A stretch of 49,524 nucleotides of DNA from an uncultured Spartobacteria bacterium (GTDB taxonomy: Bacteria; Verrucomicrobiota; Verrucomicrobiia; Chthoniobacterales; Terrimicrobiaceae): assembly GCA_937919825.1 (NCBI GenBank), contig CALFPA010000088.1, positions 1-49,524 on the forward strand. Reading direction: 5' to 3'. The stretch's first letter is position 1, and each line of letters starts with the position of its first letter. Made by a program: the position numbers and the translations under genes. Shown here piece after piece: positions 1 to 49,524 of this stretch. The notes under the pieces are model-generated. The model did not search any database and was not told where the DNA came from. It saw nothing but the letters and a program-made list of their open reading frames with translations.

Positions 1-560
1 CGCCCGTCGATCAGGTCGCGGTTCTTGTAAAGATAGGTCAGCCCGGACCAAGTCGAGAGCGCGACCATGATCGGCACAAAAATGTGCGTGCCCGCCCACC
101 ACGCGCTTTCAAACCAGGTGGGGTGGGCAAACTCCTTCCACGCGAGAAGGAGCAGGAAGTAGAGAATCGTGCCCATTTGCCAGAAGGTCTTGTGTTTTCC
201 GAGCTTGTCGGCGGGCACCACGATTCCTTTCGAGGCTGCGAGGGAGCGCAGGCCGGTGATCAAAAATTCCCGGGAAATGATCAGGGTCACGGCCCAAACG
301 GGAATTACCTCGTAAGCGACAAGGCAAATGAAGGCGGCGGCGGTGAGAATCTTGTCGGCCAGCGGATCCATGAGTTTGCCGAAATCGGTGACGAGTTGGT
401 GACGCCGGGCAATCTCGCCATCGAGCCAATCGGTGAATGTGGCGAGCAAGAACAACCCGAATGCCGTGCTGAAGCAGTAGGGAAAATTCACCGAGAAACA
501 GAAAACGAAAAACGCCGCGAACCCGAGCCTCGCCAGCGTCAGGCGGTTTGGAAGATTCAT
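1..560 (-). CDS. pgsA: CDP-diacylglycerol--glycerol-3-phosphate 3-phosphatidyltransferase (3' end cut by window)
   Basis: Catalyses the committed step of phosphatidylglycerol synthesis at the inner membrane, joining CDP-diacylglycerol to sn-glycerol-3-phosphate. The minus-strand frame opens with ATG at 560 (MNLPNRLTLARLGF) and runs off the left edge after about 186 codons, so the C-terminus is not visible. The CDP-alcohol phosphotransferase signature is complete around residues 44-71: DWLDGEIAR, then GKLMDPLADK, giving the expected DG..AR...G...D...D spacing. Several hydrophobic stretches suit a polytopic membrane enzyme. The catalytic signature and the start NLPNRLT are typical of PgsA rather than of other family members. 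Confidence 0.9.
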   Translation of the reverse strand, partial: MNLPNRLTLARLGFAAFFVFCFSVNFPYCFSTAFGLFLLATFTDWLDGEIARRHQLVTDFGKLMDPLADKILTAAAFICLVAYEVIPVWAVTLIISREFLITGLRSLAASKGIVVPADKLGKHKTFWQMGTILYFLLLLAWKEFAHPTWFESAWWAGTHIFVPIMVALSTWSGLTYLYKNRDLIDG

Positions 561-600
561 GCGAAGGTGGCGAACGGCGTGCAGACCGGGATAACAACCA

Positions 601-1146
601 TTATAAATCCCCCGCGACGGCTGATTGCCGGGAGGCGTGGGCATGCGCCACGGCGATGTATTTTTCCGCGCTCTGGCGGAGTGAAACCAATTCCTCGGGC
701 GTCAACTCGCGAACGACCTTTGCCGGCGATCCGATCACCAGCGAGCGCGGCGGGATTTTCGCTCGTTGGGTTACGAGAGCCTTGGCCCCGATGAGGCATT
801 CATCTCCGATCTCGGCCCCGTCGAGCACCGTGGCTCCCATTCCCACCAGACACAGATCGCCAATCCGGCAGGCATGAATAATCGCCGAGTGGCCAATCGT
901 GCAGTTCGCCCCGATCACCGCTGGCATATCGTCGGCCAGATGAACAATGGCTCCGTCCTGCACATTGGTCCCCTCCCCGATCATGATCGATTCGATGTCT
1001 CCGCGAAGCACAGCTCCGTAGAAAACACTCGAGTTTCTGCCCAACCGCACATCCCCGACCAGAGTCGCATTAGAGGCAACAAAGGCCGCGAGCGAGGTAT
1101 TGGGTTGCCGTCCAAGAAATTTATTAAGGCGCTCGTCGATCGTCAC
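601..1146 (-). CDS. Gamma-carbonic-anhydrase-like hexapeptide-repeat protein (YrdA/PaaY family)
   Basis: A 181-residue left-handed beta-helix protein of the gamma-CA/YrdA/PaaY group. The sequence shows hexapeptide repeats (VGDVRLGRNSSVFYGAVLRG, then DGAIVHL and IGANCTIGHSAIIHACRIGD) and the family ending IGSPAKVVRELTPEE. Histidines in VHL, GHS and IIH sit where gamma-CAs hold their metal, so metal binding is likely, but carbonic anhydrase activity is not shown by the sequence; many homologues have no proven substrate. Length matches the family (170-190 aa). It starts at ATG 1146 and stands 40 bases upstream of pgsA on the same strand. Confidence 0.85.
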   Translation of the reverse strand: MTIDERLNKFLGRQPNTSLAAFVASNATLVGDVRLGRNSSVFYGAVLRGDIESIMIGEGTNVQDGAIVHLADDMPAVIGANCTIGHSAIIHACRIGDLCLVGMGATVLDGAEIGDECLIGAKALVTQRAKIPPRSLVIGSPAKVVRELTPEELVSLRQSAEKYIAVAHAHASRQSAVAGDL

Positions 1147-1176
1147 TAGCGGGGAGAGATTTTGAAAATGAGGAGC

Positions 1177-1488
1177 CTAGATTCTTTTGCGTTTCGCCTC
1201 GGCGATCAATTGAGCCTCTGCCTCAATCCAGTCCGTCGAGGGATCTCCGGGCCAACCCATCGTCTGGCGGCGCTCACCAATATAGTAGGCGCGGGTGGCG
1301 ATCTGGTCCTGACTAATTACTGAGGCAGGAGCCGAAGCGGCGGGCTTGGCAAGCTTGGCTGGCGCGGCTTTAGCCTTGCCGGGAGACTTCGTTGCAGTTT
1401 TGAGGGCCTTCTTGGCCGCCGGAGCGGCTGACTTCTTGGCTTTGACCACCTTGGTCTTGGACTCTGCTTTGCTTTTTTTGGCTGGCAT
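1177..1488 (-). CDS. DUF2934 protein with a Lys/Ala/Pro-rich histone-like N-terminal tail
   Basis: A 103-residue protein. Residues 1-58 are almost only Lys, Ala, Pro, Ser and Thr, with repeated AKK/APAAKK patterns like the tails of bacterial histone-H1-like proteins. Residues 60-103 form a DUF2934 domain: DQIATRAYYIGERRQ, then GWPGDPSTDWIEAEAQL, ending in KRKRI. The domain usually has W in place of the second Y region (AYxIWE) but is otherwise a close match. Function of DUF2934 is unknown. The basic tail suggests nucleic acid binding, which is inference. It is separated from its divergent neighbour at 1563 by about 75 bases and ends 30 bases before the hexapeptide gene on the same strand. Confidence 0.8.
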   Translation of the reverse strand: MPAKKSKAESKTKVVKAKKSAAPAAKKALKTATKSPGKAKAAPAKLAKPAASAPASVISQDQIATRAYYIGERRQTMGWPGDPSTDWIEAEAQLIAEAKRKRI

Positions 1489-1562
1489 AGTGCGTGATTA
1501 GTGGAACTCCCCGCCGGGATTTGCAAAATAAATCTTCAAAAAAATCCGACCGGAATTAGTTT

Positions 1563-1979
1563 TTGGCTGTGACTGCTTTCCTGATTCGCTGGTTGGTGAC
1601 GACCATCGCCGTATTCGCCGCCGAAAAAATCATTCCCGGCATCCATTGCAACAGCGCCGGTGCCCTCCTTGGGGCCTCGCTGCTTCTGGGAATCATCAAT
1701 GCCTTCGTTCGGCCAATTCTGCTCCTGCTCAGTATTCCTTTTATCATCGTAACGATGGGCCTTTTCATTTTGGTGGTGAATGCCCTGATGCTGATGCTTG
1801 TGGCCCAGATCGTCCCTTCGTTTTCTGTGGATGGCTTCTGGAATGCGTTTTTCGGATCCATGGTGATCAGCCTTGTGAGCTGGATTTTGAGTTCCTTCTT
1901 CCGCACGAGTGACGGGCGAATCCACTCCATCACTCATCACCCCTCGATCAAAAAAGCGGACGCCCGCGTGATCGAATGA
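1563..1979 (+). CDS. Small polytopic membrane protein, phage-holin-4 superfamily (PF04020-like)
   Basis: A protein of about 138 residues with four predicted membrane segments: residues ~4-20, ~30-50 (LLGASLLLGIINAFVRPILL), ~55-80 and ~92-112. The pattern NAFVRPILLLLSIPFIIVT followed by NALMLMLVAQIVPSF and GFWNAFFGSMVISLVSW is characteristic of the 'phage holin family / DUF360' membrane proteins, which are chromosomal and of unknown role despite the name. No phage genes are nearby. No ATG lies near the 5' end; TTG at 1563 is used here, and GTG at 1569 is an alternative. Its stop overlaps the trpF start in an ATGA, so the two are probably co-translated. Confidence 0.8.
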   Translation: MAVTAFLIRWLVTTIAVFAAEKIIPGIHCNSAGALLGASLLLGIINAFVRPILLLLSIPFIIVTMGLFILVVNALMLMLVAQIVPSFSVDGFWNAFFGSMVISLVSWILSSFFRTSDGRIHSITHHPSIKKADARVIE

Positions 1980-2620
1980 GGCTCTTCGGGTCCGGTGGCG
2001 GGCATGTCAAAATCTGTGGAATCACCCGCGAGGAGGACGCCCTCGATTGCGTGGAAGCCGGCACCGACGCGCTGGGCTTCAATTTTTTTCCCGGCTCCTC
2101 GCGTCACATCCCCTTGGATTCGCTCCAATGGATTCGTCAGCTCAACGGCTTGGTGGACCGCGTGGCGGTCGTCGTGAATCCCGAGCCCGAGTTGCTCGAC
2201 ACGCTCTGGCGGTCGGGTTGCTTTGAGATGATCCAATTCCACGGTGATGAATCCCCCACCCAATGTGCGATGTCGGGAGTGACTAGCTGGATGAAGGCCA
2301 TCCGCGTGCGTGACGACGAATCCCTCGCTGAAGCCAACCGCTTTTCGACCCCGCACATCCTGTTCGATTCATGGTCGCCTGCAGCCTACGGGGGAACGGG
2401 AAAAACGGCGGATTGGAAAATGATCGGCGCGTTTGTTGCGCAACATCCCGAGCACCGCTTCGTGCTCGCTGGAGGCTTGAATCCCGACAATGTCACCGAG
2501 TCAATTCGCGTCGTCCGACCCGCTGCCGTGGATGTCGCAGGCGGCGTCGAGGAATCACCCGGAAAGAAAGACCCCTCCAAGGTCCGCGCGTTCATTCAAG
2601 CCGTCCGCGCGGCGCTTTGA
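1976..2620 (+). CDS. trpF: Phosphoribosylanthranilate isomerase
   Basis: Performs the Amadori rearrangement of N-(5-phosphoribosyl)anthranilate to CdRP in tryptophan synthesis (TIM barrel, cytosol). The sequence shows the N-terminal VKICGIT strand with the catalytic Cys, DALGFNFFPGSSRHI, IQFHGDE, the LFDS strand with the catalytic Asp, GGTGKTADW, and the phosphate-binding FVLAGGLNPDNV and VDVAGGVEESPGKKD motifs. At 214 aa it is of normal length. ATG 1976 overlaps the upstream stop by four bases. The rest of the trp pathway is not adjacent: trpA is 42 kb away in this window, so trp genes are dispersed here. Confidence 0.95.
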   Translation: MRLFGSGGGHVKICGITREEDALDCVEAGTDALGFNFFPGSSRHIPLDSLQWIRQLNGLVDRVAVVVNPEPELLDTLWRSGCFEMIQFHGDESPTQCAMSGVTSWMKAIRVRDDESLAEANRFSTPHILFDSWSPAAYGGTGKTADWKMIGAFVAQHPEHRFVLAGGLNPDNVTESIRVVRPAAVDVAGGVEESPGKKDPSKVRAFIQAVRAAL

Positions 2621-2679
2621 ATCAAATCCCGCTGGCCCTCGACCCGTTCGCGGTTTAGATAAACCGCTCCTCGAAAACC

Positions 2680-3801
2680 ATGGCTCGATCCAAACTCCTC
2701 ATCGCTTGTCCCGAGACCAATGCAGACCTGCTTTATCTCGGCGGGTTCCGCGCGCCCGACGCCTTTGCGTATCTTGAGACGGTAGGCAAAAAACACATTC
2801 TGCTCAGCGACCTCGAAATCGATCGTGGCCGCGCCGAAGCGAAGGTTGATTCCGTCGAGGCCTTCTCCGAATTTTCCAAACTCGCCGAAAAAACTCCTGG
2901 CAAAACCCCCTCCTACTCGAAAGTCATCGCGACCTGGCTCCTCTCCAAAAATGTCAGTGAGGTTAAAGTCCCGACGGATTTTCCCTTCGGCCACGCCCGC
3001 GATCTGAAAAAAGCCGGCATCGATGTGAAGCCCGTTCGCGGCCCGTTTGTGCCAGAGCGCGAAATCAAATCCCGACCCGAGGTCCATGCTTTGGAAAATG
3101 CCATCCGCATCTCGGAGATCGGAATGACCCGTGGCATCGAAGTCCTCCGCGCCTCGAAGATTCTGAAGGACGGCGCGCTGTCCTTCAACGGCACGCACCT
3201 GACCTCCGAACTCCTCCGCATCGAGATGGAAACCGCCGTGGTCCGTGCCGGGGGCGAGGCCCGCGGGGACACGATCGTCGCTGGTGGCCAACAAGCCTGC
3301 GATCCCCACCATCGCGGATCGGGTCAGCTTTTTGCCAACCAACTCCTCATCCTCGACATCTTCCCACGCGACATTCGCTCGTGCTTCCACGGCGACATCA
3401 CCCGCACGGTCGTTCGGGGCCGCGCCAGCGAGGAGCAGCGCCGACTTTGGAACACCTGCTTGGAGGGCCAAAAACTCGCCCTCGATGCGATGAAACCCGG
3501 GGTCGAAGGCCGCATCATCCACAACATGGTGAAAAAATTCTTCACCGACCAAGGCTATCCGACCGAGATTAAAAACGGCCGCTGGCAGGGATTTTTCCAC
3601 GGCACCGGCCACGGCCTCGGCCTGGAAGTCCACGAGTCGCCGAGATTTTCCGAAGCCATTTTCCAGCCCGGCCAAATCCTCACCGTGGAGCCTGGAATCT
3701 ACATGCCCGGCCTCGGCGGCGTGCGCCACGAAGATGTCGTGCTCATCACAAAAACCGGCTCCAAGCTCCTGACCCGCCTCCCGAAACCTTTCGAAATATG
3801 A
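2680..3801 (+). CDS. M24 family metallopeptidase (Xaa-Pro aminopeptidase type)
   Basis: A 373-residue two-domain protein: an N-terminal creatinase-like domain (~1-150) and a C-terminal pita-bread M24 domain (~160-373). The five metal ligands are recognisable: Asp in LILDIFPRD, Asp in CFHGDITRTV, His in FFHGTGHGLGLEVHE, Glu in TVEPGIYMPG, and Glu in GGVRHEDVVL. These predict a dinuclear metal aminopeptidase removing N-terminal residues before proline. The exact substrate cannot be read off the sequence; prolidase-like activity is an alternative. Its stop overlaps the prfC start (ATGA at 3798), so expression of the two is likely coupled. Confidence 0.88.
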   Translation: MARSKLLIACPETNADLLYLGGFRAPDAFAYLETVGKKHILLSDLEIDRGRAEAKVDSVEAFSEFSKLAEKTPGKTPSYSKVIATWLLSKNVSEVKVPTDFPFGHARDLKKAGIDVKPVRGPFVPEREIKSRPEVHALENAIRISEIGMTRGIEVLRASKILKDGALSFNGTHLTSELLRIEMETAVVRAGGEARGDTIVAGGQQACDPHHRGSGQLFANQLLILDIFPRDIRSCFHGDITRTVVRGRASEEQRRLWNTCLEGQKLALDAMKPGVEGRIIHNMVKKFFTDQGYPTEIKNGRWQGFFHGTGHGLGLEVHESPRFSEAIFQPGQILTVEPGIYMPGLGGVRHEDVVLITKTGSKLLTRLPKPFEI

Positions 3802-5408
3802 GTATCGCCCAGCGCGAAATCGCGCGACGCCGGACCTTTGCCATCATCTCGCATCCCGACGCCGGAAAAACCACCCTCACCGAAAAATTCCTGCTCTACG
3901 GCGGCGCCGTTCAACTCGCCGGCAGCGTGACCTCGCGCAAGAACCAGCGCGCCACCACGAGCGATTGGATGGAACTGGAAAAACAGCGCGGCATCTCGGT
4001 CAGCTCGACCGTTCTGCAGTTCGACTACAACGGCTGCGTGGTGAACCTCCTCGACACGCCGGGCCACAAGGATTTCTCGGAGGATACCTACCGCGTGCTC
4101 ACCGCCGTGGATGCCGCCGTGATGGTGGTGGACGCCGGCAAGGGCATCGAGTCGCAGACGCGAAAACTCTTCGAGGTTTGCCGCAAACGCGGAGTGCCGA
4201 TTTTCACTTTCATGAACAAGCTCGACCGCCCGGCCCGCCCGGCTCTCGAGCTTTTGGATGAGCTCGAATCCGTCCTCGGCATCCACGCGATCCCGATGAA
4301 TTGGCCACTCGGCGACGGGCCCGAATTTCGCGGCGTGTTCGATCGTGAGCAAAAGACGGTCCACCTTTTCGAGCGAACCCCTGGCGGCACCTACCGCGCT
4401 CCGGTTTCTGTCGCGGGGATCGATGACGCCACCGTGAGCCAGGCGCTCGCGCCGGATGTCCACAAAAGGGTCCGCGATGAACTCGAACTCCTCGAAGGCG
4501 CAGGCGCGGAATTTGATTTCGATGCCGTCCGCGCCGGGAAGGCTACGCCGGTTTTTTTCGGTAGCGCCGCGAACAATTTCGGCGTTCAGCTCCTGCTCGA
4601 CAACTTCCTCCGCCTGGCTCCCCCACCCGCTCCGCGCCAAAGCGGCGAGCAGGAAATCGAGCCGGCTTCGGAAAAATTCTCGGGCTTCGTTTTCAAGATC
4701 CAGGCGAACATGAACCCCAAGCACCGCGACCGCGTTTCCTTCATTCGCATCGTCTCGGGCTGCTTCCGCCGCGACATGAATGCCCACCATGTCCGCCTCG
4801 GCAAACCCGTGCGCCTAGGAAATTCCCAGCGCCTCTTCGCGCAGGAACGCGAGACCGTGGATGAAGCCTGGGCCGGCGATGTGGTCGGCATCGTGGGGAA
4901 TTACGATTTCTTGATCGGTGACACCGTGAGCGAGGATTCCACGATTCGCTATGAAGAAACGCCACGCTTCGCGCCCGAGTGTTTCGCTTACCTGCGGAAT
5001 TCGAGCACCGCGAAATTCAAACGCTTCCGCGAAGGCCTCGACCAACTCCTCAAAGAAGGCGTCGCGCAGCAGTTCGAGCTTCCCGACTCGATCCAGCGCG
5101 TGCCGCTCCTCGGCGCCGTCGGCCCCCTGCAATTCGAAGTCATGCAATACCGACTCGAGACCGAATACAGCGCGGATTGCCGGGTGGAGTCCGCCCCGTG
5201 GCAATTCGCCCGCTGGCCGCATATTGATGGCGCCCCGCTGACCGAGCGCCCCGATTTGCTCCTGCCCAGCGGCTGCGTGATGGCCAAGGATGCCTCCGGA
5301 TTTTGGGTCGTTCTTCTTCCGAGTTCTTGGACGATTAGTTATCTCGAGGAAAAAAATCCCACGCATTCCTTCGGCGCCGAGCCACCCTCGCCGCCACGGG
5401 CCGGTTGA
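3798..5408 (+). CDS. prfC: Peptide chain release factor 3 (translational GTPase)
   Basis: RF3 is the GTPase that recycles RF1/RF2 from the ribosome after termination. The 536-residue sequence has G1 HPDAGKTTLTE, the G2 region with RGISVSSTVLQFDY, G3 DTPGHKDFSEDTYR, G4 MNKLDRPARP and the G5-region FFGSAANNFGVQLLLD, followed by domain II (KIQANMNPKHRDRVSFIRI) and the C-terminal domain with VGPLQFEVMQYRLETEY, diagnostic of RF3 against EF-G. Length is normal (~525-540). It begins at ATG 3798, overlapping the preceding peptidase stop, and ends 118 bases before atpB; a promoter for the atp genes probably lies in that gap. Confidence 0.96.
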   Translation: MSIAQREIARRRTFAIISHPDAGKTTLTEKFLLYGGAVQLAGSVTSRKNQRATTSDWMELEKQRGISVSSTVLQFDYNGCVVNLLDTPGHKDFSEDTYRVLTAVDAAVMVVDAGKGIESQTRKLFEVCRKRGVPIFTFMNKLDRPARPALELLDELESVLGIHAIPMNWPLGDGPEFRGVFDREQKTVHLFERTPGGTYRAPVSVAGIDDATVSQALAPDVHKRVRDELELLEGAGAEFDFDAVRAGKATPVFFGSAANNFGVQLLLDNFLRLAPPPAPRQSGEQEIEPASEKFSGFVFKIQANMNPKHRDRVSFIRIVSGCFRRDMNAHHVRLGKPVRLGNSQRLFAQERETVDEAWAGDVVGIVGNYDFLIGDTVSEDSTIRYEETPRFAPECFAYLRNSSTAKFKRFREGLDQLLKEGVAQQFELPDSIQRVPLLGAVGPLQFEVMQYRLETEYSADCRVESAPWQFARWPHIDGAPLTERPDLLLPSGCVMAKDASGFWVVLLPSSWTISYLEEKNPTHSFGAEPPSPPRAG

Positions 5409-5434
5409 GCGAGGGACAAAAACAAGCTTTGGGG

Positions 5435-5462
5435 TTGCCTAAAAAAAGCTCTTTGGTATTAA
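5435..5462 (+). promoter_or_regulatory. Candidate sigma-70-like promoter for the atp cluster
   Basis: TTGCCT at 5435-5440 and TATTAA at 5457-5462 are separated by 16 bases, in an A-rich stretch of an otherwise GC-rich gap between prfC and atpB. The match is partial and no start site is known; position in front of a large operon is the main support. Confidence 0.35.
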
Positions 5463-5526
5463 CCACGGCTCCGCTTTCGGAACCATTCCGGTTTGGCCAC
5501 CCCTCTGCCAATCTAGGAAGCCCCCA

Positions 5527-6420
5527 ATGGGCCGAATACCGGGATACCGACACCACGACATGCCTTTGACCACACTTTTTGCAGCAGTTCTGACTTTGGA
5601 TGCGCCGACGATTTTTCCGAAAGGCGATGGCAGCGGATCCTTTGTCGACTGGCTCTCAAACTCGATCTTCGTCAGCGCTTTTGTCTCCCTCCTGATCATC
5701 TGGTTCGCTCGCAAAGCCACCCGTCAACTCTCCGTCGTGCCCGGCCCGGCGCAGAATTTCTTCGAGGCTCTCGTGCAAGGCCTCTACGACACGATCGAGG
5801 GGATCGTCGGCCACCACATGGTCGCGCGGGTTTTTTCCCTGCTCGCCACGCTCTTCATTTTCATCATCGTCTCAAACTGGTTCGCCCTCCTGCCCGGCGT
5901 CGGCTCGATTGGCTGGGGAAACGACACGGCCCAAGGCTTTGAGGTCACCACCCCGATCCTCCGCCCCACCACAGCAGACCTCAACATGACCCTCGCGATG
6001 GCGACGGTGTTCATGGTGTTCTGGCTCTACTGGTCTCTCAGCGAAGTGGGCGTGAAGAATTTCTTAAACCACCTTTTCGGCGTGAAGGGCGGGCTTACCG
6101 GTATGATGGCCGTTATTTTGATTCCGGTATTTCTCTTCGTCGGCGTCATCGAAGTCGTCTCGATCGCCTTCCGCCCTGTCTCGCTCTCACTCCGGCTGTT
6201 CGGCAATGTCTTCGCCGGCGAGAATCTCCTCTCCACCATGATCACTTTGGGAAAAAATCTCGGCTTGCCCGAGTGGGTAGCCTACCCGATGTCGATCATC
6301 GTTCCTGTTCCTTTCTACGGCCTCGAGCTTTTGGTCGGCCTGCTGCAAGCGGCCGTGTTCATGCTCCTCTGCGCCGTCTACATTCAACTCTCCACCTCGC
6401 ATGACGAGGAGGAGCACTAA
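5527..6420 (+). CDS. atpB: F0F1 ATP synthase subunit a
   Basis: Subunit a forms the stator half-channels next to the c-ring. The 297-residue protein has the expected five to six membrane spans and the key helix FRPVSLSLRLFGNVFAGE, whose Arg is the essential stator arginine. The helix ending GLELLVGLLQAAVFMLLCAV is also typical, as is the N-terminal PTIFPKGDG before the first span. ATG 5527 is chosen because an AGGAAG lies eight bases upstream, one of the few convincing ribosome binding sites here; ATG 5560 is the alternative. No atpI precedes it. Confidence 0.95.
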   Translation: MGRIPGYRHHDMPLTTLFAAVLTLDAPTIFPKGDGSGSFVDWLSNSIFVSAFVSLLIIWFARKATRQLSVVPGPAQNFFEALVQGLYDTIEGIVGHHMVARVFSLLATLFIFIIVSNWFALLPGVGSIGWGNDTAQGFEVTTPILRPTTADLNMTLAMATVFMVFWLYWSLSEVGVKNFLNHLFGVKGGLTGMMAVILIPVFLFVGVIEVVSIAFRPVSLSLRLFGNVFAGENLLSTMITLGKNLGLPEWVAYPMSIIVPVPFYGLELLVGLLQAAVFMLLCAVYIQLSTSHDEEEH

Positions 6421-6489
6421 AAACACTTTCGTCTCCGGGACCGTGGCAAGACTGCGGGCGGCGACGGGAAAAACAACACACACCATAAA

Positions 6490-6732
6490 ATGATACCACA
6501 ACTCATCGCAGAAGCCGCCGCAACAGCAGGCGGAATTACGGGCAGCTTCACCCTCGCCATCGCTGGCGCCGGCGCCGCCCTCGGCATCGGAATGATCGGC
6601 GCAAAGGCCGTTGAAGCCGTTGGCCGCAATCCTGGCGCATCCGGCAAGGTGCTCACCCTAAGCATCATCGGCATGGCCCTCTCCGAAGCTATCGCGATTT
6701 ACGCGCTCATCCTCGCTTTCGGAGGACGCTAA
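6490..6732 (+). CDS. atpE: F0F1 ATP synthase subunit c
   Basis: An 80-residue hairpin proteolipid that makes the rotor ring. Helix 1 carries the glycine-rich AGAGAALGIGMIGAKAVEAV, the polar loop RNP is at 46-48, and the ion-carrying carboxylate is Glu66 in LSEAIAIY of helix 2. The residues that make a Na+ site in sodium-type rings (a Gln in helix 1, Ser/Thr after the Glu) are not present; Ala follows Glu66, so proton coupling is expected. No Shine-Dalgarno is seen before ATG 6490. A strong hairpin follows between this gene and atpF. Confidence 0.96.
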   Translation: MIPQLIAEAAATAGGITGSFTLAIAGAGAALGIGMIGAKAVEAVGRNPGASGKVLTLSIIGMALSEAIAIYALILAFGGR

Positions 6733-6742
6733 AAATCAAACG

Positions 6743-6774
6743 CCGGGACCGCGCGGCCAACCCGCCGGTCCCGG
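6743..6774 (+). other. Intercistronic RNA hairpin between atpE and atpF
   Basis: CCGGGACC at 6743-6750 is exactly complementary to GGTCCCGG at 6767-6774, leaving a 16-base GC-rich loop. It begins 11 bases after the atpE stop, and is not followed by a T-run, so it does not look like a full terminator. It could protect or process the message around atpE, whose product is needed in excess over other subunits; that role is inference. Confidence 0.5.
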
Positions 6775-6811
6775 TTCCCCGGCTTTCCGCAGCAAACATC
6801 ATTCGATTTTC

Positions 6812-7321
6812 ATGGACACAGTCATCCAACTTTTTAGTCAGTTCGGCGTCACCTGGCCGAAATTCCTCGCTCAGGTCATCCTTTTCCTCACCGTTTACAT
6901 CATCCTGAAGAAATTCGCCTTCGGACCGATCATCGCCATTTTCGAAGAGCGCCGCAAAACCATCGAAGAAGGCCAAGCCAACGCCGAGAAGATCAAGAAG
7001 CAACTCGCCGACTCCGAACTCCGCTGCCAGGAAATCCTCCGCAAGGCCAACGCCGACGCCCAGCGCATTATCGAAGAAGGCCGCACCAGCAGCGACGCCT
7101 CCTCCCAAAAACACATTCAACAAGCCATCAAGGACGCCGAAGGCATCATCGAGAAGGCCAATGAAAATGTGGAACTCGAGCGCGCCCGCATGGTCGCCGA
7201 GGTAAAGAAGGAAATGGTCAACCTCGTTGTGGACACCACCTCAGCTGTTGTCGGCAAGATTCTCACCGAATCCGACCAGCAACGCCTCGCGGCCGAAACC
7301 ACCAAACAACTCGCCTCCTGA
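6812..7321 (+). CDS. atpF: F0F1 ATP synthase subunit b
   Basis: Peripheral-stalk subunit, 169 residues. One N-terminal membrane helix (LAQVILFLTVYIILKKFAFG, ~residues 18-37) is followed by a long charged coiled coil rich in Glu, Lys, Ala and Arg (ERRKTIEEGQANAEKIKKQL onward) and a C-terminal delta-binding part ending VVGKILTESDQQRLAAETTK. Size and layout match bacterial b subunits. It lies between atpE and atpH as in standard atp operons, with atpH starting seven bases after its stop. There is only one b-type gene in this cluster. Confidence 0.94.
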   Translation: MDTVIQLFSQFGVTWPKFLAQVILFLTVYIILKKFAFGPIIAIFEERRKTIEEGQANAEKIKKQLADSELRCQEILRKANADAQRIIEEGRTSSDASSQKHIQQAIKDAEGIIEKANENVELERARMVAEVKKEMVNLVVDTTSAVVGKILTESDQQRLAAETTKQLAS

Positions 7322-7328
7322 TCCCTCA

Positions 7329-7715
7329 ATGAAACTCAGCCGGGAAGCACGCCGCCAAACCAAGGAACTCTTCGAACTCGCGATGGTCGATGGCCGTCTC
7401 GATGCCGACCGCATCCGCCGCATCGCCACGGAAATCAGCGATCGCAAGCCCCGTTTCTATGTGCAGATGCTGAAATTCCTCACACGCCTCGCGCGGTTGG
7501 AATCAGCCAGGCACCACGCCGTGATCGAAAGCGCCACCCCGCTCGCTGATTCCATCCGCGCCGAAATCACCTCCAGCCTCATCGCCCGCTTCGGCGAAAT
7601 CACTGCCGAATTTCACTCCAACCCGGAACTCATCGGCGGCCTCCGCGTCCGCCTCGGCAGCGATGTCTGGGATGGCAGCGTCCAATCCCGCCTCGAAGCC
7701 CTCAAACAATCCTGA
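7329..7715 (+). CDS. atpH: F0F1 ATP synthase subunit delta, unusually short
   Basis: Joins the peripheral stalk to the top of F1. The protein starts at ATG 7329 (MKLSREARRQTKELFELA) and is 128 residues, against the usual 170-185. Identity rests on position and on the family C-terminus: SATPLADSIRAEITSSL followed by GGLRVRLGSDVWDGSVQSRL, matching the consensus GG.hVRhGd.v.DgSh..RL. The missing ~50 residues come from the N-terminal six-helix domain, which is compressed to about 60 residues here. No frameshift is evident: atpF ends seven bases upstream, so there is no room for a longer N-terminus. Confidence 0.85.
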   Translation: MKLSREARRQTKELFELAMVDGRLDADRIRRIATEISDRKPRFYVQMLKFLTRLARLESARHHAVIESATPLADSIRAEITSSLIARFGEITAEFHSNPELIGGLRVRLGSDVWDGSVQSRLEALKQS

Positions 7716-7732
7716 ATCCCATTTAAAAAACC

Positions 7733-9271
7733 ATGAGCAACATCGTCCTCGAACTCGAAGAGAAAATCAGCGCCGTCAAAACCCAAACAGCCCGCCAGAC
7801 CAATGTCGGCACCGTCCGCGAAATCGGCGACGGCATCGCCCGCGTCGAAGGCCTCAGCGCTGTGAAGCTGAATGAAATGATCGAATTTCCCGGCGGCATC
7901 ATGGGCCTCGCTCTCAACCTGGAGGAAACCGAGGTCGGCGTCATCGTTCTCGGTGACTACACCCAGATCAGCGAGGGCTCCGAGGCCAAGACCACAGGCA
8001 AACTCCTCTCCGTGCCAGTCGGAAAGGGCCTCCTCGGCCGCGTCGTCGATGCTCTCGGACGCCCGATCGATGGCAAGGGCCCGATCCCGCACGACACCTC
8101 CTACCCCGTTGAAAAAATCGCGCCCGGCATCATCAAACGCCGCCCGGTAAGCCAACCGGTCCAGACCGGCATCATGAGTGTGGACGCCATGATTCCCGTC
8201 GGCCGCGGCCAGCGCGAACTCATCATCGGCGACCGCGCCACCGGTAAGACGACCATCGCGATCGACACGATCATCAACCAGGCAAAAATCAACCGCGCCG
8301 CCGAGGAAAGTGGCGACCCGAATTTCCGCCCCCTCTATTCCATCTATGTCGGCATCGGCCAGAAAAACGCCAACATCGCCCGCGTCGTCTCGATCCTTGA
8401 AGCCAGCGACGCCCTGAAATACACCATCATCGTCGCCGCCACAGCCTCCGACACCGCGGCCGACCAATACATCGCCCCGTTCGCCGGTGCCGCGATGGGC
8501 GAGTGGTTCATGGATCATGGCATGGACGCCCTCATCGTATTCGACGATCTCACCAAACACGCGAACGCCTACCGCCAGATTTCCCTCCTCCTCAAGCGCC
8601 CCTCGGGCCGCGAGGCTTATCCTGGCGATGTGTTTTATCTCCACAGCCGCCTCCTCGAGCGCTCCGCCCGACTCGCCGAAGATTGCGGCAATGGCTCGCT
8701 CACCGCGCTCCCGATCATCGAGACCCAGGCAGGCGATGTCTCAGCCTACATCCCGACGAATGTCATCTCGATCACCGACGGCCAGATCTACCTCGAAACC
8801 GATCTTTTCTACCAAGGCATCCGCCCCGCCATCTCGGTCGGTCTCTCGGTTTCCCGCGTGGGATCCGCCGCCCAGATCAAGGCCATGAAGCAAGTCGCCG
8901 GTAAAATCAAAGGCGACCTCGCCCAATACCGCGAACTCGCCGCCTTCGCTCAGTTCGGCTCCGACCTCGACGCCAAAACCAAGGCCACGCTCGACCGCGG
9001 CGCCCGCATCGTGGAACTCTTCAAGCAACCCCAATACAACCCGATTGCCGTCCAGACCCAGGCAGTCATCCTTTGGGCCATGCAGAAGGGCTTCTTCGAC
9101 GCCATCCCCGTCGATAAAATCAAAACCGTGCAAAGCAAACTCGTCGAATTCATGGAGACCCGGAAGTCCGCCATCCTCGACAAAGTTTCCGCCAAACGGC
9201 AATTCGATGAAGAGGTCGAGAAGGAACTCAAGGCCGCCCTCGAGGAGTTCAAGTCCTTCAACACGCTGTAA
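7733..9271 (+). CDS. atpA: F0F1 ATP synthase subunit alpha
   Basis: Non-catalytic nucleotide-binding subunit of F1, 512 residues. Visible are an N-terminal helix that would contact delta ([13 protein letters not shown]), the beta-barrel [17 protein letters not shown], the P-loop [13 protein letters not shown], the strand [20 protein letters not shown] and the arginine-finger region [20 protein letters not shown]. The P-loop has Ala where the family nearly always has Gln (GDRQTGKT). Upstream spacing to atpH is 17 bases with an A-rich, SD-free leader. Confidence 0.97.
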
Positions 9272-9274
9272 AAA

Positions 9275-10141
9275 ATGGCGAACCTCCGCGACATCCGCCG
9301 ACGCATCAAGTCGGTCAAAAACACCGCCCAAATCACGAAGGCCATGCAAATGGTCGCGGCCTCGAAGATGCGCAAGGCCCAGCAAGCCGCCCTCGCCGGA
9401 CGAGACTACGCCTTGCTTCTCAACCGCGTGATCGTTTCGCTCCGCGACGCCATCGACTCGACTTCCCACCCCCTCCTCGAACAACGGGCCGGAGGCAAGG
9501 AACTCGTCGTTTTGATGACCACGGACAAGGGACTGTGCGGCGCGCTGAACACCAATGTGCTCCGCGAGGCCGCCAGCTACGATCCCGCGAAAACGCTTTT
9601 CATCAGCATCGGCCGCAAGGGAACCCAATTCCTCGCCCGCTTGAAGCGCCAAATGATCGCAGACTTTCCGCTTCAGGAGCGCCCGACTTTTCCAAAGTGC
9701 AAGCAGATCTCGAAATTCTGCATCGAGAAATTCCTCGATCACACCGTCGACAAAGTCACGCTCCTCTACCCGCGCTTCGTTAACACTCTCACGCAGACTC
9801 CCACCGCCTTCCCGATCCTGCCACTCACCAGCATCGACGAAATCGGCATTAAAACCGATTACGAAGCGCTCCCGCCGATCGAAGGTGGCATGGAATTCGA
9901 GCCCTCGCCGAATGCCGTGCTGGAGTCCATCCTGCCCGCTTACATCCATTACTTGGTTTTCCAGACCCAACTCGGCTCCCGCGCTTCCGAACACAGCGCC
10001 CGGATGGTCGCCATGAAAAGCGCCACCGACAACGCCAAGAACTTGGTCAAAGACCTCACGCTGGAATACAACAAGGCCCGCCAGGCCGGCATCACCAACG
10101 AGATTCTGGAAATCGCCACCGCCCAACTGGCCCTCAGCTAG
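9275..10141 (+). CDS. atpG: F0F1 ATP synthase subunit gamma
   Basis: The central rotor shaft, 288 residues. The N-terminus MANLRDIRRRIKSVKNTAQI followed by TKAMQMVAASKMRKAQ and the C-terminal RMVAMKSATDNAKNLVKDL with TNEILEIATA are the diagnostic gamma helices; VVLMTTDKGLCGALN-type sequence lies near residue 80. It starts three bases after the atpA stop. In most operons atpD and atpC follow, but here the next gene, 12 bases on, is an unrelated metallo-beta-lactamase-fold protein. Confidence 0.96.
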   Translation: MANLRDIRRRIKSVKNTAQITKAMQMVAASKMRKAQQAALAGRDYALLLNRVIVSLRDAIDSTSHPLLEQRAGGKELVVLMTTDKGLCGALNTNVLREAASYDPAKTLFISIGRKGTQFLARLKRQMIADFPLQERPTFPKCKQISKFCIEKFLDHTVDKVTLLYPRFVNTLTQTPTAFPILPLTSIDEIGIKTDYEALPPIEGGMEFEPSPNAVLESILPAYIHYLVFQTQLGSRASEHSARMVAMKSATDNAKNLVKDLTLEYNKARQAGITNEILEIATAQLALS

Positions 10142-10153
10142 GCGGGCACGACC

Positions 10154-10936
10154 GTGCTCCAACTCACCGTCCTCGCCTCCGGCAGTTCGGGAAACTCCCT
10201 GCTCGTTTGTGGAGAATCCACGGCCCTGTTGGTCGATGCCGGAATCAGCGCACGCCAACTCGAAACCCAGATTCTCTCCCTCGGCATCACGCCCCAAAAT
10301 CTCGCTGGCATCCTGCTCACCCACGAGCACGGCGACCACACCCGCGGGCTCAAAGTTTTCTGCTCCAAGCACCGCATCCCCGTTTTCACCAATCCCCTCA
10401 CCGCTGACAGCCTCCGCAAATCCGCCATCGACACCGAGTGGCGCCTCTTCAACAGCGGATCAGCCTTTGAAATCGCCGAACTCCGCATCCAACCCTTCTC
10501 CGTCCCCCACGACGCCGCTGACCCCGTAGGATTCGTCATCTCCTCCGCCAACTCCTCCCTCGGCATCCTCACGGACCTCGGCTACGCCACGCGCCAAATC
10601 ATCCACGCCGTCCAAGGCGTCAACGCCCTCGTGATCGAAACCAACCACGACGAAGCCCTCCTCCAAAACGACACCAAACGCCCCTGGTCCGTCAAACAAC
10701 GCATCCTCTCCCGCCACGGGCACCTCTCCAACCAAGCCGCCGCGAAGCTCGTCGCCGAAATCGCCACCGAAAACCTCCGCCACATCCTCCTGGCCCATCT
10801 CAGCGAGGACTGCAACTCACCCACTCTCGCCAGCGAAGCCATCCGGAGTCAATTCAGCTCAATAGGTTTACCCCACCCCGAAATCCACTGCCCCGGGCAC
10901 CCCCCACATCCCCTCCCCCATTCCATTCAGTTTTAG
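10154..10936 (+). CDS. MBL-fold metallohydrolase of the WalJ/YycJ type
   Basis: A 260-residue metallo-beta-lactamase-fold protein. The metal motif THEHGDH is at 56-62, with further ligand candidates in VPHDAADPVGF, ILTDLGYAT and LLAHLSEDCN. The opening TVLASGSSGNSLLV and the segment RHGHLSNQAAAKLV are characteristic of the YycJ/WalJ group, proposed to be DNA-processing exonucleases or linked to cell-wall control; the substrate cannot be told from sequence. GTG at 10154 is used as start; no ATG lies near. It may be co-transcribed with atpG (12-base gap) and converges on pheT. Confidence 0.85.
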   Translation: MLQLTVLASGSSGNSLLVCGESTALLVDAGISARQLETQILSLGITPQNLAGILLTHEHGDHTRGLKVFCSKHRIPVFTNPLTADSLRKSAIDTEWRLFNSGSAFEIAELRIQPFSVPHDAADPVGFVISSANSSLGILTDLGYATRQIIHAVQGVNALVIETNHDEALLQNDTKRPWSVKQRILSRHGHLSNQAAAKLVAEIATENLRHILLAHLSEDCNSPTLASEAIRSQFSSIGLPHPEIHCPGHPPHPLPHSIQF

Positions 10937-10979
10937 AATTTGAAAAATCCACTGCGGCTTGGCGTTTCAGATGCTGGTA

Positions 10980-13310
10980 TTATTCGCGGAATTCGATGCC
11001 GGATCTTGTGCGGAGGGCGGCTTTGATGCGGTCCGTCGCGGCATTCACTTCGTCCGCTGTGAGCGTGCGCTCGGGGCTGCGGAAGGACAGTGAGACGGCA
11101 AGGGATTTTTTGTCAGCGGGGATTTTTTCGCCCTTGGGGTCGGTGAAAAGATCGAAAAGACCGATCGATTCGAGGAGGGGTTCCTTGAGGGATTCGATGG
11201 TGGCGCGGACTTCGCCGTAGGGCAGCGAGAGGGGCGCGGTGAAAGCGATGTCGCGGGCCGAGCCAGGAAATTTGGCGAGCGGGGAGGTCGTGCGATCCAT
11301 GGAAACCAGAGTGCGCCATGTGGCGAGGTCGAACTCGGCGGCGAGGACGGGGGCGTTGGCGCCGAGCTGGCGGGTCACGCCGGGGTGAAGCTGACCGAGG
11401 AGTCCGATTTTTTTGCCGTGCAGGAAAACCTCGGCGGCAGCTCCAAAGGGGCTGGGCGGGCTGGGAAGAGGGTTTGTTTCGACTGCCCCGAGGTCGCGGA
11501 CGGCTCCGAGGAGATCGAAGACATCCCACGAACGGGTCGTGCCACCGCGCCAGTCGACGGAAAAACGGTCACCAGTGACCACGAGAGCCAGACGGGGGAA
11601 TTCCCCTGCTGGGGTGAACACCCGACCGACCTCGAACAGCGGGATCGATTTCGCGCCTTGGTCGAGATTGCGGACCACGGCGGCGAACAGGCCAGGAAGG
11701 AGGCTGTTGCGAAGTTGGGACTGGTCGTCGCCGAAGGGATTTTTGAGCGCGACGGATGCTCCAAAATCTGCGGCGTCGGCATTCGAGACGAGGGTGCTCG
11801 TGCGGCCCTCGTGAAAACCCATGCCGGCAAGACGGCGGCGGAGGTCCATCGCAAAATCGTAGGCCAGATCCGCGTCGGAACTGCCGGCGAAGAGGCCTTC
11901 GGCGCGGGAGGGGATTTTTTCGATTCCAACGACACGAGCGACTTCCTCGATGAGATCGGCCTCACGAAGGATTTCGCGACGATATCCGGGGATTTCCCAT
12001 TCGCCGCCTCCCGAGTTGATCAAGCCCACGCGGACAAGGGCCGCGTCGATTTCAGCATCGGAAATTTCCAAGCCGAGAACCGATCGCACGCGGTCATGGC
12101 GAAGGGAGATTTTGGCGCGGGGCGGAAGTTCACCTGCGACCTCGAGGATTTCGGAGGCGGTGCCGCCTGCGAGTTGAAGAATCAATTCGACAGCACGGGC
12201 GGAGGCGGTGGCGACGCCCTCGGGATCGACGCCGCGCTCGAAGCGGTAGCTGGAATCGCTGAAAAGACCCAGCGAGCGCGAGGCGCGGCGAACGCGCGAG
12301 GGTTCGAAAAATGCGCTTTCGAGAAGAATGTCGGTGGTGGACTCGGTGACTCCGCTCCCCTCGCCTCCCATCACGCCCGCAAGGGCAACGGGGCCGTTGT
12401 TGTCGGCGATGACGAGGGATCCGGCGGGGAGTTTGTATTCCTTTCCGTCGAGAGCGTGGAAATTCTCGCCTTCTGCAGCAGCACGAACGCGGATGTCGCC
12501 CGAGATTTTGGCGGCGTCGAACGCGTGGAGTGGTTGGCCGAGTTCGAAAAGAACATAGTTCGTGATATCGACCACATTATTGATCGAACGCAGACCGACG
12601 GCGGCGAGGCGGTCGATGAGCCATTGTGGGCTGGGACCGACTTTGACGCCCGAGATTTTGCGAAGGGTGTAGAAAGTGACTTTGTCGGCGGGGTCCGATA
12701 ACAGGCGGGACGCCTGTTCTACATGGGCTGGGAGCTGTGGGGATGGATTTTTAACGGGGTAGCCGGTGAAGACGGCGATTTCTCGGGCGACGCCGAGATG
12801 GCTGAGCCAGTCGGCGCGGTTTGGAGTGATCTCGAGTTCGAGAATGGTTTCGGTCGGGAAAATCTCCGTGAGCGGAGTTCCGGCAACGGACTCAGGAGGC
12901 AGAATCAAAAGGCCCTGCGCGTCCTCGGCGAGGCGGAGTTCCTTCGCGCTGCACATCATGCCCTCGCTCTCGACGCCGCGGAGCTTGCCTGGCTTGATTT
13001 TAAAATCGCCGGGCAGGACGGCGCCGGGCAGGGCGAGCGGAATCTTGTCTCCGACCTTGTAGTTTTTTGCGCCGCAGACGATCTGGCGGGGATGCTCAGA
13101 GCCGTCGTTCACCTTGCAAACGCTGAGTCGGTCGGCGTTCGGGTGCTGGACGGATTCGAGGATTTCGGCGACGACAACCTTGTCGATCGCAACGCCACGC
13201 TCGAGGATCGCAGCGACCTCAAGCCCCGCGCGGCGGAGGAGGGTTTCCAAATCGGACGCCGGAAGTTGGCAGTCCACAAAATCACGGAGCCAGTTGAGCG
13301 AGATTTTCAC
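10980..13310 (-). CDS. pheT: Phenylalanyl-tRNA synthetase beta subunit
   Basis: Beta chain of the (alpha-beta)2 enzyme that charges tRNA-Phe; 776 residues. The N-terminus MKISLNWLRDFVD, the EMAP/tRNA-binding domain at ~40-150 (GVAIDKVVVAEILESVQHPN, IVCGAKNY), the B3/B4 editing domain (SINNVVDITNYVLFELGQP then LHAFDAAKI), B5 and the C-terminal anticodon-binding FDX-ACB domain (FPGSARDIAFTAPLSLPYGE) are all in order. ATG 13310 lies three bases behind the pheS stop. A short interspersed palindrome lies within the frame near residues 196-203 (see separate entry). Confidence 0.97.
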   Translation of the reverse strand: MKISLNWLRDFVDCQLPASDLETLLRRAGLEVAAILERGVAIDKVVVAEILESVQHPNADRLSVCKVNDGSEHPRQIVCGAKNYKVGDKIPLALPGAVLPGDFKIKPGKLRGVESEGMMCSAKELRLAEDAQGLLILPPESVAGTPLTEIFPTETILELEITPNRADWLSHLGVAREIAVFTGYPVKNPSPQLPAHVEQASRLLSDPADKVTFYTLRKISGVKVGPSPQWLIDRLAAVGLRSINNVVDITNYVLFELGQPLHAFDAAKISGDIRVRAAAEGENFHALDGKEYKLPAGSLVIADNNGPVALAGVMGGEGSGVTESTTDILLESAFFEPSRVRRASRSLGLFSDSSYRFERGVDPEGVATASARAVELILQLAGGTASEILEVAGELPPRAKISLRHDRVRSVLGLEISDAEIDAALVRVGLINSGGGEWEIPGYRREILREADLIEEVARVVGIEKIPSRAEGLFAGSSDADLAYDFAMDLRRRLAGMGFHEGRTSTLVSNADAADFGASVALKNPFGDDQSQLRNSLLPGLFAAVVRNLDQGAKSIPLFEVGRVFTPAGEFPRLALVVTGDRFSVDWRGGTTRSWDVFDLLGAVRDLGAVETNPLPSPPSPFGAAAEVFLHGKKIGLLGQLHPGVTRQLGANAPVLAAEFDLATWRTLVSMDRTTSPLAKFPGSARDIAFTAPLSLPYGEVRATIESLKEPLLESIGLFDLFTDPKGEKIPADKKSLAVSLSFRSPERTLTADEVNAATDRIKAALRTRSGIEFRE
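12700..12724. repeat. Interspersed palindrome embedded in the pheT reading frame
   Basis: AACAGGCG (12700-12707) and CGCCTGTT (12711-12718) form a perfect 8-base inverted repeat around GGA, followed by CTACAT. On the coding strand it supplies the peptide VEQASRLL between two PheT domains, in a linker where family members vary. The GTAGAACAGGCG...CCTGTT type is recalled as a common intergenic repeat in Verrucomicrobiota and related genomes; here only one copy is visible, so membership in a repeat family is recognition rather than something shown in the window. Confidence 0.6.
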
Positions 13311-13313
13311 GGG

Positions 13314-14321
13314 TCAGAATTGTTTGAGGAAGCGGAGGTCGTTTTCCACGAGCATGCGGATGTCGGGAATGCGCGAGAGGTTCATGGCAAGGCGCTCGAG
13401 ACCGAAGCCGAACGCGAAGCCGGAGACTTTTTCAGGATCGTAGGCGCGGTCGCCGCGTTTCTTGCAAATTTCCTCAAAGACGGCGGGATCGACCATGCCG
13501 CAGCCAGCGAGTTCCATCCACTCCCCGCCCAGCGCGGCGGCCCGGATGTCGATCTCGTAGCTGGGTTCGGTGAACGGAAAAAAGTGTGGGCGGAATTGAA
13601 TCTCGGTGCCCGTTCCGAAAAGCTCGCGGAAGAAAAACTCCAGCGTTCCCTTGAGATCGGCGAGCGACACGCGCTCGGCGACATAGAGCCCCTCCATTTG
13701 GGTGAACTGCGCGAGGTGCGTGGCATCGACTTCGTCACGGCGATAGGCCGATCCGGGCGCGATGATACGAACAGGTGGCGGCGTGTTTTCCATCACGCGG
13801 ATTTGAACACTCGAAGTGTGCGAGCGCAGGAGACGGCCGTCGGGAAGATAAAAAGTATCCTGCTCGTTGCGGGCGGGATGGTCGGGCGGGGTGTTCAGCG
13901 CGTCGAAACAATGCCACTCGGTCTCAATGTCGGGTCCGTCGGCAATGGCAAATCCCATGCGGCGGAAACAGCGCACAGCGCGGTCCATCAACTGCGTGAG
14001 CGGATGGAGAGTTCCTGGAGCGGGAAAAGTGCCGGGCAGCGTGAGGTCCAGTGAGGCGAAGGCGGCTGAATCAGCGGCATCGAGAAGGCGTTTTTGGGAT
14101 TCCTCCAAAGCACCAGTCACCGCCGCGCGAAGGTCATTCAGGATTTTGCCGAATTTCGGGCGTTCCTCCTTCGGGACATTGCGCATTCCCTCGCTGAGGG
14201 CCGTGATCGCGCCGCTCTTGCCGAGGTATTTTAAACGAGCCGCCTCAAGCGAAGAGGCGTCGGTCGCGGAAGCAATCTGCGCCAGAGCCTCGGCGCGAAG
14301 GGAGTCAACTTGCTGTTCCAT
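13314..14321 (-). CDS. pheS: Phenylalanyl-tRNA synthetase alpha subunit
   Basis: Catalytic class II synthetase chain, 335 residues. A coiled-coil arm (~1-85) precedes motif 1 (HPLTQLMDRAVRCFRRMGF), motif 2 (PVRIIAPGSAYRRDEVDATH), the HHLAQF-like THLAQFTQMEGLYV segment and motif 3 (GFAFGFGLERLAM). ATG 14321 fits the family N-terminus. The gene is followed after three bases by pheT, so both chains are made from one message. Upstream, 159 bases holding a tandem/inverted repeat separate it from rplT. Confidence 0.97.
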   Translation of the reverse strand: MEQQVDSLRAEALAQIASATDASSLEAARLKYLGKSGAITALSEGMRNVPKEERPKFGKILNDLRAAVTGALEESQKRLLDAADSAAFASLDLTLPGTFPAPGTLHPLTQLMDRAVRCFRRMGFAIADGPDIETEWHCFDALNTPPDHPARNEQDTFYLPDGRLLRSHTSSVQIRVMENTPPPVRIIAPGSAYRRDEVDATHLAQFTQMEGLYVAERVSLADLKGTLEFFFRELFGTGTEIQFRPHFFPFTEPSYEIDIRAAALGGEWMELAGCGMVDPAVFEEICKKRGDRAYDPEKVSGFAFGFGLERLAMNLSRIPDIRMLVENDLRFLKQF

Positions 14322-14334
14322 GGGTTTTCAAGAT

Positions 14335-14478
14335 TTTGACCACGGAGGACACAGAGAGCACAGAGGAGGAAAGAATGCATGCAGGCAAAGAGTTTTCTTC
14401 CATGCATGCAGACCCGAGACTACTTCGGGCGCGAAGGTTTTTTAAGCCTCCGTGCCCTCTGTGTCCTCTGTGGTCAAT
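14335..14478. repeat. CACGGAG-type tandem repeat with inverted arm, between rplT and pheS
   Basis: The left arm at ~14338-14370 is built of 9-base units (ACCACGGAGGACACAGAG, then further CACAGAGGA units). The right arm at ~14448-14478 is its imperfect reverse complement (CCGTGCCCTCTGTGTCCTCT, ending GTGGTCAA). A spacer of about 80 bases holds a second small inverted repeat around GCATGCA. In RNA this would fold as a long imperfect hairpin inside the rpmI-rplT-pheST message. A second, related element is at 23343-23456. Confidence 0.75.
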
Positions 14479-14480
14479 CC

Positions 14481-14852
14481 TCAGGCCGCTTTTTTCGCTT
14501 CGAGGGCGGTGCGGACCTTGGCGATGATCTCGGCAAAGGTCGGCTCGTCCTTGACGGCGATGTCGGAGAGGACCTTGCGGTCGAGGCCGATGTTCGCGGA
14601 CTTGAGGCCCTCGATGAAACGGCTGTAGGTGAGCCCGGCGGCACGCACGGCGGCGTTGAGACGGGTGATCCACAGAGCGCGGAAATTGCGCTTGCGGGTC
14701 TTCCGGTCGCGGTAGGCCCAGTATTTCCCCTTCATCTGGGCATCTTTCGCGTAGCGGAAGAGTTTGGAACGGCGGCCACGGTATCCCTTGGACGCATCGA
14801 CGACGCGCTTACGACGGGCGCGGCTGGCTGGAGCATTGGTTGCTCTTGGCAT
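14481..14852 (-). CDS. rplT: 50S ribosomal protein L20
   Basis: Early-assembly 23S rRNA-binding protein. The 123 residues include the basic, helical N-terminal region VVDASKGYRGRRSKLFRYAK followed by GKYWAYRDRKTRKRNFRALW and the globular RLNAAVRAAGLTYSRFIEGL, all standard for L20. The usual N-terminal VKRGV... is here ATNAPASRARRKRVV. It follows rpmI by 133 bases and precedes pheS, the widespread rpmI-rplT-pheST order. In several bacteria L20 represses its own operon by binding the leader; no such leader is evident here. Confidence 0.95.
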   Translation of the reverse strand: MPRATNAPASRARRKRVVDASKGYRGRRSKLFRYAKDAQMKGKYWAYRDRKTRKRNFRALWITRLNAAVRAAGLTYSRFIEGLKSANIGLDRKVLSDIAVKDEPTFAEIIAKVRTALEAKKAA

Positions 14853-14985
14853 GTTATCTAAACCCCGAGTTTCGGCGGGGCCTCCTTGGAGCGGTTGTTC
14901 GTTTGGTTGTGATCCCTGGACTCACCGGCTCCAGTATCCCCGAAAAAAATCAGGGCAGTCCAAGAGATCAAGTTTCAGCGCAAGT

Positions 14986-15198
14986 TTAGTGACTGAAAGG
15001 CAGGCAGGCCTTGATGCGGTCCACCACGGTATCGTGGACCACGACCGACTTGGCCATGTGGCGTTTCTTCTTGGCGCTCTTACTCGCCAGAAGGTGGCGC
15101 CGCGAGGCTTTGTTGCGAACAACTTTGCCTGTCGCGGTGACCTTGAAACGCTTGGCCACGGACTTGCGTGTTTTGCTTCGTGCTATGGATTTTGGCAT
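14986..15198 (-). CDS. rpmI: 50S ribosomal protein L35
   Basis: A 70-residue, very basic ribosomal protein. MPKSIARSKTRKSVAKRFKV, then TGKVVRNKASRRHLLASKSA and KKKRH, match L35, with the family's KTRK.A.KRFK motif near the start. ATG 15198 is the only sensible start. It is the first gene of the rpmI-rplT-pheS-pheT run; infC, which usually precedes rpmI, is replaced by the divergent pheA. Confidence 0.95.
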   Translation of the reverse strand: MPKSIARSKTRKSVAKRFKVTATGKVVRNKASRRHLLASKSAKKKRHMAKSVVVHDTVVDRIKACLPFSH

Positions 15199-15213
15199 TG
15201 GAAAAGGGTGCGG

Positions 15214-15241
15214 ACCTTAGCAACTGCATATTGGGTTGCAA
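15214..15241 (-). promoter_or_regulatory. Candidate promoter for rpmI-rplT-pheST
   Basis: Read on the minus strand, TTGCAA (15241-15236) and TAAGGT (15219-15214) are 16 bases apart and end 15 bases before the rpmI start. The -10 match is weak, so this is a suggestion based on position in the divergent gap to pheA. Confidence 0.25.
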
Positions 15242-15327
15242 TGATGTTTTTCATCCTGGCGTGAATTTTTTTGAAAAAAACGGCGGGGTTTGCGCGCGGG
15301 CGGGCTTTTGTGATTGGATGCGGGACT

Positions 15328-16152
15328 ATGAATCGTGTGGCTTATCTCGGACCGGAGGGAACTTTCTCCGGGATCCTCGCCCGGCGGCGTTTCGGCGCGA
15401 AAGCCGATCTTATCCCCTGCCCTGCGATTGACGGGGTTTTCGAAAGCGTTCTTTCCGGATCGGCCCCATTGGGATTGGTGCCGGTGGAAAATTCCTCCGG
15501 CGGCACGGTGCATGACACGATCGATCTTTTGATTCGGCATGCCGGGTCGATTTTCATCATTCAGGAACTCTCGCTCGACATTCGCATAGCCCTGCTCGGC
15601 CACCAAGGCGCGGCGCCGAGGACGGTTTTTTCCCACTTCACGCAAATCAAGCATCACAGCGAGTGGCTAAAAAAACACCACCCCGGCGCGCGATTGGTGC
15701 CGGTCACCAGCACGACGATGGCCGCCGAGAAGGCCGCTGCCTCGAAATCCGCCGCCGCCCTCGCCTCACCCGGAGCCGCCAAAATTTACGGACTCGATGT
15801 GCTGGAAACCCCTGGTCGCGGGAGCGAAGTGAATGTCACGAATTTCTTCACGATTGCACGCCAACCCTCGCCCTCCGCCGACTCCGACCGCACAGCCTTC
15901 GTGGCGGCGTTGAAGAATACCTGCGGTAGCCTGCATGCGTTCCTCGGGCCATTTGCGAGGCAGAAAGTGAGCCTCACTCGCATCGTCTCGAGACCCGTTC
16001 CAGGGCAACCGCAGACCTATGTTTTCTACATCGAAATCGAGGGCAGCCCGACTTCCCCAAAAGTCCGCCGCGCCCTGGAACTGGCCGGGCGCCAAGCTCG
16101 CTCACTCCAAAATCTCGGCAGTTTCCCGCTGGGGCGGAGATTTCGATCCTGA
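15328..16152 (+). CDS. pheA: Prephenate dehydratase
   Basis: Converts prephenate to phenylpyruvate in phenylalanine synthesis. The 274-residue protein begins at ATG 15328 with MNRVAYLGPEGTFSGILARR. The PDT domain (~1-180) shows VPVENSSGGTVHDTIDLLIR, IQELSLDIRIALLG, and an SDRTAF segment matching the catalytic Thr-Phe motif. An ACT domain (~195-270) carries GSLHAFLGPFARQKVSLTRI followed by VSRPVPGQPQTYVFYIEIEG, where the usual regulatory ESRP is VSRP. Phe feedback through the ACT domain is known for the family. There is no fused chorismate mutase, which must be elsewhere. Confidence 0.92.
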   Translation: MNRVAYLGPEGTFSGILARRRFGAKADLIPCPAIDGVFESVLSGSAPLGLVPVENSSGGTVHDTIDLLIRHAGSIFIIQELSLDIRIALLGHQGAAPRTVFSHFTQIKHHSEWLKKHHPGARLVPVTSTTMAAEKAAASKSAAALASPGAAKIYGLDVLETPGRGSEVNVTNFFTIARQPSPSADSDRTAFVAALKNTCGSLHAFLGPFARQKVSLTRIVSRPVPGQPQTYVFYIEIEGSPTSPKVRRALELAGRQARSLQNLGSFPLGRRFRS

Positions 16153-16187
16153 CTTGTCAAACCAACCACCCTTTGCAAAAAACCACC

Positions 16188-17342
16188 ATGCTTTCGATCT
16201 TACGCAAACTCTCCGCCAGCCTGATTCTCTCTCTTCTCGCCGCCTCTCCCTCCTTCGCGCAGGAAGCCACGATCACCGTTAAAAAAAACGACGCCATCAA
16301 TGTCGCCATGAAATCTTTCGGCGGACCCGATGGCGGGCTCGCGAGCAAGATCGTCGGGAATGACCTCGACCTCTCGGGAGTCTTCAGCATCGGCCTGCCT
16401 GAACGATCGACCTACTCCATCGGCGGAATGGCCGGCGGCGGCTCACTGCAAGGCAGCGTGACCGACACTCGCGGGAGTGTCGTTCTTCAAAAGACCTATT
16501 CGGGAAACATCCGCGAATGCGCCCATCAATTTTCCGATGACATCGTGGAAACCCTCACGGGAGGAAAAGGGATCGCCACCTCGAAAATCGCCTTCGTCAG
16601 CAACCGCTCCGGTTCCAAGGAAATTTACATCGCGGATTATGACGGCGCGAATACCGTTCAAGTCACCCGCGACGGCGCGATCAGTGTTGCTCCGGCGATT
16701 TCTCCCGATGCCCGAAGAGTCGCCTACACCGGCTACCAGAGCGGCTATGCGGACATTTACCTGATCGACCTCGCCAGCGGATCACGCACCAGAATTCTGA
16801 AATTTCCCGGCACCAATTCCGGCGCGAGCTTTTCGCCCGAGGGGAGCCGGATCGCCTGCACGCTCAGCCGCGACGGAAATCCTGAACTCTACATCGCCAG
16901 CGCGAATGGCGGTGGCGCAAACCGACTCACTCGCACGAAAGGCGTGGAATCTTCTCCAACCTGGGCGCCCAGCGGTTCCGAAATAATTTTTTCCTCCGAT
17001 GATCGCGGAGGCCCCCAACTTTTCCGCGTGAGCGCTGCGGGCGGATCGCCCCGACTGATTTCGACCGGCTACAGCTATTGCACGGAGCCGAGCTGGTCTC
17101 CAGACGGATCGAAGGTCGCATTCACTGCACGCCAAGGAGGGTTCAACATTGCGTTGGTGGACCTCGCCAGCGGCATGACTCGAATCCTCGCGCAGGGTCA
17201 GGACCCCGCCTTTGGCCCGAACTCCCGCCATATTATCTATAGCGAAGGTTCCTCGCTCGTCCTGCTCGACACAGTCAAGGGCCGCCGCACACCGATCGTC
17301 ACCACGCTCGGCAAAGTCTCCGAGCCAAGCTGGTCTCGCTGA
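16188..17342 (+). CDS. tolB: TolB-like periplasmic beta-propeller protein
   Basis: A 384-residue exported protein. A signal peptide (LRKLSASLILSLLAASPSFA, cut before QEA) is followed by an N-terminal TolB domain (~25-135) and a propeller of WD40-like PD40 repeats: ISPDARRVAYTGYQSGYADI, FSPEGSRIACTLSRDGNPEL, WAPSGSEIIFSSD, WSPDGSKVAFTA. This fits TolB of the Tol-Pal system, which supports the outer membrane at division. No tolA, tolQ, tolR or pal gene is adjacent, so a TolB-like orphan is possible. ATG 16188 is preferred over the upstream TTG 16173 because it starts the signal peptide. Confidence 0.85.
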   Translation: MLSILRKLSASLILSLLAASPSFAQEATITVKKNDAINVAMKSFGGPDGGLASKIVGNDLDLSGVFSIGLPERSTYSIGGMAGGGSLQGSVTDTRGSVVLQKTYSGNIRECAHQFSDDIVETLTGGKGIATSKIAFVSNRSGSKEIYIADYDGANTVQVTRDGAISVAPAISPDARRVAYTGYQSGYADIYLIDLASGSRTRILKFPGTNSGASFSPEGSRIACTLSRDGNPELYIASANGGGANRLTRTKGVESSPTWAPSGSEIIFSSDDRGGPQLFRVSAAGGSPRLISTGYSYCTEPSWSPDGSKVAFTARQGGFNIALVDLASGMTRILAQGQDPAFGPNSRHIIYSEGSSLVLLDTVKGRRTPIVTTLGKVSEPSWSR

Positions 17343-17345
17343 CCC

Positions 17346-17957
17346 CTAGTAGAACCGCTCTTGTCGGCGGTTATATTTCACCAAGCCAAACCCGGCGATC
17401 GCCCCGCCAAGGTGGGCCGCATTGCCGATGTCGCCGAACCATCCGGTCAGTATCAGAAACAGGGAAACGCCGGCCACGATGATTCCCAGCCACATGGCGC
17501 GCATGCGAACCGGAATCACAAAAAAGATCAGAGCCGTGACGGGCATTTGAGGAAACATGGTCGAGAAGGCGGCGACCAATCCACACACCGATCCGGAAGC
17601 TCCCACGACCATGGCCGGCCCTGGGCTGAGTGCCACCTGCAGCAAGCCTCCCGCGATGCCGCAGAGGAGATAAAAAATCACAAATCGGCGCGCTCCGAAA
17701 ATCCGTTCGAGGATATTTCCCGCAAACCAGAGGCCGAGCATGTTGACCAGAAGGTGGAAAAATCCGGCGTGAACGAATTGGTAGGTGACGAACTGCCAAA
17801 TCATCCCCTTGGCGAGACCGCGACCGCTCAGGCCAAAGATGCTGTCCGCGAAGTCAGCCAGCGACGGCGAGACGCCCATGAGAACAAAAACGAGAACATT
17901 GATGGCGGTCAGCGCCTTGACGGCGGTGATTTGGAACCGGCGATTTCCTTGAAACAC
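17346..17957 (-). CDS. Rhomboid family intramembrane serine protease
   Basis: A 203-residue polytopic protein with about six membrane spans. The catalytic dyad is visible as Ser121 in VVGASGSVCG and His182 in NAAHLGGAIAGF; the structural HxxxN-type motif appears as FVHAGFFHLLVNMLGLWFAG. Rhomboids cleave membrane-anchored substrates; the substrate here is unknown. It ends three bases from the tolB stop (convergent) and starts nine bases after trpS on the same strand, so it is probably transcribed with trpS. Confidence 0.93.
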   Translation of the reverse strand: MFQGNRRFQITAVKALTAINVLVFVLMGVSPSLADFADSIFGLSGRGLAKGMIWQFVTYQFVHAGFFHLLVNMLGLWFAGNILERIFGARRFVIFYLLCGIAGGLLQVALSPGPAMVVGASGSVCGLVAAFSTMFPQMPVTALIFFVIPVRMRAMWLGIIVAGVSLFLILTGWFGDIGNAAHLGGAIAGFGLVKYNRRQERFY

Positions 17958-17966
17958 GCGGGGAAT

Positions 17967-18959
17967 CTAGGGTCGGGTGGCGGCGTTGTCGATGCCTGGC
18001 CCGATTCCCACCACGCCTCGAACGCGGCGCATCACAGCATCTGCCACGGCTGCGGCTTTTTCGGCTCCATCCGCGAGGATTTTTTCGACATGCCCAGGGT
18101 CGGCCTCCAACTCGACGCGCTTGGCGCGGAAGGGCGCGAAGTATTCCCACACGGCACCAAAGAGGCGTTTTTTGAGGTCTCCGTAGCCGGCCCCACCGAC
18201 ACGAAAATCATTTTCCATCGCAAGATGGTCCGCCTCGGACGCCACCAGCTTGTGAAGAGCCAGGATCACCGAGCCCTCCATCGGCTTTGGCTCCTCGACC
18301 GGGGTGGAGTCGGTTTTAATGCCCATGATTTTTTTTCGGAGCACATTCTCCGGAGCGAAAAGATCGATCGTGTTGTGGTAGCTCTTGCTCATCTTCGCGC
18401 CATCGAGACCGGGAACGACAGCGGTTGATTCCTGGATCGCCGGTTCCGGAAGTTTAAAAATCGACCCGAAGATTTCATTCATCTTGATCGCGATGTCGCG
18501 GGTGACTTCGAGGTGCTGCTTTTGATCGCGCCCGACGGGCACGATATCGCTATCGTAAATCAAGATATCCGCGGCCATCAGCACCGGATAAGCGAAAAGG
18601 CCGTGAGAGGGAGCGATTCCGCGAGCGGTCTTGTCCTTGAAAGAATGACAACGCTCGAGCAACCCCATCGGCGTCACGGTGCTGAGGATCCACGCCAATT
18701 CCGCGACTTGCGGGACATCGGACTGGCGAAAAAAAACGGAGCGGGCCGGATCCAGTCCACAAGCAAGGAAATCCAAAGCCAGTTCGTGGACATTGGCTCG
18801 AAGCGCAGCGGCATTGTGAACGGTCGTGAGAGCGTGGAGATCGGCGATAAAATAATACGCCTCACCCCGCTCCTGAAGCTCGATGGCAGGCTTCATCATG
18901 CCAAAATAGTTGCCGAGGTGCGGCGTGCCGGACGGCTGGATGCCGGAAAGAATTCGCAT
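17967..18959 (-). CDS. trpS: Tryptophanyl-tRNA synthetase
   Basis: Class I synthetase, 330 residues. The HIGH-type signature is PSGTPHLGNYFG (9-20), the KMSKS loop is at 189-193 in GAKMSKSYHNTI, and the substrate pocket has YPVLMAADILIYDSDIVPVG followed by RDQKQHLE. Length fits the bacterial enzyme (325-340). The rhomboid gene follows in the same direction nine bases on. A divergent D,D-carboxypeptidase starts 122 bases away. Confidence 0.97.
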   Translation of the reverse strand: MRILSGIQPSGTPHLGNYFGMMKPAIELQERGEAYYFIADLHALTTVHNAAALRANVHELALDFLACGLDPARSVFFRQSDVPQVAELAWILSTVTPMGLLERCHSFKDKTARGIAPSHGLFAYPVLMAADILIYDSDIVPVGRDQKQHLEVTRDIAIKMNEIFGSIFKLPEPAIQESTAVVPGLDGAKMSKSYHNTIDLFAPENVLRKKIMGIKTDSTPVEEPKPMEGSVILALHKLVASEADHLAMENDFRVGGAGYGDLKKRLFGAVWEYFAPFRAKRVELEADPGHVEKILADGAEKAAAVADAVMRRVRGVVGIGPGIDNAATRP

Positions 18960-19081
18960 CCGCGAGGACTATCATTTCTACGCGAGCAGGAACGAACTTT
19001 TTTACTCAAGGCGTGCACGCCGGACCTTGCGGAGCCTGAATAGGATTGAACTCAGCGGGGGCGTCGGTATCGTCCCGAGCA

Positions 19082-20026
19082 ATGAAAATCCGCGAAAGCC
19101 GTTCGCTGCAAACCTTGTTGGCGCTCCTCCTCGGGGCCGTATTCCTGGGCCAAGTCCAAGCGCAGGAAAGTTACATCATCTTCGACAACCAAACCGGGCA
19201 AATCCTCGAATCCGAAAAACCCAAGGAGAAACTCCAAGTCGCCAGCCTTACGAAGATCGCCACCTGCATGGTGGTTCTCGATTGGGCGAACCTCCAGAAA
19301 GTCGATCTTTCCATCGCCGTGCCGTTGTCCAACGCCGCTTTCTCGAATGGCGCGAGCAGTTCCGCCGGTCTCCAGCCTGGGGACTCCGTGAGCCTCCGCG
19401 ACCTGATGTATTGTGCCCTGCTCGCCTCCGACAATGTCGCCGCCAATGCGCTGGCCGACCATGTGGGCTCCCGCATTCCGAATCCCCAAGGCTTGGACTC
19501 GATTGGAAATTTCGTCGCCCAGATGAACGCCCTCGCCCGTTCCTTATTCATGAAGCGGACTTTGTTTCTGAACCCCTCCGGCATGGATAACCTCCCCAAA
19601 GGCCGAGCCCTCCCCTACTCCACGGCTGAGGATTTCGCCCGCCTCACGCGCCACGCCTACAACGACGCCGCCTTCAAATTCTATGTCGCCCAGAATTCCC
19701 GCGTGATTCATCTCTTCCGCAACGGACTCGACAACCCCATCGAAATCAAAAACACGAACGAGCTTCTGGGTCAGAACAACATTGATGGAGTCAAAACCGG
19801 CCGCACTCGTCGTGCCGGAGATTGCTTGATCGTCTCTGCCGACCGCGCTCCAGAGGCGCACCGAGAGGGTGAGACCGTGATGGTGACCCCTCGCCGCATC
19901 AGCGTGGTCCTTCTCGGATCTCCCGATCGATTCCGTGATGGATTGCAACTCCTCCGCCGAGGCTGGGCAATCTACGACTCCTGGGCCTCGGAAGGTCGCC
20001 CAACTGAAAAAGGATCCACCCTTTGA
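19082..20026 (+). CDS. D-alanyl-D-alanine carboxypeptidase, S11 (PBP5) family
   Basis: Trims the terminal D-Ala from peptidoglycan pentapeptides in the periplasm. From ATG 19082 the protein is 314 residues: signal peptide to about residue 28 (LLALLLGAVFLGQVQAQ), then the three active-site motifs SLTK (55-58), SDN (116-118) and KTG (238-240). The C-terminal beta-domain and amphipathic anchor of PBP5 (about 400 aa) are missing, so this is a catalytic-domain-only enzyme. A start upstream at 19046 would spoil the signal peptide. Its TGA overlaps the TTG start of the next gene. Confidence 0.9.
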   Translation: MKIRESRSLQTLLALLLGAVFLGQVQAQESYIIFDNQTGQILESEKPKEKLQVASLTKIATCMVVLDWANLQKVDLSIAVPLSNAAFSNGASSSAGLQPGDSVSLRDLMYCALLASDNVAANALADHVGSRIPNPQGLDSIGNFVAQMNALARSLFMKRTLFLNPSGMDNLPKGRALPYSTAEDFARLTRHAYNDAAFKFYVAQNSRVIHLFRNGLDNPIEIKNTNELLGQNNIDGVKTGRTRRAGDCLIVSADRAPEAHREGETVMVTPRRISVVLLGSPDRFRDGLQLLRRGWAIYDSWASEGRPTEKGSTL

Positions 20027-21117
20027 GTCCCGCTCCCTTGGATCGCAAACGGATCGGCATTCTCACGAGCGGCGGGGATTGTCCCGGCCTGAATGCCGTG
20101 CTTCGCGCGGCCAGCCGTGCCGCTGAGAATCTGGGTTGGGAATTGATTGGTTTCCACGACGGCTTCGAGGGCTTGCTGGCTCCGGACGAATTCACCGTGC
20201 TCGACCGCAAGGCGACCTCTGGAATCATGCACCTCGGCGGCACGATGATTGGCACCGTGAATCGCGGGCAATTTGTAAAGCGCGGCGGAGCGCGCCAACC
20301 GTCTTTCATCCCTGCCGAAATCCTCGGCAAGACTCGCCAGACCTTCCAAAACCTCGGACTCCACGCCTTGATCGTTGTTGGCGGTGACGGTTCGCTGAAT
20401 ACCGCTCTGCAACTTCACAAAGCCGGACTTCCCGTAGTCGGCGTTCCCAAAACCATCGACAACGACCTCGAGGCCACGGCCATGACATTTGGCTTCGACT
20501 CGGCGGTGGAGTGCGTGGCGAGCTCGCTCGACCGACTCCATACCACAGCCTCCAGCCACAAACGCGTCATGGTTCTCGAAGTGATGGGCCGCCATGCCGG
20601 CTGGATCGCGCTGCACGGTGGCCTCGCAGGTGGTGCAGATATTATTTTGATTCCAGAAATTCCTTTCGACTTCGAAAAAATCACCCAAGAAATTCTCCGC
20701 CGCGACCGCGTCGGAGCGAAATGCACGATGGTCGTCGTCGCCGAAGGAGCCACGCCGAAAAGTGGACGCCAAAGCCGCCACCACACCGCCAGCGGCGAAA
20801 ATCGACTTGGCGGCATCGGGGAAATTGTCGGCCGCGAAATCGGAGAGCGCACCGGCAAGGAAGTCCGCACCTGCGTGCTCGGTCACCTTCAGCGAGGCGG
20901 CGCCCCGACCATGCTGGATCGCATTTTAGGAACGACTTTCGGCGTCAAGGCGGTGCAATTGATTGCCGAGGGGAAATTCGGCTCGATGGTGAGCTTCAAT
21001 AACTACGAGACTCACGATGTGCCGATCGCCCAGGCGGTTCACAAACCCCGCCGAGTCGATCCCAACTCGCAAATCGTGAAAATGGCACGGGCGGTGGAGA
21101 TTGTCTTTGGCGACTGA
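20023..21117 (+). CDS. pfkA: 6-phosphofructokinase, mixed ATP/PPi-type sequence (group III-like)
   Basis: Phosphorylates fructose-6-phosphate in glycolysis. The 364-residue protein has GILTSGGDCPGLNAVLRAA, GGDGS at 120-124, PKTIDNDLE at 142-150 with catalytic Asp146, and MGRHAGWIAL. The residue pair that discriminates phosphoryl donors is mixed: Gly in GGDGS is the ATP type, while Lys143 in PKTIDND is the form seen in PPi enzymes and in actinobacterial ATP-PFKs. ATP use is therefore favoured but not certain. Start is TTG 20023, overlapping the preceding TGA; no ATG is available near the N-terminal motif. Confidence 0.92.
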   Translation: MSPAPLDRKRIGILTSGGDCPGLNAVLRAASRAAENLGWELIGFHDGFEGLLAPDEFTVLDRKATSGIMHLGGTMIGTVNRGQFVKRGGARQPSFIPAEILGKTRQTFQNLGLHALIVVGGDGSLNTALQLHKAGLPVVGVPKTIDNDLEATAMTFGFDSAVECVASSLDRLHTTASSHKRVMVLEVMGRHAGWIALHGGLAGGADIILIPEIPFDFEKITQEILRRDRVGAKCTMVVVAEGATPKSGRQSRHHTASGENRLGGIGEIVGREIGERTGKEVRTCVLGHLQRGGAPTMLDRILGTTFGVKAVQLIAEGKFGSMVSFNNYETHDVPIAQAVHKPRRVDPNSQIVKMARAVEIVFGD

Positions 21118-21120
21118 TTT

Positions 21121-21816
21121 TTAATCCACCGAGCCGCAGTAGATCGACACCGCGCCGAACGCCAACTTGCGCGGTGGAGCGCAATGGAAACCGCAGGATT
21201 TCAGGAGTGCATTCATGACGAGGCCGCTTGGGAAGGTTTCGATCGTTTTACCAAGATACTCGTAGGCATCGCGCCGGCGGGTAGCCCAATGGGCGACACG
21301 CGGCAAGAGATGGTGCAGGTAGACGCGATAAAATTTCAGCACGAATTCCGAATCCGGAAGCGAAAAATCCATGATAAACAAAGCCCCGCCTCCACGCAGG
21401 ACACGGTGCGCCTCCCGAATCGCCAAGCCCCAATCCGCCATATTGCGCAACCCAAAGGCCATGGTGACGACATCGAAGGTTTCGTTCTGAAACGGGAGGG
21501 ATAACCCATCCGCCTGAATCAGATTCGGGACATGCTTGCGCCGCGCCATTTCGAGCATGGGCAGGCAAAAATCCGCCGCCACGACCTTCGCTTTGGGACA
21601 GGATTTCGACAGCGAAAGCGCCAAATCCCCGCTTCCAGTAGCCAAATCAAGAATATCCACCGGCTTCCTCTGCGCGACCAAACGCGCCAATTTTCGGCGC
21701 CACAGAAAATCCATGCCGCCGCTGAGCAGGTGATTGGCAAAATCATAGCGGCCGGCAATCGCCGCGAATGTTTTTTTTACAAACTCCGGATCAGACTGGG
21801 CGAGGGTTTGATTCAC
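21121..21816 (-). CDS. ubiE: Demethylmenaquinone/ubiquinone C-methyltransferase
   Basis: SAM-dependent methyltransferase finishing menaquinone (or ubiquinone) synthesis. Starting at GTG 21816 ([20 protein letters not shown]) it is 231 residues. Family signatures are [23 protein letters not shown] motif [34 protein letters not shown], and the ending [20 protein letters not shown] longer open frame upstream is not coding: it runs through the tRNA-Leu gene. The start lies only 24 bases after the tRNA end, on the same strand, so both may come from one transcript. It converges with pfkA with a 3-base gap. Confidence 0.92.
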
Positions 21817-21839
21817 AATATGTTTTGTCCGGAAAGAAT

Positions 21840-21921
21840 TGCTCACGAGAGGATTCGAACCTCCAAGGGTTGCCCCACACGGTCCTGAGCCGTGCGCGTC
21901 TGCCAGTTCCGCCACATGAGC
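21840..21921 (-). tRNA. tRNA-Leu (anticodon CAG)
   Basis: On the minus strand the gene starts GCTCATG at 21921 and pairs with CGTGAGC at 21847-21841, with discriminator A at 21840 and no encoded CCA. The anticodon arm CACGG-CTCAGGA-CCGTG gives CAG, the variable arm is long (class II, TGGGGCAACCC region), and the T arm has GGTTCGAATCC. This identifies leucine tRNA reading CUG codons. Confidence 0.97.
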
Positions 21922-22077
21922 GATGGGTCTGTAGCATCCCTCGAATCGTGCGCTCTGACAACCTGAAAAACGGGCGAAAATCATTGCGCTGCCAGTAGCC
22001 TCCCCGAGGCGACCTCTTGCTGGGGGCAAAAATAAGGGCTGGACAGAGATAGGTCAAAGCGGTATGCGTAACCCCTC

Positions 22078-22386
22078 ATGCTTATGCAAAGAAAAAGTGC
22101 TTTCTCTAGACGCGGTCCCGATTTGGTGACGGAAGAGTTGGTGGCTGTTCTGACAAAAAAGACCTCCTTCGAGTTCAAACAATTGTTCGACCAAGTCCAC
22201 GAACGCCTCCGGGCACGGAACGCGGCCAGCGGCGGGGAGGAAATGCTCCGTCTCCGCGCCTACGAGAAACTTCAAAACCTTGTCTCGCGCGGCATGGTGA
22301 AGAAAACCGGAAAGAAATACAAAGGCTTGGCCTCGCTCGCCAAGGCCCTCACTCCGGACGTCATTCCCATCCCGGTTGCCAAGTAA
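22078..22386 (+). CDS. Conserved-looking small basic protein of unknown function
   Basis: A 102-residue soluble, basic protein (rich in Lys and Arg) with no signal peptide or membrane span. It appears mostly helical; the segment RLRAYEKLQNLVSRGMVKKT followed by GKKYKGL resembles the recognition helix and wing of a winged-helix fold, which would suit nucleic acid binding, but I do not recognise the family. ATG 22078 or ATG 22084 could start it. It is followed 19 bases later by a clear intrinsic terminator, which argues for a genuine monocistronic gene. Confidence 0.7.
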   Translation: MLMQRKSAFSRRGPDLVTEELVAVLTKKTSFEFKQLFDQVHERLRARNAASGGEEMLRLRAYEKLQNLVSRGMVKKTGKKYKGLASLAKALTPDVIPIPVAK

Positions 22387-22404
22387 AACCTCCCGTCGAT
22401 TCAC

Positions 22405-22441
22405 AAAAAAACCCCGCTCGTCAATGAGCGGGGTTTTTTTT
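22405..22441. terminator. Bidirectional intrinsic terminator
   Basis: Stem CCCCGCTC (22412-22419) with GAGCGGGG (22426-22433), six-base loop, flanked by an A-run on the left and eight T on the right. It can serve both the 102-aa gene on the plus strand and the aldehyde dehydrogenase operon that ends at 22461 on the minus strand. Confidence 0.92.
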
Positions 22442-22460
22442 GTTTTCAGCGCCGGATATT

Positions 22461-23327
22461 TTAGATGCCGACTGGGTGCCAGGTGGTTTTGGGCTCAAGA
22501 AAGTGGCGGATTTGATAGAGGCCCTGAGCGTCGTCTGCGAACCAGTCGATGGTTTTTTCCGATGGGAGAAAAACGGTTCGCTTCACATGCTCGGCGGCCC
22601 CTTGCTGGATTTCGGTTCGCTCGGATTTGTTGGCGGCGGCGTAGACGGCACGCAAGTGCGCGTGGGTGGCCATCGTTGGGAGGATGTCGGTGCGGGTGCC
22701 GGTGAAGAGATTCACCACGCCGCCGGGGAGGTCGCTGACGGCGAGGATTTCGCCGAGGAGGATGGAGGGATAGGGCTGGCTGTGAGAAGCGAGGGCGATG
22801 ACGGTATTGCCGCTGGTGATGGCGGGGAGGATCATCGAGAGCAGGCTGAGAAGCGGGGCTTCTTCAGGGGCGAGGATGCCGATGACGCCCATGGGTTCCA
22901 TGACGGTGAAATTGAAGTGAGGCGTGGAGACGGGGTTCACGCTGCCGAGGAGGGACTCGTATTTATCGGTCCAACCGGCGTAGTGGACCGTTCGGTCGAT
23001 CGCGGCGCGGACTTCGCGCGAGGCAGCGGCGGAATTTGGGTTGGTAAGTGAGAGGGCCGCGGCGAGTTCGTCAGCTCTGGATTCGAGCATTTCCGCGATG
23101 CGGTAGAGGATTTGGCCGCGGTTGTAGGCACTGCGTTTCGCCCAACCGGGGCCGGCCTTGGCGGCGGCTTCGACGGCATTACGGAGGTCCTTGCGGGTGC
23201 ACAGCGGGATATTGCAAACGAAAGCCCCAGCGGAGTCCTTGTGCTCATAAACGCGACCACTCTCAGAGCGGATGAACGCGCCACCGACGAAGCATTTCGG
23301 GGTTTTGGTAATGGGCAAACGGGTCAT
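22461..23327 (-). CDS. Truncated aldehyde-dehydrogenase-fold protein, catalytically dead (ALDH16 C-terminal half)
   Basis: A 288-residue protein with only the NAD-binding half of the ALDH fold (FVGGAFIRSESGRVYEH, GWAKRSAYNRGQILYRIAEM, EPMGVIGILAPEEAPLLSLL, GNTVIALAS, DLPGGVVNLFTG). The catalytic Cys domain is absent and the PWNFP segment that carries the oxyanion Asn reads PEEAP (154-158). Such a shortened, inactive second ALDH domain is the hallmark of ALDH16, where it is fused behind an active domain. Here it follows the active ALDH gene as a separate ORF, 145 bases downstream, and is the last gene of deoC-aldh-aldh. A structural or assembly role is inferred. Confidence 0.82.
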   Translation of the reverse strand: MTRLPITKTPKCFVGGAFIRSESGRVYEHKDSAGAFVCNIPLCTRKDLRNAVEAAAKAGPGWAKRSAYNRGQILYRIAEMLESRADELAAALSLTNPNSAAASREVRAAIDRTVHYAGWTDKYESLLGSVNPVSTPHFNFTVMEPMGVIGILAPEEAPLLSLLSMILPAITSGNTVIALASHSQPYPSILLGEILAVSDLPGGVVNLFTGTRTDILPTMATHAHLRAVYAAANKSERTEIQQGAAEHVKRTVFLPSEKTIDWFADDAQGLYQIRHFLEPKTTWHPVGI

Positions 23328-23342
23328 GGGAGTCGGACAATG

Positions 23343-23456
23343 AGGTTAACCACGGAGCACACGGAGCACTCGGAGAGCACGGAGGGGAAGAAGAGGTAAT
23401 GGGAAAAGCTTTCTATGGTTTTTTCTCCGTGTCCTCCGTGTTCTCCGTGGTGAAAA
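23343..23456. repeat. CACGGAG-type tandem repeat with inverted arm, between the two ALDH genes
   Basis: The left arm (~23347-23385) has nine-base units: ACCACGGAG, CACACGGAG, CACTCGGAG, AGCACGGAG. The right arm (~23424-23452) is CTCCGTGTCCTCCGTG then TTCTCCGTGGT, its reverse complement. About 40 bases lie between. It is of the same type as the element at 14335-14478, and like it sits inside an operon. In the spacer and arms no reading frame of note is seen. Confidence 0.75.
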
Positions 23457-23472
23457 TTCATAGCGCGGGTTT

Positions 23473-24951
23473 TCAAACAATTTGAGCGTAGTCGAGGAGG
23501 CCTTGTTTGCCGCCTTCGCGGCCGAAGCCGGATTCCTTGTAGCCGCCAAACGGCGAGGCGGGGTCGAATTTGTTGTAGGTGTTTGCCCAGACGACGCCGG
23601 CTTTGAGTTCGGTGGACATCTTCAAAATGCGGGAGCCTTTGTCGGTCCAGACACCGGCGCTGAGGCCGTAGGGGGTGTTGTTGGCTTTTTCCACAGCTTC
23701 CTCGGGCGTGCGGAATGTGAGGATCGAAAGGACGGGGCCGAAGATTTCCTCGCGGGCGATGCGGTGGCTGAGGGAGACATTCGAGAAGAGGGTCGGTGCA
23801 AAATAGAAGCCTCGTTTGGGGAGTTTGCAGGCGGGCTGGTGGATTTCCGCGCCTTCCTGGACGCCGCTTTTCACAAGTTCTTGGATTTTTTCGAGCTGCT
23901 TACGGGAGTTGATCGCGCCGATGTCGGTGTTCTTGTCGAGCGGGTCGCCGACGCGGAGGTGGCGGAGGCGCATTTTCAATTTGCGGAGGACTTCGTCGGC
24001 GACGCTTTCCTGAACGAGCAGGCGCGAACCGGCGCAGCAGACATGGCCTTGGTTGAAGAAAATGCCGTTGACGATGCCTTCGACGGCTTGGTCGATCGGG
24101 GCGTCCTCAAAGACGATGTTCGCGGCTTTTCCGCCCAGCTCGAGGGTGAGTCTTTTGTCGGTTCCGGCGAGGGTGCGCTGGATGAATTTGCCGATGGCGG
24201 TCGAACCAGTGAAGGCGATCTTCGCGGCGGCGGGATGGTGAATGATGTTCGTGCCGGTGTCGCCCGCGCCGGTGACGATGTTGACCACTCCCGGCGGGAG
24301 GCCGGCGTCCTGCAGGATCGAGCAGAATTTCATCGCCGTGACGGATGTGGTCTCGGCGGGCTTGAGGATGACGGTATTTCCGCAGGCGAGGGCGGGGGCG
24401 ATTTTCCACGCCAGCATCAGGAGCGGGAAATTCCAGGGGATGATTTGGCCGACAACGCCGAGCGGGGCGAGCGTGCGGCCTGGCGCGGCATAGGCGAGTT
24501 TGTCGGCCCATCCGGCGTGGTAGAAGAAGTGGGCAGCGGCGACGGGGACATCGAAGTCGCGGGATTCGCGGATGGGCTTGCCGCCATCGATCGTCTCGGC
24601 GACCGCAAATTCGCGGGCGCGGTCTTGGAGGAGACGGGCGATGCGGTAGAGGTATTTCCCACGCTCGGCGCCGGAGGTTTTGCTCCATTTCGAGAACGCG
24701 GCGGTGGCTGCGGCGAAGGCGGCGTTCACATCGGCCTCATTGGCAAGGGCGATCTCGGAGACCTTTTGCTCGTTGCCCGGGGAGATGGAGTCGAACCACT
24801 TCTTCGACTTCGGCGCGGTGAATTGGCCGTTGATGAAAAGATCGTAGCGCGGCGCGATGTGGGCGGGGGCGGTTTCGGGAGCGGGGTCGTATTCCCAGAG
24901 GTCGCCGAAAAGGAGTTCGCGGGCGGGGTTATTTGGGCGTTTGGCGGGCAT
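23473..24951 (-). CDS. Aldehyde dehydrogenase (ALDH16 N-terminal-type catalytic subunit)
   Basis: NAD(P)-dependent oxidation of an aldehyde to its acid. The 492-residue protein is a complete ALDH: oxyanion Asn174 in PWNFPLL, general base Glu271 in LELGGKAANIVF, nucleophile Cys305 in FFNQGHVCCAGSR, and EEIFGPVLSILTF, PFGGYKESGFGREGG near the end. The N-terminus GDLWEYDPAPET recalls the EYGPAPE start of ALDH16 proteins. It begins two bases after the deoC stop, so it should act on the aldehyde side of deoxyribose breakdown (acetaldehyde or glyceraldehyde-3-phosphate are candidates; inference). The next gene encodes the short inactive ALDH. Confidence 0.9.
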   Translation of the reverse strand: MPAKRPNNPARELLFGDLWEYDPAPETAPAHIAPRYDLFINGQFTAPKSKKWFDSISPGNEQKVSEIALANEADVNAAFAAATAAFSKWSKTSGAERGKYLYRIARLLQDRAREFAVAETIDGGKPIRESRDFDVPVAAAHFFYHAGWADKLAYAAPGRTLAPLGVVGQIIPWNFPLLMLAWKIAPALACGNTVILKPAETTSVTAMKFCSILQDAGLPPGVVNIVTGAGDTGTNIIHHPAAAKIAFTGSTAIGKFIQRTLAGTDKRLTLELGGKAANIVFEDAPIDQAVEGIVNGIFFNQGHVCCAGSRLLVQESVADEVLRKLKMRLRHLRVGDPLDKNTDIGAINSRKQLEKIQELVKSGVQEGAEIHQPACKLPKRGFYFAPTLFSNVSLSHRIAREEIFGPVLSILTFRTPEEAVEKANNTPYGLSAGVWTDKGSRILKMSTELKAGVVWANTYNKFDPASPFGGYKESGFGREGGKQGLLDYAQIV

Positions 24952-24953
24952 GG

Positions 24954-25889
24954 TTAGTAGCTACCGGAGGCTTCGCTTAAGGTGTAGGGGGCCTGGTAGG
25001 CGCCGGTTTTTTCCTTGGCGAGTTGGCGGACGAGATCGTTGAGGAGGGCGGAGGCGCCGAAGCGGTAGCGGGCGTTATTGAGCCACGCGTCGCCGAGGGT
25101 TTCTTTGACGGCGATGAGGAATTGGATGGCTTGCTTCGCCGTGCGGATGCCGCCGGCGGGCTTCATCGCGATCTCGGTTCCAGTCTCGAGGTAAAAATCC
25201 CGGATCGCCTCAAGCATGACCTGATTGTTTCCAAGGGTGGCGTTGGATGAGGTTTTGCCGGTGCTGGTCTTGATGAAATCACCGGGACGAAGGACGCGCA
25301 TGGCGAGGAATGAGGCGGCACGGATGTTGTCGTAGGTTTCGAGTTCACTCGTTTCGAGGATGACTTTGAGCGTGGTCTTGCCGCAGGCGTCGCGGACGGC
25401 GGCGATTTCGTCCTGCACGAGGGCGAGTTCCCCGGCGAGGAAGGCACCGCGACTGATAACCATATCAATCTCATCGGCGCCATCGGAAACGGCAGCACGA
25501 ACCTCAGCGAGGCGGGTGGCAAGCGGAGCCTGACCAGATGGAAATGCGGTTGCGACGGAGGCGATTTTCACGGATGAGCCGCGCAGGAGTTTCTTCGCGT
25601 GCTTCACAAGGCGCGGGTAAACGCAGACAGCGGCGGTGGATGGAATCGAGGGATCGTCGTGCGGGTGGAGGGCCTTGAGGCAGAGGGAGGCGACTTTGCC
25701 CGGGGTGTCTTTTCCCTCCAGAGTGGTGAGGTCGACCATCGAAACGGCGAGTTTCAGCGCTTGGACCTTCGAGGCTTTTTTGATCGAGCGGGTGGTGTAT
25801 TTGGCCACGCGTTCCTCAATACCGACTTGGTCCACAGGGCCGATTTCGCTGATCAACGAACGGAGGGCGATGGGATTAGATCGTGCCAT
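24954..25889 (-). CDS. deoC: Deoxyribose-phosphate aldolase
   Basis: Cleaves 2-deoxyribose-5-phosphate to glyceraldehyde-3-phosphate and acetaldehyde. From ATG 25889 the protein is 311 residues. The Schiff-base Lys207 lies in FIKTSTGK, the second lysine Lys243 in MKPAGGIRT, and Asp142 in EIDMVIS; this is the class I DeoC active site. It is longer than the short bacterial DeoC (~220 aa) and resembles the long form found in many bacteria and animals. A longer upstream frame to 26018 runs into the divergent plsY promoter region and lacks family similarity. First gene of the deoC-aldh-aldh operon. Confidence 0.93.
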   Translation of the reverse strand: MARSNPIALRSLISEIGPVDQVGIEERVAKYTTRSIKKASKVQALKLAVSMVDLTTLEGKDTPGKVASLCLKALHPHDDPSIPSTAAVCVYPRLVKHAKKLLRGSSVKIASVATAFPSGQAPLATRLAEVRAAVSDGADEIDMVISRGAFLAGELALVQDEIAAVRDACGKTTLKVILETSELETYDNIRAASFLAMRVLRPGDFIKTSTGKTSSNATLGNNQVMLEAIRDFYLETGTEIAMKPAGGIRTAKQAIQFLIAVKETLGDAWLNNARYRFGASALLNDLVRQLAKEKTGAYQAPYTLSEASGSY

Positions 25890-25987
25890 CACCGTCGATC
25901 TTGATCTGGCCCCGCCCCGTGCCAAGCCGAAAAAGGTGTCTTTTTTCTTGAGGCAAGTGACGCCAGCGATGATTTGATCATGGTGCA

Positions 25988-26629
25988 ATGCTTTATCTGG
26001 CCTCTGCCCTTGTCGCATATTTATTGGGTTCGATCCCGTGGGGCTATCTAGCCGGCAAGATCAACGGCGTGGATCTGCACAAGGAAGGTAGCGGGAGCAC
26101 TGGTGCGACGAATGCCCTCCGGGTTCTTGGCAAACCCTGGGGCTACACCGTTTTTGCTCTCGATGCACTGAAGGGTTGGCTGGCCGTGATGGCGGCTTTT
26201 GAAATAGGCATTCGATTTTTCGCCTCCTCACCATATCAATTGATTCCCGCAGGCGTGGTGGCGGCGATTTTCGCGGTCATCGGTCATAGCTATCCCGTGT
26301 GGTTGCGCTTCCAAGGTGGCAAGGGCATCGCAACCTCGGCAGGGATCATGCTGGCTCTCTTCCCATGGCCGGTCTTCGCCTCGGGATTGGCTGTCTGGCT
26401 CGTTCTCTTTTATTCAACGCGGTTTGTTTCTGTAGCATCACTCGGCGCAGCGGTGGCCCTACCGACCTCATCGGCGGTGCTGTGGTGGATGGGGGACTGC
26501 GACGCTATCCGCACCGCCATCGCGGCGAGCATGTGCGCGCTTGCCGTTTGGCGTCATAAATCGAATATCTCGCGCCTCATGGCTGGAACCGAAAAACGCT
26601 TCGAGAAAAAACCGAAGCCAGCCGCTTGA
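25988..26629 (+). CDS. plsY: Acyl-phosphate:glycerol-3-phosphate acyltransferase
   Basis: Makes lysophosphatidic acid from acyl-phosphate and glycerol-3-phosphate at the membrane. The 213-residue protein has five or so membrane spans and the three loop motifs: GSIPWGYLAGK, the GSGSTGATNALRVLGK active-site loop, and GHSYPVWLRFQGGKGIATSA. C-terminal RHKSNISRLMAGTEKRF is the usual end. It begins at ATG 25988, divergent from deoC, and is followed seven bases later by gpsA, which supplies its substrate: a functional pair. Confidence 0.96.
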   Translation: MLYLASALVAYLLGSIPWGYLAGKINGVDLHKEGSGSTGATNALRVLGKPWGYTVFALDALKGWLAVMAAFEIGIRFFASSPYQLIPAGVVAAIFAVIGHSYPVWLRFQGGKGIATSAGIMLALFPWPVFASGLAVWLVLFYSTRFVSVASLGAAVALPTSSAVLWWMGDCDAIRTAIAASMCALAVWRHKSNISRLMAGTEKRFEKKPKPAA

Positions 26630-26636
26630 TAAAAAA

Positions 26637-27656
26637 ATGTTCGACCGGATCAGCATCATTGGCAGCGGAAGTTGGGGCACGGCTCTGGCCGTCATCCTCG
26701 CCGACCACGGCCTCCCAATCACACTCTGGAGCCACAACCCCGCTGTGGCCGAGGACATCAACTCGAACAGGATCAATTCCAGTTACCTCCCTGATGTAAA
26801 AATCCCCGCAACCGTCCGTGCGACCCCGGACTTGGCGGAGATGCTTTCCTCCCCCTTGATCATCTCGGTTCTCCCTTCCAAAGCCGTCCGTAAAACTGCC
26901 CAGCAAATCGCCGAACTGGGCCCCAAACCCGGAACCGTTCTGGTTTCCTGCACCAAAGGCATCGAACACGACAGCGGCAAGCTTATGAGCCAAGTCCTCG
27001 CTGACTGCCTGCCGGATTGCCGCATGGCCGTTCTTTCGGGACCGAACCTCGCCGTGGAAATCGCTCGTCGCATTCCCGCTGCGAGCGTGATTGGATCAGA
27101 CCAGACCGATCTCTTGGAACCTCTCCAGCGGATTTTTTCGGTGAAAGGTTTTCGCGCCTACACGAGCGACGACATTCTCGGCATCCAACTCGGCGGAGCG
27201 TTGAAAAATGTCTACGCCATCGCCGCCGGAGTTTGCGACGGCTTCGGCATGGGCGACAATTCCAAGGCCGCCCTCGTCACCCGCTCGCTTGCCGAGATGA
27301 CGCGCCTCGGCGTTTCGCTTGGCGGCCGCAAGGAAACTTTCTTCGGCCTCAGCGGCATCGGCGACTTGATGGTCACCTGCTTCAGCGCCCAAAGCCGCAA
27401 CCGAAAATTCGGTGAGCGACTTGGCCGGGGAGAAACTCCCGCTGCCATTATCGACTCGATGAAAATGGTTGCGGAAGGCGTTCCCACCTCGCTCGGCGCT
27501 TGGCAATGCGCGCAACGCGCCGGCATCGAAGCGCCTATCACTGCGGAAATTTATTCCGCTCTCCACGAAGCCAAACCCCCGCGCGAATCAATCTCCGAAC
27601 TTCTCGGTCGTCCGCCGAAACCCGAAAACGAAACCAGCAACTCGCGCCGGGCATGA
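26637..27656 (+). CDS. gpsA: NAD(P)-dependent glycerol-3-phosphate dehydrogenase
   Basis: Reduces dihydroxyacetone phosphate to sn-glycerol-3-phosphate for phospholipid synthesis. From ATG 26637 (MFDRISIIGSGSWGTALAVI) the protein is 339 residues. Motifs: Rossmann GSGSWGTA, VSCTKGIE, SGPNLAVEIA, the catalytic-Lys GGALKNVYAIAAGVCDG, and FFGLSGIGDLMVTCFSAQSR with RNRKFG. An upstream frame into plsY is rejected because the Rossmann fold begins directly here. The stop overlaps the next gene's ATG, coupling lipid-precursor synthesis with a glycosyltransferase. Confidence 0.96.
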   Translation: MFDRISIIGSGSWGTALAVILADHGLPITLWSHNPAVAEDINSNRINSSYLPDVKIPATVRATPDLAEMLSSPLIISVLPSKAVRKTAQQIAELGPKPGTVLVSCTKGIEHDSGKLMSQVLADCLPDCRMAVLSGPNLAVEIARRIPAASVIGSDQTDLLEPLQRIFSVKGFRAYTSDDILGIQLGGALKNVYAIAAGVCDGFGMGDNSKAALVTRSLAEMTRLGVSLGGRKETFFGLSGIGDLMVTCFSAQSRNRKFGERLGRGETPAAIIDSMKMVAEGVPTSLGAWQCAQRAGIEAPITAEIYSALHEAKPPRESISELLGRPPKPENETSNSRRA

Positions 27657-28723
27657 AAATTGGATTTGTCCGCCGAGGCCACTCCGCCACCGGCGGTGCC
27701 GAGGCTTATCTCCTTCGACTCGCTGCGGCGCTCCGAGGACTTGGCCAGGAAACCTCCCTCATCACCTCGCCGGACTGGCCCGCTGATCGATGGCCCTTTG
27801 GCGAAATCCTCCGCTTGGAGGCCTCTTCTCCACGCGAATTCGCCGACGCATTTTTTAAAAAAAACACCGGTTGCGACATCCACCTGAGCTTGGAACGAGT
27901 CCCGGGCAGCGAAGTCTACCGGGCCGGCGACGGAGTCCATGCCGCTTGGCTGGATAGACGAAATGCCTTCGAGCCCCTCTGGAAGCGCCTCACGCGCGGC
28001 CTCAATCGAAAGCATGCCCAAATCCTCGAACTCGAGCGCCGCGTCTTCGATCCCCAAAATACCCGTGCGATCATTGCCAACTCCGCGATGGTCCGCGACG
28101 AAATCCTTGCCCGATTCCCCTACCCTGCCGAACGAATCCACATCGTCCGAAACGGCATTCAGCCTTGGAGAGATTTACCAGAACGCGAGGCATCCAGGAA
28201 AAAATTCCAGATCGACCCAGAGGTTTTGTGCCTCCTTTTCCTCGGCACTGGCTGGGAACGCAAAGGCCTTGCCACCGCGATCGGTGCGTTGGACAACCTC
28301 GACTCCACGACGCTCCTCGTCGCAGGACGCGGCCCCGCCGATCTCTATCGCCACGACAAGGCGCGATTCCTCGGTCCGGTCTCCGACATCGCCTCGCTCT
28401 TCTCCGCTGCAGATTTGCTCGTTGCTCCAACATGGTATGACCCTTTTTCGAATGCCTGTCTCGAGGCCCTCGCCGCCGGATTGCCTGTGATCACTACCTC
28501 GGCGAATGGCTTTTCCGAAATCCTCACGCCGGGCGTCCATGGCGACATCACGCCCGCCGGCGACAGCCTCGCTCTCACCGAAGCGGTGGGAAAATGGCGC
28601 AACCCCGAAAAACGAATCGCCGCCCGCGAAGCATGCCGCCGCCTGGCTTCCGAGTATTCCATCGAACGCAATGCCCGCGAGACTCTGCAAATCCTCACTC
28701 GCGCTGCGTCCTCCTCGTCGTAG
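27653..28723 (+). CDS. Glycosyltransferase, GT4 family (lipopolysaccharide-core-like)
   Basis: A 356-residue GT-B fold enzyme starting at ATG 27653 in an ATGA overlap with gpsA. The N-terminal domain begins MKIGFVRRGHSATGGAEAYL and contains YRAGDGVHAAWLDRR, a pattern seen in WaaG-like LPS core transferases; the C-terminal domain has LFLGTGWERKGLATAI and the donor-binding PTWYDPFSNACLEALAAGLP (E-x7-E type). Transfer of a sugar to an envelope glycan, probably the LPS core, is likely; donor and acceptor cannot be read off the sequence. No membrane span is seen, so a peripheral inner-face enzyme. Confidence 0.85.
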   Translation: MKIGFVRRGHSATGGAEAYLLRLAAALRGLGQETSLITSPDWPADRWPFGEILRLEASSPREFADAFFKKNTGCDIHLSLERVPGSEVYRAGDGVHAAWLDRRNAFEPLWKRLTRGLNRKHAQILELERRVFDPQNTRAIIANSAMVRDEILARFPYPAERIHIVRNGIQPWRDLPEREASRKKFQIDPEVLCLLFLGTGWERKGLATAIGALDNLDSTTLLVAGRGPADLYRHDKARFLGPVSDIASLFSAADLLVAPTWYDPFSNACLEALAAGLPVITTSANGFSEILTPGVHGDITPAGDSLALTEAVGKWRNPEKRIAAREACRRLASEYSIERNARETLQILTRAASSSS

Positions 28724-28792
28724 TGGCTCTTGATTGCCGGAGTGGAAATCTTGCCATTGCCCACTCCACCTCGCCGCGTTAGTTTCCGATTC

Positions 28793-28882
28793 GTCAGGGG
28801 CCATGGACTGCGGACCGGCGAACCCCGCCAGGGCAGGAATGCAGCAACGGTAGCCAGCTCCTCTTTGCCGTGGACCTCTGAC
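28793..28882 (+). ncRNA. ffs: Signal recognition particle RNA (small bacterial 4.5S type)
   Basis: A 90-base hairpin RNA closed by GTCAG (28793-28797) and CTGAC (28878-28882). The conserved helix 8 core is present: GCCAGGGCAGGAATGCAGCA with a GGAA tetraloop on a GCA/TGC stem, then CGGTAGCC. No Alu domain is present. It lies between a glycosyltransferase gene and fur, on the same strand. This RNA binds Ffh to target membrane proteins. Confidence 0.93.
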
Positions 28883-28930
28883 ACTTTCCCCTGTCTTGAC
28901 TCGTTTTCGGGGAATTATAGCCTCCGGCGA

Positions 28931-29419
28931 ATGGCCAAAGTCTCGCGCGAAAGTGTTCGCGAAATCCTACATGCCCATCTAACCGGCAAAGGTCTTCGGA
29001 AGACCTCCCAGCGCGATGCCATTATCGAGGCGGCCTTTGGCACGAACGATCACTACACCGCCGAGGAACTTCTCGTGATGGCGCGCAACATCGACCGTTC
29101 GGTCTCCCGCGCCACGGTTTACCGCACCCTGCCGATCCTTGTGGAGAGCGGGCTCCTGCGCGAACTCGACCTCGGCGGCGATACGAAAATCTACGATCCC
29201 AATTTCCTCGAGCACCCAACGCACAACCACCTCGTTTGTGTGGATTGCAAAAAAATCATCGAATTCGAGGATCCGAACATGGAACTGCTCGAAAACTGCA
29301 TCTCGCGCCGGCTGGGATTTTCTCCCACCAACAAGCGCCTCACCATCGAAGCCCGCTGCGACGAGTTCCAGCAGCGCGGCACTTGCAAAAAAGCCAATCT
29401 GGAGGGTGCGAAAGCCTAA
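28931..29419 (+). CDS. fur: Fur-family metal-dependent transcriptional regulator
   Basis: A 162-residue repressor of the Fur/Zur/PerR family. The winged-helix domain (~1-90) includes GLRKTSQRDAIIEA and DRSVSRATVYRTLPILVESG; the metal domain has HNHLVCVDCKKIIEFED, giving a CxxC pair Cys103/Cys106, and a second pair Cys143/Cys152 in RCDEFQQRGTC. Two pairs support a structural zinc plus a sensing site. Which metal it senses is not decidable; Fur proper is the default. ATG 28931 follows the SRP RNA by 48 bases; a longer frame upstream would overlap that RNA and is rejected. Confidence 0.88.
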   Translation: MAKVSRESVREILHAHLTGKGLRKTSQRDAIIEAAFGTNDHYTAEELLVMARNIDRSVSRATVYRTLPILVESGLLRELDLGGDTKIYDPNFLEHPTHNHLVCVDCKKIIEFEDPNMELLENCISRRLGFSPTNKRLTIEARCDEFQQRGTCKKANLEGAKA

Positions 29420-29425
29420 ACGCCG

Positions 29426-30793
29426 ATGTGGAAGGGACGATTTAAAGAGGAGCAATCCGATCTCCTCAAAAGCTACGGCGAGTCGGTCTCAACGGATTGG
29501 CAACTTTACCGGCATGACATCGCGGGCAGCATCGCCCACGCCCGTGCGCTGAACTCCGCAGGCATTCTCAGCGGGGAGGAATTTCAAAAAATCGAGTCCG
29601 GCCTGCGCCAAATCCTCGCCGAGATCGAGGAGGGCCGCTTCGAGTTCCTGATGGACCTCGAGGATGTCCACATGAACATCGAATCGGAGCTCACCAAGCG
29701 CATCGGACCGGCCGGCGCGAAGCTCCATACTGCCCGCAGCCGCAACGACCAGGTCGCCCTTGATTTTCGACTCTGGCTGCGCGAAGCCTGCGATGCCCTC
29801 GCTCAAAAGCTCCAAGGCCTGCAACGCGAACTCGTCGGTCTCGCCGAGCGTCACCGCGGCGCCATCATGCCGGGCTACACGCACCTCCAGCGTGCCCAGC
29901 CGGTCTTTTTCGCCCACCACCTTCTGGCCTATGTGGAAATGCTCGACCGCGACGCCGGCCGACTCCGCGACGCCCGCACCCGGATGGACGCGATGCCTCT
30001 CGGCTCTGGCGCCATCGCAGGATCGACGATTCTTTTGGACCGCGAGGCTGTGGCGAAGGAGTTGGGATTTCCTCGTGTTACCACCAACAGCATGGATGCC
30101 GTGGCAGACCGAGATTTCGCGTGCGAGGTTTTGGCGGCGATTGCGATTGCCGGCATGCACCTCTCGCGCCTGAGCGAGGATGTGATCCTCTGGGCCTCGA
30201 CGGAGTTTGGCTTTCTCGAATTGAGCGACCGCCACACGACCGGCTCGAGCCTCATGCCTCAGAAAAAAAATCCCGACATCGCCGAACTCGCCCGCGGCAA
30301 AACAGGTCGACTCTACGGCAATCTCATGACCCTGCTGACCGTGATGAAAGGCCTCCCCCTCACCTACAATCGTGACATGCAGGAGGACAAAGAGGCGGTG
30401 TTTGATTCCGTGAAAACTCTCTCCGAGACCCTCTTGATCCTCGCCGAGATGTTTTCTGCAGCCTCCCTGCGCGAGGCCCGCGCGCTCGAAGCCGCTGGTG
30501 ACCCACTTTTGCTTGCGACCGATCTCGCCGACCGCCTCGTCGAAGGCGGTGTTCCCTTCCGCAAGGCCCATGAAATCGTCGGGGGGCTCGTCGCCCGTGC
30601 GCGCGAATTAAATACCCCGCTCGACCAACTCGACTCCTCCGAGTTTCTCCAAGCCTCGACCATGCTCACTCCCGACGTCGTTAAAGCCACCTTCCAACTC
30701 CAATCCGCCCTGGCCGCCCGTAAAACCATCGGGGCCCCCTCGCCTGAAAACATCTCCCGCGAACTCTCACGCTGGCGGAGCCTCCTCGGCTAG
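29426..30793 (+). CDS. argH: Argininosuccinate lyase
   Basis: Last step of arginine synthesis: argininosuccinate to arginine and fumarate. The 455-residue protein starts MWKGRFKEEQSDLLKSYGES and contains EDVHMNIESELTKRIG, KLHTARSRNDQVALDFRLWL, the TTGSSLMPQKKNPDIAELAR signature with the mobile-loop Ser, and YNRDMQEDKEAVFDS. Length and domains are normal. It begins six bases after the fur stop, an unusual partner that may put it under the same promoter. Confidence 0.97.
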   Translation: MWKGRFKEEQSDLLKSYGESVSTDWQLYRHDIAGSIAHARALNSAGILSGEEFQKIESGLRQILAEIEEGRFEFLMDLEDVHMNIESELTKRIGPAGAKLHTARSRNDQVALDFRLWLREACDALAQKLQGLQRELVGLAERHRGAIMPGYTHLQRAQPVFFAHHLLAYVEMLDRDAGRLRDARTRMDAMPLGSGAIAGSTILLDREAVAKELGFPRVTTNSMDAVADRDFACEVLAAIAIAGMHLSRLSEDVILWASTEFGFLELSDRHTTGSSLMPQKKNPDIAELARGKTGRLYGNLMTLLTVMKGLPLTYNRDMQEDKEAVFDSVKTLSETLLILAEMFSAASLREARALEAAGDPLLLATDLADRLVEGGVPFRKAHEIVGGLVARARELNTPLDQLDSSEFLQASTMLTPDVVKATFQLQSALAARKTIGAPSPENISRELSRWRSLLG

Positions 30794-30798
30794 CCGCC

Positions 30799-31581
30799 AT
30801 GTTACTCGAGCGCCTGTTTGAATTTCGCAATCGCGGCGATGTGGAGAAACCATTTCTCTCTCACATTGAGGACCTCCGTTTCACGATCATCAAAGTCGCC
30901 TCCGCGCTGGTATCGGCGATGGTCCTCTGCTTCGCCTTTCGCGACAAATTGGCGGCGGCCGTCCAACATCCCCTCATCGCCGTGGATCCTCAGCGCGCCG
31001 CCAATATTCAATCCCTTGGCGTCGCCGATTCGTTCACGATTTCCCTCGAGCTCTCGTTCTACGGCGGCCTGGTGCTGGCATTTCCCTTCCTCGTCTATTT
31101 CCTCGCCGAGTTCATTCTGCCCGCTCTCACTCCGAAGGAAAAACGGATGCTCATCCCGGCCTCTCTCATCGGCGGCGGGCTCTTCCTCACCGGCGCGGCA
31201 TTCAGCTATCTCATCGTCCTCCCGCAGACGCTCGAATTCTTTTTTAACGACGCTCGCTCCATGAATTGGCAGCCGACTTGGACCGTTCGGGAATACTATT
31301 CTTTCACCACGCAATTCGTGATTTCCTTCGGCCTGGCATTCGAACTTCCCCTCATCGTCCTAATGCTTGTGAAGCTCGGCATGGTGGACCACGCCCAACT
31401 CCGCAGCGCCCGCGCTTTCGCTGTCGTCATCATTTTTGTGGTGGCCGCCATCATCACCCCCACATCCGACATGGTGACCCTTCTCTTGATGGGAGGCCCG
31501 ATGTGCGTCCTCTACGAAATCTGTATCGGCATCGCGTGGATGATGCGCGACCGCTCTAAAAAAACCGAGCCAGCCCCATGA
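30799..31581 (+). CDS. tatC: Sec-independent protein translocase subunit TatC
   Basis: Signal-receptor subunit of the Tat pathway, which exports folded proteins. The 260-residue protein has six membrane spans and the family motifs: EKPFLSHIEDLRFTIIK, FSYLIVLPQTLEFFFN, FGLAFELPLIVLMLVKLG, and AAIITPTSDMVTLLLMGGPM. tatA/tatB are not adjacent and must lie elsewhere. ATG 30799 is five bases after argH; its stop overlaps avtA in an ATGA. Confidence 0.96.
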   Translation: MLLERLFEFRNRGDVEKPFLSHIEDLRFTIIKVASALVSAMVLCFAFRDKLAAAVQHPLIAVDPQRAANIQSLGVADSFTISLELSFYGGLVLAFPFLVYFLAEFILPALTPKEKRMLIPASLIGGGLFLTGAAFSYLIVLPQTLEFFFNDARSMNWQPTWTVREYYSFTTQFVISFGLAFELPLIVLMLVKLGMVDHAQLRSARAFAVVIIFVVAAIITPTSDMVTLLLMGGPMCVLYEICIGIAWMMRDRSKKTEPAP

Positions 31582-32834
31582 AATTCTCCGCCTTCGGCCA
31601 ACGCGCCTCCCGTGGCAGCGGGATTGAAAATCTCATGGATGACCTCGGGAAGGCGCTCTCAGGAACCGGCCCCGCCCCTCTCATGCTCGGCGGCGGAAAC
31701 CCCGCGCACATCCCGGAGATGGAGGCGGTCTGGAATAAACGCCTCCACGAAATCCTCGCAGATCCCGCCACTCTCCGCCGCACGCTGGCGATCTACGATC
31801 CCCCACAAGGCAACGCCGCCGTCCTCTCCGCTCTGGCCGAACTCCTGCGCACCGAACTCGGCTGGTCCGTCGGACCCGAGAACATTGCCGTCACGCCCGG
31901 TGGGCAAACCGCGTTTCATTTTCTTTTCAATCTTTTCGGCGGAAAACGCCCCGACGGCTCACCAGCACGGATTCTTTTGCCCCTCATGCCGGAATACATC
32001 GGCTACGCGAACCAAGGCCTCGAGGAGGGAATGTTCGCCTCGCAGCGGCCTAGTATCAGCCGCACCGCACCGCATCACTTCAAATACCACATCGATTTTT
32101 CCAATCTCCAAGTTGGCCCCGACATCAGCGCGATCTGCATTTCCCGTCCAACCAACCCTAGCGGAAACCTCGTCACCGATGAGGAACTCACCCGGTTGGA
32201 ACGCCTCGCCGCAGGTCGCGACATCCCGCTCATCATCGACAACGCCTACGGTTGGCCATTTCCCGGCATCGTCTTCTCCGCTGCCAAGCCGCTTTGGACT
32301 CCGCACACGATCCATGTCATGAGCCTCTCGAAGCTCGGCCTGCCCGGAACCCGCACGGCATTTGTCGTTGGCCCACCCGAGGTCGCCTCCGCCGTGTCGT
32401 CGATGATGGCAGTCACCGGCCTTGCGAATGGTAATTTCGGCCAATCAATCATTGGCCCGCTTTTTGCCAGCGGCGAGATCACAAGACTCGCCCGCGAAAT
32501 CATCCAGCCCTACTACCGCCGCAAACGCGACGCCGCACTGGAAGCCGTCGCGGAATTTTTCCCAGTCGATGCCCCCTACGCCCTGCATAAAAGCGAGGGC
32601 GCGCTCTTCCTCTGGCTGTGGCTGGAAAATTCCAAAAAAACCTCGCGCGAACTTTACCGGAACCTCAAGGAACGCGGCGTGCTGGTCGTGCCGGGCGAGT
32701 ATTTCTTCTTTGGCGACCTCTCCGAGGATTGGCGACACCGCCACGAGTGCCTGCGAATTTCCTTCGCGATGGACGACCGCGATGTCCGCGAGGGCCTGCG
32801 AATCATCGGTTCGGAAGTCGCCGGAGCATTTTAG
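31578..32834 (+). CDS. avtA: Valine--pyruvate aminotransferase
   Basis: PLP-dependent (fold type I) transaminase moving amino groups between valine and pyruvate/alanine. The 418-residue protein opens MKFSAFGQRASRGSGIENLM, a recognisable AvtA start, and has LMLGGGNPAHIPEME, the AYGWPFPG segment, and the PLP-lysine in HVMSLSKLGLPGTRTAF. RPTNPSGNLVTDEEL carries the conserved Asn. Length is as in the family (~415). The ATG overlaps the tatC stop; the two products are unrelated, so the operon is one of convenience. Confidence 0.92.
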   Translation: MKFSAFGQRASRGSGIENLMDDLGKALSGTGPAPLMLGGGNPAHIPEMEAVWNKRLHEILADPATLRRTLAIYDPPQGNAAVLSALAELLRTELGWSVGPENIAVTPGGQTAFHFLFNLFGGKRPDGSPARILLPLMPEYIGYANQGLEEGMFASQRPSISRTAPHHFKYHIDFSNLQVGPDISAICISRPTNPSGNLVTDEELTRLERLAAGRDIPLIIDNAYGWPFPGIVFSAAKPLWTPHTIHVMSLSKLGLPGTRTAFVVGPPEVASAVSSMMAVTGLANGNFGQSIIGPLFASGEITRLAREIIQPYYRRKRDAALEAVAEFFPVDAPYALHKSEGALFLWLWLENSKKTSRELYRNLKERGVLVVPGEYFFFGDLSEDWRHRHECLRISFAMDDRDVREGLRIIGSEVAGAF

Positions 32835-32888
32835 CCCGCCCGCGCTCGCCGTTTGGCAAACCTCACCCGAATGCTACTCTCTCAAACC

Positions 32889-34136
32889 ATGCGTTGGTTT
32901 TTAAAAATCTTCGGAGTCGCCGTCTTTGCCAGCACCGTTCTCGCGCAAGAAGCATCCGATACTCCCGAAAAAGCGGAAGACTCCCCCTACGAGCAGCTCC
33001 AACTCCTCGCCCGCACCATGCAACTCATCCGCCAGGACTATGTGGACGAATCCAAAACGGGCTACACCGATCTAGCCCAAAACGCTCTCCGGGGGCTGCT
33101 CGACCAACTCGATCCGCACAGCCAGTTCATGGATGCGAAAAATTTCAAAAACATGCAGGAGGACACGCGCAGCGAATTCGGCGGACTCGGCGTGGTGGTC
33201 ACGGAGCGCGGCGGAGTGCTCACCGTTCTGAATCCCATGGAGGACACCCCAGGCTTCCGAGCCGGCCTCCTTCCTGGCGACCAGATTCTGAAAATCAACG
33301 GCGAATCCACCGAGCAACTCAATGTGAACTCGGCAGTCGAAAAACTCCGAGGACAAGCCGGGGAATCCGTCACCATCACCATCAAGCGCCCCTCCACTGG
33401 CGAAATTAAAGACCACGAACTCGTCCGCGAGATCATCAAGGTGCCGAGCGTGAAAGACGCCCAAATCCTCCCTCCCCGACCTCCTTCGAGCACCCGCGTT
33501 GGCTATGTCCGCATCACGCAATTCAACGAACCCACCGCCACCGAACTATCCGCCGCCCTAGACAAACTCGAAAAGCAAGGGATGGATGCCCTCGTGCTCG
33601 ACCTTCGCCACAATCCCGGCGGACTCCTCGGCAGCGCGGTGGATGTGGCCGGTCAATTCCTCCCTCCAAACACCCTCGTGGTCTTCACCGAAGGCCGCAC
33701 CCCTTCACGCGAATACCGAACCTCCAGCAAGCCTGCGCCGATCCGAAAATACCCACTCGTGGTTTTAACGAATTACGCCAGTGCCAGCGGTTCGGAGATC
33801 GTCGCCGGTGCGCTCAAGGACCTCGACCGCGCCCTCGTCGTGGGCGAAACCACCTTCGGCAAAGGCTCGGTGCAAAGCGTCATCGCTCTCCCCGACGGCT
33901 CCGCCGCACGACTCACCACCGCCAAGTATTTCACCCCCGGCCGCAAACTCATCCACGAACACGGCGTCGCCCCCCACATCCGCGCCACGCTCACCGACAA
34001 GGAGGAGGCCAACCTCCTACGCTCCCGCCGGGAACGCGAGGATCCTTCCAAACCCGGCTCGTTCATTTGGGATCCGCAACTCGAGCGTGCCGTGGATGCG
34101 CTTCAAGGTTCGCTTCTCCACGCGAAAAATAACTGA
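32889..34136 (+). CDS. C-terminal processing peptidase, S41 family, with PDZ domain
   Basis: Periplasmic Ser/Lys protease of the CtpA/Prc type, 415 residues from ATG 32889. A signal peptide (FLKIFGVAVFASTVLAQ) leads into a helical segment, a PDZ domain (~95-170: LGVVVTERGGVLTVLNPMED, GLLPGDQILKING), and the S41 domain with LVLDLRHNPGGLLGSAVDVA, catalytic Ser in NYASASGSEIVAGAL and Lys in TTFGKGSVQSVI. ATG 32871 is a possible earlier start with a longer n-region. It acts on C-termini of exported proteins; the substrate here is unknown. Probably transcribed with tsaD, five bases on. Confidence 0.92.
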   Translation: MRWFLKIFGVAVFASTVLAQEASDTPEKAEDSPYEQLQLLARTMQLIRQDYVDESKTGYTDLAQNALRGLLDQLDPHSQFMDAKNFKNMQEDTRSEFGGLGVVVTERGGVLTVLNPMEDTPGFRAGLLPGDQILKINGESTEQLNVNSAVEKLRGQAGESVTITIKRPSTGEIKDHELVREIIKVPSVKDAQILPPRPPSSTRVGYVRITQFNEPTATELSAALDKLEKQGMDALVLDLRHNPGGLLGSAVDVAGQFLPPNTLVVFTEGRTPSREYRTSSKPAPIRKYPLVVLTNYASASGSEIVAGALKDLDRALVVGETTFGKGSVQSVIALPDGSAARLTTAKYFTPGRKLIHEHGVAPHIRATLTDKEEANLLRSRREREDPSKPGSFIWDPQLERAVDALQGSLLHAKNN

Positions 34137-34141
34137 CCGCC

Positions 34142-35164
34142 GTGCCCAGCATTCTCGCCATCGAAACCTCCTGCGACGAAACCGCCGCCGCCGTGCTGTC
34201 CGGCTTCAACGGCTTGCTCGCGCATGAAATTTTCAGCCAGGCGGAAATCCACTCCGAGTTCGGCGGCGTGGTTCCCGAGGTCGCTTCGCGCAACCACCTC
34301 GCCAGCGCCCCGCTCATCATCGACTGCGCCATGCAAAAAGCGGGCCTCGATTTTCCCCAACTCGATGCCATCGCCGCCACCACCGGCCCCGGCCTCGCCT
34401 CCGCCCTACTCGTCGGAGCCTCACTGGCCAAAGGCCTGGCCCTCGGCGCCGCAAAAACCTTCCTCGCCGTGAACCACATCGAGGGCCACTTGCTCTCGCC
34501 GTTCTTCGGACGCGACACCATCCCGCCCCACACCGCGCTGGTCGTCAGCGGTGGGCACACTTTGCTTTTCGATGTCGAAGGCTTCGGAAAATACCAACTC
34601 CTCGGCCGCACCCTCGACGACGCCGCCGGAGAGGCATTCGATAAAACCGCCAAACTCCTCGGCCTCGGCTACCCCGGCGGCATCCTCATCGACCGCCTCG
34701 CTGCAGACGGCGATTCCACCCGCTTCGATTTCCCGCGAGGCATGATCAACTCCGGCGATTTCGATTTCAGCTTCAGCGGCCTCAAAACCTCAGTCCGCAT
34801 CTTTCTCGAAAAACACGGCCCGCCTTCGCCAGAAGATCTCCCCGACCTCTGCGCCTCCTTCCAAGCCGCCGTCGTCGATGTGCTGACCAGCAAACTCCTC
34901 AAAGCCGCCCGCCAATCCGACCACCGCACCATCGCCGTCAGCGGCGGCGTCAGCGCCAACTCAGCCCTCCGCCAAAACCTCCGCGCCAAAGCCGAGCATG
35001 CCGGCCTCGAACTCCTCTTCCCTCCCCCCGACCTCCTCACCGACAACGCCCTCATGATCGCCTACGCCGCCGCCCACCACCTCGCGGCCGGCCACACCTC
35101 CCCAATCACCGAGGAAATCTCCCCAAACTTCCAAGCCTCCACATTCGCAAAACCCCGCGCCTAG
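34142..35164 (+). CDS. tsaD: tRNA N6-adenosine threonylcarbamoyltransferase
   Basis: Transfers threonylcarbamoyl to A37 of ANN-decoding tRNAs. The 340-residue ASKHA protein begins at GTG 34142 (PSILAIETSCDETAAAVLSG). Metal-binding His112 and His116 are in NHIEGHLLSPFF; other signatures are GVVPEVASRNHL, VVSGGHTLLF, GEAFDKTAKLLGLGYPGG and FSFSGLKTSV. It needs TsaB, TsaE and TsaC, none of which is in this window. The last plus-strand gene before the minus-strand envelope cluster. Confidence 0.97.
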   Translation: MPSILAIETSCDETAAAVLSGFNGLLAHEIFSQAEIHSEFGGVVPEVASRNHLASAPLIIDCAMQKAGLDFPQLDAIAATTGPGLASALLVGASLAKGLALGAAKTFLAVNHIEGHLLSPFFGRDTIPPHTALVVSGGHTLLFDVEGFGKYQLLGRTLDDAAGEAFDKTAKLLGLGYPGGILIDRLAADGDSTRFDFPRGMINSGDFDFSFSGLKTSVRIFLEKHGPPSPEDLPDLCASFQAAVVDVLTSKLLKAARQSDHRTIAVSGGVSANSALRQNLRAKAEHAGLELLFPPPDLLTDNALMIAYAAAHHLAAGHTSPITEEISPNFQASTFAKPRA

Positions 35165-35197
35165 TTTTCCCTCACCCCCCCCAGAAGCGCCCTGGGT

Positions 35198-35953
35198 TTA
35201 GAGCCTCTCCAAATTCAACCCAGCAACCCGCTTTTGAATTCTCAGAACCTCCTGCGCCATCCGCCAGGAGTCCCGCAACAAGCTCACCTTGCTCCCCGGA
35301 ACATCCCGCCAATCCACAGGAAACTCCACAACTCGGCACCCGAACTTTATGAGCAAAAGCAATAACTCCACATCAAACGCAAAACCCTCCGTCTGCAAAA
35401 ACGGGGCCACCTTTCGATAGGCAGAGGAGCGCACGAGCTTGAGCCCACATTGCGAATCATAAACAGGCACTTGGCCTAATTCCGAAACCAAGGTGGCAAA
35501 AATTCGACCACTCAAATGCCGCTTCCACAAACGCTCCACCCGGCGCCCTAGCATCTTCACCCTGCTTCCAAATAAGGCATCGAGATCGGACTGCCCCCGC
35601 ACCCACTCCACCGCCCGAAGAATCTCGGGCAGACCTACGGCCCCATCCGCATCAACAAATCCCACCCAATCCTCATCCCCGTGCTTGGTCCACCCCCTCA
35701 TGACGGCCCCACCCTTTCCCGTGTTTCTCTCTGTAAAAACAACCTCCACAGTGCATCCAAGCGTTCTCTTTTCCCTCACCCTGTCCACCAACATTAGCAA
35801 ATCCTCCCTCTCCTGGACCTCCGAACCATCATCCGACACCACAATGCGGAAATTTGCGGTCAAACCACTCGCCAGCTGCGGAAGAAACTCCGACAACCTC
35901 GCCACATCATTGTAGCATGGCACCACCAGTAGTATTCGTTCGTTCTCGATCAC
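35198..35953 (-). CDS. Glycosyltransferase, GT2 family (dolichyl-phosphate-mannose-synthase-like)
   Basis: A 251-residue GT-A enzyme. Nucleotide-sugar motifs are VVPCYNDVARLSEFLPQL, VVSDDGSEV, RNTGKGGAVMRGW and the metal-binding DWVGFVDADGAVGLPEI. The later part DSQCGLKLVRSSAYRKVAPF and GFAFDVELLLLLIKFG is typical of DPM1/polyprenyl-phosphate glycosyltransferases. No C-terminal membrane spans are present. It probably loads a sugar on a lipid carrier for envelope glycans, which fits the nearby rfbC. It begins at GTG 35953, 15 bases after lhgO, as last gene of a coupled operon. C-rich third positions differ from lhgO. Confidence 0.86.
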   Translation of the reverse strand: MIENERILLVVPCYNDVARLSEFLPQLASGLTANFRIVVSDDGSEVQEREDLLMLVDRVREKRTLGCTVEVVFTERNTGKGGAVMRGWTKHGDEDWVGFVDADGAVGLPEILRAVEWVRGQSDLDALFGSRVKMLGRRVERLWKRHLSGRIFATLVSELGQVPVYDSQCGLKLVRSSAYRKVAPFLQTEGFAFDVELLLLLIKFGCRVVEFPVDWRDVPGSKVSLLRDSWRMAQEVLRIQKRVAGLNLERL

Positions 35954-35968
35954 TTATGCAGGAAAGTT

Positions 35969-37162
35969 TCAATAAAGGCGGCGGACGATTTCCTCGGCGA
36001 TGGCCAGCGAGGCAGTGGCTGCGGGGCTTGGGGCATTGATGACATGCAGGGCGCGGGGTTTTTGGACCAAGTGGAAATCCTGAAGGAGTGTGCCATCACG
36101 CGACATGGCTTGGGCGCGGACTCCTGATCCGCCCGGAGCGAGGTGCTCGGGGCGGATTTCGGGAACGAGTTTTTGGAGGGAGGCGGCGAAAAGGTTTTTG
36201 CTAAACGAGCGGCGGCCTTCATCCCAAACCATTGATGGGTAGCGGTGTAGAAAATTCCAGAGGCCGGGGAAGGCGAGGGTTTCGGCAGCTTCGAGCGGGT
36301 GGATTTCGGATTTGAGGTAGCCTTCGCGGGCGAGGGCAAGGACGGCGTTCGGGCCGGCTTCGATGCCGCCGTGGATGAGGCGGGTGAAGTGGACGCCGAG
36401 AAATGGGAACGCCGGGTCAGGCACGGGGTAGATGAGGTGTCGGACGAGGTGGCGCGCTTCGGGGGCGAGTTCGAAATACTCGCCTCGGAAGGGGACGATG
36501 CGGATGTCGTTTTTGGTTCCAGCAAGTGCGGCGATGCGGTCACTGAAAAGCCCGGCGCAGTTGATGAGATAGCGGGCTTCGAATTCCCCGGCGCTGGTTT
36601 CGAGGACCCAGCCGCCAAGGTTGTCGTGGATGGCGACGACGCGGGCGTTTTTTTTGAAGGTGCCGCCGAGGCTTTCGATCTCGCGGACAAGGGCGGTGCA
36701 GACAGCCTGATAATCAACGATCCCTTCCTGCGGAACGCGCAGGGCTGCGAGGCCAGCGGCATGGGGTTCAATCTCGCGGAGTTGGGCGGCGTCGAGCCAT
36801 TGGAGGCCATCAAGGCCGTTTTGCTGGCCGCGGGTTTCGAGATCGCGGAGGCGCTCGACTTCGGCTTCGTCCGTGGCGACAACGACTTTTCCGCAGATTT
36901 CGTGGGCGACCCCGTTTTTGCGGCAGAAATCGGTCATCAGGCGGATTCCGCGCACGGCAAGCCGGGCTTTCAGCGAACCCGGCTTGTAATAGAGGCCGCA
37001 GTGGAGGACGCCGCTGTTGTGCGTGCTCTGATGGCGGCCGGGGCCATCCTCTTTTTCAAGGACGCCAACTGAAGCATCGGGTTTGCGGAGCAGCAACTCG
37101 CGGGCGACGGCGAGGCCCACAATGCCGCCGCCAATGACGAGATGGTCTTGTTTTTTCAGCAT
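35969..37162 (-). CDS. lhgO: L-2-hydroxyglutarate oxidase/dehydrogenase
   Basis: FAD enzyme oxidising L-2-hydroxyglutarate to 2-oxoglutarate and passing electrons to the quinone pool. From ATG 37162 (MLKKQDHLVIGGGIVGLAVA) it has 397 residues. FAD-binding GGGIVGLAVA, RHQSTHNSGVLHCGLYYKPG, NCAGLFSDRIAALAG, PFRGEYFEL, and FPFLGVHFTRLIHGG all match LhgO. A start at 37228 would extend into the upstream small ORF. Its ATG overlaps the stop of the 49-residue ORF by seven bases (ATGCTGA). Confidence 0.93.
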   Translation of the reverse strand: MLKKQDHLVIGGGIVGLAVARELLLRKPDASVGVLEKEDGPGRHQSTHNSGVLHCGLYYKPGSLKARLAVRGIRLMTDFCRKNGVAHEICGKVVVATDEAEVERLRDLETRGQQNGLDGLQWLDAAQLREIEPHAAGLAALRVPQEGIVDYQAVCTALVREIESLGGTFKKNARVVAIHDNLGGWVLETSAGEFEARYLINCAGLFSDRIAALAGTKNDIRIVPFRGEYFELAPEARHLVRHLIYPVPDPAFPFLGVHFTRLIHGGIEAGPNAVLALAREGYLKSEIHPLEAAETLAFPGLWNFLHRYPSMVWDEGRRSFSKNLFAASLQKLVPEIRPEHLAPGGSGVRAQAMSRDGTLLQDFHLVQKPRALHVINAPSPAATASLAIAEEIVRRLY

Positions 37163-37305
37163 TCTTCCCCCAGATAACCAGTCGCAAAAATCCGGCGCAC
37201 CCGAGCCAAGACTTGCTCTTCGGACCAATCGGAATGCTTTTGTGGCAAAGCCGCCCGTTTAATTTCACTCTGGATGCGTTCCGCCTCGGCGATATGGGGT
37301 TTCAT
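37156..37305 (-). CDS. 49-residue hypothetical protein, third member of the NTase cassette
   Basis: A short frame from ATG 37305 to TGA 37156: MKPHIAEAERIQSEIKRAAL, then PQKHSDWSEEQVLARVRRIF and ATGYLGEEC. It is charged and likely helical, without signal or membrane segment. Support is positional: ATG overlaps the preceding stop by four bases (ATGA) and its stop overlaps lhgO's start by seven, leaving no untranslated gap in the chain. I do not recognise a family. Its small size beside a nucleotidyltransferase would suit an antitoxin or regulatory subunit, but that is speculation. Confidence 0.6.
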   Translation of the reverse strand: MKPHIAEAERIQSEIKRAALPQKHSDWSEEQVLARVRRIFATGYLGEEC

Positions 37306-37601
37306 GGAATCTGGCGCTGATACCGGGCAAGGGCTCGTCCGAAAGAGACGAGTTCGCGGATGAGCGAATTGTAGCGCCCATAGGCATTGCCACCTTCCTT
37401 GAGCAGGAGATCGTAGAGGACGAGCTCGGCTTCGCGGATCGGCGATTCGCCCTCGACGAGACCAGCGGCGCGGAACTTTCCAAAGGCGATCAAGACAATG
37501 CAGGAGGAGATCGTCGTCCGCCCTGCGCGCCAGTCGCGAAGACCTTCGAGCATCCGCTCGCCCCCAGGAAGAGTGCGGATTTGGTCAGGAGTCGGCGTCA
37601 T
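37302..37601 (-). CDS. 99-residue helical protein paired with the nucleotidyltransferase
   Basis: Frame of 99 residues, MTPTPDQIRTLPGGERMLEG onward, with RDWRAGRTTISSCIVLIAFG, IREAELVLYDLLLKEGGNAY, and a basic helical end GRYNSLIRELVSFGRALARY. The conserved-looking LPGGERMLEGL and YNSLIRELVSF blocks give the feel of a real family found next to DUF6036-like nucleotidyltransferases, but I cannot name it. The start overlaps the NTase stop (ATGA at 37598-37601) and the stop overlaps the 49-aa ORF, so all three are probably made in fixed ratio. Confidence 0.72.
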   Translation of the reverse strand: MTPTPDQIRTLPGGERMLEGLRDWRAGRTTISSCIVLIAFGKFRAAGLVEGESPIREAELVLYDLLLKEGGNAYGRYNSLIRELVSFGRALARYQRQIP

Positions 37602-38122
37602 GGCTTGCAGCAGAAATCCTCGACGATTTTTGTAAAGGATAGCTCGTCGATGGCAGGAAATTTTTTCAACTGAGGGCGGATTTGCGTGAAGAGTTCGAGG
37701 AGTTTTTTGGGATCCACGAGGCGTTGCTTTTTGAATTCGAGAACATCGTTCATGTCGCGCTCATGACCGCGTTCCAGCTTCGCAAGGACTTGGCTGTAAA
37801 AATCAAAATGCCGGAAATCCAACGGCCCAGAGCGTTGGATGAGTGGGCTACGATCGCGCCATCCCGGCAATTCAGGAATGAAAAGGTCAGGGCTCGCCAA
37901 TTCGACATTTGTGTCGAGCGTGTCCTTCAACTCGGTGATTGCCTCGAAAAATCTGGAAGGTTCGGGATCGGCCTTGATGTCGATATCGATGGTTTTTTCA
38001 CGCCAACCATAGAGGAGTGCCGTGGCTCCCCCGGTAAGGTAAATCGTTCCCGAGCTGCCTACCCGATTTCCAAGGGCCTCCATGAACGCCAAGAGCTTGG
38101 CTTTGTCGGCATCGAGCCTCAT
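37598..38122 (-). CDS. Nucleotidyltransferase-fold protein (AbiEii/DUF6036-like)
   Basis: A 174-residue protein with a minimal nucleotidyltransferase signature near the N-terminus: TIYLTGGATALLYGWREKTI followed by DIDIKADP. The GG at 31-32 and the Asp pair 46/48 correspond to the GG...G.R.T.D.D pattern of MNT, AbiEii and DUF6036 proteins. The rest is helical, with SQVLAKLERGHERDMNDV typical of that group. Relatives are often toxin or modification partners in two-gene systems; this one starts in an ATGA overlap with rfbC and ends in one with the 99-aa gene. Substrate and activity are unknown. Confidence 0.78.
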   Translation of the reverse strand: MRLDADKAKLLAFMEALGNRVGSSGTIYLTGGATALLYGWREKTIDIDIKADPEPSRFFEAITELKDTLDTNVELASPDLFIPELPGWRDRSPLIQRSGPLDFRHFDFYSQVLAKLERGHERDMNDVLEFKKQRLVDPKKLLELFTQIRPQLKKFPAIDELSFTKIVEDFCCKP

Positions 38123-38670
38123 GCGTATTTCTCACACTCTGCAAAGCTCGCCGCCTCGACATCCTTCGGTGAAACAAGCGGCTCGATCCCCACCGGCAGC
38201 GGCCACTCGATACCGATGGCGGGATCGTTCCACAGTAACGCGCGCTCGGTTTCAGGGCGGTAGGTGTTCGTGCACTTGTAGTGAAAATCCGCCAACTCGC
38301 TGAGCACCAGAAACCCGTGCGCGCAGCCGGGCGGCACCCAGAGCCGCTCGTGGGCTTCACTGGTGAGCATGTAGCCATCCCAATTACTAAAGGTCGGGGA
38401 GCTTTCACGAAGATCGACGAGCACATCGAAGACGGTGCCGGAGGTCACCCAGACGAGCTTACCTTGGGCCGCAGAGCCGCTCTGATAGTGTAAGCCGCGG
38501 AGGACATACTTCGAGGATCGGCTGTGGTTGTCCTGCACGAAATCCGCGCCGATGCCGAGCTTGGCGAAGGTTTCCTTGTTCCAGGATTCGAGGAAAAAAC
38601 CACGCGCATCGCCGAAAACACGCGGCCGAAGCAGGAACGCCCCGTCGATTTTTGTGGGATAGCTAGTCAT
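38119..38670 (-). CDS. rfbC: dTDP-4-dehydrorhamnose 3,5-epimerase
   Basis: Cupin epimerase of dTDP-L-rhamnose synthesis for envelope glycans. From ATG 38670 the protein is 183 residues: FLLRPRVFGDARGFFLESWN, FVQDNHSRSS, catalytic His61 in LRGLHYQSG, GKLVWVTSGTVFDVLVDLR, WVPPGCAHGFLVLSE, and Tyr131 in FHYKCTNTYRPETE. All match RmlC. rfbA, rfbB and rfbD, its usual neighbours, are not here. Its start overlaps the 76-aa ORF stop and its stop overlaps the NTase start, both ATGA. Confidence 0.93.
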   Translation of the reverse strand: MTSYPTKIDGAFLLRPRVFGDARGFFLESWNKETFAKLGIGADFVQDNHSRSSKYVLRGLHYQSGSAAQGKLVWVTSGTVFDVLVDLRESSPTFSNWDGYMLTSEAHERLWVPPGCAHGFLVLSELADFHYKCTNTYRPETERALLWNDPAIGIEWPLPVGIEPLVSPKDVEAASFAECEKYA

Positions 38671-38897
38671 GGGAAAATGCGAAATGGGTGCTGATCTTTG
38701 GAATTTAATGACTGATTCTCTTGGCGAAGCCGTTTGGTGCGGCTTTCTGCGAACCGCTCGTGGTGCTTTTGCATCTCCTCCATCCAAATAATTTTCTCTC
38801 GGAGCGTTGTCTTTAAACCTAAGAGCAAGGAATACAATTCCGCACCTTCAAATGAGGACCATTTCCAAGGGGGATGGTTTGCCAATTCTGGGTTCAT
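38667..38897 (-). CDS. 76-residue hypothetical protein upstream of rfbC
   Basis: From ATG 38897: MNPELANHPPWKWSSFEGAE, then LYSLLLGLKTTLREKIIWME and EMQKHHERFAESRTKRLRQE. It is mostly charged helix, without signal or membrane segments; ATG 38936 would add 13 residues. No family is recognised. Its TGA overlaps the rfbC ATG by four bases, as at the following junctions. The stretch is more AT-rich than its neighbours, so recent acquisition or chance are both open. Confidence 0.5.
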   Translation of the reverse strand: MNPELANHPPWKWSSFEGAELYSLLLGLKTTLREKIIWMEEMQKHHERFAESRTKRLRQENQSLNSKDQHPFRIFP

Positions 38898-39219
38898 GTT
38901 TCGTATGGAGCGATTTTTTAAGATACTCCAAATCACGCTTATTCTTCAGAAGATTCTAGGTCCTCTACATTTCCAAAAGCACTTTAAGTCCTATGATACG
39001 CGCATTGATCCCCGGAGCAACCGGCTCCTCGATAGCTCGACCTACAGCTCCGATAAGGCGGAGGTTTCGAGGGCGGTTTCTTTCAATCCGGAGGGCATCT
39101 CCACAGCATCCAAACAAGGCACTTCATCTATTTCAATAAAAAATGAAATCGAGTCGCCGAGAATTTTCCCAACCGCATTCCTTTGACGAACCTCTCTTGT
39201 TGCCTTTTATGTTTCGGCC
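38898..39219. other. 322-base AT-richer gap with a possible decayed coding remnant
   Basis: No intact gene is convincing here. On the minus strand one frame is open from about 39210 to a stop at 39042, reading REVRQRNAVGKILGDSISFF and EIDEVPCLDAVEMPSGLKET without a good start. A second frame then reads RLIGAVGRAIEEPVAPGINA to a stop at 38965, as if one reading frame had been broken by a frameshift. The text looks protein-like in both, so a degraded gene is suspected; no family was recognised. Confidence 0.3.
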
Positions 39220-39774
39220 ATGAAATCCATCACGCCATCCGAGCTGAATGCCATTCGTCAATCCGGCACCGCCTGCGCGCTTCTCGATGTTCGAACCCCC
39301 GCCGAGCACGAAAAAATCCATGTGCCCGGGGTGCATTTGGTTTCGGTGGACGACCTCGACCCCGAGAGCCTAGCCCAGACGAATGGCTTTTCGAAGGACA
39401 AGACGATTTACATCCTCTGCCATTCTGGGGCCCGGGCCGAACGCGCGGCTCGCAAGATGGAAGGCAAGGGCTTCCAAGATTGCGTGGTGGTCTCTGGCGG
39501 AACATCGGCTTGGGCAGCAGCGGGCCTCCCGGTGAATCAAACCGAGCGCCATGCTCTCCCACTCAACCGTCAAGTCCAGCTTGTTGCAGGCGCGATGGCG
39601 CTCGGAGGTGCGGCGCTTGCCGTCACCGTAAATCCCGCGTGGGTTTTTCTTTCTGGCTTCGTAGGGTTCGGATTGATGCTCGCGGGTGCCACGGATTTCT
39701 GCCCCATGGCGATCCTGCTGGCGAAGATGCCCTGGAACCAAGGTTCCAAAAAAACAAGCTGCTGCTCGGCTTGA
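39220..39774 (+). CDS. Membrane-anchored rhodanese (YgaP-like, rhodanese plus DUF2892)
   Basis: A 184-residue protein. Residues 1-105 are a rhodanese domain with ALLDVRTPAEHEKIHVPGVH and active-site loop CHSGARAE, Cys67 being the persulfide carrier. Residues ~110-175 hold two membrane helices (LVAGAMALGGAALAVTV, FLSGFVGFGLMLAGA) and TDFCPMAILLAKMPWN, typical of the DUF2892 tail of YgaP-like proteins. It ends with a CC pair. Sulfur transfer at the inner membrane is likely; the acceptor is unknown. Monocistronic; converges on tatD nine bases away. Confidence 0.88.
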   Translation: MKSITPSELNAIRQSGTACALLDVRTPAEHEKIHVPGVHLVSVDDLDPESLAQTNGFSKDKTIYILCHSGARAERAARKMEGKGFQDCVVVSGGTSAWAAAGLPVNQTERHALPLNRQVQLVAGAMALGGAALAVTVNPAWVFLSGFVGFGLMLAGATDFCPMAILLAKMPWNQGSKKTSCCSA

Positions 39775-39783
39775 GAGGCGATT

Positions 39784-40635
39784 TCAGCAGCTGAGGCGGA
39801 AAAATGACTCCGCCGTGCGTGTGGTTGCGGCGGCGATTTCTTCGAGCGTGGCACCGCGGACTTCGGCGATTTTTTCGGCAACGAGTCGGGTGTGGGCGGG
39901 TTCGCAACGCTTGCCGCGATGCGGCACCGGGGCGAGGTAGGGGCAATCGGTTTCAACCATGAAGGCATCCACTGGGATAGCCGCCACGACCTCGCGAACG
40001 AGTTCGGCGTTTTTGAAGGTGACGATGCCGGTGAAAGAAACCAGATGTCCGAGGGCGAGTATTTCTCGGGCTTGGTCGGGCGTGTTGCCGAAGCAGTGAA
40101 AGACGCCGCGCAGCTTGCCAGTAAAGTCTTTCAAAATCGCCAGCGTATCGTCCCATGCATCGCGTTGGTGGATGACGACATTCAGCCCGAGTTCGGCGGC
40201 GAGATCGAGTTGGGCCGCGAAAGCCTCGGCCTGGGCGGACTTGTAGGCGCCATCAATGATCGCCGCCTCGGCATCCTGAGCCATCTCGGCCTGGAGCGCG
40301 CTGATGGCGGGAGCGGAGGAAAGTTTTTCGGAGGGCAGGCGGTGGTAGTCGAGGCCGGTCTCGCCGATCGCGGCGACCTTGGGATGCGCAGCGAGGGCGC
40401 GAATCTCGGCCAGCCAGTCACCTTTTTCGTCGTCCACATTGGTGGGGTGAAGACCCACGACGGCGTGGATGTTTTCAAATTTCTCGGCGAGAGCCACGGC
40501 GCGGCGACTACTTTCCACGCCGGTTCCGATTGTGATGATACGGGTGACGCCTGCCGCCCGCGCCGCTTCGAGGATGGCAGGGAAATCGTTGGCGAAATCG
40601 GGATAGTCGAGGTGCGCGTGGGTATCGATGATCAT
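39784..40635 (-). CDS. tatD: TatD family metal-dependent hydrolase (DNase)
   Basis: A 283-residue TIM-barrel hydrolase. Metal ligands are recognisable: His6/His8 in IDTHAHLDYP, Glu in AIGETGLDYHR, His in NVVIHQRDAWDDTL, His in GVFHCFGNTP, and Asp in MVETDCPYLAP. Members remove 3' nucleotides from DNA and are linked to repair; despite the name the gene is not part of the Tat export system and is not near tatC here (8 kb away). ATG 40635 fits the family start. xerD lies upstream on the same strand, 47 bases away. Confidence 0.93.
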   Translation of the reverse strand: MIIDTHAHLDYPDFANDFPAILEAARAAGVTRIITIGTGVESSRRAVALAEKFENIHAVVGLHPTNVDDEKGDWLAEIRALAAHPKVAAIGETGLDYHRLPSEKLSSAPAISALQAEMAQDAEAAIIDGAYKSAQAEAFAAQLDLAAELGLNVVIHQRDAWDDTLAILKDFTGKLRGVFHCFGNTPDQAREILALGHLVSFTGIVTFKNAELVREVVAAIPVDAFMVETDCPYLAPVPHRGKRCEPAHTRLVAEKIAEVRGATLEEIAAATTRTAESFFRLSC

Positions 40636-40682
40636 GACGGGAGCTTGGCGGAATCAAGGTCGCATGGCGAGCGGCGGGTTCG

Positions 40683-41573
40683 TCAGGCGCGCGGGTGAAA
40701 TTTTTTAATCACGGCTTTGAGGCCGCTGTTCTCGACATGCGTGTAGATTTGCGTGGTCGAAATATCGGCATGCCCGAGGAGTTCCTGAATAATGCGAAGG
40801 TCGGCGCCACCGCCGAGCAGGTGCGTGGCAAAACTGTGCCGCATCAGGTGCGGGTAGACATTCACATCGAGGCCGGCGCGGGCGGCGTATTGCTTGATGA
40901 GTTGCCGAATGCGCGGGGTGGTGAGTTTTTTTCCTCGGACGGAAAGGAAAATCTCGGCGCCGGTTTTCTTGGTGACGAGTTCCGGACGCTCACGATCGAG
41001 GTAGGCGCGGATGGCGACGGAAGCGGGCTTGCCTACTGGGACAAGGCGGGTCTTGTTGCCTTTTCCGGTGACGCGAATGAAGCCCGAGTCGAGATCGATA
41101 TTTTCGAGCCGCGCATCGCACAACTCCGAAACGCGCAGGCCGCTCGAGTAGAGAAGTTCCATCATCGCCCGGTCGCGCAGGCCCAGCGGGTCGTTCGGCC
41201 CGATACTCTCGAGGAGTTTTTGCACCTGCTCGGGGCGGAGGGTTTCGGGAAGATGCTTTTCCGGACGCGGCAGCACCAGGGTGGCCGCAGGATTCGAAGG
41301 CCAAGCGCGGCGGGCTGTCAGAAAACGAAAGAAAATTCGGATCGCAACCGCATCGAGTCGCACGGACGAGGCCTGCAATCCTGAGCGTTTTCGGAAAATC
41401 AGAAAGTCGGTGATCTGTGTCTGCTCGACGGACTGCCACTCACGCACTGGCGTGTTTTTTTCCACCCAACCCAAAAAAATATCCAGCGAGTATTGGACAA
41501 GAAGTTGGTATCGCTCGGAGAGGCCGCGCTCGGTGGCCAGATGCATGAGGAATTCTTCAATGTCGGACTTCAT
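40683..41573 (-). CDS. xerD: Tyrosine recombinase, XerC/XerD family
   Basis: Resolves chromosome dimers at dif with its partner. A 296-residue protein: SAM-like N-terminal domain (~1-85, DIEEFLMHLATERGLSERYQ) and catalytic domain with Arg in YSSGLRVSELCDARL, Lys in VTGKGNKTRLVPVG, HLMRHSFATHLL with the His-x2-Arg, the second His in LLGHADISTTQIYTHV, and Tyr in YTHV. Sequence and length are nearer XerD than integrases, and there are no phage genes or attachment sites next to it. No dif-like 28-mer was found nearby. Confidence 0.9.
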   Translation of the reverse strand: MKSDIEEFLMHLATERGLSERYQLLVQYSLDIFLGWVEKNTPVREWQSVEQTQITDFLIFRKRSGLQASSVRLDAVAIRIFFRFLTARRAWPSNPAATLVLPRPEKHLPETLRPEQVQKLLESIGPNDPLGLRDRAMMELLYSSGLRVSELCDARLENIDLDSGFIRVTGKGNKTRLVPVGKPASVAIRAYLDRERPELVTKKTGAEIFLSVRGKKLTTPRIRQLIKQYAARAGLDVNVYPHLMRHSFATHLLGGGADLRIIQELLGHADISTTQIYTHVENSGLKAVIKKFHPRA

Positions 41574-41675
41574 TGCCTCATCGAGCTTCCTTCATCCCCG
41601 ACAGGCGTGGCGAATAATTTCGCCCGGTTTTTGCGTTGAGGATCGGAAGGGCATGCTCCATGTTTTCCGCTAGTC

Positions 41676-42209
41676 ATGAAAACCCTCTCGATCGCATCGG
41701 CCATTCTCATCGCATCCGCCTTGGCGGCTTTTTCGCAATCCACGCTCACTCCCCTCCCCCCCGACGGGTTCGTAACGCTTCAGCAAATCGTGCAGGATTT
41801 CACCAACCAGCCCGATGATGCCCTCCAAAAATACAACGGCATGCGGATCTGCGTTTACGGACGAATCGGCAAAGTCGAGCAGTCGGATGATGATGACGCT
41901 GATCCATTGGCCGTCTCCATGCAGCTTCAAAATCAGACCACGCCCGATGTGAAGGCTTATTTCGATCAGGATGACATTCCCGGAGTGGTCGATGTCGTGG
42001 ACGATCAAAACAAAGCCACCGTTTACCACCGCGACTGGGCGGGCAACCTCTCGCAGCAAAAATCGTTTCTCGTCGGAGGCGAGAATGCCGCCATTCGCGG
42101 CACCTTCTATAGCTTCGTGGCAGGCGACATCATTCTGAAAAACAGCTTCAAACTCTCCCCTGAAGCCCTTGCGCAGAAGCTCTCCGAGCACGGCATCTCG
42201 ACCGAGTAA
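41676..42209 (+). CDS. Secreted protein with tRNA_anti-like OB-fold
   Basis: A 177-residue exported protein. Signal peptide at residues 1-20 ([18 protein letters not shown]). The mature part has a single domain with [20 protein letters not shown], an acidic stretch DDDDADP, and later [20 protein letters not shown], the pattern of the tRNA_anti-like OB-fold family (PF12869-type), whose members are mostly of unknown function in periplasmic or secreted proteins. It precedes mnmG by a single base, so the two may share a message, but nothing suggests a shared function. Confidence 0.7.
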
Positions 42210-42210
42210 T

Positions 42211-44091
42211 TTGAGCGATTTCATTTATCCAAAAAATTACGATGTCATCGTCATCGGGGCCGGGCACGCGGGCATCGAGGCGGCGATGGCGGCCTCGCGT
42301 CTGGGTTGCGAGACGCTTCTCCTAACCCAAAACGCCGACACCGTCGGTCAGATGTCCTGCAACCCCGCGATCGGCGGTCTGGCAAAAGGCCACATGGTTC
42401 GTGAAATCGATGCCCTCGGCGGAGCCATGGGCCTCAACACTGACGCCACAGGCATCCAATTCCGAATGCTCAATGCCACCAAAGGCCCGAGCGTCCGAGC
42501 CCCCCGCGCCCAGTGCGATAAAAAAGCCTACCAATTTCGCATGAAGGCGATCCTCGAGCGCGAACCCCGCCTCGATATCAAGCAGGCGAATGTCACACGC
42601 CTCGTTGTTGGCGATAACGGCGTCGAGGGCGTGGAAACCAATCTGGGCCTGCGTTTCAATGCCCCCTCGGTGGTCGTGACGACCGGCACCTTCATGCGCG
42701 GCCTACTGCATGTCGGCTTGCGAAACCAAGCTGGCGGCCGGCTCGGCGATACCGTCTCGACCTTCAGCGATTGCCTGCGCGAACTCGGCTTCGAGGTGGC
42801 GCGCTTCAAGACAGGAACGCCCTGCCGCCTTCTTGCCAAGAGCATCGATTTTTCCAAGTGCGAGCGTCAACCCGGCGACACCCCTCCCCCGCTTTTTAGC
42901 TACATCGCGGATACGATCCGGCGCGGCGAGGACGATGTCCACACGCTCAACGAATGGCGCGACGGAGAATTCCATGCCCGGCAGATCGATTGCTGGATCA
43001 CCTACACGAACGAAACGACCCACGAAATCATCCGATCGAACCTCGACAAATCCCCCCTCTACTCCGGAAAAATCGAAGGTGTCGGCCCTCGCTACTGCCC
43101 GAGCATTGAGGACAAAGTCGTGAAATTTGCCGAAAAGCCCCAGCACCAACTTTTCCTCGAACCCGAGGGGCGTCACACCGACGAGATTTATGTGAATGGC
43201 ATTTCGACAAGCCTTCCATTTGAGGTCCAATACGCCTTCATCCGCAGCGTGCGCGGCCTCGAGAATGCCGAAATCCTCCGTCCCGGCTACGCTGTGGAAT
43301 ACGATTACTGCCCCCCCACACAGCTCCACACGACCCTCGAGACGAAGCGCCTGCCGGGCCTCTATTTTGCCGGCCAAATCAATGGCACCTCGGGCTACGA
43401 GGAAGCCGCCGCGCAGGGCCTTGTCGCTGGCGCGAACGCCGCTTTGAAGCGCCTCGGCAAGCCACCGCTCACCATCGCCCGACACGAGGCCTATATCGGC
43501 GTCATGCTTGATGACCTCGTGACTCGAGGCACTCCGGAGCCCTACCGGATGTTCACCAGCCGGGCCGAATACCGACTCCTCCTCCGGCAGGACAACGCCG
43601 ACCTCCGCCTCACCGGCAAGGCTATCGAACTCGGCCTCGTCGAGGGCGAACGCGCCACTCGCTTCGAAGCGAAAAAAAACCAGCTAGCCCAGTTGCGGGC
43701 CCGCCTGGGCGAATTTCGCATCGACTCCCTGCCACTCGAACGCTGGCTCAAGCGCTCTGAAAATACCTACGACACCCTCCCCGCCGACATCCGCTCAAAA
43801 TTTCCCGATCCCGTCTGGGAACAACTCGAGACCGATCTCAAATACGCGGGCTACATCCAGCGCCAAGAAGACCAGATCGCCCGCACGGCCCGCCACGAAA
43901 GCAAGCCGATCCCCGACTGGGTGGACTTTTCCAAAATCAACGGCCTCCGCTTCGAAGCGATCCAGACGCTTTCCAATGTCCGCCCCGAAACGCTGGGCCA
44001 GGCCGCACGACTCAGCGGAGTCACTCCCGCCGACATCGCCCTCCTCGGCATCTGGATCACCCGAGGCCTCGAAAAATCATCCAAACCATGA
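42211..44091 (+). CDS. mnmG: tRNA uridine 5-carboxymethylaminomethyl modification enzyme, large subunit
   Basis: With MnmE makes the cmnm5 group of wobble U34. The 626-residue protein begins at TTG 42211 ([20 protein letters not shown]); the Rossmann [10 protein letters not shown] is at 16-25. Signatures include [34 protein letters not shown]-type, [48 protein letters not shown] and [20 protein letters not shown]. Length is normal. No in-frame ATG lies close to the conserved start; an upstream frame reaching 42169 would overlap the preceding gene. Next gene trpA starts in an ATGA overlap. Confidence 0.96.
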
Positions 44092-44891
44092 ACCGCATCG
44101 ACGAAAAATTCCAAGCCCTCCGCACCGCCAAAAAAACCGGCTTCATCGCCTACATCACCGCCGGAGACCCCAACCTCCAATCCACCCCCGCCCTTGTCGC
44201 CGCGCTCGAAAAATCCGGTGTGGATATCGTGGAACTCGGCATCCCGTTTTCCGATCCCCTCGCCGACGGCGCCACCATCCAAGCCGCCTCCGGACGCGCC
44301 ATAGCGGCTGGTGCCACCGTTTCCGGAGTGCTCGATGCCATTCGCGAAATCCGAAAAACCTCGCAGATTCCCATCGTCCTCTTCACCTACCTGAATCCAA
44401 TCTACATCTATGGATTCGACCGCTTCCATGCCGACGCCTCGGCAGCCGGAGCCGATGGCCTGCTCATTCTCGACCTCCCGCCCGATGAAGCCGCGCGCAA
44501 CGCGGAGTTGATGAAATCCCACGGTCTCCTCTCGATTCGCCTCATCGCGCCCACGACCCCGCCCGAGCGCATGGAACTCATCGCGAAGTCCGCCGAGGGC
44601 TTCATTTACTATGTCTCGCGCGAAGGCGTCACCGGCGAACAAGCCAACCTCTCGGTCGGCATCGCATCGCAAGTCGCCGAGATCAAAAAATACACCACGC
44701 TCCCCGTGGCAGTCGGCTTCGGCATTTCCACTCCCGACCAAGCCGCCGAAGTCGCCCGCGAATCCGATGCCGTGGTCGTCGGGAGCGCCATTGTCCGCCG
44801 CATCGGCGAGCACGGATCCGCCCAAAACCTCCCCGAAAAAATCATCGAATTCGTCAAACCAATCGCCGAAGCGATTCGCAACGCCACATAG
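44088..44891 (+). CDS. trpA: Tryptophan synthase alpha subunit
   Basis: Cleaves indole-3-glycerol phosphate and channels indole to TrpB. The 267-residue TIM barrel has [20 protein letters not shown], catalytic Glu in [20 protein letters not shown], Asp in [28 protein letters not shown] and [16 protein letters not shown], then [20 protein letters not shown] and [14 protein letters not shown]. All catalytic residues are seen. trpB is absent here, and trpF is 42 kb upstream. ATG 44088 overlaps the mnmG stop. Confidence 0.97.
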
Positions 44892-44918
44892 CAATCGGAA
44901 TTCATTCGCCGCCTTGCG

Positions 44919-44995
44919 AGGAGGGCGCTGCTTGTCAGCGCCGGGGCGATTCCTGAAAACAAGCCGAGGCGGCTCTGACAAGCAGAGCCCTCCTG
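44919..44995. repeat. REP-like double palindrome between trpA and the SDR gene
   Basis: Two hairpins, GGCGCTG-CTTGT-CAGCGCC (44924-44942) and GGCTCTG-ACAAG-CAGAGCC (44971-44989), lie inside a longer inverted repeat whose outer arms are AGGAGGGC and GCCCTCCT. The bases that differ between the two hairpins co-vary (G-C against T-A pairs), so pairing has been kept. It is placed between convergent genes and could act as a terminator or REP-type element. Confidence 0.8.
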
Positions 44996-45012
44996 GGCGT
45001 CCTATGGTTGCG

Positions 45013-45696
45013 TTATACCAACTGGTGGCTTTCGGGCTGCATCACCACTTCGCTCAAGACCAGGTGCGGCGGGGCATCGATCGCTTGCTGGATGAGGTCG
45101 GCGGCGGTTGAGACCGGAATCATTTTGTCGCGCTGGACCGCCATTTGGATTTTGTCCCAGAACGGCGTGTCCACCCCGCCAAGATGGAAAAGACAGAAGC
45201 GCAGACCGGAGCGTTGATATTCCTGGGCGAAACATTTCACCATTCCCGTGACCGCGTATTTGCTGGCGACATAGGCCGAGGCGTTGCGCATCGGGGCCTT
45301 GCCGAGGATGCCGGGGATCGTGATGAAGAGGCCCTTTTTCGCGGCGGACATCACCTTGCAGGCTTCGCGCATCAGAAGAAAGGTGGCGCGTGTGTTGACA
45401 TTCATCACTTGGGTAAATTCGGCATCGGTCGTGTCGGCAGCGGGCTTGATCAAGCCGATCCCCGCGCAGTGGACGACCACATCGATCGATCCGAGTTTTT
45501 CGACAGTGTCAGCGACAATTTTTTCGGCAGAGCCGGGGGCGGTGATGTCGGCGGCGAGATGCGAGCCACAGGCAAGGGCAGCGAGTTTTTCCTCCGAGCG
45601 TCCGGTGAGAAATACCGAGTCTCCTCGGGAGGAGAGGCGTTGGGCGAGTTCCGCCCCGATTCCACTCGAGGCGCCAGTGATGAGAATATTGGCCAT
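45013..45696 (-). CDS. Short-chain dehydrogenase/reductase lacking the catalytic serine
   Basis: A 227-residue Rossmann protein from ATG 45696. TGASSGIGAELAQRL at 7-21, GRSEEKLAAL, HCAGIGLIKPAADTT in place of NNAG, the Asn-type VNTRATFLLMREACKV and the YVASK pair (Tyr and Lys) are present. The Ser that normally lies 13 residues before that Tyr is Gly here (ITIPGILGKAP in place of ISSxxG), so classical SDR catalysis is doubtful. Short size suits a simple cofactor-binding reductase or a regulatory protein; substrate unknown. Monocistronic, convergent with trpA. Confidence 0.85.
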   Translation of the reverse strand: MANILITGASSGIGAELAQRLSSRGDSVFLTGRSEEKLAALACGSHLAADITAPGSAEKIVADTVEKLGSIDVVVHCAGIGLIKPAADTTDAEFTQVMNVNTRATFLLMREACKVMSAAKKGLFITIPGILGKAPMRNASAYVASKYAVTGMVKCFAQEYQRSGLRFCLFHLGGVDTPFWDKIQMAVQRDKMIPVSTAADLIQQAIDAPPHLVLSEVVMQPESHQLV

Positions 45697-45743
45697 GATC
45701 AACCCTACGAATCAGCGGCGCGGGGGGTTGTCAAAATCGCACC

Positions 45744-45771
45744 TTGCTCCCGACACGATCGGGTTTAGTTT
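45744..45771 (+). promoter_or_regulatory. Candidate promoter for rnpB
   Basis: TTGCTC (45744-45749) and TAGTTT (45766-45771) with a 16-base spacer end six to seven bases before the likely RNase P RNA start. The match is modest. Confidence 0.3.
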
Positions 45772-45776
45772 TTGCG

Positions 45777-46204
45777 GCGATGGCGGACGGTCGCTCTGTT
45801 TGTGCCGCGAGGCGCGGGCGGAGAGGAAAGTCCGGACACCACAAGGCAGCATGCCGCGTAGAACGCGCGGGAGGCCGGCGTGAAAGCCCCGGTCGACGGA
45901 TAGTGTCACAGAAAACAGACCGCCCTCTGGCGCAAGCCGGCGGGTAAGGGTGAAAAGGCGGGGTAAGAGCCCACCGCCCCGAGCGCAAGCGAGGGGGCAC
46001 GAAAAACCCCATGCGGTGCAAGACAGAACAGGAGGGACCGGGTCGCCTGCCCGATCTCCGCGCAAGCGGTGAACCCTCCGGGTATTGGTCGCCGTTCCGC
46101 AAGGAACCGCCGCCGGCGCGTGAGCCCCGGCGTCGAGACAAATGACCGTCCAGACCAGCGGCGTGAGTCGCGGGTTGGACAGAATCCGGCTTACAGCCAT
46201 CACT
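45777..46204 (+). ncRNA. rnpB: RNase P RNA (bacterial class A)
   Basis: Catalytic RNA of RNase P, about 428 bases, which matures tRNA 5' ends. The conserved core is clear: GGAGAGGAAAGTCCGGACAC near the 5' end, ACAGAAAACAGACCGCC, GGTAAGGGTGAAAAGGCG, the CGGTGCAAGACAGAACAGG region, and GGACAGAATCCGGCTTACAG at the 3' end. Helix P1 pairs GATGGC at 45779-45784 with GCCATC at 46196-46201. Ends are approximate. Open frames on either strand across it are not genes. Confidence 0.95.
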
Positions 46205-46206
46205 CA

Positions 46207-46245
46207 GCGGGGGCGCTTCGGCAACGGGGCGCCCCCGGCCTTTTT
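46207..46245 (+). terminator. Intrinsic terminator of rnpB
   Basis: GGGGGCGC (46209-46216) and GCGCCCCC (46229-46236) form the stem; CGGCC then five T follow directly. It sits right behind the RNase P RNA. Confidence 0.85.
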
Positions 46246-46352
46246 GAAAAAAACAATCGGGCCGTTAAAGCTTGCGAGATCGAATGGGTGTGATTTTTTT
46301 AGCGAATCTTTAGGTTTTGAATTTCTCGTGAATCTTCCCCCCCCTTCCCGCC

Positions 46353-46457
46353 ATGGACACGCTAGGGAACTTTGGCTTCAAATCAGCCACTCCCCTCGCT
46401 CCGCATGTCGAGGCGTTTCAGAAAAAACTGTTGAAAAAAACACCCCTTGATGACTGA
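46353..46457 (+). CDS. Possible 34-residue leader ORF overlapping the kinase start
   Basis: ATG 46353 opens MDTLGNFGFKSATPLAPHVE followed by AFQKKLLKKTPLDD, ending at TGA 46457, eight bases inside the kinase gene that starts at ATG 46450. Overlap of stop and start could couple the two, and the space otherwise holds no gene. No Shine-Dalgarno is seen and the size is near chance, so this stays a weak call. Confidence 0.3.
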   Translation: MDTLGNFGFKSATPLAPHVEAFQKKLLKKTPLDD

Positions 46458-48795
46458 AGAAAATTACCAATCAAAAAACCTGTTGGAATCCCTGCCTCCC
46501 GACCAACTGGCACATCTATCATCCCTTCTTGAACCCCGATCCATACCTGCCGGAACCCGCCTGATGGAGGAGGGCGAGCAGGGGGATGGCTGTTATTTCA
46601 TAGATTCCGGGAAGGTCCGTGTGCAGTTGGAGAAAAATCGTGATAATGGCCCTCTCCTCCTGGGGTATATCTCTCCAGGGGGAGTCGTCGGAGAGATGAA
46701 TCTCATGGGGATGCCCACTCGTTCCGCGAGCGTCTACGCAGAGACGGATGTCACACTGCGCTGGCTCTCCTTGGAAAAGTTTACATCGCTCAAGAACTCA
46801 CATCCCGAGCTGCAAAGCTCATTGATAAGTCTATTTTCAGAAGACATTACCAGAAAAGTCCGGAGCACTGAAAAAAGCCTCAGCGAGAACAATCATTCCA
46901 GCGGTGCATCCAGCAAATCCGATGCGATTTCATCAGATACGATTTCCGAATCCGAACGGCAATTTATCGCGAATGGTCGCTACGCTCTCGATCGACTTCT
47001 AGGCAAAGGTGGCGCTGGAGCCGTTTATCTCGCCTACGATACGAGGCTGGACCGATGGGTTGCGATCAAACGCATGCCGTCCTCCGATTCGACGATATCG
47101 GGGGAAGCGAAGCTCATGGCTAGCTTTCAGCACCCTAATATCGTGACGATGCACGACATTCTTCAGGAGGGAGATGAAACGATTTTTGTGATGGAATTGG
47201 TGTTGGGGCAGACGCTCGAGGATTTGGCCGAGCCGCTGACCGAGGACACCTTTCGGAATTTGGCGGCGCAATGCCTTGAGGGGCTCTCCGCCGCACACGA
47301 GAAAAATATCGTCCATCGCGACATCAAGCCCAGCAACATCATGCTAGCCGCCGAGCAGGACGGCCAATATTGCGTGAAAATCCTCGATTTCGGCCAATCC
47401 CGCACGATGGAAGCTCCCTCGCTTCAGACCATGGATCATTCAGGCGCAGTCGTCGGGTCGATTTACATGATATCACCCGAGCAATTGAGCCGCGAGGCCC
47501 TTGACGCCCGCACGGATCTCTACTCTTTGGGGTGCGTTTTTTATCAAGCCCTCACTCTGCAAAGACCATTCAGCGGCTCAAGTTTTCCAGAGGTGATTGC
47601 CGCCCATTTGCGGCACCAATTCAAGCCCCTGGGTGACCTGCGCCCCGACCTTCCAAAATCGCTGACGGATTGGGTGGAAAAATTGTTCTCGTTAGATCGC
47701 CAGGATCGGCCGGCTAATTCGCAGACGGCGCTGGAAGACCTCAAGTCCACAACCGCTCCGGAGAAGGTTCACATTGTTTCGAGTGTCACAAAAAACATCT
47801 CGGTGGTGCCCGCGCCGGTTCTGAAGCGTGTATCAGTTTTGCAGATTCCGCTAGACCCGATTGCCGTCGTGACGAAGGCGCCCACTCCTTCTGCACTGGT
47901 TCGCGTTAATGCGATCGCCAAACCCACTTTGGTGGTTGCATCAGCGCCGCCGGAACAGCTTCTCAAACCTAAACCAGAGCCGGTGGTAGCGCCGATTTAT
48001 GTGGAGCCGATCGCTGACGTAGTTCCAGTCATTGCAGCGGTTCCCACACCAGTTGCTAAACCAGTCCCAACCCAGCCGGTAACGGTTGCCGTTTCCAAGC
48101 CTCTTTCCACCCAGCAAAATGTGTTTTTGGCGCGGACTCCTCAACCTCAGCCCGTGGACCCTTCCTTTTGGAACTCCACACCGCAGCCCACATCGAAAAT
48201 CTCTCTTGCCAAAGTGGGGATTGCGATTGGGGCTGCTGTTGTTCTTCTGGCGGCAGGTGGCTTTGTGGGATTCACGATATTTGGCTCCAAGTTGCCACCA
48301 GGGTTCGAGTCGCTCGTTAAGCCGGATTTATCCAATATGGTGTTGAATCCCAAAGCATGGTCCTTGGATGGCGATACTTTGGAATATTCAGGTAAAGGCG
48401 ATGCCTGCTGGACCAAAGAGCAATACAGGAATTTCCAAATGGAATTTGAAGTCCAACTCCCCAAGGGTGGAAATTCTGGCGTTTTCTTTCGTGGCAAAAA
48501 CCCAAAAACAAACATAGCAGACTTGGCTACCTTGGAACTGGAACTCATCGACGGCGGTGCCGCCGGCGAGCTGATTAAACAGAAAAACCTGAAACAACCG
48601 CTCGCTATCGCCGACGGGAAGTGGCACCGATTTTCCATTCTGGCCAAAGACAACTCGATCACCGTCTCCCACAATGGCAAGGAACTCTACACAGCCAAGC
48701 TTGCCAACCCGAAGCTGAACAAGGAGGGACACATAGGTTTTCAAGGATGGTTGGGAGCTGTGAAATATCGGAACATCGCCATCAAAAAACTTTAA
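46450..48795 (+). CDS. Membrane Ser/Thr protein kinase with cyclic-nucleotide domain and DUF1080 ectodomain
   Basis: A 781-residue multi-domain protein. Residues ~10-140: cyclic-nucleotide-binding fold, with phosphate-binding-cassette residues Glu82 and Arg91 in GEMNLMGMPTRSASVYA. Residues ~178-430: Hanks-type kinase with GKGGAG (185-190), Lys207 in VAIKR, Asp291 in VHRDIKPSN, DFG at 313-315, and ISPEQ in place of APE. Residues ~435-585: Pro/Val-rich linker. Residues ~587-611: a single membrane helix. Residues ~620-781: a DUF1080-type jelly roll (FQMEFEVQLPKGGNSGVFFR, DGKWHRFSILA). An active kinase facing the cytoplasm with a glycan-like ectodomain outside is inferred. ATG 46450 is preferred over TTG 46447. 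Confidence 0.87.
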   Translation: MTEENYQSKNLLESLPPDQLAHLSSLLEPRSIPAGTRLMEEGEQGDGCYFIDSGKVRVQLEKNRDNGPLLLGYISPGGVVGEMNLMGMPTRSASVYAETDVTLRWLSLEKFTSLKNSHPELQSSLISLFSEDITRKVRSTEKSLSENNHSSGASSKSDAISSDTISESERQFIANGRYALDRLLGKGGAGAVYLAYDTRLDRWVAIKRMPSSDSTISGEAKLMASFQHPNIVTMHDILQEGDETIFVMELVLGQTLEDLAEPLTEDTFRNLAAQCLEGLSAAHEKNIVHRDIKPSNIMLAAEQDGQYCVKILDFGQSRTMEAPSLQTMDHSGAVVGSIYMISPEQLSREALDARTDLYSLGCVFYQALTLQRPFSGSSFPEVIAAHLRHQFKPLGDLRPDLPKSLTDWVEKLFSLDRQDRPANSQTALEDLKSTTAPEKVHIVSSVTKNISVVPAPVLKRVSVLQIPLDPIAVVTKAPTPSALVRVNAIAKPTLVVASAPPEQLLKPKPEPVVAPIYVEPIADVVPVIAAVPTPVAKPVPTQPVTVAVSKPLSTQQNVFLARTPQPQPVDPSFWNSTPQPTSKISLAKVGIAIGAAVVLLAAGGFVGFTIFGSKLPPGFESLVKPDLSNMVLNPKAWSLDGDTLEYSGKGDACWTKEQYRNFQMEFEVQLPKGGNSGVFFRGKNPKTNIADLATLELELIDGGAAGELIKQKNLKQPLAIADGKWHRFSILAKDNSITVSHNGKELYTAKLANPKLNKEGHIGFQGWLGAVKYRNIAIKKL

Positions 48796-48828
48796 GTTCA
48801 GTCCTTAAACCCAACTCTTACGACTCCC

Positions 48829-49350
48829 ATGAGCCCAGAAAATACCACTAAAAAAACGAGCCTCTTGATCACGGGCATTATAATCGCACTCTTTCTCATC
48901 GGTGGAGGCATCGGCGTGTTTCTTGCCACCACCGGCCAAAGCGAGCCACCTGAAACCATTGACTTGGATCAAGAGATCTTGCCGGATGTGAACTCCGTGC
49001 CAAAGGACAAACCCCTCCCGCCTGCTCCGAAAGAGGTGGTCTTGAAGCAAATGAAGTATTACGAGATAGGACCTAAAGACCTTCTAATATTTGATAACGA
49101 AAAAGATGGAAATATCACGCGCATTGAGTTCCGCACATACTGGGAGAATAATTTCCGTCAACTAGATCGTAACAAAGATGGAAAACTCGTTCCTAAAGAA
49201 TGGGGGCACCGTGCATTCAAAGGAGTGGATCTCGACAAGAATGGCAACTTGGAAAGTCAGGAGTGGATGCGTTTCCGCGGTTGGTGCTTCGACACATTCT
49301 ACGACTCGGATAAGGACGGAATCGCTGTTCCCGGGGAGTGGAAAAAATAG
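48829..49350 (+). CDS. Membrane-anchored protein with four EF-hand loops
   Basis: A 173-residue protein: short basic N-terminus, a single membrane helix at ~11-33 (LLITGIIIALFLIGGGIGVF), a Pro-rich linker, then four EF-hand loops with acidic positions kept: DNEKDGNITRIE (89-100), DRNKDGKLVPKE (113-124), DLDKNGNLESQE (134-145) and DSDKDGIAVPGE (159-170). Calcium binding outside the membrane is likely. It follows the kinase by 33 bases in the same direction with similar lower-GC composition, so a common operon is plausible. I do not know a named family. Confidence 0.82.
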   Translation: MSPENTTKKTSLLITGIIIALFLIGGGIGVFLATTGQSEPPETIDLDQEILPDVNSVPKDKPLPPAPKEVVLKQMKYYEIGPKDLLIFDNEKDGNITRIEFRTYWENNFRQLDRNKDGKLVPKEWGHRAFKGVDLDKNGNLESQEWMRFRGWCFDTFYDSDKDGIAVPGEWKK

Positions 49351-49365
49351 TCGCCAAAATCAGGC

Positions 49366-49524
49366 TTTGGCGACCCTAACGGGATTGATTTCGGCTTCGC
49401 CTCAACCCTGCGGGCTGCTCCTGCGTCGCAGTCTGTCTCGCTTCGCTCGGCTCAAACGGCGTTCGAATTTTTCGCAGACGCGAAAATCACCAAAAACTTA
49501 GTTTTTGGCGACCCTAACGGGATT
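49366..49524. repeat. 21-bp direct repeat resembling a tRNA 3' end, with the unit between
   Basis: TTTGGCGACCCTAACGGGATT occurs at 49366-49386 and again at 49504-49524, the last bases of the window. Read on the minus strand it ends TAGGGTCGCCA, like the acceptor end of a tRNA with encoded CCA. Between the copies is a GC-rich, protein-like but stop-broken stretch (CTTCGCTCGGCTCAAACGGC). The second copy may be a real tRNA gene running off the window and the first a fragment; this cannot be decided here. Confidence 0.5.

Follow-up and report, generated by a model that had tools for sequence, protein, structure and literature searches.

We know of no bacterial Ser/Thr kinase that has been demonstrated to be switched directly by cAMP, and none is described in the literature that we searched. 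In the mycobacterial protein Pat (Rv0998/MSMEG_5458) an N-terminal CRP-like cyclic-nucleotide-binding domain (CNBD) activates the fused acetyltransferase upon cAMP binding (PMC8556138). For Planctomycetota, a kinase survey reports that, among domains lying exclusively outside in kinases with a single transmembrane (TM) helix, DUF1080 is the most frequent, and that CNBDs are also present on kinases (PMC11032199); this survey was the sole account of bacterial CNBD-kinase fusions found in our literature search. The protein described here is a real, unusual combination of known parts in a rare order. It brings the cyclic-nucleotide and Ser/Thr kinase systems together in one chain with what would be an outside sensor, its binding residues are kept, and there are cyclases in the cell; it is thus a test case for the independent evolution of a cAMP-dependent kinase in bacteria.

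Gene layout, kinase domain and neighbourhood

The window, by which we mean the whole stretch of DNA analysed, is the entire contig G000:C88 (49,524 bp) of a 2.7 Mb genome that is 99% complete. A single ORF at 46450 to 48795 on the + strand, with an ATG start at 46450 (alternatively TTG at 46447), encodes a protein of 781 residues in the order CNBD, PknB-like Ser/Thr kinase, Val/Pro/Ala-rich linker, TM helix and DUF1080; the ORF and the Pfam matches agree with the preliminary description, which had given this ORF and named these same parts. The CNBD spans amino acids 10–149 (46477–46896, + strand; Pfam, AlphaFold, CRP-like fold) and consists of a PF00027 core at amino acids 30–116 (E 9e-16, 58 bits against a cut-off of 27.5) and a long C-helix at amino acids 119–149. 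A Ser-rich linker of 25 residues (46897–46971, + strand), which ends in SESERQFIANGRYALDR, connects it to the Hanks-type kinase domain (46972–47742, + strand; PF00069 at amino acids 178–425, E 2e-47). Beyond the kinase lie a 150-residue linker of 19% Val, 18% Pro and 11% Ala (amino acids 441–590; 47770–48219, + strand), one TM helix predicted from hydropathy and sequence at about amino acids 589–611 (48214–48282, + strand), and a compact DUF1080 domain at amino acids 626–781 (48325–48792, + strand; PF06439 at amino acids 647–779, E 1e-23, 84.6 bits against a gathering cut-off of 26.8). All three Pfam domain matches are far beyond chance. DUF1080 is predicted to lie outside the membrane because the kinase is taken to be inside and one helix separates the two. 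An assembly chimera was considered and rejected, since the frame is continuous and the kinase start at the fusion point matches that of its relatives.

The kinase domain has its G-loop GKGGAG (amino acid 185), VAIK (Lys207), HRDIKPSN (289), DFG (313) and SPE (342) motifs, and with all catalytic motifs present it is predicted to be active. Its best solved relatives are bacterial PknB-type kinases (top match 138 bits), and PKG, the eukaryotic cGMP-dependent kinase, is absent among the best 60 solved kinase matches listed; the PknB PASTA kinase model NF033483 scores 233 bits, under its curated cut-off of 450, and PASTA repeats give no match. The genus holds a family of related kinases, the nearest of which are 66–68% identical across the kinase domain, and in a kinase tree the window protein falls inside a clade of nine (support 100/99) whose members differ in their outer parts: DUF1080 in G011, regions unmatched in Pfam in G001 and G008, and none in G000:C84 and G003:C42. 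No CNBD was found on the other kinases of this clade, three loci of which are cut by contig ends. A congener kinase, G011:C4 (558 amino acids), has the kinase-TM-DUF1080 arrangement with the same kind of linker, and is 64% identical in the kinase core and 44% in DUF1080; unlike the window protein it begins at the kinase and has no CNBD, and a homologue of the EF-hand gene described below is absent from the G011 genome. The CNBD-less relatives start with MSNEVERVFIGNGRYALDR or a similar sequence, and the window protein has SESERQFIANGRYALDR at this point, after the CNBD; the N-terminal residues of the relatives are thus kept at the fusion point, indicating that the CNBD was joined in front of a pre-existing kinase start. 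On these comparisons, the genus probably had the kinase-TM-DUF1080 core first, and the CNBD was added in front of it later. A recent duplication of the C84 paralogue was rejected as the origin of the window kinase, as the two are 57% identical and the window kinase has its own branch in the tree.

Thirty-three bp past the kinase stop, a gene at 48829 to 49350 (+ strand; ORF list, Pfam) encodes a 173 amino acid protein with a TM helix and EF-hand repeats, and is probably co-transcribed with the kinase gene. This kinase-then-EF-hand pair recurs at G000:C84, where the EF-hand partner is 50% identical; the two membrane-anchored EF-hand proteins (window 48829–49350 and G000:C84:1584-2111) both lie beside kinases of the same family. 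In the sequence, a G+C-rich hairpin with a T-run after it (46210–46246) borders the kinase/EF-hand cassette on the left. The nearest relative, G003, is 93.7% identical across window 39028 to about 46251; the match ends just past the hairpin, and the repeat that forms the end of the window contig (49366–49524, delimited by comparison with G003) follows there within about 85 bp. G003 thus lacks the cassette at the corresponding site, and either an insertion in the window genome or a deletion in G003 accounts for the difference; no copy of the window kinase was found elsewhere in G003. The window contig and G003 contig C32 both end in the repeat, of which there is one copy in the window genome and two in G003 (end of C32 and start of C2, which begins with it). 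We note that in congeners the repeat units, about 138 bp long, are arranged in tandem (G003:C32:12-200, G003:C2:1-258 and G011:C1:103873-104165), and that the repeat sits at contig ends and beside variable gene content.

The cyclic-nucleotide-binding domain and its relatives

The cassette sequence of the CNBD is GVVGEMNLMGMPTRSASVYAET; the phosphate-binding cassette as placed at 46687 to 46743 (+ strand), VGEMNLMGMPTRSASVYAE, carries Glu82, Arg91 and Ser92 together with an unusual Asn84. Glu82 and Arg91, correctly numbered in the preliminary description, are invariant with Gly81 in an alignment of 40 bacterial CNBDs, and since these sequences were chosen by similarity to the window CNBD, the invariance indicates a pocket normal for the type and is not proof that each member binds cAMP. 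Asn84, two residues after the cassette Glu, is Ser, Ala or Gly in the other 39 domains; it might crowd the phosphate, and this casts real doubt on cyclic-nucleotide binding. The residue directly after the cassette Arg is Thr in cGMP-selective domains and Ser in CRP, and the window protein has Ser92 there, as in CRP; in a hand alignment, Thr140 in the C-helix corresponds to CRP Thr127. The AlphaFold model of the domain (pLDDT 91.8, pTM 0.84) superimposes on CLP, Vfr, CAP-cAMP, GlxR and MtbCRP with Z 16–18 and an rmsd of about 2.2 over 130–138 residues, and its helix 119–149 continues as in CRP dimers. The best structural match is Xanthomonas CLP, a CRP-fold protein that responds to c-di-GMP, so the CRP fold is no proof of cAMP. 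Two of the four CNBDs of the genome, one in an FHA-CNBD protein (C30) and one in a C84 protein, have no cassette Arg, which indicates that CNBDs here are able to lose nucleotide binding. The first of these (L049) has the arrangement FHA-CNBD-TM-coiled-coil and the second (L051) is a small CNBD protein; their Arg-less cassettes are GEVSIFDPSGAMCS and GEVDIFDPSTAICS, respectively, and similar ones are present in congeners (L162, L166). A stand-alone CNBD of 157 amino acids at G000:C52 (L048) has an intact pocket and lies immediately upstream of an lpxC-fabZ-fusion-like ORF.

A PF00211 search of the genome for cyclase genes, a check proposed in the preliminary description, returned three cyclase domains of class III. 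Two of them, in a CHASE2 cyclase (C122) and a Cache/HAMP cyclase (C94), have a complete set of active-site residues, namely both metal Asp, the Lys/Thr pair that we take to be associated with ATP, and the Asn/Arg pair (roles presumed from knowledge of the family); the third domain (C23) has lost the first Asp motif. Judged by these residues, two adenylate cyclases of the genome look intact. As far as sequence and model allow, neither a CNBD lacking its binding pocket nor a sign of kinase inactivation was found. The earlier suggestion that a bacterial kinase gated by cAMP or cGMP is conceivable gains from the pocket residues, the CRP-like fold, the intact kinase and the two cyclases, which make such control plausible, if unproven.

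The architecture was surveyed, again as the preliminary description had suggested, in 387 genomes of the phylum by a CNBD profile search followed by reading of about 70 loci, and the order CNBD-kinase-TM-DUF1080 proved rare there, its parts being known. Eight kinase-CNBD proteins were found in five genomes (G168, G179, G363, G369 and G397), all with the kinase first, and at least four genomes (G011, G069, G242 and G251) have kinases fused to DUF1080. The kinase-first loci (L088, L095, L109, L110, L114, L116, L126 and L130) are spread over several families within the phylum; the GE...R cassette is kept in every one of them, and some have an extra C-terminal region past the CNBD. When amino acids 1–440 were searched against the 387 genomes (E 1e-33), with four candidates scored per genome, only the query's own match reached into the CNBD; this search could overlook a fusion so divergent that it does not align in a single piece. 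A whole-protein scan of genome contigs gave 18 pattern matches and no confirmed relative, and a plasmid collection gave kinase-only matches of 37–40%, none spanning the CNBD among the matches listed. Two regular-expression CNBD matches, L042 (a frame without a CNBD) and L043 (a histidine kinase), were rejected by the profile search.

A second CNBD scan, whose queries were the window CNBD and its nearest relative and whose two short peptide patterns bias it to such sequences, found N-terminal CNBDs on phosphonopyruvate-decarboxylase-like TPP enzymes (43% identity) and on acylating aldehyde dehydrogenases (33–37% identity). A 52-CNBD tree groups the window domain, which sits on a long branch of 1.26 changes per site, with five enzyme-fused CNBDs (L236, L062 and L238–L240; support 100/99), and in it the six sampled CNBDs of reverse-order kinases form a separate clade (100/100). 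This separation of the two kinase fusions is independent of the peptide-pattern bias of the scan, and it points to a window fusion that arose independently of the reverse-order kinase-CNBD proteins. The CNBD-enzyme fusions (L236, L062/L237, L238, L239 and L240) occur in Verrucomicrobiota, Chloroflexota and Alphaproteobacteria, and the aldehyde dehydrogenases among them are SauS/EutE-like; through such proteins, cyclic nucleotides might directly control the metabolism of sulfonates/phosphonates or aldehydes. In the LacPavin MAG (L240:583-5779) three adjacent ORFs, encoding a patatin-like phospholipase, an NDH2-type oxidoreductase and an aldehyde dehydrogenase, each have a CNBD, that of the oxidoreductase being cut at the ORF end.

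The DUF1080 ectodomain

The model of the DUF1080 domain (pLDDT 83, with low confidence at model residues 80–87) matches the DUF1080 protein 3s5q (Z 19.5), the 3-keto-glycoside enzymes 8tda, 8rr2 and 9fbe (Z 17–18, rmsd 2.0) and the carbohydrate-binding module CBM66 4azz (Z 17.6, rmsd 2.5). At 156 amino acids it is short compared with the 197–264 of most solved DUF1080 proteins, and CBM66 has about 165. The family His (15 of 17 relatives) is Leu768 here, the family Gln (14 of 17) is Glu698, and a W/NPDG loop present in 14–16 of the 17 is deleted, so the His, Gln and loop set of the BT2157-like 3-keto-glycoside eliminases/hydratases, conserved positions that are assigned as family features only, is absent; Glu667, Glu696, Gln765 and Arg774 are retained. 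The G011 kinase ectodomain shares the His to Leu and Gln to Glu changes. With these conserved features gone, ligand binding is likelier than catalysis, and on sequence and model the term lectin-like ectodomain suits the domain better than hydrolase. Glycan sensing, as put forward in the preliminary description, is accordingly left plausible by the fold, which is that of the 3-keto-glycoside enzymes and CBM66, and the glycoside-hydrolase character suggested along with it does not fit so compact a domain with conserved polar features missing. DUF1080 enzymes have been tied to 3-keto-disaccharides (PMC9007349), and by analogy keto-glycans are possible ligands.

Interpretation and comparison with known systems

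The domain anatomy is observed directly; nucleotide binding, gating and an outer ligand are what we infer. We lean, tentatively, towards a two-input transmembrane Ser/Thr kinase that would respond to a cyclic nucleotide, likeliest cAMP, inside and through a lectin-like DUF1080 domain outside. The ligand of the CNBD would be a cyclic mononucleotide, in the likeliest case cAMP supplied by the class III adenylate cyclases of the same cell, and its binding would move or dimerise the long CRP-type C-helix, which runs via the 25-residue Ser-rich linker into the kinase N-lobe and so could alter kinase activity; the outer domain would bind a (keto-)glycan or wall sugar in the manner of a lectin and would not be an enzyme. 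The narrower proposal of a receptor kinase gated by cAMP inside and glycan outside, which arose by a fusion independent of PKG and of the reverse-order kinases and carries a CNBD of the type seen elsewhere on metabolic enzymes, is a rather doubtful one.

It is also conceivable, if somewhat unlikely, that the CNBD has no cyclic-nucleotide role, its CRP fold offering instead a scaffold for dimerisation or protein contact or a site for another ligand, and that the main switch of the kinase is external, by DUF1080-driven clustering as in PknB-type receptors. Asn84 in the cassette, the existence of CRP-fold proteins with other ligands (CLP), the loss of the pocket in other CNBDs of the window genome and the kinase relatives without any CNBD would all fit such a scaffold; however, Gly81, Glu82, Arg91 and Ser92 are all kept on a branch of 1.26 changes per site, which argues for a selected pocket, and the genome has cyclases. 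The cassette might instead be a lineage-specific accident, recently acquired or decaying and of unsettled function. We think this improbable: the CNBD-kinase protein is present in only one of the 16 genus genomes, G003 has no cassette at the same site, and the cassette is 51.6% G+C and the remainder of the contig 59.4% (a low value is also seen in the C84 EF-hand gene), but the 781-codon frame is open, each of its three domains has intact motifs, the EF-hand partner gene is open too, and the pair recurs at the paralogous C84 locus.

The chance that DUF1080 works in the periplasm as a kinase-tethered 3-keto-glycoside eliminase/hydratase that senses its substrate via turnover appears small, as the enzyme fold and the four retained polar residues are offset by the His to Leu and Gln to Glu changes, the deleted loop and the short domain. 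It is very improbable that the protein is a bacterial PKG in which a cyclic nucleotide lifts a pseudosubstrate block exactly as in the eukaryotic cGMP-dependent kinase. As in PKG, a CNBD precedes a protein kinase in one chain, and the PKG and PKA regulatory CNBDs are among the best solved CNBD matches (phmmer). However, PKG has two CNBDs and the window protein a single PF00027 stretch; PKG has an inhibitory N-terminus and zipper, and the window protein about 10 residues ahead of its first CNBD helix, too few for an inhibitory segment; and PKG is a soluble AGC kinase, whereas the window kinase is PknB-like and has a membrane helix, so that three of the four features tested for PKG membership fail. 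Furthermore, the closest structures to the window CNBD are those of bacterial CRP and not of PKG, and in the CNBD tree the domain groups with enzyme-fused CNBDs of bacteria. Common descent of this architecture with PKG is rejected on CNBD number, N-terminus, kinase type, helix and fold, and the parallel to PKG drawn in the preliminary description, for which neither kinship nor a shared mechanism finds support, is superficial.

The two-input kinase that we tentatively favour shares single features with several bacterial systems. The enzyme-fused CNBDs are its nearest CNBD relatives found (33–43% identical) and are N-terminal like its own, with a metabolic enzyme as the fused partner in place of a kinase. 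The reverse-order proteins also have a Hanks kinase and a pocket-bearing CNBD in one chain, but their CNBD follows the kinase and belongs to another CNBD clade, whereas that of the window protein precedes it. These comparisons suggest an exchange of CNBD modules between metabolic enzymes and kinases, and more than one CNBD-kinase fusion, in both orders, within a single phylum. The planctomycete single-TM kinases, like the window protein, have the kinase inside, one helix and DUF1080 outside; the part of the survey consulted reports no CNBD on these DUF1080 kinases (PMC11032199), and the window DUF1080 is compact. Pat, finally, has an N-terminal CRP-like CNBD fused to a catalytic domain in a bacterium, as does the window protein; it is an acetyltransferase and not a kinase, and has no membrane helix or outer domain, but it is the closest proven analogue and, by that analogy, the best working model for the window CNBD.
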